41,631 nucleotides of DNA from Candidatus Krumholzibacteriota bacterium (GTDB lineage Bacteria > Krumholzibacteriota > Krumholzibacteriia > Krumholzibacteriales > Krumholzibacteriaceae): assembly GCA_030667985.1 (NCBI GenBank), contig DAOUUU010000005.1:1-41631 (forward strand). Reading direction: 5' to 3'. The notes beneath the pieces were generated by a model, which did not search any database, was not told the DNA's origin, and saw nothing but the letters and a program-made list of their open reading frames with translations. Made by a program: the position numbers and the translations under genes. How positions within the stretch are numbered: the first letter of the stretch is position 1; every line of letters begins with the position of its first letter. Below, piece by piece: positions 1 through 41,631 of this stretch.

Positions 1-402
1 GTAACCAGGAGCATTCTTCCAAGAACACATGTACTCGAACGGACCATCGGTCGGTCGAGCACCACACCAGGCTGACTGTGTGCCCTCGATAGCAACGAGA
101 CGTCCGTCGTAGCCGGGCGCTATCCCGTTGAAATCGTCAACATGGAACCAGGTTCCAACCTGGGCAGTGTTGTCAACCCTAGTCCAGCCTTGCCATGAAC
201 TCGGTTCGAAATCATACCACACAATACAGAACGTATCTACGGTGGCCGCATTGTACATATTGACGAGTCCCGGATCAGTCGCCGGAAGCTCATCAGGTCT
301 GTTAATGCGAATACCGTTGTTCAAAGCATCGCGTGCTGACGCAGGAACGAAAACAAGGGCAAGGAGGCAAATGCCTAGTAATACTAATAAGGCTTTCCTC
401 AT
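1..402 (-). CDS. Secreted protein of unknown function, 3' end cut by window edge
   Basis: Reading the minus strand from the ATG at 402 gives 134 open codons running off the window at base 1, so the C-terminus is missing. The protein begins MRKALLVLLGICLLALVFVP followed by ASA, a clear Sec signal peptide with a probable cleavage site near residue 23-25. The mature part is rich in aromatic residues and glycine and has the blocks GWTRV, WFHVDDF and IEGTQSAWCGARP, a pattern I associate with large exported proteins of uncultured FCB bacteria, but I cannot name a family. A G-rich Shine-Dalgarno (GGGGGA) lies 8 bases before the ATG. The gene is preceded by a 380-bp gene-free stretch with a possible RNA gene or structured leader. 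The call as a real gene is firm; the function is unknown. Confidence 0.75.
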   Translation of the reverse strand, partial: MRKALLVLLGICLLALVFVPASARDALNNGIRINRPDELPATDPGLVNMYNAATVDTFCIVWYDFEPSSWQGWTRVDNTAQVGTWFHVDDFNGIAPGYDGRLVAIEGTQSAWCGARPTDGPFEYMCSWKNAPGY

Positions 403-474
403 TATTTATTCCCCCCATCGTTAAGAGAATAAATGAAATCGACGCATAACTACACTAATTCAGTCTCGAAAGCA

Positions 475-684
475 AAGCGGTTAACCCCCTCGAATTCGGA
501 CCGCTTCGTTGTCCCCCCTTCCCACGATCCGTATTGTTCCTCTGAAGCGAGGGTTTCTTCCGCTGGAGTACCAAATTTATTGTCGAGTAAGTCTGGCTCC
601 CATACGGCGGTCGGCGATGGATAGAAACCTCACCCGTAAGGAGGTCTGCCCCGCAGGGCGCAACAACACTCCGCTTTCAGAGAT
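475..684 (-). ncRNA. Candidate structured RNA or long 5' leader
   Basis: No convincing protein gene fits between 403 and 780. A sigma70 promoter at 691-720 predicts a minus-strand transcript starting near 684. Within it, CTCTGAAAGC (682-673) can pair with GCTTCAGAG (548-540) with one bulged A, and GGAGT (672-668) with ACTCC (569-565), closing a domain of about 145 bases. Inside are a GCCC/GGGC hairpin (648-659) and a CCTC/GAGG hairpin extended by AGA/TCT (623-647). A further AAGCGG/CCGCTT pair (475-480, 501-506) may end the transcript. The layout is loosely like 6S RNA (closing stem around an internal bubble), but no diagnostic 6S sequence is certain. It could equally be a cis-acting leader of the gene starting at 402. 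Confidence 0.35.
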
Positions 685-690
685 GTAGGG

Positions 691-720
691 ATTCTATCAT
701 AAATAACACTGAACTGTCAA
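691..720 (-). promoter_or_regulatory. Sigma70 promoter of the candidate RNA
   Basis: On the minus strand TTGACA (720-715) is followed after 18 bases by TAGAAT (696-691). This is a perfect -35 and a 5/6 -10. Transcription would start near 684 and run toward the gene starting at 402, giving a leader of about 280 bases, or a separate RNA. Confidence 0.6.
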
Positions 721-780
721 GAGGGAATTAGTCAGTAACCAGGTTGGAACACAAGAGGTTCTGGCAATCGGACGCCTGCC

Positions 781-2949
781 CTACTCTCCTGCCACAACTG
801 AAAAATCACAGAATATCCCGAATGCTGTCCTCAGGCTCGAGAGAAATCTATGCCTGTTCACCCTTACGGCCTCGTCGTCGCAGTTGACGAGAACGGCATC
901 GAAGTATCCGTCGACTGCTGGTACAATCCGGGGAATAGTGCTGAAAATGCCGTTAAACTCTTTATTATCAATAAGTTTTATAAGCACGCCAGCATTCTTT
1001 GAAGCCTCGCCGTAGAGATCGGATTCGCTTTGCCCCTCGAAGAGATCAGAGGAAAAACCAAGGCGTCCCTCATCCTTTTTCACAAGGGCCCGCAGCATAT
1101 CGATCCCCTCCGAATATGAGACCGGCTCCTTCATATCCTTCGGCAGAATATTGATGATCCTCTTCATCGCAAGCACGAAGGGAAGCAACTCCCCCCCCCT
1201 TCTCATACTCTGCAGCTTATGGACCATTTCGCCCGGCGCGAAGGGAAATTCCCAAGGAGCGGAGAGAACCGCCTGGACGAGATCGTAGTCGTATCCGTCC
1301 TCACGAAGGATCACGTTCAACCTTCCCTCTATGAATTGACGGACCTTGGATGATATAGTGTGCCCCTCGGCTTCGGACGGATCTATTATCCCCTCATCTA
1401 CAAAGAAAGACATGCTCGTTTCGATCAGGCCGCTGATTGGGACTGGCAAACGCTTCTCTATCAGTATCCTCAAAAGACCCACAGATTGCCTGCGAAGCGC
1501 ATAGGGATCCTGAGAACCGGTAGGCTCGAGCCCGATAATGAAACACCCAACGACCGTGTCGGTCTTGTCGGCCACGGCCAGGATAGCCCCCGTATCGGTC
1601 GACGGGATCACATCACCCGCGAAACGCGGAAGGTAATGCTCGAATATCGCTTCAGCCACCTCCCTGGCTTCCCCCGCGACCTTGGCATACTCCCGTCCTA
1701 TATATCCCTGAAGCAGAGTAAATTCCTTGCCGTCCTTGACCATCTCGCTTGCGAGATCCGCTTTGGCGAGACGGGCGGCCCTGCTCAGGTTTTCCCATAT
1801 CTCTCCGCCCCCCCTATCCGCCTGTTCGATGATATAATGTCCGAGCCGTTCGATCCGCTGGGCCTTCTGCGCCAGAGTACCCAACCGCTCGAGCCAGACG
1901 ATGCCGTTGAGCTTTTCGGAGAGTTTCTCGAGCGATTTTGCAGTATCCTCCCGGTAGTAGAATTCCGCATCGGCCAGTCTCGCCTGCAGAACTCGTTCGT
2001 AGCCCTTTATTATCTCTTTCCTGTTCTTTTTTATCCCATCCGCGAACGCGACGAACACCGGTTTCAGCTCGCCACTCTCGTCCGAGACCGAGAAGTAGCG
2101 CTGATGGCTCTTCAGGGCCGTCACGATAACCTCTCGTGGAAGTTTGAGAAAGGCTGGATCGAATTCCCCTACGAGCGGAATGGGGGATTCGAGCAGATTT
2201 GCGACTATATGAACGAGGGCCTCGTCCTCGACGAGAACACCACCGCTTCCGCCGGCCGCCTTCCTCGCCATCGACAGGACCCTTGAACGACGGACCTCGT
2301 CATCGAGAATGATCCCGTGCTCTTCCATAAGCTCGAAATATCGAGCTATCGATCCGACTTCTATCGACTCCTCGAAAAAGGGCGAAAGACGCGTCCTTCG
2401 ACCGGCGCCAAGGCCTCCGCTCAACTCCACCTTCATCACACTATCACCGAAGAGAGCGATCATCCAGCGGATCGGTCGCGCGAACCTCTGTCCGCTAGAG
2501 TCCCATTTCATGACCTTTGGAAACCTGATGCTGTCGATGATCGCCGGAATACGCGCCTTGAGCAGCGATCCGGCCAGTTTTCCCCTGACTCGCTTGACAA
2601 TGGCGATATATTCGCCCTTTTCAGTCGTTACACAGGATATCTTCTCCACGGGAACGCCCTGGCTTTTTGCGAAACCCTCGGCTGCTTTGGTGTAACCGCC
2701 GTCGGGAGTCAGCGCGATGCCGGCGGGGGGACCGATTATCCTCTCTTCGACCGACTCCTGTTTCGCCGCAAGCCCCTCGATATGGACTATGAGCCTGTTC
2801 GGTGTACCCGTCACCAGGAGTGACTCGTAAGGAATCCTCTCTTCCTCCATGAATCTGGAAAACAGGTTCTCGAGCTGATTCAACGCACCCTCTATATACC
2901 CGCTCGGTATGTTCTCGCAACCGATCTCGAGAAGAAAATCCTTTTTCAC
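781..2949 (-). CDS. glyS: Glycine--tRNA ligase beta subunit
   Basis: This 722-residue protein is the beta subunit of the alpha2-beta2 bacterial glycyl-tRNA synthetase, which contributes tRNA recognition and supports charging by the alpha subunit in the cytoplasm. The N-terminus [14 protein letters not shown] matches the conserved beta-subunit opening, and the family motifs [18 protein letters not shown] and an HD-like central region with [11 protein letters not shown] are present. Length is normal for the family (about 690-720). The start ATG overlaps the glyQ stop by 4 bases (ATGA), indicating translational coupling in the run recO-glyQ-glyS. No strong intrinsic terminator is visible after the stop codon. 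Confidence 0.97.
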
Positions 2950-3848
2950 TTTTGCTTCCTTCCTCCGCCGTGCTTCTGCTCGAGCAATGGAAAACCCAGA
3001 TCGCGTCTCTGTTCCACATAAACCTCGGCCGTCCTGCGGGCCAGATCACGAATCCGAGCTATATAGCTGGTACGCTCGGAGACACTGATCGCTCCGCGGG
3101 CATCGAGGATGTTGAATACATGAGAACACTTTATGACATAATCGTAAGCGGGCAGAACAAGTCCGCTCTCGATTATCCTCAAGGCTTCCCGCTGGTACAG
3201 TTCGAATATGTCGAAATAGAGCGGGACATTAGCCTGCTCGAAATGAAAGGCGCTGAACTCGCGTTCGGCCTGCTTGTAGAGCTCGCCCCAATTGATTCCG
3301 CCACCCCACTCGACATCCATGATATCATCGACTTTCTGGATATACATACAGATCCGTTCCAGCCCGTATGTGATCTCGGCCGAGATCGGATCGAGCTCGA
3401 GCCCGCCCGCCTGCTGAAAATAGGTAAACTGGGTTATCTCCATGCCGTCGAGCCACACTTCCCAACCGAGACCCGCTGCGCCCAGAGTCGGAGACTCCCA
3501 ATCGTCCTCGAGGATCCTGATATCGTGTTTGGAGGGATCGATTCCGATCGCCACAAGGCTCTCAATATAGAGAGGAAGCACATTCTCCGGTGCCGGCTTC
3601 AGGATGACCTGATACTGATTGAACTGCTGAACCCTATTCGGATTCTCTCCATACCTGCCGTCCTTCGGCCTCTTGGACGGTTCTATATATGCCGCCTTCC
3701 AGGGCTCGGGACCGAGAACTCTGAGAAAGGTCGCCGGATTCATCGTTCCCGCTCCAACCTCGGAGTTATAGGGGGTCAGGAGTAGACATCCATTTTTCGC
3801 CCAGAATCGCTCCAATGAAGCAACGATCTCTTGAAACGTCAAATTCAA
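2946..3848 (-). CDS. glyQ: Glycine--tRNA ligase alpha subunit
   Basis: The 300-residue catalytic alpha subunit of tetrameric glycyl-tRNA synthetase activates glycine and joins it to tRNA-Gly. It begins with the typical [17 protein letters not shown] and then carries [33 protein letters not shown] and [20 protein letters not shown], all hallmark alpha-subunit blocks that form the class II active site. The usual family length is about 290-300. It overlaps recO upstream by 4 bases and glyS downstream by 4 bases, so all three are probably translated from one mRNA. Having the two-subunit enzyme rather than the single-chain GlyRS is the common bacterial state. Confidence 0.97.
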
Positions 3849-4594
3849 TCCACCTCTTTCAATATTTTCAATGCGTTGGGCAGCCTGTAACCTTCGATAT
3901 GATAAAGAAAGAAAAAGTGCAGAAATCTGCCTATCTCTTTTCTCTCCTCCGGCGATATCGATAGTTCTTCGATATCATTCAGGTGATCTCCTGTCAACCT
4001 CGAGAGAAAACGGGCCGACTGTTCCGATACGAAAAGGGCGCCATCCGCTCCGCAGGCGCAGCAGGTGATACGCCCCGCCTGCGGTTGCGCCATAAAACCG
4101 CTCGCGAGATCGGCTCCGCATCCCGCACAACGGTCTGTAGCCGGATAAAAACCGGTCAGTTTCAACAGACGGGCGTAGAGCAAGAACAGCAGCGCCCAGG
4201 GATCGGCGATCCGGGGCAGCAACCGGATGAAAGACTCGAACAGATCGAATATCCGCTCATCCGCGTCCCGCTCCCTCACCGAACGGTCGAGAACCTCGAG
4301 ACCCGCCTGGAATATGCAGAGCCTCTCGAGGTCTTCAATAGAATTCTGAAATATGTCGCTGTTCTCGATCTCCTTGAGCAGGTGCAGATCGCGCTCCTGC
4401 TTGAAATAGAAAACGATATTCCCGAAACTGCCGGTGCGCAGGGATCCCGAAAAGGGACTCTTGTCTTTCTTCGCACCCTTTGCGAGCAGCCTGATCTTGC
4501 CTTGTGAACGTGTGAGAAACGAGACTACGAGGCTCGTTTCACCATAATCATAGGTTCTGAGAACAACGGCACGGTCTTTCAGGATCTCGCTCAA
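3845..4594 (-). CDS. recO: DNA repair protein RecO
   Basis: RecO (249 residues) helps load RecA onto SSB-coated single-stranded DNA in the RecFOR recombination pathway. The N-terminal OB-fold segment (residues 1-80) contains [20 protein letters not shown] and [12 protein letters not shown], both typical. A zinc-binding module follows with cysteines at 156/159 and 178/181, a feature of many but not all RecO proteins. A C-terminal helical domain completes the family fold. It sits 15 bp downstream of mgtE and overlaps glyQ by 4 bp. RecO next to glyQ/glyS is a common bacterial order, which supports the call. Confidence 0.93.
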
Positions 4595-4609
4595 TGACAG
4601 CCTTCCTGC

Positions 4610-5968
4610 CTACCCCCTTCCGATCCAGTCGATGAACAGGGTAGCGATTCCGAGATATATTAGTATACCGACTATATCGTTCGAAGTCGTGATGAATGGA
4701 CCGGTCGCCAGGGCCGGATCGATATTCATCTTCTTCAGCAGCAGAGGAACGATCGCTCCCATCAGCGTAGCCCAGAGAATTGTCATCATCATACAGACAC
4801 CGAGCAGTACTCCGAGACGATAGTCTTTCTGCCACAGTGAAACTGTGACGAGAAGCACTGAAGCGAGGACGATCCCGTTGATGATCGAGACCTTAAGCTC
4901 CCTGAGCAGCTTTCCGCTGGTGCGGACGACACTCACGCCTCCTACAGCTAGCTCCCTGACGACGATCGCTGAAGATTGGATACCGACATTCCCGCCCATC
5001 GCAGTGATGACCGGCACGAAGAAGGCAAGGGTCAGCACCGATTCCAGGGAACCTTTGAAATGGTTCATAACGAGCGCACTCGCTATACCTCCGAACAGCC
5101 CTGTCAGAAGCCAGGGGAGCCGTGCCCGTGAAACCTTGACGGGAGAACGCTCCCAGAACTCCTCTTCTCCGGTTCCCGCCATGATCGTGATATCCTCGGT
5201 CGCTTCCTCCTCGATGACGTCGATGATGTCATCAACGGTGATCCGTCCTACGAGCTTGCCGCGCGAATCCACGACCGGAAGACTGTAGAGATCGTACTTG
5301 GCGAAGATAGAGGCAACCTCCTCCTGATCGGTCTCGACGTCCACGGAGATAAAATCACTCACCAGCACCTCCCCCACAATGTCATCGGGATCGGCGACGA
5401 TGAGCTTGAGAATCGGGATGTATCCGACAAGAACGCCCTCTAGATCGACTACAAAGATATTCTGGAGATGCTCTATGCTCCCCTCTTCGGACCGCAGCAG
5501 CTTTATGATATCGGAGATCCTGGAATCGCGCCTGACCTTCATGACCTCGCGCGCCATAAGACCACCGGCCGATTCCTCGTCGAATTTCAGAAGTTCCCTG
5601 ACATCTTCGTATTCCTCCCTGCTGATCCTTCTAAGCACGCGCTGGACCTGTCCATCGGGAAGAAGATTTATTATATCTGCAGCGTCATCGCTTGCCATAA
5701 GCTCGATGAGATCTACAATCTCCGACTCCTCGAGTTCTTCGATGATCTCGCGCGCCGCGCCGTCATCGACGAATGTGAGGACTTCGCTCGCGAGCTCACG
5801 CTCGAAGGTCCCAAAGAGGATTCTCCGCTTCTCAACCGGCAACGCCATGAGCAGATCGCTGACATCGGCCGGCCTCATATCCTCGATAACATTAGGTATC
5901 GGAGAGAGGTCTCCGGCGTCTATCACCGATTCTATACGCTCGATCATATGTTGACGTTCGTTTTCCAT
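4610..5968 (-). CDS. mgtE: Magnesium transporter MgtE
   Basis: This 452-residue protein is an MgtE-type Mg2+ channel/transporter of the inner membrane. The acidic cytoplasmic N domain (about residues 1-130) has the family's MPVEKR and ELEESEIVDLIE repeat-like segments. Two CBS domains follow (about 135-260; DLYSLPVVDSRGKLVGRITV) and act as the Mg2+ sensor in characterised members. The C-terminal pore domain (about 285-450) has five hydrophobic helices and the conserved GGNVGIQSSAIVVRELAVG segment. Domain order and length match the family. It lies 15 bp upstream of recO and 88 bp after the DUF502 gene, so it is probably in the same long operon, though a separate promoter in the 88-bp gap cannot be excluded. 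Confidence 0.95.
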   Translation of the reverse strand: MENERQHMIERIESVIDAGDLSPIPNVIEDMRPADVSDLLMALPVEKRRILFGTFERELASEVLTFVDDGAAREIIEELEESEIVDLIELMASDDAADIINLLPDGQVQRVLRRISREEYEDVRELLKFDEESAGGLMAREVMKVRRDSRISDIIKLLRSEEGSIEHLQNIFVVDLEGVLVGYIPILKLIVADPDDIVGEVLVSDFISVDVETDQEEVASIFAKYDLYSLPVVDSRGKLVGRITVDDIIDVIEEEATEDITIMAGTGEEEFWERSPVKVSRARLPWLLTGLFGGIASALVMNHFKGSLESVLTLAFFVPVITAMGGNVGIQSSAIVVRELAVGGVSVVRTSGKLLRELKVSIINGIVLASVLLVTVSLWQKDYRLGVLLGVCMMMTILWATLMGAIVPLLLKKMNIDPALATGPFITTSNDIVGILIYLGIATLFIDWIGRG

Positions 5969-6056
5969 AAGTGTAGAGATTCCTTCGAAGTTGCGGAATG
6001 ACTCGAATAAGACAGGATGGAACGAGAAAGCCTAAACGTCAAGACTTTATTGGTTA

Positions 6057-6704
6057 TTACGCCGTTTCGGAACGTCCGCCGGACTCATCACCCTCCGCCG
6101 ACTTATTGACCTGATCATTCATACCCGGAAGAACGGCTCCGGCAGAGATTATGAGCTTCATCGCTTCCTCTGTCGTATAGTCGAAGGGGATGGCCTCCTC
6201 CTCGGGGACCATCAAAAAGAAACCGGAGGTCGGATTGGGAGTCGTCGGAAGGAAAACATTTACGAAAGCCATCTCCCGCCCGTCGATATCCTTTTGTTTC
6301 CATGTTGATGTCACGAATGCCACAGCGTATACGCCGGGTCGCGGATACTGGATCAGTACCGCCCTCTTGAAAACGGTCCTCTCCTGCTTGAAGAATACTT
6401 CGCCCATCTGCTTGATCGCGATATAAACACGGCCGATCAGCGGAATCTTGAATACGAGCGACTCTGCCCATGAAATGACCGTGCTGCCCAAGAAGTTACC
6501 GGCAAATACGCCGGTCAGCAGGATTATGAAAAAGACACCGAGGAAACCGAGACCTGGAATGTCGAGAAACGGATATCTCTGAACGAGCGGATTGAGAAGG
6601 ATACTGTCGACCGAAACAAAGAATCTATACATCACAAATCCTGTGATAACCGTCGGCAGCAATATCAACAGTCCCGTGAAAAACCTTCTTCTCAACCAGC
6701 CCAT
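6057..6704 (-). CDS. DUF502 family inner-membrane protein
   Basis: The 215-residue protein starts MGWLRRRFFTGLLILLPTVI, the characteristic opening of DUF502 proteins, and has two N-terminal membrane helices (about residues 8-30 and 50-75) with the family blocks PGLGFLGVFFIILLTGVFAG and IPLIGRVYIAIKQ. The soluble part has VNVFLPTTPNPTSGFFLMVP, also conserved. The molecular function of the family is not established as far as I know. Its ATG shares one base with the stop of the CorC/HlyC-like gene (TAATG), so the two are translationally coupled. An association with ion homeostasis is plausible only from the neighbours (CorC-like protein and MgtE). Confidence 0.88.
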   Translation of the reverse strand: MGWLRRRFFTGLLILLPTVITGFVMYRFFVSVDSILLNPLVQRYPFLDIPGLGFLGVFFIILLTGVFAGNFLGSTVISWAESLVFKIPLIGRVYIAIKQMGEVFFKQERTVFKRAVLIQYPRPGVYAVAFVTSTWKQKDIDGREMAFVNVFLPTTPNPTSGFFLMVPEEEAIPFDYTTEEAMKLIISAGAVLPGMNDQVNKSAEGDESGGRSETA

Positions 6705-8002
6705 TATTTAACGTCCTTCGAACCGTGTGGTAATGTCACGCTCACATCCGCTATACGCTGGCCCTCGAGCCGGCTTACTCTGAAGAGAATGCCGTTATAC
6801 TCTATCTCCTCCCCTTCGTCGGGCACCTTTCCGATCAAGTTATAGAGAAATCCTCCCAGAGTGTCAACCTCCTCCGTCGGCACACTGATGCCCAGACTCT
6901 CCTCGAGATCGTCCAGGCTAATCCTGCCTGCGATCATGTATTCGTTCAGGCCGAGCTCCTGGATCAACGGAAGCTCGTAGTCATGCTCGTCGCGGATCTC
7001 ACCTACGATCTCTTCCAGAATATCTTCGAGTGTGACGATCCCCGAAGTCCCCCCGTACTCGTCAACGACTATTGCCATATGCTTTTTCGAAACCTGAAAT
7101 TCCCTGAGCAGATCGTCTATCTTTTTTCCTTCAGGAACAAAATAGGCTTCCCTGGCAAGCTTGCCCAGCTCACCCTCCTGACCGGGGGATGCCTGGAGTA
7201 GATCCTTTACGAACAGAACCCCGACGATCTTGTCTATACTCCCATCATAGACCGGAACTCGTGAATGCCCCACATCCGACGCACTCTCACGCGCTTCGTC
7301 GACCGGCGTGCGTATATCGAACGCGAATACATCTATCCTCGGCACCATCACCTCCCGGACCTTCTTGACGCCGAATTCCACGATACTGTGCATCAACCTG
7401 TTTCCGTTCTCTTCGATGAACCCCTCTCCTCCCTCACCGGTTATATTGAATACAAAGAAGGACGAGGCAATCTCTCGCGGAAGATCGGGAAATACCCTGG
7501 ATGTGAATCTGAAGAACATACCACTGAACGGCCTGGCGACAAGGTAGATTGGAAGAAACGGATAGGATACTATATAGGCGAAGGTCCTCGAGCTCTTGGT
7601 CGACACGCTTACGCCCGCGATCGATACTAGCAGTACGAGCGAAACTATTATCAGTATCGGGACGATGACTGACAGTAGAATTCCCGCTTCAGTTCCGGAA
7701 AAGCTCCGGGAAAGATAGCCGAAGAGGTCGATAGCGATGACGACGACCAGGGAGACTTCGAGAGTGATCAGGGCAAGGAACAGATGGAGACGGTTGCGGT
7801 GCAGGAGCCTGGGGCAGAACGAACCCCAACTGTCTCTCGGGAACAGCTTGTCCTCGTGAACGCGCGATATGACGGTAAAAGCAGCAATCCCCCCCGACAG
7901 GAGGGCCTGGATCATGAGAAGGAGTACCAAACGGATGATCTGAGTCACTTCTTGTCCCATTTCATCGAGGAATTCTCTACTCGAAGAGCCGGTCGATAAC
8001 AC
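6704..8002 (-). CDS. CorC/HlyC family CBS-domain membrane protein
   Basis: This protein of 432 residues has an N-terminal region with about four hydrophobic helices that fits a diverged CNNM/DUF21 domain. A CBS pair follows (about 200-335), with VREVMVPRIDVFAFD, GHSRVPVYDGSIDKIVGVLF and MAIVVDEYGGTSGIVTLEDI. A C-terminal CorC_HlyC domain (about 345-425) ends it. Relatives are linked to Mg2+/Co2+ efflux or tolerance and were historically called hemolysins. The start at 8002 is GTG and overlaps ybeY by 26 bp with poor Shine-Dalgarno spacing; the ATG at 7960 would remove the overlap and is an alternative. The pairing with YbeY is widespread in bacteria. Confidence 0.88.
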   Translation of the reverse strand: MLSTGSSSREFLDEMGQEVTQIIRLVLLLMIQALLSGGIAAFTVISRVHEDKLFPRDSWGSFCPRLLHRNRLHLFLALITLEVSLVVVIAIDLFGYLSRSFSGTEAGILLSVIVPILIIVSLVLLVSIAGVSVSTKSSRTFAYIVSYPFLPIYLVARPFSGMFFRFTSRVFPDLPREIASSFFVFNITGEGGEGFIEENGNRLMHSIVEFGVKKVREVMVPRIDVFAFDIRTPVDEARESASDVGHSRVPVYDGSIDKIVGVLFVKDLLQASPGQEGELGKLAREAYFVPEGKKIDDLLREFQVSKKHMAIVVDEYGGTSGIVTLEDILEEIVGEIRDEHDYELPLIQELGLNEYMIAGRISLDDLEESLGISVPTEEVDTLGGFLYNLIGKVPDEGEEIEYNGILFRVSRLEGQRIADVSVTLPHGSKDVK

Positions 8003-8438
8003 CGTCCTTCAGAAGTCCGTGGAGCAGCCTCTTTTCCACCTCCTCCATTTTCCTCTCTTCCGTCTCATCATCATGACAGTAACCCTTCAGGTGACAGAGG
8101 CCGTGCGCGATGAGCCTGAGCATATACTCCTCGCTCTTGACCCTTCTCCTCTCGGCGCTACGGGTGATTCCTGGCCAGCATAGGTAGATCTCTCCCATTG
8201 TATCCTCATGGCTGCCTCCCTGGTGGGTGCCGTAGGAGAAACTCAATATCTCAGAGGGTCCTCGACGACGCCTGTATTTCCTGTTGAGCTCGGCCATTCT
8301 TCTCTCGCCTACAAGGTTGATCTCGACAAGTGCATGTTCCGGGAGTACCCTTGAAACAAGGGAATCGATCAGCGCCGAGGCCTCGTTAAACCTTTCCCTT
8401 CCTCTCACCCTTGGCCTGCAACTTAGAATTGCTTTCAC
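7977..8438 (-). CDS. ybeY: Endoribonuclease YbeY (rRNA maturation factor)
   Basis: YbeY is a zinc-dependent single-strand endoribonuclease used in 16S rRNA 3' processing and ribosome quality control. The 153-residue product carries the zinc motif HGLCHLKGYCH (H-x3-H-x5-H, close to residues 115-125), and the upstream blocks ELNRKYRRRRGPSEILSFSY and MGEIYLCW are typical. Length is normal. The start is GTG at 8438, inside the end of the HD phosphodiesterase gene (53-bp overlap), and the end overlaps the CorC-like gene. The order phoH - pgpH - ybeY - corC is a well-known conserved cluster, which strongly supports all four calls. Confidence 0.95.
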   Translation of the reverse strand: MKAILSCRPRVRGRERFNEASALIDSLVSRVLPEHALVEINLVGERRMAELNRKYRRRRGPSEILSFSYGTHQGGSHEDTMGEIYLCWPGITRSAERRRVKSEEYMLRLIAHGLCHLKGYCHDDETEERKMEEVEKRLLHGLLKDGVIDRLFE

Positions 8439-10683
8439 GGTTGGATACCTGCTCTCCTTCTCCCTCTTCCTGATTTGGATAGGATATCCTCGGATGGAAA
8501 ATACCGGTCAGGAGTTTGATATACTGTTCTCGTATGATCGCCACGTCGTTCAACGTCAGACCGCTCTGATCCAACTCGCCGTCGTTCATCCTCGCCTCGA
8601 TAATCTTTCCTACGATAGCCCTGATCCTTGGAGCCGTAGGTTCGCGCAGCGAACGAACCGCCGCTTCGGATGAATCGGCCAGCATGATCAGGGCCGTCTC
8701 CTTCGATTGAGGCCTTGGACCCGGATAGCGAAAATCGTCGATATTCACGCTGTCATGAGAGTCGTACTCGAGCGCCTTCTGATAAAAATAGGCCATCACG
8801 GTTGTTCCGTGATGCTGTCTGATGGCCTCTACCACGACCCTGGGCAATTTTTCCTTTTTCGCGAGTTCGATGCCCTCCTTCACGTGCGAGGCGAGGATCA
8901 GTGCGCTCATTGTCGGAGTCAGTTTCTCGTGTTTGTTGATATTGTCGCCCTTGTTCTCGAAAAAGTACTCCGGCTTGGCCAGCTTGCCGATATCGTGATA
9001 ATAAGCCCCCACCCTGGCGAGCAGATTATTCGCCTTCACGTCGCTCGCCACCGCTTCAACAAGGTTCCCCACTAGCAGAGAATGGTGATAGGTTCCCGGA
9101 GCCTCGAGAGTGAGACGCCGCAGCAGCGGCCTGTTGAGATCGCTGAGCTCCATGAGCGTAAAATTCGTCGTCACGTCGAATAGGGACTCGAATATCGGAA
9201 GCAGGAACATGACAAGAACCGTGCAGATGAAGCTGTTCGTGATGCCCCATAGGGATCCGAAAAGAAAATCACCGAGCGAGATGCCCGGAAGGCTCATGAA
9301 TCCGGTGATGCCGACAATATAGGCCAGCGCAATGTATAGAAAAATCGTGTAGAAATTCCTGCGCTCCCTCAGCTGTGTGATACTTACGATAGCCGTCGTT
9401 CCAGCGAGAAGGGCTATAAAGGCGTAACTCCCCGGCAAATCGGTATGCGTGATTATCATCATCGCCGCAAAGAGTGTGAACATTACCGATGTCATCACAC
9501 CGAAGAAAGCGGTCGAGACAAGCGAAACGAACGCGACCGGCACGAGATACGGATTTAGAACCGGCACCTTGATGACCAGAGCTGTAAGGAGCAGATAAAA
9601 AAGTACTATCATGAAAACGAGCGTCAATTTCCCCGTCTCGAGGATCAGGTCCGGACGAAGCCTGTACAGGGCGAGACCTAGCAGCAGTATCAAAGAGGTT
9701 ATCCTGAGAGCCTTGCCGAAGAAAAGAAGGCTCCTTTTCCAGAACGAAGTGGCCAGCGCCAGGTCGACCCGCTTTTGTTCGAGAGCCTTGAGCATATCGA
9801 TCTGAGCCTTGGTCACCTTATCGTGCTTGGCGATGATCCTCTCGTTCTCCGAGATGGTGAATTTCTCCGGCACAGATTTCTCCGCCTGGTCGCGCCTCTG
9901 CCTGTGCTCATCCATATCATAGATCAGGTTGGGCATGAGATGAGATCTGAGTATATCGTAAAATAGCTTGATCGTGCGTTCATCCCTGCCGAATGACTTC
10001 TTGGCCTCGCTCAGGATAATCGATTCGAGCTGGCCCTGCTCGACCAGGTAAATCGAGGGCACAAGTCTCTCACTATCTCCGTTCACTACGGTGATGTGGG
10101 GATAGTTATTCCGCCGGAGCGGGGCCGAATTATTGATAATACCCTTGTCCAGCAGACTCGCCTGGAGCTCAAGCGCGCTATTCAAGATCCTGTCGCGGAG
10201 CTGCTTTGCAAGGAGCAGCTTGGCCATCTCGTCCGTAATGCCCGGCAGCATCTTGAGCACGCTCGATACCCGATCTTTCTCACTCAGGGTATCCTGAGCC
10301 GATATATCTCCGATCCGTTCCATGAATACGCGGAGATCGCTCGGCAGATGCTTTGTGGCTTGATCGTTTGCCGAATAGACCGGCGATACATTGAGCGCGG
10401 CTTTTGATCTGTTGATCTCGATCTCCTGCTCGCTGTAATCGACATAGAAGGTAAAGGGAGCGATTATATCAACGTCCGCGATATCCCCCTCCCTGTACTG
10501 GATCTCGTCGAGCTTCTGCATCGGGGGGAAGAGAAAAAGAGATATAAAAACGAACAGGGCAACGAAGACGACCATCAAATGTCTCGGTTCCATAGCGAAC
10601 CCGATGAATCGACGCAGATCGAATCGTTTGCCCAAAGACAGCGTTTCTCGCTTTTCCCTGCCGTTTACACCCTGATCAGCCAT
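8386..10683 (-). CDS. pgpH: 7TM-HD phosphodiesterase, PgpH-like (probable c-di-AMP hydrolase)
   Basis: The protein of 765 residues (from the ATG at 10683) has one N-terminal membrane helix, an extracytoplasmic 7TMR-HDED domain (roughly residues 50-300), about seven membrane helices (about 310-500) and a cytoplasmic HD domain. The HD domain shows LVGNLVEAVASDV, HDIGKLAKPEYFFENK, ASHVKEG and RQHHGTT, giving the metal-binding His/Asp set. Characterised PgpH proteins degrade c-di-AMP to pApA, and a CdaR-like protein is encoded at 17.5-18.4 kb, so a c-di-AMP pathway is likely. A GTG at 10716 is an upstream alternative start, but the ATG at 10683 has a GGAG site at good spacing. It overlaps phoH by 8 bp. 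Substrate is inferred, not shown. Confidence 0.92.
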   Translation of the reverse strand: MADQGVNGREKRETLSLGKRFDLRRFIGFAMEPRHLMVVFVALFVFISLFLFPPMQKLDEIQYREGDIADVDIIAPFTFYVDYSEQEIEINRSKAALNVSPVYSANDQATKHLPSDLRVFMERIGDISAQDTLSEKDRVSSVLKMLPGITDEMAKLLLAKQLRDRILNSALELQASLLDKGIINNSAPLRRNNYPHITVVNGDSERLVPSIYLVEQGQLESIILSEAKKSFGRDERTIKLFYDILRSHLMPNLIYDMDEHRQRRDQAEKSVPEKFTISENERIIAKHDKVTKAQIDMLKALEQKRVDLALATSFWKRSLLFFGKALRITSLILLLGLALYRLRPDLILETGKLTLVFMIVLFYLLLTALVIKVPVLNPYLVPVAFVSLVSTAFFGVMTSVMFTLFAAMMIITHTDLPGSYAFIALLAGTTAIVSITQLRERRNFYTIFLYIALAYIVGITGFMSLPGISLGDFLFGSLWGITNSFICTVLVMFLLPIFESLFDVTTNFTLMELSDLNRPLLRRLTLEAPGTYHHSLLVGNLVEAVASDVKANNLLARVGAYYHDIGKLAKPEYFFENKGDNINKHEKLTPTMSALILASHVKEGIELAKKEKLPRVVVEAIRQHHGTTVMAYFYQKALEYDSHDSVNIDDFRYPGPRPQSKETALIMLADSSEAAVRSLREPTAPRIRAIVGKIIEARMNDGELDQSGLTLNDVAIIREQYIKLLTGIFHPRISYPNQEEGEGEQVSNRESNSKLQAKGERKGKV

Positions 10684-11716
10684 TGTCCTGCTCCGGTCTA
10701 TCTTCCACGGGCCCACGAACAGGCCTATCCTGCTCCGATACTACGTTTTCAGATGTCTTCCGTTCTATTTCATCAAACGCCTTGATGATTTTCTTCACGA
10801 GCCGGTGCCTTACGACATCCTCCTCCCCGAAGGTTATGAACCTGATACCTTCGACTCCGTCGAGGATATTTCGCACGGCCACGAGGCCCGATCCACCAGG
10901 ATCGCTCAGATCTATCTGTGTTATGTCACCGGTGATGACCGCCTTCGCGTTGGCGCCGAGCCGTGTCAGAAACATCTTCATCTGCCCGATCGTGCTGTTC
11001 TGCGCTTCGTCCAGAACGGCAAAGCAATCATTCAGTGTCCTCCCGCGCATGTAAGCGAGTGGCGTTATCTCGACGACTCCTGTTTCAATCATCTTTTGCA
11101 TGCTCGTTCTTCCCACCATAGCCCTCATGGCATCGAATATCGGCCGAAGGTAGGGATCGATCTTTTCCTGCAGATCACCCGGTAGAAATCCCAGATTCTC
11201 TCCCGCTTCGACAACCGGCCTGGAGATGAAGATCCGTTCCACCTCCTTGCGTTTTAGCGCCGCCAGGGCCATTGCCATAGCGAGATAGGTCTTGCCCGTG
11301 CCGGCGGGTCCTATTGCGAATACTACGTCGAACTTGCGCATCGTTTCGACATATTCTTTCTGCTTTACACTACGGGGAACGACGCCTCTCCGCTTCGTTC
11401 TCGAGTAGAAGACGACATCCTCGTCGAGGGTCTCGATCGCTTCCATCTCCCTCTCGCCGCCCTTGATGACCGAGAGCACATCTCTCTCAGTCACCGTCCT
11501 TCCCGCCTTCGCGATATGTATCAGGCGCTCGAGGACATTCGTGATCTCCTCTACGTTCTTGGACGATCCCTTCACGGTAATCTGATCGCCGCGCACAACA
11601 AGCTCCTCACCATAGTGCTTCTCGATAGCCCTTATATTCCTGTCACTTACTCCGAGGAGCCTCATCGGATCGATACCGTCGATCGACAGCGTCCGTTTAC
11701 GGTTATTTCGCTTCAA
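10676..11716 (-). CDS. phoH: PhoH family ATPase / PhoH-like protein
   Basis: PhoH-like proteins are P-loop ATPases of poorly defined role, linked to RNA metabolism and to YbeY by gene neighbourhood. The product carries an N-terminal KH-like/RNA-binding segment (RTLSIDGIDPMRLLGV to about residue 90), then the ATPase core with Walker A GPAGTGKT and Walker B AVLDEAQN, plus PLAYMRGRTLND and KAVITGDITQIDL. The frame is open to a TTG at 11767, but the TTG at 11716 follows an AAGGGACAG Shine-Dalgarno and starts just before the conserved domain, so I prefer it (346 residues). It heads the phoH-pgpH-ybeY-corC cluster. Both possible starts are non-ATG, so the 5' end is uncertain. Confidence 0.92.
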   Translation of the reverse strand: MKRNNRKRTLSIDGIDPMRLLGVSDRNIRAIEKHYGEELVVRGDQITVKGSSKNVEEITNVLERLIHIAKAGRTVTERDVLSVIKGGEREMEAIETLDEDVVFYSRTKRRGVVPRSVKQKEYVETMRKFDVVFAIGPAGTGKTYLAMAMALAALKRKEVERIFISRPVVEAGENLGFLPGDLQEKIDPYLRPIFDAMRAMVGRTSMQKMIETGVVEITPLAYMRGRTLNDCFAVLDEAQNSTIGQMKMFLTRLGANAKAVITGDITQIDLSDPGGSGLVAVRNILDGVEGIRFITFGEEDVVRHRLVKKIIKAFDEIERKTSENVVSEQDRPVRGPVEDRPEQDNG

Positions 11717-11824
11717 ATCCTCTGTCCCTTGTAAAGCAAAACTCCTGGCTGAATAGAGATGAGCCAAGAGTTTTAATCGTAACCACTTATAAATGAGCCG
11801 GTTTCCACTAGGGTGCTTACCACC

Positions 11825-12517
11825 TTATCTGGGGACGACCAGCTCTTGCTCCGGGAATATCAGATCCGGATCCTGTATCCTGTCCTTATTGGCCTCGAAG
11901 AGAAGCGGCCATTCTTTGTAATTATCGTATACTTCCCAGTACCCGGCAATCTTGGCCAACCACTCGTCCTGCACAACCATATGCCTCTTCGGCCACGTTC
12001 TAGGAACCTTCAGCTCCCATCCGGCCAGGACCCAGTCGGGATCCTCGACGAGCATCTTGTTTCCTCTCCAGAGGCGGGGCCACTTGAGTGGATCGCCGTA
12101 GATCTCCTCGTAGCCGGCAACGATCCAGAGACATTCCCCGTACTGCAGCACCCATGATTTCGGCAGAGCCTCCAGCTCTTCCTTCTGTCTGGTCAGCTCG
12201 GTGATCTGTGTCGACAGGGTCGAATATTGACGCTCGGCATCACGGAGCTCTTTTGTGAAATTCTTGATGCCTTCCTTGTTCTCGGTCAGTTCGGTTTCCG
12301 CCTCTTCCGACCGAACCTTTAGATCCTCGAGCCCTTCTGCCAGGGCGATACAGTGCGCTTCCCGGTCCTTCTTGGACAGTTTCTGGTATTCCTCGTCTTC
12401 GTAATATTCACCCTGCGAGATCTCTATCGGCCTCGCCTTGTGCCTGCTGCAGCCGGCGCCCAGCATAAGGACCAGCGGGATAACGATCAGTAACAAAACA
12501 ATGTTTTTTCTGTACAT
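11825..12517 (-). CDS. Lipoprotein with coiled coil and two LysM-like repeats
   Basis: This 230-residue protein begins with a lipoprotein signal peptide ending in LGAGC, so Cys23 or so would be lipidated. Residues about 50-115 form a charged coiled coil (SEEAETELTENKEGIKNF and ITELTRQKEELEAL). The C-terminal half holds two LysM-like units, one starting SWVLQYGECLWIVAGYEEIY and one starting HMVVQDEWLAKIAGYWEVY; each ends with a hydrophobic LKVP/LVVP segment. They are tryptophan-rich, longer variants of LysM in which the usual asparagine-rich centre is kept only loosely. The likely role is peptidoglycan binding from the outer membrane. It lies 26 bp after another small lipoprotein gene, with a good AAGGAGA site, so the two form an operon. 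Confidence 0.82.
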   Translation of the reverse strand: MYRKNIVLLLIVIPLVLMLGAGCSRHKARPIEISQGEYYEDEEYQKLSKKDREAHCIALAEGLEDLKVRSEEAETELTENKEGIKNFTKELRDAERQYSTLSTQITELTRQKEELEALPKSWVLQYGECLWIVAGYEEIYGDPLKWPRLWRGNKMLVEDPDWVLAGWELKVPRTWPKRHMVVQDEWLAKIAGYWEVYDNYKEWPLLFEANKDRIQDPDLIFPEQELVVPR

Positions 12518-12543
12518 TCGTCTCTCCTTATCCCTGTATCACG

Positions 12544-12834
12544 TTATTCCCTGCCGCTGCCCTTTTTAAGCTCATGGACCTTCTCCGCGAGCCTTTCCGG
12601 TTCACCTTCGATTTCAGCTACTTCTTTCTGCTTGGCGGCTAGTTGTTCCTCGAGCTCGGCTACTTTCTTGGCCGTCTCGGCCGCTTCCTGCTCATATGTC
12701 TCCGCATCGAGTCTTGTCTCATCGAGCGTGATGAGACTAGTTTCACATGGAGGTGCAGGCCCGCAGCCGACAAAAGTGCTTACAACCAGACCGAGCAGGA
12801 GCATCATGAATAGCCCCGCGATTAATAGCCTCAT
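12544..12834 (-). CDS. Small coiled-coil lipoprotein (Lpp-like architecture)
   Basis: The 96-residue product has a lipoprotein signal peptide with a VGC lipobox at about residues 22-24 (consensus variant), followed by a heptad-rich helix over most of the mature chain (TAKKVAELEEQLAAKQKEVA). There is no C-terminal lysine of the Lpp type for covalent peptidoglycan attachment; it ends KKGSGRE. It resembles small structural envelope lipoproteins by shape only, and I see no specific family. A strong AAGGAGG Shine-Dalgarno precedes the ATG, and a promoter region lies at about 12858-12909. The downstream LysM lipoprotein also has a coiled coil, so the two products could interact, which is inference. 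Confidence 0.75.
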   Translation of the reverse strand: MRLLIAGLFMMLLLGLVVSTFVGCGPAPPCETSLITLDETRLDAETYEQEAAETAKKVAELEEQLAAKQKEVAEIEGEPERLAEKVHELKKGSGRE

Positions 12835-12880
12835 AACTCGTATTCCTCCTTGTGCTTATTCTATATGTACGCTTTCAGTT

Positions 12881-12909
12881 ACGTTAATATCGAATAATAT
12901 GATTGTCAA
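12881..12909 (-). promoter_or_regulatory. Promoter region of the two-lipoprotein operon
   Basis: A perfect TTGACA (12909-12904) has TAACGT (12886-12881) 17 bases on, which is a weak -10. A second -10, TAGAAT (12863-12858), lies 18 bases after TTAACG (12887-12882). One of the two probably drives the lipoprotein gene starting at 12834. The stretch between this site and the aspS stop at 12968 is A/T-rich with no gene. Confidence 0.4.
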
Positions 12910-12967
12910 GCAAAAAGCCCTCGACTCTATATCTTGATATCTTGCAAGAGCTGTGCCTGAAAATACC

Positions 12968-14776
12968 TTATCCTTCCTTATCGTTTCCGCGAACAACCCG
13001 GATATGAAGTTCCTCGAGCAGCTCGTCCTCGACCTGTGAGGGTGCGCCTTCCATAAGCGATGTCGCCCTCTGGGTTTTCGGAAACGCGATATACTCCCGT
13101 ATAGATGAGCCGCCGCCGATCACCATTGCAATGCGGTCCAGCCCCAAGGCAACACCCCCATGAGGCGGCGCCCCATACTCGAACGCCTCGAGTAAAAAAC
13201 CGAACTTCCGTTCCGCCTCCTCCTTTCCAATCCCGATGATCTTGAAGACTTTCTCCTGTAACTTTCTGTGATGAATACGAATACTACCGGAACCGAGTTC
13301 CATGCCATTGCAGACAAGATCGTATAGATGCCCCTGGACACGCCCAGGATCGGTCTCTAGAAACTTAAGATCATTCTCGAGCGGCATCGAGAATATGTGA
13401 TGCGCCGGCTCCCACCCTCCGCCATCGGCCGGAAGAAAAAGCGGAAACTTATTTACCCACAGAAAGTTGAACGAGTTGCCCGATTCCTGCTCCAGTCCCT
13501 GGCGACCGAGATGATTCCTCAGTAGGCCGAGCGAGGTGAGAACCGTTGCGTCCGGTCCGGCGACGAGAAGGAGCAGTGTGGGAACCTTCGTCTCGAATAT
13601 CCGCTTGAATTGCTCTATGTCACCATCCGACAAAAACTTGGATATCGGCGAGGTTACAACTCCTTCACCCAGTTTCACGGCGGCGAGTCCGGCCGCTCCA
13701 GCATTCTTCACGATCTCTTCCAGTTCGCTGATTCTCTTTCTCGAATAACCGGCCCCCTCCTCGAATGAAATACCTCTGACCGAGCCTCCCTCCTCCACAA
13801 CCGACCGGAATACCTTGAAATCGCTCGACGCGAAGATCTCCGAACAGTCACGGATTTCGAGCCCGAATCTGAGGTCGGGTTTGTCGGTTCCGTACGAGTT
13901 CATCGATTCATCATAGCTGATACGGGGAAACGGGATCTTCAGATCGATGCCGGCCGCAGCGCTCCAGATCTCTGCGATGAGGCTTTCGACCGTCCTGTAA
14001 ACCTCCTCCTCCGATACAAAGCTCATCTCGATATCGATCTGTGTATGCTCCGGTTGCCTGTCCGCCCGCAGATCCTCGTCCCTGAGGCAACGCGCCAGCT
14101 GAAAATACCGGTCGAATCCGGCGACCATGAGAATCTGTTTGTAGAGTTGTGGGCTCTGGGGAAGAGCGAAAAACCTGCCCGGTTGAAGTCTGCTCGGAAC
14201 GAGGTAGTCACGGGCACCCTCCGGCGTTCTCCGAACCAGCATAGGCGTCTCGATCTCGAGAAATCCCTCGCCCGAGAGGTAATCACGGACCTTGAGTGCC
14301 AGCCTATGCCTCAGCTCGATATTTCGCTGAAGGGGATCTCTCCTGAGATCGAGGTAGCGGTACCGGAGCCTGAGATCCTCATTCGCCTGAACATCGCTGG
14401 TTACGGTGAAGGGAGGGACTTGAGCCTTGTTTAGTATGCGTATCTCACTGGCGACGACCTCGATTTCGCCGGTCTTCATGTCAGGATTGATCATGTCGTC
14501 CGGGCGGCGGCGCACTTTGCCCCTGCATACAATCACATCCTCGGCGCGAAGAGAGCGAAAGAGCTCGTGAAGCTCGTCCTGTTCCTTCTCGACCACCAGC
14601 TGAACTATACCGGTTCGGTCCCAGAGGTCGAGAAAGGTGAGGTAGCCAAGCTCACGCACCCGCTTGACCCAACCGGCGAGAATGACCTCCTGATCCACCT
14701 GACCGCTTCCTACCTCGCCACACCTGTGGGTCCTGGCCCATTCATCGCTTACATGAAAGTATATCTGATCGCTCAC
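12968..14776 (-). CDS. aspS: Aspartate--tRNA ligase
   Basis: This is a full-length (602 residues) bacterial-type class IIb aspartyl-tRNA synthetase. The N-terminal OB-fold anticodon domain (about 1-140) includes VILAGWVKRVRELGYLTFLDLWDRTG. The catalytic core has LRLRYRYLDLRRDPLQRN, FLEIETPMLVRRTPEGARDYLVPSR, the motif 2 region RYFQLARCLRDEDLRADRQPE (within 239-265) and motif 3 GGVALGLDRIAMV. A GAD-type insertion (about 290-420) marks the long bacterial form. FPKTQRATSLMEGAPS near the C-terminus is diagnostic. Whether it also charges tRNA-Asn cannot be told from sequence here. It starts 5 bp after the hisS stop, so the two are cotranscribed. Confidence 0.97.
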   Translation of the reverse strand: MSDQIYFHVSDEWARTHRCGEVGSGQVDQEVILAGWVKRVRELGYLTFLDLWDRTGIVQLVVEKEQDELHELFRSLRAEDVIVCRGKVRRRPDDMINPDMKTGEIEVVASEIRILNKAQVPPFTVTSDVQANEDLRLRYRYLDLRRDPLQRNIELRHRLALKVRDYLSGEGFLEIETPMLVRRTPEGARDYLVPSRLQPGRFFALPQSPQLYKQILMVAGFDRYFQLARCLRDEDLRADRQPEHTQIDIEMSFVSEEEVYRTVESLIAEIWSAAAGIDLKIPFPRISYDESMNSYGTDKPDLRFGLEIRDCSEIFASSDFKVFRSVVEEGGSVRGISFEEGAGYSRKRISELEEIVKNAGAAGLAAVKLGEGVVTSPISKFLSDGDIEQFKRIFETKVPTLLLLVAGPDATVLTSLGLLRNHLGRQGLEQESGNSFNFLWVNKFPLFLPADGGGWEPAHHIFSMPLENDLKFLETDPGRVQGHLYDLVCNGMELGSGSIRIHHRKLQEKVFKIIGIGKEEAERKFGFLLEAFEYGAPPHGGVALGLDRIAMVIGGGSSIREYIAFPKTQRATSLMEGAPSQVEDELLEELHIRVVRGNDKEG

Positions 14777-14781
14777 CGACT

Positions 14782-16041
14782 CTACTCCTTTGCTCCCTCG
14801 ACAAGATAGGACTGCAACTTATCGAGGGATATCGATTCCTGTTCTCCGGACTGAAGATCCTTGACCGTCGCTTCCTGCCTGCCGATCTCTTCCGGACCGA
14901 CGATGACTGCGTATTTGAAAGAACCATCCGATGCAGCCCTCATCTGTTTCTTGATGTTCCGCCCGGAGAGATCGATGACCGCCGAGACTCCCTCGAGGCG
15001 CATTTCCCGGGCGATGAGCATTATCTCGGCGATCATGGAATCGTCGAGTATGGCGAAATATGCGACCTTGGCCGCCGCGGCCAGGTTAGACATGTACTCT
15101 TCCGGCAGTGTTTCTATAAGGCGTTCCATTCCGGCAGAAAAACCAATCGCCGGAACGAAACCTCCGCCGCAATCATCGGCCAGCCCGTCGTACCGGCCGC
15201 CGCCGCAGAGCGCATTCTGGGCTCCGAGCTCGGGATGCAGTATCTCGAACGCTGTCTTCGTATAATAGTCTAGTCCGCGGACAAGCAGGGGATCGAGCGA
15301 ATAGTCTATTTTCATTCCGTCGAGTATCTCCTGTAGTTTTCCGAAATGATCCCGGCACTCGCCGCAAAGATGATCTGTGATCACGGGGAGTTTGTGTTTC
15401 ACGTCATCGCAGCTCTTGCAATCGAATATTCTCAGTGGATTGATCATCGCCCGATCCTGGCAATTGCCGCAGAGCTCCTCCTTAAGTCCCTCGAGCTCAC
15501 CCTTCAGGACCTCTTTGAACGAAGGAAGGCACTTGGGACATCCCACGCTATTGAGCCTTACATCGAGTCGGGGATAACGGAAAAGCTTGTACATACTGAG
15601 GCTGACATCGATGATCTCCGCGTCAATGGAGGGATCCTCCGAACCGATCGCCTCGACACCGATCTGGTGAAACTGCCTGTACCGGCCCGCCTGGGGCCTG
15701 TCATAACGAAACATCGGACCGAGGTAGTAGAATCTTTTTATTCCACCGGTACGGTGCAGACTATTCTCGAGAAAGGCCCTCATCACGGGCGCCGTATTCT
15801 CGGGACGCAGTGTAAGGCTACGTCCCTTCTTGTCTTCGAAGGTATACATCTCTTTGGTGACGATATCGCTGCCCTCTCCCACCGCGCGCACGAAGAGGTC
15901 GGTCATCTCGAATATCGGAGTCCTGATCTCGGAGTACCCGTAATTCCGAATCAGCCCAGTGAGTTCGCTCTCGGCCTGCTGCCAGATCGACATCCGGTCC
16001 CCGAACAGGTCGTTCGTTCCTCTGGGCCTCTTGAATTTCAT
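14782..16041 (-). CDS. hisS: Histidine--tRNA ligase
   Basis: The 419-residue class II histidyl-tRNA synthetase shows motif 2 with YRQFHQIGVEAIG, the histidine-specific motifs LVRGLDYYTKTAFEI and ALCGGGRYDGL, and LRPENTAPVMRAF in motif 1/2. A CPKC and CGNCQDRA cysteine-rich insertion (about residues 170-215) is common in HisRS. The C-terminal anticodon-binding domain (about 325-419) includes AVIVGPEEIGRQEATVKDL. Start ATG at 16041 is 6 bp after the VanZ gene. The tandem hisS-aspS order is frequent in bacteria. The operon promoter is likely the one at 16485-16513. Confidence 0.97.
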   Translation of the reverse strand: MKFKRPRGTNDLFGDRMSIWQQAESELTGLIRNYGYSEIRTPIFEMTDLFVRAVGEGSDIVTKEMYTFEDKKGRSLTLRPENTAPVMRAFLENSLHRTGGIKRFYYLGPMFRYDRPQAGRYRQFHQIGVEAIGSEDPSIDAEIIDVSLSMYKLFRYPRLDVRLNSVGCPKCLPSFKEVLKGELEGLKEELCGNCQDRAMINPLRIFDCKSCDDVKHKLPVITDHLCGECRDHFGKLQEILDGMKIDYSLDPLLVRGLDYYTKTAFEILHPELGAQNALCGGGRYDGLADDCGGGFVPAIGFSAGMERLIETLPEEYMSNLAAAAKVAYFAILDDSMIAEIMLIAREMRLEGVSAVIDLSGRNIKKQMRAASDGSFKYAVIVGPEEIGRQEATVKDLQSGEQESISLDKLQSYLVEGAKE

Positions 16042-16047
16042 CTCTAC

Positions 16048-16431
16048 TCAACCCTCCGAAGGGCATCGCCCACGTCTGTACAGAACGAGAATCGCTCCGG
16101 TAAAGATCCCTGCGAAATCGGCCGCTAGATCCATGATGCTCGAATCACGTCCGGGCACGAAATACTGATAGAGTTCGTCGAGGCAGGCCACGGCAAACCC
16201 GACCATCAGGATCGAGGCCAAAAGAAGCCACCTGTTACCTATCGCTTTATCCTTGATCCCCCTATAGAGGAATAGGGACAAAACGAAATACTCTATGAAG
16301 TGCACAACCTTGTCTGTGCCTTCAGGGAAATTGTTATAACCACCAGGCACATCGGGAATAGATGATGCCAGAAATATAAAAACGACCCATAGAACCAGTG
16401 GGCCCCAACGTTTAACCGCTCTTTTGATGCT
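16048..16431 (-). CDS. VanZ-like small membrane protein
   Basis: Four hydrophobic helices and the motif blocks FIFLASSIPDVPGG, DKVVHFIEYFVLSLFLYRG, DELYQYFVPGRDSSIMDLAADFAG (split here; about residues 80-105) match VanZ-like proteins. The family is named after a glycopeptide-resistance accessory protein, but most members are of unknown function. The reading frame is open to a GTG at 16470, but the predicted transcription start near 16478 would leave no Shine-Dalgarno for it. The GTG at 16431 has GAAAGGG at 6-10 bases and gives VSIKRAVKRWGPLVLWVV, so I use it (127 residues). It is the first gene before hisS and aspS. Confidence 0.82.
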   Translation of the reverse strand, partial: SIKRAVKRWGPLVLWVVFIFLASSIPDVPGGYNNFPEGTDKVVHFIEYFVLSLFLYRGIKDKAIGNRWLLLASILMVGFAVACLDELYQYFVPGRDSSIMDLAADFAGIFTGAILVLYRRGRCPSEG

Positions 16432-16484
16432 CACGCAATGCCCTTTCAGAGAATCGGTGCAGAACTCCACCAGGCAGTTGAATC

Positions 16485-16513
16485 AATATAGCTACTCTAG
16501 GTCAAACGGTCAA
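16485..16513 (-). promoter_or_regulatory. Sigma70 promoter of the vanZ-like - hisS - aspS operon
   Basis: TTGACC (16513-16508), a 17-base spacer and TATATT (16490-16485) give two 5/6 hexamers at ideal spacing on the minus strand. The start site would be near 16478, which argues that the VanZ-like protein begins at GTG 16431. Confidence 0.65.
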
Positions 16514-16541
16514 CCTGGTCCCTCAAAACTCCATCGTAATG

Positions 16542-17477
16542 TCAAGAAGGTCCACCGGGCCGCTCCATCGCCGCGCCGAACCTCGGCGGCATCACCTCCC
16601 ACAATCCCCCTATGACCTCGATATCCTCGGGACGGGGCGGGACGAATCCCGATATTCCGAATGAACCGAGATCGGCTTTCAGTCCATCCGGCATCCTGTC
16701 CGCCAGTATAACGAACCTGTCCCTGAACCGTCTGTGTTTTCTCTCCTCCATTGACTTATCGACAGCCAGAACCATCTCCGGATACGGCTCGCCTTCGAGA
16801 AACACCTCCAGTTCACCCCTATGATAAACATCCATCTCACCGAGAACATTCAACCTCTCCAGGCTGATGCCCCCGAAAGTGTAGGCGCCGAATATCACAC
16901 CATAGATCACACGCTCCTCGCTGCCAGCGAAATCGACGAGAATTCCTTCGTCCTGTGATTCGCCGAGGGTCTTTACCAGCGAGTTGTAGGGGGAGAGGAA
17001 ATTCGCCGCGGAGAAACGTGAAGTGAAGACCGCGGTCATCTCTTCGCTTTCCATGTCCGGTCCACCAGCCTTTACTATGATTCCCCCTGTCGAATACCGC
17101 CGTCCCTCCTGTGCCGGTATGAGGAGAGAACAGTCGAGGCCGCCCCTGAGCAGATAGGGCGCAAATCTCAGCGAGGTCATGATATAAAAATCACAGCCGG
17201 TTGGTTCGTCCTGATCCTTCAGGAATCTCCATTGTATATCCCCCCCGCCTTTCTCCCGTATGTACCCGGCGAAATCGACGAAACGCTGGTGCACTTTGGC
17301 TGAATCGAGATCGAATACACCGATCTTGACCGGCATATGGGCAATGTCATCCTCTTTTAGAAACAGGGCCCCAACCGCTATGAGGATCGTCACCGCGAAA
17401 ATGATCAGTGTCGCCCAGCGCCCCAGATAGGACGAAAGCATGCTGTAATCGAGCTTTTGAAATCCGTTTCTCGCCAT
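16542..17477 (-). CDS. Membrane-tethered PhnD-like substrate-binding protein
   Basis: The 311-residue protein has one N-terminal membrane helix (about 20-40, WATLIIFAVTILIAVGALFL) with a basic cytoplasmic start, so the rest faces the periplasm. The body looks like a type 2 periplasmic-binding fold of the PhnD/phosphonate class: KIGVFDLDSAKVHQRFVDF, CDFYIMTSLRFAPYLLRGGL, YSTGGIIVKAGG and SRFSAANFLSPY correspond to the usual strand-loop blocks of that class. No ABC permease or ATPase gene is near. It is 11 bp downstream of the CdaR/YbbR gene and in one unit with an amidase, so an envelope-sensing or wall-linked role is more likely than import, which is inference. The family match is by pattern only. 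Confidence 0.65.
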   Translation of the reverse strand: MARNGFQKLDYSMLSSYLGRWATLIIFAVTILIAVGALFLKEDDIAHMPVKIGVFDLDSAKVHQRFVDFAGYIREKGGGDIQWRFLKDQDEPTGCDFYIMTSLRFAPYLLRGGLDCSLLIPAQEGRRYSTGGIIVKAGGPDMESEEMTAVFTSRFSAANFLSPYNSLVKTLGESQDEGILVDFAGSEERVIYGVIFGAYTFGGISLERLNVLGEMDVYHRGELEVFLEGEPYPEMVLAVDKSMEERKHRRFRDRFVILADRMPDGLKADLGSFGISGFVPPRPEDIEVIGGLWEVMPPRFGAAMERPGGPS

Positions 17478-17488
17478 ACCCTAGAGCC

Positions 17489-18439
17489 TCATTCTCCGGA
17501 AGGTGAAAGAATCGTTATTTCGAAATACTCGATATCAAGCCAGTATGTCTCGATACCTTGAGGCAATTTCACTTCGGGCTGGATCTTGTAGGTGCCCGGT
17601 TTTCGAGTCGTGATATTGAGAAGAATCGACACCTCGTCCGAGGTGATCCCCTTGATTAGCTCTTCGGGACCCTCGATGGTGAGAGAGACCGTTTTGGGCG
17701 AGTATCTGACCAGGACATTCTCGGTATCCTGCAGTATGGTCGGCGGCATGTTCGCCAACGTCCTGACCCCTCTTTTGCTCAGGACTATCTCAACGAGCAC
17801 CCTGTCTGGAGCGACAACTGCGTTATATCCGCTCATGTTGATTCCCAGCTCCTGGCTGAGCTTTCCTCGCTTACCCTTGATATCGATCTCCTCGGTGTTG
17901 AGAAGCTTAATCCCGTTGACTATGCTCATAGCGCCGATTACTCGGACCCGGTCGGGGATGATCGCGGGCTCGCCCCTGATGATGATGTCCCGCGGGATCT
18001 CCCCCTTGAATGCGACCTTTACCGGGACCAGGCGGGAGACGACGCGCTCGAAATTGAGCGTGAGGACTTTCGGCTCATCGATGATCACCTCTCTCGGATC
18101 GAATTCCTCCGATATGTTGAGAATGGCCGATGAGAGGGAGATATTGATCCTTCCAGGTTTGGCGACCGATACATCGACTGTCGCATTCAACTTCCCGAAT
18201 AACCTCAGTTTCAGCAAATTGCTTCGCGAGCCGCGCACACTCACTTCGACGTACTCGGGCAAATCATGGATGATGGTCAGTGTATCCGGGATACCGGCAA
18301 GGGCAAGAGGGACCCTGAATGTCTGATTTTCGAGTTGCTGCGCCGTGACGTGCAACCAGAGAAAAACGGCGAAGAAAAGAGAGATTATCTTTGCTCCCAG
18401 ATTGGCCGTCATCGCTTTCCTGATCCTGTCGAGACTCAT
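17489..18439 (-). CDS. cdaR: YbbR/CdaR-like protein
   Basis: This 316-residue protein has an N-terminal membrane helix (LGAKIISLFFAVFLWLHVTA) and an extracytoplasmic part made of several YbbR repeats. The repeat signature is visible several times, for example FRVPLALAGIPDTLTIIHDL, ...YVEVSVRGSRSNLLKL, VPVKVAFKGEIPRD and PDRVRVIGAMSIVNGI. In Firmicutes CdaR binds and modulates the diadenylate cyclase CdaA. cdaA itself is not in this window, though a PgpH-like hydrolase is. It begins 14 bp after the amidase stop with a GGGGGTGGA ribosome site and is followed 11 bp later by the PhnD-like gene. The symbol follows the fold; interaction with a cyclase is untested here. Confidence 0.85.
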   Translation of the reverse strand: MSLDRIRKAMTANLGAKIISLFFAVFLWLHVTAQQLENQTFRVPLALAGIPDTLTIIHDLPEYVEVSVRGSRSNLLKLRLFGKLNATVDVSVAKPGRINISLSSAILNISEEFDPREVIIDEPKVLTLNFERVVSRLVPVKVAFKGEIPRDIIIRGEPAIIPDRVRVIGAMSIVNGIKLLNTEEIDIKGKRGKLSQELGINMSGYNAVVAPDRVLVEIVLSKRGVRTLANMPPTILQDTENVLVRYSPKTVSLTIEGPEELIKGITSDEVSILLNITTRKPGTYKIQPEVKLPQGIETYWLDIEYFEITILSPSGE

Positions 18440-18453
18440 TCCACCCCCGCCTG

Positions 18454-19779
18454 CTATCGGTATATTTTCAGTTTCTGTCCGGGTTTTATTACCGATCGGC
18501 TACCGAGATCATTATTTGAGCGTATCTGGCCGACCGTTACATTGTACTGCTTCGCTATTCCCCACAGCGTCTCGCCGCGCATCACTACGTGTATTATTCG
18601 TGTGCTCAGGGCAACCTGCTTTTCGGTCGGCGGGTATTTTTCGAAGAACCGGAAGATACCCTCCGATGTAGCATCGGCGAGACTTCTCAGAACACTCTCT
18701 TTCCTGATGAGCTTCTCGTCTTTTCGATTGGACAGAAAGGCGTACTCGATCAGAACCGATGGCATGGCTATCGATCTGAGGACGACGAAGTTCGCCTGCT
18801 TCACACCTCTGAAGGGCAGCTGCTTGTTATCGCGTACGTAGTCGGCCACTTCTTGGGCGAGAATGGAACTCCGGTGCAGCTTATCGGTCCGTTCTATATC
18901 GAACAGGATCGACCTGAGGTCGTTGCTGAACTCATCGCTCTGCTCTCCCATCTCCAAGAAGAGGTTCTCCCGTTCGGCGACCGCTTCGGCATTCTCGTCC
19001 GTCGCTCCCTCGAGGGATAGAAAATAGATCTCCGAGCCGCGCGGCCTCGAACTCCTGTGAGAATTCATGTGGAGGCTGACGAAGCAGTCTCCCTTGTGAT
19101 CCCTTGCGATTGCGATCTGTTTGCCCAGCCGGACGAAATAGTCCCCCTCGCGCGTCAGGACGGCCCTGAATCCGGGGCGAGCGTTTATATCAGCCGCGAT
19201 CATCTTGGCCAGCCTGAGAACCAGATCCTTTTCCTTTAAGCCGCTGCGCGAACAGGCCCCCGGATGGCTCCCGCCGTGCCCCGGATCGAGTATGACTATA
19301 TAGTCTCCACTCTCGGCGATCCTTTTGGCTCGCTCGGTCTTTCGAGCCACTTCCGCCCTCGTGAACGCACGCTCCACATCTATGACGATCCGGTGCGATT
19401 TCTTTCCGGGTATTGGAACAAGGGCGAAATCCCGGTATTTAGATGCCGACGGCAGATCCAGGACGACCTGCACCCTCGTTCGGAGCTTGTTGATCCGTAT
19501 CCGATCTATGACCCCGTCTCCAACATCCTTCGGCTTCACGCCGGGAGCAAACATGCCGGATATGATATCTATCGCGATCCGGTGCGGATCGGTCAGCACC
19601 TTGATCTCGTACCTGCATTCGCTGCTCATATCTAGCACGACCCTCGTGTGGTCGGGCGCGGTCCAGAACCTGACAGCCTTCACCTGATTCGCGGGCGCCG
19701 GTGACTCCGCAGACCATAGCGGGGCTGAATGGGCAATGACCGCTGAGGCCAGTATAGCAATACACATATTCGTGCGCAT
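18454..19779 (-). CDS. amiC: N-acetylmuramoyl-L-alanine amidase (AMIN - Amidase_3 - LysM)
   Basis: An AmiC-type wall hydrolase that cleaves the amide bond between muramic acid and the peptide stem in the periplasm. From the ATG at 19779 (441 residues) there is a signal peptide to about residue 25, an AMIN domain (about 30-125, VRFWTAPDHTRVVLDMS), an Amidase_3 zinc domain (about 160-375) and a C-terminal LysM (about 393-441, MRGETLWGIAKQYNVTVGQI). Zinc/catalytic residues are visible: His in DPGHGG, Glu in GLKEKDL, His in SLHMNSH and the catalytic Glu in LIEYAFLSN. An upstream ATG at 19818 lacks a Shine-Dalgarno, whereas GGAGA precedes 19779. It leads the amidase-cdaR-phnD-like operon. Confidence 0.92.
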   Translation of the reverse strand: MRTNMCIAILASAVIAHSAPLWSAESPAPANQVKAVRFWTAPDHTRVVLDMSSECRYEIKVLTDPHRIAIDIISGMFAPGVKPKDVGDGVIDRIRINKLRTRVQVVLDLPSASKYRDFALVPIPGKKSHRIVIDVERAFTRAEVARKTERAKRIAESGDYIVILDPGHGGSHPGACSRSGLKEKDLVLRLAKMIAADINARPGFRAVLTREGDYFVRLGKQIAIARDHKGDCFVSLHMNSHRSSRPRGSEIYFLSLEGATDENAEAVAERENLFLEMGEQSDEFSNDLRSILFDIERTDKLHRSSILAQEVADYVRDNKQLPFRGVKQANFVVLRSIAMPSVLIEYAFLSNRKDEKLIRKESVLRSLADATSEGIFRFFEKYPPTEKQVALSTRIIHVVMRGETLWGIAKQYNVTVGQIRSNNDLGSRSVIKPGQKLKIYR

Positions 19780-19840
19780 GGATCTTCTCCAGCTCTCCGG
19801 TTGATTTGCGACCGTCATGCTAGCACACTACTTCAGGATT

Positions 19841-19869
19841 AGTTTATGTACTTTGCTGCATAGTGACAA
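19841..19869 (-). promoter_or_regulatory. Sigma70 promoter of the amidase operon
   Basis: TTGTCA (19869-19864), 17 bases, TAAACT (19846-19841). Transcription would begin near 19834, giving a 55-base leader to the ATG at 19779. The same -10 hexamer, TAAACT, is found in front of the sigma factor gene. Confidence 0.5.
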
Positions 19870-19907
19870 GAAAAAAGGATATATGGCGCAAGGGGAGCCG
19901 GGCGGGA

Positions 19908-20834
19908 TCAATCGAAATATGTGCCGGTCGGGATGACATAGTGCAGCGGATTTCGGCGCGCTTTCTTGAACATGACTTCGTAGTGAAGGTGACTTCCGGT
20001 CGAACGTCCTGTATTACCGACAAGGCCGATAATCTCGCCGCGCTTAACCCGGCTGCCGCGCCTCAGGTTCATCTTCGAGAGATGCGCATATCGAGTCTTG
20101 AAACCGAAGCCGTGATTCACCTCTATCATCAATCCAAAACTGCCGTTCTTCTTTGCCATGGTCACGACGCCGTCCGCTGTGGCCATCACAGGCGTTCCGA
20201 TTCTGGCACGGTAATCGACGCCTGTGTGCTGAGAGATACGTCCGGTGAAGGGATCCATTCTCCGACCGAAACGGCTCGAGAGGTACCCGCCCCTGACCGG
20301 CCGGATCGAAGGAGTGCAATCCCTGACCTTCTTTTCCTGTTCGAGAATGCCGACGATCTCGTCGTAGCTGTCGAGCTGCAGCTTCGACTGGCGGACCATC
20401 CGTTCCAGATCATCGTCGAGATCCGACATGATCCTCTCTGAATCGGTAATATGCGCTGATTCAAGTGCCAGAGGCTCTGGGCCGCCGATACCAACCTGCC
20501 AGACCTGCGAATCGATCGGATCAAGGCCGGCGAGCAAACGAGCCCTGTTCTGGAGCTCGAAATTGGTATCCATCCTCTTCTCGAGATCACCGATCTCGTA
20601 CTGGAACGTCTGGATGCGTGCCCTCAGAACAGCGTTTTCGCTCTCGAATTTCGCGAGAAGGTGCGAATCCTCCATATGGCCCGAGTACTTGACGATCATG
20701 ATGACCGATGTGGCTACGAGAGTGACGAATGCGGCGATGACGATCAGCGCGAAAGCGCTGCGTATACGCAGATTCTTCACCTCGGCATTATTGCCCGGGA
20801 TATACATGAAGTTGTAGTACTTGTCCATTATCAC
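19908..20834 (-). CDS. M23 family metalloendopeptidase, membrane anchored
   Basis: The 308-residue protein has an N-terminal membrane helix (about 28-50), a coiled-coil linker (about 55-100, ENAVLRARIQTFQYEIGDLE) and a C-terminal LytM/M23 domain (about 185-300). The active-site set is complete: H-x3-D in HTGVDYR and HxH in SHLHYEV, with YLSSRFGRRMDPFTG upstream. Such proteins either cut peptidoglycan cross-links or, when degenerate, activate amidases; here the zinc ligands are intact. An amidase gene lies 128 bp further down the same strand, although it appears to have its own promoter. The organisation (TM, coil, M23) is that of many FCB and proteobacterial envelope hydrolases. Confidence 0.92.
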   Translation of the reverse strand: MIMDKYYNFMYIPGNNAEVKNLRIRSAFALIVIAAFVTLVATSVIMIVKYSGHMEDSHLLAKFESENAVLRARIQTFQYEIGDLEKRMDTNFELQNRARLLAGLDPIDSQVWQVGIGGPEPLALESAHITDSERIMSDLDDDLERMVRQSKLQLDSYDEIVGILEQEKKVRDCTPSIRPVRGGYLSSRFGRRMDPFTGRISQHTGVDYRARIGTPVMATADGVVTMAKKNGSFGLMIEVNHGFGFKTRYAHLSKMNLRRGSRVKRGEIIGLVGNTGRSTGSHLHYEVMFKKARRNPLHYVIPTGTYFD

Positions 20835-20870
20835 TCTATCCGCTTGGGGCCTGGACCGACTTCGAGGGTC

Positions 20871-20899
20871 AACCTAGGGTCTAAGCCCCTCTCTGTCAA
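20871..20899 (-). promoter_or_regulatory. Probable promoter of the M23 peptidase gene
   Basis: A perfect TTGACA (20899-20894) with TAGGTT (20876-20871) after 17 bases. The -10 is weak (3/6), so this is tentative. The ATG is 37 bases past it. Confidence 0.35.
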
Positions 20900-20950
20900 G
20901 AACATTTTACTCCGCTGAAATCCGTGCAAATGGCATACCATACTGGCTCG

Positions 20951-20987
20951 GTATAATAGAAAAGGGCGGGGAAGAATCCCCCGCCCT
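20951..20987 (-). terminator. Intrinsic terminator of the sigma factor gene
   Basis: Just past the sigma factor stop (21019), the minus strand forms a GC-rich hairpin with arms GGGCGGGG (20986-20979) and CCCCGCCC (20971-20964) around a short ATTCTT loop, followed by TTTTCTATTAT. This is a classic rho-independent terminator. Confidence 0.85.
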
Positions 20988-21018
20988 GGGAATTATCATA
21001 CTGTAAATACAGGAGTTA

Positions 21019-21882
21019 TCAATCCTCGACATACCCCTTGAGATATTTGCTTCGAGAACTGTGCCTAAGCCTCAGAATCGCCTTCTCCTTGATCTGACGG
21101 ATGCGCTCACGCGTGAGCTTCATCTTCTTGCCGATCTCCTCGAGGGTCATCGGCTCGGAATCGCCCAGACCGAAATAGAGCGTCAGAATGGCACGCTCCC
21201 TCTCGGTCAACGTACTGAGCGCCCTGATCATATCATCGCTCAAAGCGTTGGAGAAAGTCATCTCGTCTGTAGGTTCCTGGTTCTCGTCCGCAAGATAATC
21301 TACGAGAGAGTTCTCTTCCTGATCGTTGTTGAAGGAAGCATCGAGCGAGAGATGGCTGTTGGCTATCTGCATCGTATTCCGAACTTCTTCGTTCGACAGG
21401 TTGAGCTTCTTCGCTATCTCCTCCACCTCGGGTTTCCTGCCCAGCTCCTGGTCGAGCTGACGCGCGACCTTACCGATCCTGTAAAGTGTACCGGCCCTGT
21501 TGAGGGGTAAGCGTACGATCCTGGACTGCTCGGCAAGCGACTGGAGCATCGCCTGTCGGATCCACCAGACCGCATAGGATATGAACTTGAAGCCACGCTT
21601 CTCGTCGAACCTGTGGGCAGCCTTTATAAGGCCAAGATTGCCCTCGTTGATGAGATCGGCCAGGGAAAGTCCCTGATTCACATACTGCTTAGCAACCGAT
21701 ACGACGAAACGCAGGTTCGCCTTCACCAACTTGTGAAGAGCATCCTCATCTTCCTTATGGATCTTCTCGGCGAGCTCTTTCTCCTGTGCTCTGGTGAGCA
21801 GAGACGTGTTGTTTATCTCCCTAAGATAGAGGTCGAGGCTCCTCTCTCCGAGATATTCCTTATTCTTTGCTTCCTGATACAT
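21019..21882 (-). CDS. rpoD: Primary-type RNA polymerase sigma factor (sigma70, no region 1.1)
   Basis: This 287-residue sigma70 has region 1.2 (SLDLYLREINNTSLLTRAQE), region 2 (about 50-125) with ANLRFVVSVAKQY, GLSLADLINEGNLGLIKA and FISYAVWWIRQAM, region 3 (about 130-205) and region 4 (about 225-287) with TLEEIGKKMKLTRERIRQIK. It lacks the long acidic region 1.1 and the non-conserved insert of E. coli RpoD, which is the normal form of the primary factor in FCB bacteria; a RpoS-like second factor is the alternative. The WWIRQA and TRERIRQI residues that read canonical -10 and -35 boxes are retained, in agreement with the TTGACA-type promoters in this window. A 260-base leader and its own promoter and terminator make it monocistronic. 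Confidence 0.92.
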   Translation of the reverse strand: MYQEAKNKEYLGERSLDLYLREINNTSLLTRAQEKELAEKIHKEDEDALHKLVKANLRFVVSVAKQYVNQGLSLADLINEGNLGLIKAAHRFDEKRGFKFISYAVWWIRQAMLQSLAEQSRIVRLPLNRAGTLYRIGKVARQLDQELGRKPEVEEIAKKLNLSNEEVRNTMQIANSHLSLDASFNNDQEENSLVDYLADENQEPTDEMTFSNALSDDMIRALSTLTERERAILTLYFGLGDSEPMTLEEIGKKMKLTRERIRQIKEKAILRLRHSSRSKYLKGYVED

Positions 21883-21917
21883 CTTCCAAACTTCCCCCTA
21901 TATTAAAGATAACCCGA

Positions 21918-21941
21918 TTGTATCCTTTTGTAAAGATACAA
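21918..21941. repeat. Inverted repeat upstream of the sigma factor gene
   Basis: TTGTATC (21918-21924) and GATACAA (21935-21941) form perfect 7-base arms around a 10-base centre, 36 bases before the sigma factor ATG. It can be an operator or an RNA hairpin in the leader. It also overlaps a TTTACA-N17-TATCTT promoter-like pair, so it might control a second start site. Confidence 0.45.
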
Positions 21942-22147
21942 ATTACAGAAACCTAGCTGTTTTCCTGAGCTGTAAAACCTACCTTTTCACTGCAAATTCC
22001 CCCTGCACTTCCACCCTTCATACTCTTATACACCTAGAGCGTCAAAAAAGTTCAATTTTTCGGTGGGGTTTCTATGAAGGCATCTTAGTTGGCGAACTAC
22101 AACAACCTTCGACGAAACACAGCTGAGCCTGACACTAAGCGGGGCCA

Positions 22148-22176
22148 AGTTTACGACAATTATTAAACCATGTCAA
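22148..22176 (-). promoter_or_regulatory. Sigma70 promoter of the sigma factor gene
   Basis: Perfect TTGACA (22176-22171), a 17-base spacer and TAAACT (22153-22148). Transcription from about 22141 gives a leader of roughly 260 bases before the ATG at 21882. The 21883-22207 stretch contains no gene; it holds this promoter, the leader and the inverted repeat at 21918-21941. Confidence 0.6.
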
Positions 22177-22207
22177 GGATTAAAATCATTCTTCATTAGA
22201 TTCATCC

Positions 22208-22534
22208 TCAAGAGGAGGTCTCGTCCTGCTCCTTCTCGGCCTTTATCGCCTCTATCTCCAGCTCCTTAGCCTTGAGCTCCTCCTCGAGACCCCTGATCTC
22301 CTCGACAAGCCTCGCCACATCGGAATCCTTCGCGATCACGCCCCCCTTGCCCTGGACATCTATCAGGTCGTAGACCTTGCCCCCAAGCTCGGAGATCTGC
22401 TTTTCGATCGCCCTGTTCACGCCTGCCGCCTCGATCTTCTTCTTCCCTATGCGGGCAAGCTCGTCCGTCTTCTCATAGGCGGTTCCGTACCAATCGACGA
22501 GATTCTTCTTCACTTTGTCCCATAGAGTATCCAT
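22208..22534 (-). CDS. Small coiled-coil protein of unknown function
   Basis: A 108-residue, charged, soluble protein with no signal peptide. Residues 1-45 contain an amphipathic segment (MDTLWDKVKKNLVDWYGTAY) and residues about 70-105 form a glutamate/lysine-rich coiled coil (VEEIRGLEEELKAKELEIEA). A GGAGGGACG Shine-Dalgarno precedes the ATG. I do not recognise a named family. The N-terminal pattern of short helices with aromatic residues is seen in small membrane-surface or stress proteins, but that is no more than a hint. It is divergent from the LpxH-like gene and upstream of the sigma factor on the same strand. Confidence 0.7.
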   Translation of the reverse strand: MDTLWDKVKKNLVDWYGTAYEKTDELARIGKKKIEAAGVNRAIEKQISELGGKVYDLIDVQGKGGVIAKDSDVARLVEEIRGLEEELKAKELEIEAIKAEKEQDETSS

Positions 22535-22564
22535 CGTCCCTCCAGAGCTTAAAGGTGATTTCCC

Positions 22565-22593
22565 TTGAATTTGGTCCCCCCCTCTGCCATAAA
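22565..22593 (+). promoter_or_regulatory. Probable promoter of the LpxH-like gene
   Basis: TTGAAT (22565-22570), 17 bases, CATAAA (22588-22593). Both hexamers match consensus at 4/6. Its position just before the preferred GTG start at 22640 supports that start over the TTG at 22565. Confidence 0.3.
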
Positions 22594-22639
22594 TCGTTCG
22601 AATGACGGTCGCCCGTTCCGGTATCGAGGAGAGGATATA

Positions 22640-23398
22640 GTGAAAGATTCCATCATCTTTCTATCTGATACGCATTTTTCTTATCATACCGACGATGAGA
22701 AGGAAAGCAAAAAACGAGCTCTCTTCCTCGACTTCCTGAACCACATCGAGGGTGTCGGCAACCTTTACCTCCTCGGCGATATCTTCGACTTCTGGTTCGA
22801 GTACCGGAGTTTCGTCCCGAAATACTACCACGAGATCCTCGACGGCCTTCACCACCTCGTAAAAAGCGGGAGCCGTGTATCGATAATGGGCGGGAACCAC
22901 GATTACTGGCTCGGCAGCTACATCTCCGAAACACTTGGGATGAAGTTGCTTCCGCAGCTTGTGACACATGATCTCCAGGGCAGGAGGATAACGATGACCC
23001 ATGGAGATATGCTCCTGCCCGGCGATTACGCCTATAAGGCCTTGAAGGCGGTGATCCGCAACCCCCTTGTCATCTCGATCGCCCGCATTGTTCACCCCGA
23101 TATCCTGTACGGATTCGCGCGCAATTTCTCACGGGCAAGCAAGGGTGTGACCCACAAAAAGACGAAACGGGTGGCAGAAAAGGTACTGGAGATCGCGAAG
23201 GAGAGGTTCTTTGAATGGGACAATGATACGTTCATGATGGGGCACGTTCATCTTCCCATGATGGAAAACTTCGGCGAGAAGACCTTCGTGATGCTCGGCG
23301 ATTGGGAAGAGCACTTCTCCTATTGTCTACTAGAGGGAGGCAATCTGTCGCTGGAGTATTACGGGCCCGATGTCCCGACGCTGAGCGAGAGTCGGTGA
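22640..23398 (+). CDS. lpxH: UDP-2,3-diacylglucosamine hydrolase-like metallophosphoesterase (LpxH family)
   Basis: A calcineurin-like phosphoesterase resembling LpxH, which removes UMP from UDP-2,3-diacylglucosamine in lipid A synthesis at the inner membrane. All metal-binding blocks are present: SDTHF, GDIFDFWFEY, GGNHDYWLG, THGD and GHVH. The frame is open from a TTG at 22565, but the GTG at 22640 has a GAGGAGAGG ribosome site and puts the first catalytic Asp nine residues in, as in other family members (252 residues). The coding end overlaps the convergent PorV-like gene by 40 bp. A related phosphoesterase with another substrate is possible, since FCB genomes often have several of these proteins. 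Confidence 0.85.
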   Translation: MKDSIIFLSDTHFSYHTDDEKESKKRALFLDFLNHIEGVGNLYLLGDIFDFWFEYRSFVPKYYHEILDGLHHLVKSGSRVSIMGGNHDYWLGSYISETLGMKLLPQLVTHDLQGRRITMTHGDMLLPGDYAYKALKAVIRNPLVISIARIVHPDILYGFARNFSRASKGVTHKKTKRVAEKVLEIAKERFFEWDNDTFMMGHVHLPMMENFGEKTFVMLGDWEEHFSYCLLEGGNLSLEYYGPDVPTLSESR

Positions 23399-24288
23399 CT
23401 GTCACCGATACCGTACTCGATCGGCATGAATGCGTAATCGAACCGCAGGTTCTTGTACCTCAATCCCAGACCCATCGTCAGTCCCTGAACGTAATAGTTT
23501 CCCTTGTAACCTGCGCGGATCGACAGGTATCGATCGTAGTTGTATTCAGCGCCGACATGCATCTTCGTATCATTGTCGTTGGGAAATACTATGTCGGTCG
23601 CGGCTATCAGGTCGCCGTGCAGCCAACCGGCGGTATATAGGTATGCGGCCCCTATCCTGGCCTGGAAGGGTGGATAGAACTTCTCCTCGACGAACTTGGC
23701 CTGCGGTCCCAGGTTGAGAAGCGAAGCGGCCAGCGTGAGTCCCTCTATCATGCTCTTGTGCGTCACGCCGAGATCGACAGCCCAGCTCGTCGCCGATTCG
23801 AAATCGATCTTGGAATGGATGAGTTTCGCCGACGCTCCCGCCGCGAGATTCGGCAGGACATCCATCCCGTATCCGGCCGCCAGGGCGAAATCGTAGGGAG
23901 AAAAGGTCCCGTCCGGAGTAAGGCTCGGATAATCGCCGTACCGTTCCAGGTCGCCGTAGAAAAGACCCGTGAAACTGAGCCCCACCGCGCCACCCAACAT
24001 CTCGTTCACGACAGAGATCTGTTCGAAGCGCGTATCTACGAGCCATTCTGTGTGAGAAAGATTGAGCTCCACATCGTCGACACTCGCCAGACCCGCCGGA
24101 TTCCAGTATATGCTCGTCGCATCATCAGCCACGGCGGTGAAGGCCTCACCCATACCGCTCGCTCGCGCCCCGTTTCCGAGGCGAAGGAATACGAATCCGC
24201 TCGTTCCAGGCTCTCCCGCCCCGGCATCGGTGCATGCCAGGATGATGATAAGCGCTGCTGCCAGGGTTATGGTTCGACGTAACATCAC
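23359..24288 (-). CDS. PorV/PorQ-like outer-membrane beta-barrel protein
   Basis: The 309-residue product has a signal peptide (to about residue 24) and a barrel that begins GFVFLRLGNGARASGMGEAF, then TAVADDATSIYWNPAGLA. This is the signature opening of the PorV/PorQ (UPF0164) group related to FadL-type barrels. PorV acts in the type IX secretion system by shuttling cargo at the outer membrane, whereas other members have no known role. The presence of proteins with T9SS-type C-terminal domains at 24.4 and 36.8 kb supports a secretion link. Promoter and a strong GAGGAGGAG ribosome site lie just upstream. The 3' end overlaps lpxH on the other strand by 40 bp. Confidence 0.85.
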   Translation of the reverse strand: MMLRRTITLAAALIIILACTDAGAGEPGTSGFVFLRLGNGARASGMGEAFTAVADDATSIYWNPAGLASVDDVELNLSHTEWLVDTRFEQISVVNEMLGGAVGLSFTGLFYGDLERYGDYPSLTPDGTFSPYDFALAAGYGMDVLPNLAAGASAKLIHSKIDFESATSWAVDLGVTHKSMIEGLTLAASLLNLGPQAKFVEEKFYPPFQARIGAAYLYTAGWLHGDLIAATDIVFPNDNDTKMHVGAEYNYDRYLSIRAGYKGNYYVQGLTMGLGLRYKNLRFDYAFMPIEYGIGDSHRLSLSVGTSGP

Positions 24289-24316
24289 TCCTCCTCAATC
24301 TGCGGACTGTGTTCTA

Positions 24317-24345
24317 ATTGTAATGAATAACCGCCCGCCGGTCAA
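24317..24345 (-). promoter_or_regulatory. Sigma70 promoter of the PorV-like gene
   Basis: TTGACC (24345-24340), exactly 17 bases, TACAAT (24322-24317); both hexamers match at 5/6. The predicted start near 24310 leaves a 22-base leader containing GAGGAGGAG. Confidence 0.65.
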
Positions 24346-24443
24346 CTTCCATATATCTCCATGCTTGTGCGTATTATTCATATATTCCAACGATCGCTCG
24401 GATTATAAACGATTTACTCTCCTCCGCCGATCCGTTGCTCTGT

Positions 24444-27400
24444 TCACTTGATCACCGCCACCTTCTTGACACCCTCCCAATCCTTGGGTCCCTTTACTAC
24501 TAAACGGCAGATATAGATGCCCGCGGCAAGATTTTTCGTAGGAATCCTTTCCTCGAACGGAATGAGGCTGCCGGAGGCCGATTCGTGCCTGCTCTGCACC
24601 GAGTAGACGACCTCACCCTCCAGATTGAAAAGTGTTATCCCTACGACGCCGGCATAATCGTGAAGCATTACGCGCACCGTAAAGTAATCGCCCTTGGCAG
24701 GATTGGGATAGCAGATGAAGCTGCGCTCGTCGATGTGATCATATCGGATAAACTGTACCGGTATAGCCTGGTTGGAGCTCCCCAGGAAGTCGCGTCGGAA
24801 AAAGGGCCAGCTGGTATGCAGAAACTCCGCATCAGGGAGAATCTGGCGCCGGAGGGACGAGCTCGTAACCGCTCCCGTTTCACCGAGTCGATCGTAGGAC
24901 CCGGCGACAAAGAGATAGAGCCCTTCATCCTCGGTTTCAACCAGCATTGGAGTCGACGGGCTTCTCCCCTCGCCGGGGATGGGCCAGCCGTCCAGAAGCG
25001 ATCCGGCCAACGAAAAGGCGTAGAGATCTCCTCCCACTCTGAAGATCACATCGCTCTTAATGTCTCCGTCGAGGTCCGCTATAACAGGCGAGGCATGAGC
25101 CGATCCGTTCTCGAGGTCGAGAAGGGCCTGCGGTATATCCTTGGGCCATTCGTTAGCCAGCGCTCCGAATCCCTGAAAGATATAGAGCTTGTACCTGTTC
25201 CTCAGTACCGTCTCCATCGCCCCGTCCTGGTCGAGATCGGCAAATGCGGGGGGAGAGATGCTTGTGCCCCCCAGCTCGATCACATGAAAGTCTCCGAGGG
25301 GGTGGTAATATATCAGTCCCACTCCCTGAATGGTGAAGACTCCCACATCACCTGGATAATACGAATCATGGATGTTTCCCGCCGCTGGTGTGCAGAGCGA
25401 TCGGGGAGCACTCCCCAGTGTTCCAACCAGTCGTGAGATCGGTTCGATGGACTGTTCGAAGGTGATGTATCTGGGAAGCAGAGGTATGTAGTTCACGAAG
25501 AGATCGCCCTCGTCCCTCAGCGTGGCGATGTAGAGCCCCTCGTAATCGATGGCGAGATCCAGATCCCTAACCCTCCCCCATGCAGGATGGGAGAGCAGCC
25601 TCCCCTCCATGAGGGACAGCCGAATGATATCGGTGCCGGCCGTCTCCCAATCCGATCCCTCCCAGGTTTCGGAGAACCCGACTATATAGAGGAAGGTGCT
25701 GTCGGCAGTCGAGCAGAGAAGAATGACCTCACTGTATATATCTCCGTCGAGTTCCGCAGCGATCGGCGCCGCAGAGAGATCGCCCTCAAGGCGCAGTGAT
25801 CCCAGGGCGGACGGATCACCCACCGGATAGGGCGTGCCGTCTGTGTGGAAAGCGTAGAACATACCGTCCAATGTTGTGATAAAGATGCCGAGCATACCGT
25901 CCACACCCGCATTGCAGGCAATTGGCGGACCGGACCATACTGCGTCCGCTATCGATACGATTGTGTCGATCTCACCAGCCCAGTCGGCCGAGCTCACGTT
26001 GTAAGCGTAGAGTACCAGGCCGGTATCGACCGCTGTCACAAGGTCGTTTCTGCCTGAATAATAATTTATGGCAACAGGACTCAACTCTCTCACATAACCG
26101 GGCAAATCGACGCGGACCATCTCGCTGGAAGCATCAAAGGTCACGGCAAGATCCATGTATTCGCCGGGAGCCGAGATGCCGTCGACGAGGATCCCCGATT
26201 CCAGACCGGAATTGCCGCGGCTCCATGGATTGGTCCCGGGACCAAAGCTCGTATTGACCCCATCCCTGAAGGAATCGATATAGCTGCCGAAGGAATGGCT
26301 GCCGCCCGGCCTGTCGAGGTCCTGTACGCCGTCCGCCTCCTCGAGATCGACCCCCTTGAGCGATGCGTCGTCGTTCGGATACCCTCCAGCGGCGAGCTGA
26401 CCGAGGATCACACCCTCGTCTATATGCCAGATAAGCAAACCGCTTCCCGTGTCGACTCCCCCTTCTGGCAGATCGGGATTTGTCGTCGCGGTGAGAAAGA
26501 AATCGAACTCGGCGCCGAGCAGCGTGTCCTTGTTTCCCGGAATACCGAGGACCGTATCCACATTGATGAAATCGAACAGTCCGTTCCAGTTGGTATCGTG
26601 GACCCTGTTGCCGATCAGAAAGTACTCCGAGGGACTCACCGAGAGCCTCACGAGCGACGTATCGGCAATATCAGCAGCATTTATATCCTTGAGGCGTATC
26701 CCTGCATCCGCCTCGACATCGACCACATCGACCCAACCCATCAGATACCTGTGAAAGGCGCACGGGAAGGCTGGTATGAAGCCTGCGGCGTTGTAGATTC
26801 CGTACCCCATCAGGCCGAAGCTCCCGATCCCCTGCGAATCGGGGAAGGAGCCGGGAGTCGTATCGAAGAGAGGGATCATGCCGACTCTCAGCCCGATCTG
26901 ATAGGCGTATATTCCGAGGGAACCGAATATGTACTCGTCCTGTGACGCCTGTGCCGGACATACTATTACATTGTCGATATAATAGATCTCTCCCCCTATC
27001 AGATCGTCGGTCGGTATGCCCGGTGTGCCAAGAGTGTCGGCAATCGCCTCGGCCATCTCCTCCGGATCGAGAAACCCGGACCAGAGCTGATAGGGCGAAT
27101 CACCCTCAAAATCTGTCTCCTGGCCGGAGCTCGAGTGTATGAAGGCTATTCCCCCGTACTGTGAGAAATCGACGATATCGTCGATCGCCTCGACGACCTC
27201 CATAACCATCTCCGAGATACGGATCTCCCACACTCCATCCTCGCCGTAGTAGCCCTCCTCCCTGCTCAGGGGAACCTCCTCGGGATAGAGCGGGACATCC
27301 AGTGTGAACCGGGAGAGGGACGCGCCGTCGTAGTACTCGCGCAGGTGCCTAAGTTCGTTCTCGAAGTAGAGGAAATCGTGAGGATTTCCGTCTGCTCCGA

Positions 27401-27659
27401 TGCCGAAACCCTTGTCGGAGAACGATACCCTGATGACGAGCAGAGAAAGCGAATCGACGGGCGCTATGGATCCGGCCGAAAGGCGGATGAGTGACTCCCG
27501 CTGGAAGAGACCGATCTTCTCGCTGACCCTGGGTCTCGATAGAGGCATCGGGGGAATAGATTCTCCCCGCGAGTGATCGCTTCCCGCGAGTAACATCAAT
27601 ATTATCGCTAATATGCTTCTCTTCATGAGAGGTGGATAATAACGGAGCAGGTCTTTCAT
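24444..27659 (-). CDS. Secreted M6-peptidase-like protein with dead active site, beta-propeller-type repeats and T9SS sorting domain
   Basis: The 1071-residue protein has a signal peptide (hydrophobic segment about 13-26). Residues about 60-420 follow the layout of M6 (immune inhibitor A-like) metallopeptidase domains: an N-terminal Rossmann-like part, FIHSSSGQETDFEGDSPYQL, then SLGIYAYQIGLRVGMIPLFD and SQGIGSFGLMGYG. In active members the second block carries HExxH; here the five residues 253-257 read YQIGL, so both zinc histidines and the catalytic glutamate are absent. Residues about 560-960 contain FG-GAP/VCBS-like repeats (LDQDGAMETVLRN, ADLDGDIKSDVIFRV). The last 90 residues (CYPNPAKGDYFTVRV onward) form a T9SS type A sorting domain. 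It may be a binding or adhesive protein. The start codon is uncertain (27659 or 27626). Confidence 0.85.
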   Translation of the reverse strand: MKDLLRYYPPLMKRSILAIILMLLAGSDHSRGESIPPMPLSRPRVSEKIGLFQRESLIRLSAGSIAPVDSLSLLVIRVSFSDKGFGIGADGNPHDFLYFENELRHLREYYDGASLSRFTLDVPLYPEEVPLSREEGYYGEDGVWEIRISEMVMEVVEAIDDIVDFSQYGGIAFIHSSSGQETDFEGDSPYQLWSGFLDPEEMAEAIADTLGTPGIPTDDLIGGEIYYIDNVIVCPAQASQDEYIFGSLGIYAYQIGLRVGMIPLFDTTPGSFPDSQGIGSFGLMGYGIYNAAGFIPAFPCAFHRYLMGWVDVVDVEADAGIRLKDINAADIADTSLVRLSVSPSEYFLIGNRVHDTNWNGLFDFINVDTVLGIPGNKDTLLGAEFDFFLTATTNPDLPEGGVDTGSGLLIWHIDEGVILGQLAAGGYPNDDASLKGVDLEEADGVQDLDRPGGSHSFGSYIDSFRDGVNTSFGPGTNPWSRGNSGLESGILVDGISAPGEYMDLAVTFDASSEMVRVDLPGYVRELSPVAINYYSGRNDLVTAVDTGLVLYAYNVSSADWAGEIDTIVSIADAVWSGPPIACNAGVDGMLGIFITTLDGMFYAFHTDGTPYPVGDPSALGSLRLEGDLSAAPIAAELDGDIYSEVILLCSTADSTFLYIVGFSETWEGSDWETAGTDIIRLSLMEGRLLSHPAWGRVRDLDLAIDYEGLYIATLRDEGDLFVNYIPLLPRYITFEQSIEPISRLVGTLGSAPRSLCTPAAGNIHDSYYPGDVGVFTIQGVGLIYYHPLGDFHVIELGGTSISPPAFADLDQDGAMETVLRNRYKLYIFQGFGALANEWPKDIPQALLDLENGSAHASPVIADLDGDIKSDVIFRVGGDLYAFSLAGSLLDGWPIPGEGRSPSTPMLVETEDEGLYLFVAGSYDRLGETGAVTSSSLRRQILPDAEFLHTSWPFFRRDFLGSSNQAIPVQFIRYDHIDERSFICYPNPAKGDYFTVRVMLHDYAGVVGITLFNLEGEVVYSVQSRHESASGSLIPFEERIPTKNLAAGIYICRLVVKGPKDWEGVKKVAVIK

Positions 27660-27671
27660 ATCAAGCGGTTA

Positions 27672-27742
27672 GATATAAAAATCGAGGAGAATGAAGAATC
27701 TTTGCCGCCCCTGATCGACAAGCCTTTTCCCTCATTCTCCTC
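27672..27742 (-). terminator. Probable intrinsic terminator of the FN3 lipoprotein gene
   Basis: On the minus strand an 11-base arm GAGGAGAATGA (27742-27732) pairs perfectly with TCATTCTCCTC (27694-27684), and the second arm is followed by GATTTTTATATC. The loop is 37 bases, longer than usual, but the U tract supports termination between the lipoprotein gene and the M6-like gene. Confidence 0.6.
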
Positions 27743-27809
27743 TTCCGGTCGACCTTCACGCGGGTAACAACACCTGGAAAGTCTGTGTCAGCTTTAAAGT
27801 GTCCAGTCG

Positions 27810-28766
27810 CTAGAGATGCTCCTCCTCGTAGGTGCTACCCTCTCTTAACGATGGGGGGTAAAGTCGACCAAGCTTTATTTCAAACTCTTTCGAGTTTTCA
27901 TCCGGTTTCGAATCGTCATCTTCCGGGCGCGGGGCAAAATCCCTGTTTCCCGGATCGGTCTGGTAGGCCCAGTAGAATGTCACATAGTTAGGCGTCACTT
28001 CGATGACGGTGATCTTCGCGTAGTGTATCCCGTCACTCTCCAGTATCTGCATGACATAACAGTGCCCTACGATCGCTTCCGTCTTCCGGGTCGGAGCCCA
28101 GCCCATCTCGGGGGCGTAGTTGATGCCGTCGTAGGAACCCTGGCTCGTCCCAACAAATCCGTAATCCTGGATCTCGACGCCGGCCCGGGCCCCGACGATA
28201 TGGGGGATATCCTGAGCCAGCTCGTTCCCAATGACATCGAAGAAGATATCTGTGCTCGCGAGTGTATAGTCCTGCGCCACGTTAGTGAGCCCGGCGAAAT
28301 TGTATCCGCTCTGCAAGGGCAACTGATCGACTTCGTTCAGTGTCAGCGGTTCTCCCAGAGGATTCTCGTAACGGGCGGTGGCCGTCACATAATCGGGGCT
28401 GTAATCGCTTCTCAGTCCGCCCGTATCTACAGCCCTGACCGCATAGAAGTACTGTACGCCGTTATCAACATCATAATCGAAACGGTACTCATAGGGCTGG
28501 GGATATGTCGCATTGACATCACCGATCCATTCGAAGGGACCCTCCCACGCATAGGATCGGAATATCTCGTAGTAATCGATATCGTTCACATAGCTCGGAT
28601 ACCAGTAGATGAATATGTAGCCGTCCACGTTGGTCACAGAGACGCCTGTGGGCGAGGGCGGTGTACAGTTGACTGCAACAGGGACCTCGACGATCCTCTC
28701 CTCGCCGCTGCAGGAGAGCAGAAGCAGGAAAATCATCATGGTCGCTATCAGTGTTATCCTCATCAT
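27810..28766 (-). CDS. Lipoprotein with fibronectin type III-like domain, under a sigma54-type promoter
   Basis: The 318-residue protein opens with a signal peptide ending LLLSCSG, a lipobox. Residues about 35-130 form an FN3-like domain (SPTGVSVTNVDGYIFIYWYP, then YYEIFRSYAW and YFYAVRAVDTGGLRSDYS). The remaining 190 residues have no family I can recognise; they are rich in Tyr, Asp and Gly and include a likely globular part near GFVGTSQGSYDGINYAPEMG. The C-terminus is acidic and probably disordered. It should be an envelope lipoprotein. An AAAGGA site precedes the ATG, and a near-ideal sigma54 promoter is centred at 28800, so its expression is presumably regulated by an enhancer-binding protein. 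Confidence 0.8.
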   Translation of the reverse strand: MMRITLIATMMIFLLLLSCSGEERIVEVPVAVNCTPPSPTGVSVTNVDGYIFIYWYPSYVNDIDYYEIFRSYAWEGPFEWIGDVNATYPQPYEYRFDYDVDNGVQYFYAVRAVDTGGLRSDYSPDYVTATARYENPLGEPLTLNEVDQLPLQSGYNFAGLTNVAQDYTLASTDIFFDVIGNELAQDIPHIVGARAGVEIQDYGFVGTSQGSYDGINYAPEMGWAPTRKTEAIVGHCYVMQILESDGIHYAKITVIEVTPNYVTFYWAYQTDPGNRDFAPRPEDDDSKPDENSKEFEIKLGRLYPPSLREGSTYEEEHL

Positions 28767-28792
28767 CTTGTCCTTTCTATCACTCTATACTC

Positions 28793-28807
28793 GCAACTGA
28801 TGTGCCA
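28793..28807 (-). promoter_or_regulatory. Sigma54 (RpoN) promoter of the FN3 lipoprotein gene
   Basis: Minus strand TGGCAC (28807-28802), five bases (ATCAG), TTGC (28796-28793) is an exact match to the -24/-12 consensus TGGCAC-N5-TTGC. The start site would be near 28782, 16 bases before the ATG at 28766, leaving an AAAGGA ribosome site at the usual place. The two AAA+ activators encoded at 29.6-34.7 kb are natural candidates to act here. Confidence 0.7.
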
Positions 28808-28947
28808 GATATACTATTGAGCGTCCATTAGCTCGGTGCGGCCGAGAATTATTAGTATAACTGCTTGTAATTCCGTGAGATAAAAACCGGCGTCAGGTTG
28901 GATCGCCTTCCAAGGGTGTGGCTCCGGAGACGAGAGAACCGGCCTTG

Positions 28948-28991
28948 CCTGTCGTCAAGTGTCTACAAATTCGTCCTCTCAATGGGACAGG
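28948..28991. repeat. Inverted repeat upstream of the sigma54 promoter
   Basis: CCTGTC (28948-28953) and GACAGG (28986-28991) are complementary 6-base arms about 150-200 bases upstream of the sigma54 site. This distance is typical of enhancer-binding protein sites, but the arms are short and far apart and could be chance. It lies inside the 28767-29648 gene-free stretch. Confidence 0.2.
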
Positions 28992-29071
28992 CACAGAGTG
29001 CTGCGGTAAAGGATCTTTCCTCTAGAAAAGTGTTGATGTCAATACTTGTGGAAAAAGAGCGGGAATAGGGC

Positions 29072-29161
29072 GCAGGGGCATAAGATGCGAGCACCGGAGG
29101 GGATGTCCATACTCGCACGCCTTATGAATCTCGCCATTCCTAAGGATACTCATACCCCTGC
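29072..29161. ncRNA. Candidate structured RNA or bidirectional terminator element
   Basis: GCAGGGG (29072-29078) pairs with CCCCTGC (29155-29161). Inside, TAAG and TGCGAG (29081-29090 region) pair with CTCGCA and CTTA (29112-29124 region), and a small hairpin sits in the remaining part near CCTAAGG. On the plus strand the closing stem is directly followed by TTTTCTCTT; on the minus strand a U run (CTCTTTTTCC) follows 17 bases later. The strand and whether it is a gene are undecided. Nothing matches a family I know. Confidence 0.35.
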
Positions 29162-29216
29162 TTTTCTCTTCATCGAAGGATAAGACAGCCGAGGTATTTG
29201 GCTCAACCCTTTTTTA

Positions 29217-29328
29217 ACAAAAAAATACCGGGGAAACACCTCATTTTCCCGTCCTAGAGACCCCACCGTTCCCCTGTAAAATTCCTTCAGGAGAGCTTAA
29301 GAACAGGACTACTCAGTATTTCCCCGGT
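29217..29328 (-). ncRNA. Candidate small RNA ending in an intrinsic terminator
   Basis: On the minus strand a perfect 10-base stem joins ACCGGGGAAA (29328-29319) to TTTCCCCGGT (29236-29227), directly followed by AUUUUUUU (to 29219). Nested within it, GTCCT pairs with AGGAC, and then CC-GTTC with GAAC-GG, giving a stacked, bubble-containing rod like that of 6S or SRP RNAs, though no diagnostic family sequence is present. A sigma54-like promoter at 29372-29386 would start transcription near 29360, giving an RNA of about 140 bases. No reading frame with a credible start fits. It lies upstream of, and on the same strand as, the FN3 lipoprotein gene. Confidence 0.45.
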
Positions 29329-29371
29329 TGCCGTTCCTCATTCGCCAACCGATACCCGATTTATATAACTG

Positions 29372-29386
29372 GCAAGCATCATACCA
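29372..29386 (-). promoter_or_regulatory. Sigma54-like promoter before the candidate small RNA
   Basis: TGGTAT (29386-29381), five bases, TTGC (29375-29372) on the minus strand. It keeps GG and GC at the required 10-base separation and 8 of 10 consensus bases. A chance match is possible; its position 44 bases before the stem-loop RNA makes it notable. Confidence 0.4.
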
Positions 29387-29648
29387 TGATCACCGGCACA
29401 GGAGCAAACCGACTGCATTACATAACGATTTGTATTTCAATGGATTACGAGCGCGAATGGATACCGCGGCGTTTCAAATATAGCGGATGAATTATTCACC
29501 TGGAAATCGACATTCCACTCAGGGCAGTAATCCACATAACCACTTTACATACAATGAGTTGCGTTGTTAAAACTCTTTATAGGGGAAGGCAAGCAACATA
29601 ATAGATGCGCTGCAGGTCGAATCGAGTAATCGAAATAGAGTGGTGATT

Positions 29649-32600
29649 TTATTGCGTTTCTTCGATCTCGTACTCGCGGATCTTCTTCAGAAGGGTGGGA
29701 TAGCTTATGCCGATCTCGCGAGCCGCCGCGCTCCGGTTCCACTCGAAGCGTTTCAGCGTCTCGGTGATCGTGCGCTTCTCGAGAGCGCGGACGAGGTCGG
29801 GCAGGTTCGACGAGGCGGCCCTGGGCTCGCTCCGATCGGTGCCCATGTTGAACATCAGCAGGTCGGGTGTGATCAGCGTGTTATCATCTGCGAGTATTAT
29901 GGCCCGCTTGACGATCTTCTCCAGCTCACGGACATTGCCGGGCCATCTGTAGGATTCAAGATGGCGGACGGCCTCGTTCGAGATGCCGAGGATCCTCCTC
30001 TTCATCTCCTTACTGATCAAGTCGATGTAGTGGCGCGCCAGGATCTCTATATCCTCGGTCCGATCCCTGAGCGGTGGGATCGTAAGCGGAAAATCGTTTA
30101 TACGGTAGTAGAAATCCTCCAGCATCATCCCTTCGCCGCAAAGCGCGAGCAAATCGACCTTGGACGCGAAGATCAACCTGACATCGACGCCGGTCATCTC
30201 GTTGCCGCCCACCGGCCTGATCTTCCTCGAGTCGAGGAATTGAAGCAGCTTGCCCTGTAAAGGAAGAGGAGTCTTTCCGATCTCATCGAGGAACAGTGTG
30301 CCGCCGTCGGCCTCCTCGAGCAAACCCTTCTTGTTGGCATAGGCTCCTGTAAAGGAACCCTTTACGTGACCGAATAGCTCACTCTCGATGATGTTCTCCG
30401 GTAATGCGGCACAGTTGACATGGATAAACTTCTTGTCCCGCCTCGGGCTCAGCCGGTGGATCGTCTCCGCGATGAGCCCCTTGCCGGTTCCCGTCTCACC
30501 CATGAGCAGCACGGTCGAATAGGACGAGGCGACCCTCTCGGAGAGATTTAGGATGCGCAGCATCTGCTCGTCCCGCGTGATGATGCTGTGAAGCCCCCGG
30601 CGAACGAGCGTGGGATCGAGCTCATGCTTGTCGGATCCGCAGTCTGTAAAATTCTTGATCATAAATCCTATGAAATCCGCATATGTGGCAGCCACCTCTA
30701 TCTTCGACCCAAGCTTGGGCGGCCCCCCGTTATCTCCCGGGTACTGGAAGAAGAGCAGGCAGTAGGGCTCGCCCTTCGCGCAGATCGGATGGAAGTAGAC
30801 GGGCGCGTCACGGCCGGGAAGAATATCCCTGATACCGGCGAGCCGTTTGTCATGCTCAGTATCGGTCAGCAGCAGCCCGGAGTTCATGTCGATATCGTCT
30901 CTCTCGACGAACCACCGCGCGAGCCTTGCCGACACATCCTCATCTACACCGCTGCGCACGAGCGTATGGATCTTCCTGTGACCGTTACCGCGGCCGTACA
31001 TCGCTACAAAACCGTGGCCGGCGGACATCTTCCGCATCAGATCCCCCAGGATCGTCTCGAGGTATGACCTGAGCTGCGGCTCTTTCGAGAAGAGTCCGGT
31101 GAATTCCTCGCTGAGCGAGAACTCCCTGGATTCGTTCGAGAGCGATTCTGTGACCTTGTCCTCGAGAGTTTTCCTCACCCTCTTGATGCGTCTCTGGAGC
31201 TTACGGTCCTGAAGATCCTCTGCTAGCCGCTGCGCCTCGTATACGTGGAGCAGGCATTCATCCCTGTTGCCGATCTCACGCTCGAGCCTGGCAAGGATGA
31301 AGTGACTCTCTGCGAGATCGTCGAAATCCTCGTTCTTTTCGAAGAAGGAGAGGGCGTCCTCGATAAGTTTCTTTGCGCGGAGCAGGGAATGACGATCGTT
31401 TTTCCTCTGTAGATAATCACCGAGCAGATAGCATGAGCGGTTTGCCTGGTAGGGATTGTTCATTCCGAGAAATGTCGAGACGCTCGCTTCTATATGCCTC
31501 TCCGCCTCTTCCCTCTTTCTCAGGAGGACATAGGCGAGCCCGATAGTCCGCTGCGCGAATCCGAGCTCGTGTTTCTCCCCGCATTTGTCGGCTATTTCGG
31601 CAGACCGCTTCCCCGTCCTTACAGCGTCCTCGGGCTTGCGCTGCAGGAGGTAGAGGTGAGCCATGCGGCGGAGGACTTCGGCCACGATATCGCCGGTCGG
31701 ATTGAGCTTCTTTCCCGCTGCGAACGCTATGGAATAGTTCTCCTCTGCGCCTTCTAAGTCTCCGCGCTCGAGCATCAGGTCGCCGAGGAACTCGTCCGAG
31801 AGCGCGATCTCGCGTTTGTAGCTCCTCCGCTCGGACAGCACGCGCGCCTCGAGCAAATGCTTCTCGGCCGCTGTGAGGTTGCCCGTATGAGTCTCCGCGA
31901 CACCGAGCATCAGAGTAGCCCTTGTGTATTTGAGATCGTCACCCGCCTGGCGCGCCATCTTTCTGGCGTTCGTCAGAGTGCTTACCGCTTCGGGGAACTC
32001 GCGCTTTTTAAGGTGAACGACCCCCAGGTTCAGAGTCACACGGATACGAACATGGGTAAGGCCAAACTCATCGCAGAGCCCGAGGGCCCGCTGAAGGAAA
32101 TCGAGCGACCTTCCCCAGCGGCATGCGTTCTTGTGAAACAGTCCGAGGTTGTTCAGTATGTTCGCTTCGCCTACGGGATCGTTTATCCTGCGGAAGCTCG
32201 AGAGGGAATCGAGAAAACACTGTTCCGCCTCGTCATGCTTGCCTAGCCTGAAATAGCAGTTCGCCATCAGCACCTGTGTGTCGGCGACCTCCTTGTGCTC
32301 GTCTGTGAGACGGAGCGTTCTGTATGCGGCGAGACCCTCGCGGAGTGCCTTATCCGACTCTCCATGCTCTAAGAGTATAAAGCCCCGCCTGCAGGCGATA
32401 GACGCCTTTGCGATCTCGTCATCATCCTGGCAGTGGGAGGCTGCGCTCTGAAGGAATGCCATCGCTTCTCGCAGCATGCCCTTCTTAAAATAGCAGTTGC
32501 TGATCTTGCGGTAGAACCTTACGAGATCGGAGGGTGTGGCTGTGATATGGGATTTCTGAACTGCCTTCTCGTAATACTCGAGCGCCACGGAGTAGTGCTC

Positions 32601-32714
32601 GGTCGAAAAGTGCATATCCCCGAGCTCTTCCTCGGTGGTTAGGGGCTTATATTTGTGCTTCGGCGGTCTCTTCTCGTACTCGAAACCTTCATTTCCGCCT
32701 TGGTTATCGGGCAT
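29649..32714 (-). CDS. TPR - sensor - AAA+ sigma54 activator - Fis HTH regulator
   Basis: This 1021-residue cytoplasmic regulator has an N-terminal array of tetratricopeptide repeats (about 30-490, for example AVALEYYEKA-type helices and NLGVVHLKKREFPEAVSTL), a GAF-like sensor segment (about 560-700) and a sigma54-interacting AAA+ domain (about 715-945). Walker A is GETGTGKG (739-746), the sigma54-contacting loop reads GSFTGA (786-791) in place of GAFTGA, Walker B is TLFLDEI, and WPGNVRELE contains the arginine finger region. A Fis-type helix-turn-helix closes it (about 980-1018, NRSAAAREIGISYPTLLKKI). No receiver or PAS domain is seen, so control is probably through TPR partner binding or the GAF-like ligand. 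It sits just upstream of the sigma54-driven lipoprotein gene. Confidence 0.92.
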   Translation of the reverse strand: MPDNQGGNEGFEYEKRPPKHKYKPLTTEEELGDMHFSTEHYSVALEYYEKAVQKSHITATPSDLVRFYRKISNCYFKKGMLREAMAFLQSAASHCQDDDEIAKASIACRRGFILLEHGESDKALREGLAAYRTLRLTDEHKEVADTQVLMANCYFRLGKHDEAEQCFLDSLSSFRRINDPVGEANILNNLGLFHKNACRWGRSLDFLQRALGLCDEFGLTHVRIRVTLNLGVVHLKKREFPEAVSTLTNARKMARQAGDDLKYTRATLMLGVAETHTGNLTAAEKHLLEARVLSERRSYKREIALSDEFLGDLMLERGDLEGAEENYSIAFAAGKKLNPTGDIVAEVLRRMAHLYLLQRKPEDAVRTGKRSAEIADKCGEKHELGFAQRTIGLAYVLLRKREEAERHIEASVSTFLGMNNPYQANRSCYLLGDYLQRKNDRHSLLRAKKLIEDALSFFEKNEDFDDLAESHFILARLEREIGNRDECLLHVYEAQRLAEDLQDRKLQRRIKRVRKTLEDKVTESLSNESREFSLSEEFTGLFSKEPQLRSYLETILGDLMRKMSAGHGFVAMYGRGNGHRKIHTLVRSGVDEDVSARLARWFVERDDIDMNSGLLLTDTEHDKRLAGIRDILPGRDAPVYFHPICAKGEPYCLLFFQYPGDNGGPPKLGSKIEVAATYADFIGFMIKNFTDCGSDKHELDPTLVRRGLHSIITRDEQMLRILNLSERVASSYSTVLLMGETGTGKGLIAETIHRLSPRRDKKFIHVNCAALPENIIESELFGHVKGSFTGAYANKKGLLEEADGGTLFLDEIGKTPLPLQGKLLQFLDSRKIRPVGGNEMTGVDVRLIFASKVDLLALCGEGMMLEDFYYRINDFPLTIPPLRDRTEDIEILARHYIDLISKEMKRRILGISNEAVRHLESYRWPGNVRELEKIVKRAIILADDNTLITPDLLMFNMGTDRSEPRAASSNLPDLVRALEKRTITETLKRFEWNRSAAAREIGISYPTLLKKIREYEIEETQ

Positions 32715-32757
32715 CGGTCACTCCACGTGGCGAATGGTCGGCAAAGAGCATAAAGCT

Positions 32758-33096
32758 CTAATGGGTCAGGCCGAATTTCAGATTAGCGACGGTATCGGTA
32801 TCCATTCCAGCAGTGAGATCATTCAACCCATCATCCCCCATCCGATCATTCGACTTTCCGCCTCCCAAGTCATCCGCATCCCCCTGTAGCTTGGGCTCTC
32901 CCGAATCATCGATGATGATCCGAACGAAATCCCTGCCATTGTAGGCGGACACTCCCAGACCGAAGATCTGATGGTATACCATCCTCATGATAACCAGGGT
33001 CCGGGATTCGTATGAACGCGGGGCGGCCAGAACCGGAGGGGAAGAGAGATGTACGATCACCAGAACGGCAGTCAACAGCAGCATTATCTTTTTCAT
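32758..33096 (-). CDS. Small secreted protein of unknown function
   Basis: The frame is open from a TTG at 33114, but the ATG at 33096 fits best: GGAAGGGG precedes it and the protein then starts MKKIMLLLTAVLVIVHLSSP, a signal peptide ending near PVLAA (112 residues). The mature chain has an N-terminal part that resembles no family I know (SYESRTLVIMRMVYHQIF) and an acidic, glycine-rich second half (GDADDLGGGKSNDRMGDDG) that is probably disordered. It lies 43 bp upstream of the TPR regulator gene on the same strand and may be its first operon partner. A promoter and a short leader hairpin (33117-33131) precede it. Confidence 0.65.
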   Translation of the reverse strand: MKKIMLLLTAVLVIVHLSSPPVLAAPRSYESRTLVIMRMVYHQIFGLGVSAYNGRDFVRIIIDDSGEPKLQGDADDLGGGKSNDRMGDDGLNDLTAGMDTDTVANLKFGLTH

Positions 33097-33116
33097 GCTA
33101 CCATCCCCTTCCAATC

Positions 33117-33131
33117 GGAGCCCTAGGCTCC
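33117..33131. repeat. Short perfect hairpin in the leader of the small secreted protein gene
   Basis: GGAGCC (33117-33122) and GGCTCC (33126-33131) are complementary around three bases, directly before the GGAAGGGG ribosome site of the gene starting at 33096. As RNA it is a stable stem that could hide or present the ribosome site. Confidence 0.4.
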
Positions 33132-33173
33132 AAAGAAAAAACCCATCAAACCCTAAACACCCATCACAGTAGT

Positions 33174-33202
33174 AAAATAATAACCGACCCGCGTAAGGTC
33201 AA
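33174..33202 (-). promoter_or_regulatory. Sigma70-type promoter of the small secreted protein - TPR regulator unit
   Basis: TTGACC (33202-33197), 17 bases, TATTTT (33179-33174) on the minus strand. Start near 33167, about 70 bases before the ATG at 33096. Confidence 0.45.
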
Positions 33203-33306
33203 ACGCTTCTTGAAAAAAAGTCTATGAAAAATACCAACTTAGCCGGTTTAGCTTAAATTTTTCAATTTAGGTGTTTTCACCTATCAGACATAGAACAAAA
33301 ATTCTA

Positions 33307-34686
33307 TTAATCAGTATCTTCGGCCGATTCCTTCCTCACATCGATCCCGTACTTCTCGATCTTCTTGTATAGATTGCTTCGCTGCATTCCGAGCTGCCGG
33401 GCCGTCTTCGAGACATTCTCGTTGTTCTCGTGCAGTTTTTTTACCAGAAACTCCCTCTCGGTAAAATCCTTGAAATCCTGATAGGTCCTGAAACCGAACG
33501 GATCCTTTCTCATATCCACTTTTCGGGCAAGCACGAGCGGGGGCAGATCCTCCACTCCTATCTCCTCTTTCGGTACCAGTATGCATAGACGCTCGATCAG
33601 GTTCCCCAGCTCGCGGACATTGCCGGGCCACGAGTAATCGAGCAGCATGTCGCGAGCGCTTCGCTTCAGCTTCTTGGGCGGCAGGCCGAGATCCTCGGCT
33701 ACCTGGAGCAGGAAATGATCGACAAGCAGCTCGATGTCCGATTTGCGCTCACGAAGAGGAGGTATCTTTATTGGAACGACATTCAAACGGTAGTAGAGAT
33801 CCTCTCTGAAATCACCCCCGCCAGCCGCTTCTAGAAGATCCTTGTTCGTCGCTGCTATTACGCGGACATCGACTCTCTTCGTCTCGGTCCCTCCGACACG
33901 CTCGAATGTCGATTCCTGCAGGACCCGCAGCACCTTGGCCTGCGCGGACAGACTCATATCGCCGACCTCGTCTAGAAAGAGGGACCCCCCATCGGCGACC
34001 TCGAATTTTCCTATGCGCTGGGAGATGGCGCCTGTGAACGAACCCTTCTCGTGACCGAACAGGGCGCTTTCTATCAGATCCTCAGGTATAGCGGCGCAGT
34101 TGACCTCGATGAATGGTTCGGCGGCCCTCTTGCTCATCTCGTGCAGCTTTCTGGCGATCAGTTCCTTGCCTGTCCCGTTCTCTCCCATGATGAGCACCCG
34201 GGCGTTGGTCGGAGCGACCCGTTCGACCGTCTCGAGAATCGAGAGGATATCCGGATGCTCTCCGACGATCTCGGTCCGCATCTTCACCTGTTCCCTCAGC
34301 TGAACGTTCTGCTGGGAGAGTCTTCCCTGCTTGATGCCGTTCCGTACGGTCAGGAGCAGCCGGTCCAGATCAATCGGCTTTTCGAGGAAATCGAAGGCTC
34401 CGAGCTTCGTCGCCTCGACGGCCGTCGCTATATTCCCGTGACCGGATATGATGACAATCGGGAGATCGGTCTGGATATCCTTCATCTTCTGAAGCACTTC
34501 GAGCCCGTCCATTCCAGGCATCTTGATATCGAGGAGTACGAGATCGACCAACTCGCTACCCACGACTTCGAGCGCGGACTCTCCGTCAGCCGCAGTGAAT
34601 GTAGCGTATTTCTCATAGGCGAGAAGCTTCTCGAGCGATTTTCTGATGCTCTCCTCATCATCGACTATCAACACTCGCTTACTCAT
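33307..34686 (-). CDS. NtrC-family response regulator
   Basis: This 459-residue protein is a sigma54-dependent response regulator. The receiver domain (about 1-120) has the acidic pair at the start (VLIVDDEES), the phosphorylation Asp in LVLLDIKMPGM (residue 53) and the Lys in FLEKPID. The AAA+ domain (about 140-385) has Walker A GENGTGKE, GSFTGA as the sigma54 loop, SLFLDEVGDMSL and WPGNVRELGN. A Fis-type helix-turn-helix is C-terminal (about 412-450, NVSKTARQLGMQRSNLYKKI). It overlaps the Ppx/GppA-like gene by 8 bases; the ATG at 34686 is preferred over the TTG at 34689 because GGGGGA lies 9 bases upstream. No histidine kinase is encoded in the window, so its partner is unknown. Confidence 0.93.
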   Translation of the reverse strand: MSKRVLIVDDEESIRKSLEKLLAYEKYATFTAADGESALEVVGSELVDLVLLDIKMPGMDGLEVLQKMKDIQTDLPIVIISGHGNIATAVEATKLGAFDFLEKPIDLDRLLLTVRNGIKQGRLSQQNVQLREQVKMRTEIVGEHPDILSILETVERVAPTNARVLIMGENGTGKELIARKLHEMSKRAAEPFIEVNCAAIPEDLIESALFGHEKGSFTGAISQRIGKFEVADGGSLFLDEVGDMSLSAQAKVLRVLQESTFERVGGTETKRVDVRVIAATNKDLLEAAGGGDFREDLYYRLNVVPIKIPPLRERKSDIELLVDHFLLQVAEDLGLPPKKLKRSARDMLLDYSWPGNVRELGNLIERLCILVPKEEIGVEDLPPLVLARKVDMRKDPFGFRTYQDFKDFTEREFLVKKLHENNENVSKTARQLGMQRSNLYKKIEKYGIDVRKESAEDTD

Positions 34687-35662
34687 CAATGTAATCCCCC
34701 GTTATCGAATATTTTATCAAGCTCTCTTCGGCCGTCACCACTCCCCATCGCAGATCCCTCCCTGTTACGAAGAACCCGGAAACACGCATCGCGCGAAGGA
34801 GCGATGCCATAAACGCGAGACCGGGAAGCAGCAGCCGGACCCGTTCCGGTTCGAGAGGGAGCCTCCTCTCGAACCCGGCTTGGAAGAGCCCACGCAATCT
34901 CCGAATAACAAATTCGAGCATACCGGCCGGGACGGCCGTGGGTTCTGCGAAGGCCGGCTCCCGCTCTTTCATATAGCGTAATATCACGGCAAGGCTCACG
35001 GCCGTGCCGCCAGTAGCAAGGATTGTAGGCCTTTGACCCTTATTCGGCAAGGTATAATGCAGCCCGATCGAATCCTCCAGCGCTCGTACAGCCGAATAAC
35101 ATGGAACCGTGAGGATGTTGCGGTATCCCCTCGATATCATCGCCCCTGCAATGTGGGCGCCCAAGGGGAGTCCCTCGAACCCATCCATGATCCCTCCGCT
35201 TCCCCATGCGATCTCTGTGCTCGTCCCCCCCACGTCGACGAGTAGAACGGGCCCGTTACCCCTGACAACAGAGCTGGCCCCCAAGAATCCGAGAGCGGCC
35301 TCACCCCTCTGCGACAGAACCGTGATCGGCCGGCCGGCGAGCCTCTCGAGTAATGAATGCGCCGCATCCCCGTTCAGGGCGGATCTCATCGTGTTGGTGG
35401 CCGCCAGGATCGGGTGCTCGCAGCCGGACCGTTCCGCCGCCCGGAGTAGCCTCTCGAGGGCATGAGCCGCGCGCGCTATACCGCTTTCCCCGATCACTCC
35501 TCCCCTGGCAACCGAATCTCCCCACCCGACATATTCCTTATCGTCGCAGAGCACCTCGGCCTCGCCCGACGGCCCGGGGCAGACTACCAGGAGCCTGAAA
35601 TAGCTGCTCCCCAGGTCGATACATCCTCTGATCGTCCTTTTTTTATTGGGCATCATCATCAC
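34679..35662 (-). CDS. Ppx/GppA-family phosphatase (actin-like fold)
   Basis: The 327-residue protein has the actin-like ATPase fold of exopolyphosphatase/pppGpp phosphatases: phosphate-1 loop CIDLGSSYFRLLVV, TNTMRSALNG, a LSQRGEAALGFLGA segment, phosphate-2 loop LLVDVGGTSTEIAWG and adenosine loop ATGGTAVS. The length equals the two-domain core only, without the C-terminal HD extension of long Ppx proteins. The role could be polyphosphate or (p)ppGpp breakdown; sequence alone does not separate these. The gene starts with GTG followed by three ATG codons, so the exact N-terminus is unclear. It overlaps the response regulator gene, suggesting that its signal state may be linked to that regulator. 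Confidence 0.88.
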   Translation of the reverse strand: MMMMPNKKRTIRGCIDLGSSYFRLLVVCPGPSGEAEVLCDDKEYVGWGDSVARGGVIGESGIARAAHALERLLRAAERSGCEHPILAATNTMRSALNGDAAHSLLERLAGRPITVLSQRGEAALGFLGASSVVRGNGPVLLVDVGGTSTEIAWGSGGIMDGFEGLPLGAHIAGAMISRGYRNILTVPCYSAVRALEDSIGLHYTLPNKGQRPTILATGGTAVSLAVILRYMKEREPAFAEPTAVPAGMLEFVIRRLRGLFQAGFERRLPLEPERVRLLLPGLAFMASLLRAMRVSGFFVTGRDLRWGVVTAEESLIKYSITGDYIDE

Positions 35663-35698
35663 TTTTCGTATTATTCAATCTAGTGACTGGATCAGCCT

Positions 35699-36751
35699 AT
35701 GAGAAAAACTAATATCAAGAACCTGTCGATCGAAGAACTCTCCAGCGAGCTCCAGAAACTGGGAGAGCAGCGCTATCGCGCCCCCCAGCTCCTCAAGTGG
35801 CTATACCAGAAGGCCACTTCGAGTTTCGTCGAGATGACCAATATCCCCATGGAGCTAAGAACGCTACTCGATGAAAGATATACCATTACATCCCTGCAGC
35901 GGGTCGAGAGTGTACGCTCTTCGATTGATGGGAGCCAGAAGTTTCTACTCGAGACCGGCGACGGTTCACTCATCGAAGCGGTGCTGATGAAGGCCAGAGG
36001 CGTCCAGACGATCTGCATCTCGAGCCAGGTCGGCTGCCCTCTCGGATGCCGATTTTGCAGGACGGGTGACGGAGGCTTCAAACGGAACCTTGAGAGCGAT
36101 GAGATACTCAATCAGGTCCTCTTCTTCAAGTCGAGACACCTCGAGCGTAACAGACGTTTCAACATAGTTTTCATGGGCATGGGGGAACCGTTCCTCAATC
36201 TTGGCAATATCGAAAAATCTATCGAGATACTGAACGCCATCGATGGATTCGCTCTTGGGCAGAAGAGGATCACGATCAGCACGATCGGTATTCCCGAGGC
36301 AATACTCGCCCTATCCGAGACCGACCTGAAGTTCAGCCTGGCCATATCATTAAACGCAACGACTGATAGGGTCCGCAGGGAGATCATGCCCGAGGCGGAT
36401 GACATCGTTCCGACGCTCGCGGCGGCGGAGGAGTTCGCACGCGCCAGAAAGACAATCGTGACCCTCGAGTACGTGCTGATATCCGGAGTGAACGAAGATC
36501 CGGCCGATGCCCAAAGACTCGCCGGGATCACCAGGGGCAGGCCTTTCAAGATAAATATCATACCGTTCAACGAATGGGACGGGTGCCCCTACAAGTCTCC
36601 CACCGAGGAGAATCTCGAACGATTCTTACAGGTCCTTCTCCCCAAGGCCCCAACCGTTACGGTGAGACGAAGCCAGGGCGGCGACATCAATGCGGCCTGC
36701 GGCCAGTTGAGCCTCCGCCGTGCAAGCGAGCGGAAACGGGATCTCAGCTAG
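35699..36751 (+). CDS. rlmN: 23S rRNA A2503 / tRNA A37 C2-methyltransferase RlmN
   Basis: RlmN is a radical-SAM enzyme that methylates C2 of adenine 2503 in 23S rRNA and A37 in some tRNAs. The 350-residue product has an N-terminal helical domain, the Fe-S motif C113-x3-C117-x2-C120 (GCPLGCRFC), the accessory Cys106 in TICISS and the acceptor Cys334 in GGDINAACGQL, so both catalytic cysteines are present. FMGMGEPFLN is the SAM-binding GGE-like motif. Length and motifs are standard. The start is divergent from the Ppx/GppA-like gene with only 36 bp in between; the ribosome site is weak. Confidence 0.96.
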   Translation: MRKTNIKNLSIEELSSELQKLGEQRYRAPQLLKWLYQKATSSFVEMTNIPMELRTLLDERYTITSLQRVESVRSSIDGSQKFLLETGDGSLIEAVLMKARGVQTICISSQVGCPLGCRFCRTGDGGFKRNLESDEILNQVLFFKSRHLERNRRFNIVFMGMGEPFLNLGNIEKSIEILNAIDGFALGQKRITISTIGIPEAILALSETDLKFSLAISLNATTDRVRREIMPEADDIVPTLAAAEEFARARKTIVTLEYVLISGVNEDPADAQRLAGITRGRPFKINIIPFNEWDGCPYKSPTEENLERFLQVLLPKAPTVTVRRSQGGDINAACGQLSLRRASERKRDLS

Positions 36752-36805
36752 AAAACGAGCATATCGGGTGTTTTGCCTGGAGTCGAATGCAGGAGGGCGG
36801 CGGAA

Positions 36806-37897
36806 TCAGCGCAGGAGCAGCATCTTGCCATTCATGACATTACCGCCGGATGTGACACGGTAGAAATAGAGACCGCTCGATACCGAGATTCCGCGATCAT
36901 CCGTGCCGTCCCATGAAACCCAGAAGCTGTCGCCGGAGACGGCGCCCGAGTAGAGATCCTTTACCAGCCGTCCATCGACGCCGTAGACACTGATATCCAC
37001 CGGACGCGTGCCGTAGGGATCATTCCCGCCGAAACGCAGCGTGATAACTGTCGACGGGTTGAAGGGGTTGGGATAGTTCGAGACGGCCAGGGGACCCTCC
37101 GGGACCGGGCCGTTATCTACCACGTACTCGCCGCTGACGAGCGAGACCATGAATGGCTCGAGGCCCTGGACCAGTGTCGGGAGGAGCAGATCCGGATTCT
37201 CGATCGTGCCCGAGTATGTGGAGTATTCGCCGCCGAATAGATACCTGAAGTCTTCGGCGAAAACCTCCTTGGGCCTGTACATGTGTTCGGCCGCGCTGGT
37301 ATAGGCCGGGTCTCCGTAGATTCCTCTCAGCGTGAGATAGGTGCACCATCCGTCGATATCGTCGTCGGGCATATAAACATGCTGAAAGACGTGACCGAAT
37401 TCGTGGACCACGGTATGAGCGACCATATAGGGAATGACCTCGTAGACGCCCGGAGAGAGGAATATCCTCTTTCCGCAAGAAGTGCTCGTAAGCGGATAGT
37501 ATCTAGGGTATGGCAGAATAAAGACCTCCACCCTCTGATCGATCGTGATCCCCGCCAGATCGATCCCTTCGAGGGCCTGTATGACCCATTCATGATTCAT
37601 AGGATGGAAGATACCATCCCCCTTGTTCATGATCACCTCTTCACTGATATCCTCCACGAGGCGGTAGCGTAGCAATTCACCCGGCAGCCGTAAATAGAGC
37701 GAGCCGTTCTCGTCACGTTCGGTCATGTTCTCGAGTATCGTTTCCGGAGTGTAGAGATCGATGGAGATCCCGTTCTGGAGTGTAAGCGTATGGGATACTT
37801 CCGATTGCACGTTCGAAGGCATTAACTGTGCCAATGCGATCAACGACACGATCAGAGAAAAGCGCAACCTTTTCCTTATCAATCCATTAGCAATCAT
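36806..37897 (-). CDS. Secreted HEFGH metallopeptidase with T9SS-type sorting domain
   Basis: This protein (363 residues from ATG 37897; a GTG at 37903 is possible) has a signal peptide ending near residue 33 (VQSEVS). A catalytic part (about 60-230) contains VVHEFGHVFQHVY, the HExxH zinc motif (residues 165-169), and a downstream KEVFAEDFRYLF in which one glutamate is the probable third zinc ligand, the gluzincin arrangement seen in anthrax lethal factor-like (ATLF/PPEP-type) peptidases. The C-terminal 90 residues (NYPNPFNPSTVITLRF onward) form a T9SS/FlgD-like sorting domain ending KMLLLR. It should be exported and placed at or beyond the outer membrane. Substrate unknown; the ATLF resemblance is by motif only. 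Confidence 0.85.
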   Translation of the reverse strand: MIANGLIRKRLRFSLIVSLIALAQLMPSNVQSEVSHTLTLQNGISIDLYTPETILENMTERDENGSLYLRLPGELLRYRLVEDISEEVIMNKGDGIFHPMNHEWVIQALEGIDLAGITIDQRVEVFILPYPRYYPLTSTSCGKRIFLSPGVYEVIPYMVAHTVVHEFGHVFQHVYMPDDDIDGWCTYLTLRGIYGDPAYTSAAEHMYRPKEVFAEDFRYLFGGEYSTYSGTIENPDLLLPTLVQGLEPFMVSLVSGEYVVDNGPVPEGPLAVSNYPNPFNPSTVITLRFGGNDPYGTRPVDISVYGVDGRLVKDLYSGAVSGDSFWVSWDGTDDRGISVSSGLYFYRVTSGGNVMNGKMLLLR

Positions 37898-37920
37898 ATC
37901 CACAATACCTTTTCCAGCCC

Positions 37921-37937
37921 TATCTCCGCAGGAGATA
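37921..37937. repeat. Hairpin in the leader of the metallopeptidase gene
   Basis: TATCTCC and GGAGATA (37921-37927, 37931-37937) are perfect 7-base arms with a 3-base loop. As RNA, the stem lies 24 bases before the ATG at 37897 and contains a GGAG that could mimic or hide a ribosome site. As DNA it could be an operator. Confidence 0.45.
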
Positions 37938-37960
37938 TAGTTTTACACCCTATATAGTGA

Positions 37961-37974
37961 GCAACCAGTATTCC
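37961..37974 (-). promoter_or_regulatory. Weak sigma54-like promoter of the metallopeptidase gene
   Basis: GG (37974-37973), 10 bases, GC (37962-37961) with TTGC at the -12 side. It keeps the core spacing but lacks the T of TGG and the CAC, 7 of 10 consensus bases. It could be chance. The stretch 37904-38318 is otherwise A/T-rich and gene-free, with small hairpins at 38186-38203 and 38284-38307. Confidence 0.2.
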
Positions 37975-38283
37975 CCGGAGGTGCGGTAGTGGAAAAACCA
38001 GCCCCAATAAATCAAAACGACCGAATGCCATTATGGCAGAAGTTGTCTTGGAAATCTTTACAACCAGTTGTCATATTAATATATACAAAGATGACATTCT
38101 GGTGTTTTCTGGAGAATACTATGGTGAGATATAAATAATAAAATGATACATAACTAACGGATCAGTTAAAATCTTTTACATAATTCTGGGATATATTCCC
38201 CAGCCTTCTGCTGGCAAATGGCTCAAGCTCTGTGCTATCTCGCTGCGAACAAAAGCAATATGGAATTCACGCCCTACGTGAGG

Positions 38284-38307
38284 GACAATCCCCATTTTTC
38301 GATTGTC
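38284..38307 (-). terminator. Stem-loop after the Omp85 gene, possible terminator
   Basis: GACAATC (38307-38301 on the minus strand) pairs with GATTGTC (38290-38284) around 10 bases, 12 bases past the Omp85 stop. There is no U tract, so it could also be an RNA-end stabiliser. Confidence 0.35.
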
Positions 38308-38318
38308 TGGAGGAAAGT

Positions 38319-39770
38319 CTAGAAGCGTACTCCGGAGGTAAAGTAGAAGGCAAAATAACCCTCGCCGTCACCGGCAAGCTCGAAGCGGACGATGTCCTGA
38401 ATAGGCGAGATCACCTCGACGCCGAAGCCGCCGGTCACCTCGTATTTCGAATCGTTTATCTCGCTGATACAATCCATCAGAGCGCCCGTGTCGACAAAGG
38501 CTACGCCATTGAGCGCGAGATCGAATTTCCCCACCCATGGGATGTTGAATACCCTGGGGCCGTAGAGAGGACGCCTGAGCTGCACCGCTCCGAGCACCTT
38601 CGCCCTTCCCCTTCTGTCGTTGTCGGGATAGCCGCGGAGATCACCAGCCCCGCCGATCCCCATCTCGAAAAAGGTTGGAAGATCCCCCTCGCGAACATCG
38701 CCCTGCAGGGAGAATATGAGTGTCCCGAGTGATCTGACCGGCAGGTAGTAGTTATGCACCGTGTAATAGAATATATAATGATGATCGAGTCCATAGATCG
38801 ATGTGAAACGGACCGTGCGGAGCCTGCTGAAGAATCCGCTCCAGGGGGATATCCTGTTGTCCCTGCTGTCGTACATGAGCTCGAGCCCGAGAGCCATCAG
38901 GTTCTGCCGGTACAACTCGCTCGTAATAGTGCCGTTCCTGGCGCAGGTGAGTCTCGAGTCCCTGGCTTCGATCGAGAAGGTTGTTCCCAGCCACAACTGC
39001 TTGAGCAGACTCGATGAGAGCGGCATGCCGAAATAGGCGCTCGTACCGGTACGCTCCTTTATGTAATCATCCGATTCCGGCTCCTCGAGCCGCCGGTAGG
39101 TGAAGAGATTGAGATTCATCTGCAGTCTTTTACCCATCAACCATGGAACCTTCCAGGCGATGTCGCCGCCATGCTCCTTTTCGCGCCTCTTCAGTGCGAT
39201 CAGACGGAGTTCCTCCCCCAATCCCCTGAAGTTCTTTATCCGCCATCTGACTCCGTAGCTGATACCCTTCTCGAAATCATAGTTCACGACTGGATATGGA
39301 AACCTCATGAACAGGCCGGGACGTTCTATAATATTGACTGTTATCCTGCAATGGCCGGCCGAGACACGCTCGATGGAGAAATCCGTATCGGAGAAGTATC
39401 CCATTCCCCTGATAAATGACATATCGCGCTTGATCAGATGTTCCTCGAGGGGCTCACCCTGACGCGTGGTCATCTCTCTGACTATGGTGATGCGCTCGGT
39501 GTGGGTGTTGCCCTTGACGATGATCGAATCTACGATCTCGCCGAAATGGGGCCTGAACCTATCGCCTATCTTCTGCCACGGAGCCTCGGCATCGGCTGCT
39601 GCATTCCCTCCCAGGGATATACCTGGACTGGACCTGCCGCCCTCGGGCGACTCCCCGATAGCCTCGGCGGCCATAGTGGCGACTGAGCCCGATGCTGAAG
39701 AAAAGCCCCGGACAGGGGCGCAGACAAAGAGCGGAATGGATAGGAACAAGAAAACTATTCTAATATGCAC
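38319..39770 (-). CDS. Omp85 family outer-membrane protein with one POTRA domain
   Basis: The 483-residue protein has a signal peptide (to about residue 22), a disordered Gly/Ser-rich linker (to about 65), a single POTRA-like domain (about 77-150, DSIIVKGNTHTERITIVREM) and a 16-strand-type D15 barrel (about 155-483) ending ...YFTSGVRF with the terminal Phe typical of Bam substrates. Conserved barrel features include the LRGY motif in GGAGDLRGYPDN. BamA has five POTRAs and TamA three; one POTRA fits the smaller barrels of FCB bacteria with unknown substrates. It starts with GTG at 39770, with AAGG 10 bases before. The gene lies 90 bp after the 39.9-41.1 kb gene on the same strand. Confidence 0.88.
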   Translation of the reverse strand: MHIRIVFLFLSIPLFVCAPVRGFSSASGSVATMAAEAIGESPEGGRSSPGISLGGNAAADAEAPWQKIGDRFRPHFGEIVDSIIVKGNTHTERITIVREMTTRQGEPLEEHLIKRDMSFIRGMGYFSDTDFSIERVSAGHCRITVNIIERPGLFMRFPYPVVNYDFEKGISYGVRWRIKNFRGLGEELRLIALKRREKEHGGDIAWKVPWLMGKRLQMNLNLFTYRRLEEPESDDYIKERTGTSAYFGMPLSSSLLKQLWLGTTFSIEARDSRLTCARNGTITSELYRQNLMALGLELMYDSRDNRISPWSGFFSRLRTVRFTSIYGLDHHYIFYYTVHNYYLPVRSLGTLIFSLQGDVREGDLPTFFEMGIGGAGDLRGYPDNDRRGRAKVLGAVQLRRPLYGPRVFNIPWVGKFDLALNGVAFVDTGALMDCISEINDSKYEVTGGFGVEVISPIQDIVRFELAGDGEGYFAFYFTSGVRF

Positions 39771-39860
39771 AGGTCATACCTTACAGCTGCTACGATCCTT
39801 CAATCCGACCATAGTGAAAAATAATCAGATGAAGCTCCGCTGTAAAGCAAAACACTTCCG

Positions 39861-41129
39861 TTATGCCGGTAATTCGGGCTTGGTCTCTTTCGACACGCTT
39901 CCAGCCTTCGTCAGGACGAAGGCCCCGACTCCGGTGATGACGGCGAGGAAATTGGCGAAGTTACCCAGGTTCCACAGCAAGACCCGCACCGGTGACAGGA
40001 ATGGATTAATGAACATAATGCTCGCGACCAGACCGAACAGGGCCAGGGCGAAGAGCCCGATCAAACCCTGGATCACGGGGGAATCGACATCGAGATTGAA
40101 CTTGGATGTGACAAACTCTCCGAGCGCAAGGGCGCTGACGAAGTATCCCATCACTACCAACGCAACAAACGAAAGTATTATCAAAATGGAGACCGGGATC
40201 CCCACAATAGTAATGGCAAGGATAACCGCCAGTATTACCGCCATGATCGATCCGACGAAAACGACGAGAAACCCGACTCCGAGGGATTTGAGGAACGAGC
40301 CGAATACGAGCGTGGACGATCTCTTCATCCTGTCGCTCAGGAAATAGACGACCAAGAAAAGCAGAAGTGCAGCTAACATAAAGCCCACGATCCTGCCGAT
40401 CACCTTGATCAAGCCGTGTCCCAGTGGCATCATGGGCCACATGGACATACCGAACCCCTCCCCGCCGACGATGATCGTCTCGCCGCCCACCGTCGCGTCG
40501 CCAGCCTTGGAGAGATCACCCATGACGGTAACTACTTCTCCGTTGACGACAGAGCTAGAGCTTAAGGTCGTCTTTCCAAAAATATTGACCACATCGCCCA
40601 TCACCTTGCCGTCTATCCTTAAATCGCCGCCTATCACGACAACATTTCCACGAACCAGCTCGAAGTAGGGGATATGAACATCCTCTCCAAATCTAACCAG
40701 ATCCTTTCCCCTGATACCGATGAACCTGCGCTCATCCTCATCCCCCATATATGCGATAATGGAATCGGGGATTTCCAGTCTGCGCAACTTCTCGTCTATC
40801 GCCTCATCGATACCCTCCAGATCCACCGTGAACTCGACCTCTCCACCCTCATCGGAATCGACCCTGAGCCCCTTGTCGGTGATCGAGATCTTCAGGGCCC
40901 TCGATTCTTTTTTTGCCTTCTTCTTCTCGGCCTCTAACTCTTCTTCAACCTTCTTTTCCTCGGTCGCGGTCGTATCTGTATTATATACGACCAGAATGTT
41001 CCGGATAGTTGTAGGGCCGCTGCATTTCGTTGTTTCGGCGCTCTGGTTGCCGCCCGGAGTTCCGATGACCGTTGCACCCAGTATAAAGAGTATCAGTTTG
41101 ACGACTATCACGCTAAATAACGCTTGCAT
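39861..41129 (-). CDS. Membrane protein with bactofilin-like beta segment
   Basis: The ATG at 41129 (AAGGAGA 5 bases upstream) gives 422 residues: a signal/anchor helix (about 5-25), a charged Lys/Glu-rich segment (about 55-85), then a soluble part. About residues 155-230 hold glycine-valine repeats (ELVRGNVVVIGGDLRIDGK, VMGDVVNIFGKTTL, VVNGEVVTVMGDL), the spaced pattern of polymer-forming/bactofilin-type beta helices. The C-terminal 180 residues have about four to five membrane helices (VVYFLSDRMK to AVITGVGAFVLTK). It starts within the end of the upstream anti-sigma-like gene (17-bp overlap), so it may be part of an envelope stress response. I know this general architecture, not its function. 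Confidence 0.75.
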   Translation of the reverse strand: MQALFSVIVVKLILFILGATVIGTPGGNQSAETTKCSGPTTIRNILVVYNTDTTATEEKKVEEELEAEKKKAKKESRALKISITDKGLRVDSDEGGEVEFTVDLEGIDEAIDEKLRRLEIPDSIIAYMGDEDERRFIGIRGKDLVRFGEDVHIPYFELVRGNVVVIGGDLRIDGKVMGDVVNIFGKTTLSSSSVVNGEVVTVMGDLSKAGDATVGGETIIVGGEGFGMSMWPMMPLGHGLIKVIGRIVGFMLAALLLFLVVYFLSDRMKRSSTLVFGSFLKSLGVGFLVVFVGSIMAVILAVILAITIVGIPVSILIILSFVALVVMGYFVSALALGEFVTSKFNLDVDSPVIQGLIGLFALALFGLVASIMFINPFLSPVRVLLWNLGNFANFLAVITGVGAFVLTKAGSVSKETKPELPA

Positions 41130-41631
41130 GGGTCTCTCCTTTTCCGCTGGCGACACGTGCCATTCTGATGAGAAATAGCAATACCGCTACGGCCAGAGCG
41201 GCTGCGAGTATATAATTGATGTTCAGCTCGGACACTATACCCTGAAATGCATTTATGATCGTCTTGAGCGCGACTTCGTAGTTCTTGAAGGAATTCAACT
41301 GCTCCAGGAGATGGTCCATCAGGCGGGGCAGCTCCCTCGTCAGAACAATGACCGAGCCGAAAAGCGCGGCTGTCGCCTGCAAGGCGCCAAGCAATATGTC
41401 GAGTAATGGCCTATAGGCACTGACGAACAGGGCGAAAACGGCGGTGATCGTACCGGTGATACGGACTGGCGCGGGCAGACGCCCCCACATCCCGCCGAAT
41501 ACGCCGACCGCTTTCCTGGCGGGGCTCTTGCGGTATCTCGCAACATCGACCCGGGCCATCACACTGCTGTTGAAATCAACGGACGGCGCGAACCTGGGGA
41601 TGCCCTCCAGCGCGGCAAAGACGCTGGCGTA
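41113..41631 (-). CDS. Probable anti-sigma factor, 5' end cut by window edge
   Basis: The minus-strand frame is open from the window edge to the stop at 41113, with no start codon required within the window (172 codons visible). The first part, ALEGIPRFAPSVDFNSSVMA, is the linker sequence commonly found between the N-terminal zinc-finger anti-sigma domain and the membrane segment in anti-sigma factors (PSPGF..RVMARV pattern). It is followed by two or three hydrophobic helices (about visible residues 60-85 and 137-160). The sigma factor gene, if adjacent, is outside the window. The internal GTG/ATG at 41562-41559 could mislead annotation into a shorter standalone protein. Confidence 0.65.
   Translation of the reverse strand, partial: YASVFAALEGIPRFAPSVDFNSSVMARVDVARYRKSPARKAVGVFGGMWGRLPAPVRITGTITAVFALFVSAYRPLLDILLGALQATAALFGSVIVLTRELPRLMDHLLEQLNSFKNYEVALKTIINAFQGIVSELNINYILAAALAVAVLLFLIRMARVASGKGETHASVI

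Follow-up and report, generated by a model that had tools for sequence, protein, structure and literature searches.

Does the sigma54 promoter that precedes a lipoprotein gene in Candidatus Krumholzibacteriota answer to the large sigma54 activator encoded directly upstream, or do activator and promoter belong to different regulatory units? The locus lies in a stretch of 41,631 nucleotides (contig DAOUUU010000005.1; hereafter the window), and all features given with coordinates below are on its minus strand. The original prediction had joined the activator and the lipoprotein gene as a regulator-and-target pair, with a second, NtrC-type activator nearby.

The gene of the FN3 lipoprotein (27810-28766, 318 aa) had been assigned an exact TGGCAC-N5-TTGC promoter, and the motif is present as described: site B (28793-28807) reads TGGCACATCAGTTGC, stands 26 bases 5' of the ATG at 28766, possesses the GG and GC dinucleotides at -24/-12 with the fixed spacing and predicts a transcription start at ~28782. 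It is the sole exact match in the window. Genome-wide there are 13 exact matches, as opposed to two with the pattern read backwards, hence exact sigma54 sites are enriched in this genome, which encodes one RpoN and 15 strong sigma54-activator domains. Inspection of the other exact sites placed several before genes for what we take to be lipoprotein-like, secreted, PilM-like or MglA-like proteins, and some inside long reading frames. Exact sites lie before MglA-like, PilM-like, lipoprotein and secreted-protein genes at loci L037, L030, L034, L035, L038 and L039, and those of L038 and L039 are near sigma54-activator genes.

Homologues of the lipoprotein were found by protein search in 99 of 146 related genomes; the close relatives belong to Candidatus Krumholzibacteriota or UBP1, and further homologues occur in Zixiibacteriota, WOR-3, Ignavibacteria, Eisenbacteria, Poribacteria, KSB1 and other groups. 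An exact TGGCAY-N5-TTGC precedes the gene in 25 of the 30 best lipoprotein loci (the window included), and the remaining five have it with one mismatch. In the FCB-wide set, where the search covered the 200 nt before each estimated start, the site is exact in 41 and has one mismatch in 34 of the 80 homologues (75/80), compared to 0/80 at up to one mismatch in the reversed sequence used as control. This FCB-wide conservation is the strongest support for the lipoprotein promoter as originally predicted. Sigma54 control of the lipoprotein is thus strongly supported by sequence comparison, and its transcription would be RpoN-dependent.

The structure model of the lipoprotein (mean pLDDT 80.4) matches FN3 domains of the PDB over ~100 residues in a fold search, and Pfam fn3 was found in 4 of 20 family members. 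An HmuY-like fold, suspected for the C-terminal domain, was supported neither by Pfam nor by the fold search. The gene order RlmN, (Ppx), NtrC, TPR activator, gap, lipoprotein, M6-like, PorV-like and LpxH-like is largely kept in the class (Krumholzibacteriia). The pairing of activator and lipoprotein gene is broken in genomes of family f4, where the lipoprotein was not found beside the activator, and of f3, where it is displaced. A large secreted protein (23359-27659) with a weak Por_Secre_tail match, labelled as an M6 protease by eye, and a PorV/UPF0164-like gene come after the lipoprotein across much of the class, and their position beside it suggests a type IX-like secretion link.

The upstream activator is indeed a TPR/AAA+/Fis-HTH protein of 1021 aa (29649-32714), with an AAA+ sigma54-interaction domain (PF00158), a DNA-binding HTH (PF02954) and, in its translation, a GSFTGA variant of the GAFTGA loop. 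With residues 1-705 as the query, it was detected in 76 of 80 class genomes, nearly always as a single copy, and nowhere outside the class at E <= 1e-30. The claimed second activator is an NtrC-type response regulator (33307-34689), which we regard as the candidate activator of site B. The gap between the two activator genes was searched for a sigma54 site and none was found. A 112-aa secreted protein (MKKIMLLL...GDADD...; 32758-33096) is encoded in this gap, directly upstream of the TPR activator; it has a sigma70-like promoter and is kept in families f1 and f2.

Between the TPR activator and the lipoprotein lies a gap of 880 bp, in which no convincing ORF was found; it holds a second sigma54-like site and two predicted RNAs, all overlooked in the original prediction. 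Site A (29372-29386; TGGTATGATGCTTGC) has one mismatch to the consensus and a predicted start at ~29361, and it occupies a similar position after the TPR stop codon across the class. With up to one mismatch it was found at 28 of 40 class loci compared to 2/40 in reversed sequence; with up to two mismatches at 40/40 compared to 6/40, a level of matching that shuffled sequence reaches in ~1/6 of trials. In f1 the site departs from the consensus, and some genera have a degenerate version with TTGA or ATGC as the -12 element. In class loci, a conserved RNA block begins 13-15 nt past the -12 element of site A; in f1 the distance to the conserved block GGTATCGGTTGGCGAA is 14-15 nt, which is close to the expected sigma54 start. 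Upstream of site A, candidate UAS-A elements, AT-rich, dyad-like and loosely defined, lie at 29581-29565 and 29550-29536 (29536-29581 overall).

RNA1 (approximately 29219-29361, conserved block from 29356, GUGGGG element at 29267-29257) is a predicted rod of ~140 nt with a terminal stem and T-run in most relatives; in f1, its GUGGGG element falls outside any clear local hairpin. RNA2 (29073-29160, GGCGAGA loop at 29137-29129) folds into a closing stem and two hairpins, with a terminal stem and T-run in many relatives, and is preceded by a candidate sigma70 promoter (29177-29206), weak in the window and TTGAC..TATAAT-like in relatives. By sequence comparison, both RNAs are conserved and structured. 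In RNA1, whose structure was derived from the same alignment as its pair counts, 94.5% of cells are paired over 32 pairs, 12 of which have changes on both sides; in RNA2 the values are 96.9%, 29 pairs and 10 pairs, respectively. For either RNA, 500 shuffles that keep relatedness never matched the observed pairing percentage, double-change counts or covariation score; slid controls pair 36-56% of cells. According to covariance models, RNA1 is found in 17 of 80 class genomes (f1 only) and RNA2 in 19 of 80 (f1 and f2), with one copy in each. The RNA1 segment GGUGGGG (29267-29261) complements CCCCUCC of RNA2 (29102-29096) except for one U-U; both segments are invariant in the alignments, which puts this pairing beyond the reach of covariation.

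Other families of the class have a longer, divergent RNA in the same place, ~330 nt in some of them, and in f7 and f8 the RNA start is joined to a sigma54 site, once in each of five genomes. On the sense strand, GTGGGG is present at 39/39 class loci (5/39 antisense, 14/39 reversed) and GGCGAGA at 27/39 (4 antisense, 0 reversed); by an automatic test the former falls within a hairpin loop in 18/39 loci and the latter in 14/39. When hairpins of the two kinds were compared across families, 96.3% of cells were paired with 14 double-change cells for GUGGGG, and 89.4% with 17 double-change cells for GGCGAGA; since these hairpins were picked by hand, the figures reflect stem covariation where a hairpin exists, not the frequency of hairpins. 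Rfam, searched against the window and the class-locus stretches for RNA1, RNA2 and the class-wide RNA, gave no relevant match, Qrr and GlmY/GlmZ included.

The RNA stays with the TPR activator gene where the lipoprotein does not follow. In an f4 genome (G026), site A, the RNA and a ClpB-like gene come after the TPR gene in this order, and no lipoprotein homologue was found in the stretch examined; in a further f4 genome (G030) no lipoprotein was found after the TPR gene, although these two cases may stem from one ancestral event. In an f3 genome (G025), 4.2 kb separate the lipoprotein from the TPR gene. Site A and an RNA of the class-wide kind adjoin the TPR gene in each of these three genomes, with no N runs between. 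This implies that the tightest regulator-target pair of the locus is the TPR activator and the noncoding RNA, and that the unit they form is separable from that of the lipoprotein. Two further genomes, G005 and G042, were dropped as natural separations owing to 100-N scaffold gaps at the breaks; in these single-contig genomes (loci L231, L230 and L074) such gaps lie in or near the locus, and rearrangements there are unreliable. In G026 (L232), an exact sigma54-like site is located ~730 nt past the TPR stop codon, ~25 nt before the ClpB-like gene.

Can these elements be explained more simply? A ten-base motif may arise by chance, and two of the exact sites of the genome do fall inside long reading frames; site B itself can hardly be such a match, given a site in 75/80 homologues against 0/80 in the control and a sigma54 site at each of the 30 best loci. 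That the gap codes for small peptides rather than RNAs is very improbable: some genomes have what reads like a start codon at AUGGCGAGA within RNA2, but the frame differs between the window and its relatives, the indels are not multiples of three, and compensatory changes keep the base-pairing in RNA1 and RNA2. As the two RNAs share strand and order upstream of the lipoprotein gene, they might also be cis-acting, serving as leaders or terminators in a long transcript that reads into that gene. We consider this improbable, because a stem and T-run end RNA1 in most relatives and, in many of them, RNA2, a separate promoter stands near the start of the lipoprotein gene, and the RNA is kept where the lipoprotein does not follow.

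Which activator serves which promoter? About 182 bp upstream of site B lies UAS-B (28950-28989), consisting of the two dyads TGTCCCATTGAGAGGACG (28989-28972) and TGTAGACACTTGACGACA (28967-28950). Most class loci have this element (TGTCC-N8-GGACA), placed ~160-195 bp before site B. Krumholzibacteriota and a few others account for nearly all close matches in the FCB-wide set, and among the exact sigma54 sites of the own genome only site B has one. The distances between UAS-B and site B (161-195 bp) give a helical phasing resultant length of ~0.61, which we do not take as proof because the sequences are non-independent. That the TPR activator drives both sites, with the RNA and the lipoprotein as two outputs of one regulator, would fit two observations: activator, RNA and lipoprotein are syntenic across most of the class, and UAS-B is nearly restricted to this class, in which the TPR activator occurs. 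We nevertheless find it doubtful. The motifs upstream of sites A and B look unlike each other, and the lipoprotein promoter is kept in phyla in which no TPR activator was found. Moreover, a genome outside the class (G136) has two perfect copies of UAS-B, while its only matches to the TPR activator lie in the shared AAA+/HTH part; it encodes an orthologue of the NtrC-type regulator (58% identity, compared to 49% for the next best). This combination makes it more likely that site B is served by the NtrC-type regulator and site A by the TPR activator, an assignment based on one outgroup genome and on orthology by best match. Of the regulator-target pair originally predicted, the sigma54 promoter of the lipoprotein is thus strongly supported, whereas the TPR protein as its dedicated regulator is not, in view of G136, of the phyla that have the promoter but in which this activator was not found, and of the genomes where the TPR gene keeps the RNA and site A away from the lipoprotein. 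It is also conceivable, though unlikely, that the RNA serves the TPR activator, or a dedicated RNA-binding protein, as a ligand or cofactor by means of its invariant GUGGGG and GGCGAGA elements; if so, this would be an RNA-controlled sigma54 activator feeding back on its own RNA and not an ordinary base-pairing small RNA.

The arrangement resembles known systems in part. As with Qrr and LuxO/SypG in the Vibrionaceae (PMC10162802), a sigma54-dependent regulatory RNA would adjoin the gene of its enhancer-binding protein, with paired upstream activating sequences before the promoter and more than one activator involved. Unlike Qrr, which is encoded opposite luxO, the RNA described here lacks an Rfam match, reaches ~330 nt in some families and follows its neighbouring activator gene on one strand; that activator is a TPR protein and no response regulator of the LuxO type. 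Similarly to GlmY/GlmZ with GlrR (QseF) and QseG of E. coli (PMC7073468), a sigma54 activator, a sigma54-driven small RNA and an envelope lipoprotein would be found in one circuit; QseG, however, is the signalling partner of the kinase, whereas here the lipoprotein is itself a predicted sigma54 target with an FN3 domain, and the RNA again has no Rfam match. Francke et al. (2011; PMC3162934), in the part of their survey considered here, present sigma54 as a controller of the bacterial exterior with promoters at lipoprotein and envelope genes, which agrees with the several other exact sites of this genome that precede lipoprotein-like or secreted proteins; that part is a general survey and does not mention this lipoprotein family or the RNA. 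A literature search yielded no paper joining Krumholzibacteriota with sigma54, or Krumholzibacteri with noncoding RNA.

We propose, with a probability of about 0.72, that the locus comprises two separate sigma54 units on one strand: one in which the TPR activator acts on site A to produce the RNA, and one in which site B and UAS-B, plausibly driven by the NtrC-type regulator, serve the lipoprotein. In the first unit, site A, located past the TPR activator gene and most likely activated by its product, would drive a free-standing structured noncoding RNA, followed in f1 and f2 by a second RNA that is apparently sigma70-driven. The RNA may act in trans through its invariant loops, GUGGGG and, in several families, GGCGAGA, either by pairing with mRNAs or by binding a protein. 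In the second unit, site B together with a separate enhancer dyad would direct transcription of the FN3 lipoprotein gene without a tie to the TPR activator, and the adjacent NtrC-type regulator plausibly acts there. Sequence comparison shows that both promoters, the RNAs with their structure and the gene order are conserved, and that the two units come apart. The assignment of activators to promoters, like the dependence on RpoN and the mode of action of the RNA, is what we infer from these comparisons. Across the FCB group, the association of sigma54 with a single lipoprotein family is unusually deep for a promoter and a gene, and this depth points to a core envelope function. For an uncultured lineage, the locus would provide a defined, testable circuit, composed of an RNA family without an Rfam match, a sigma54-like promoter and a companion activator gene.
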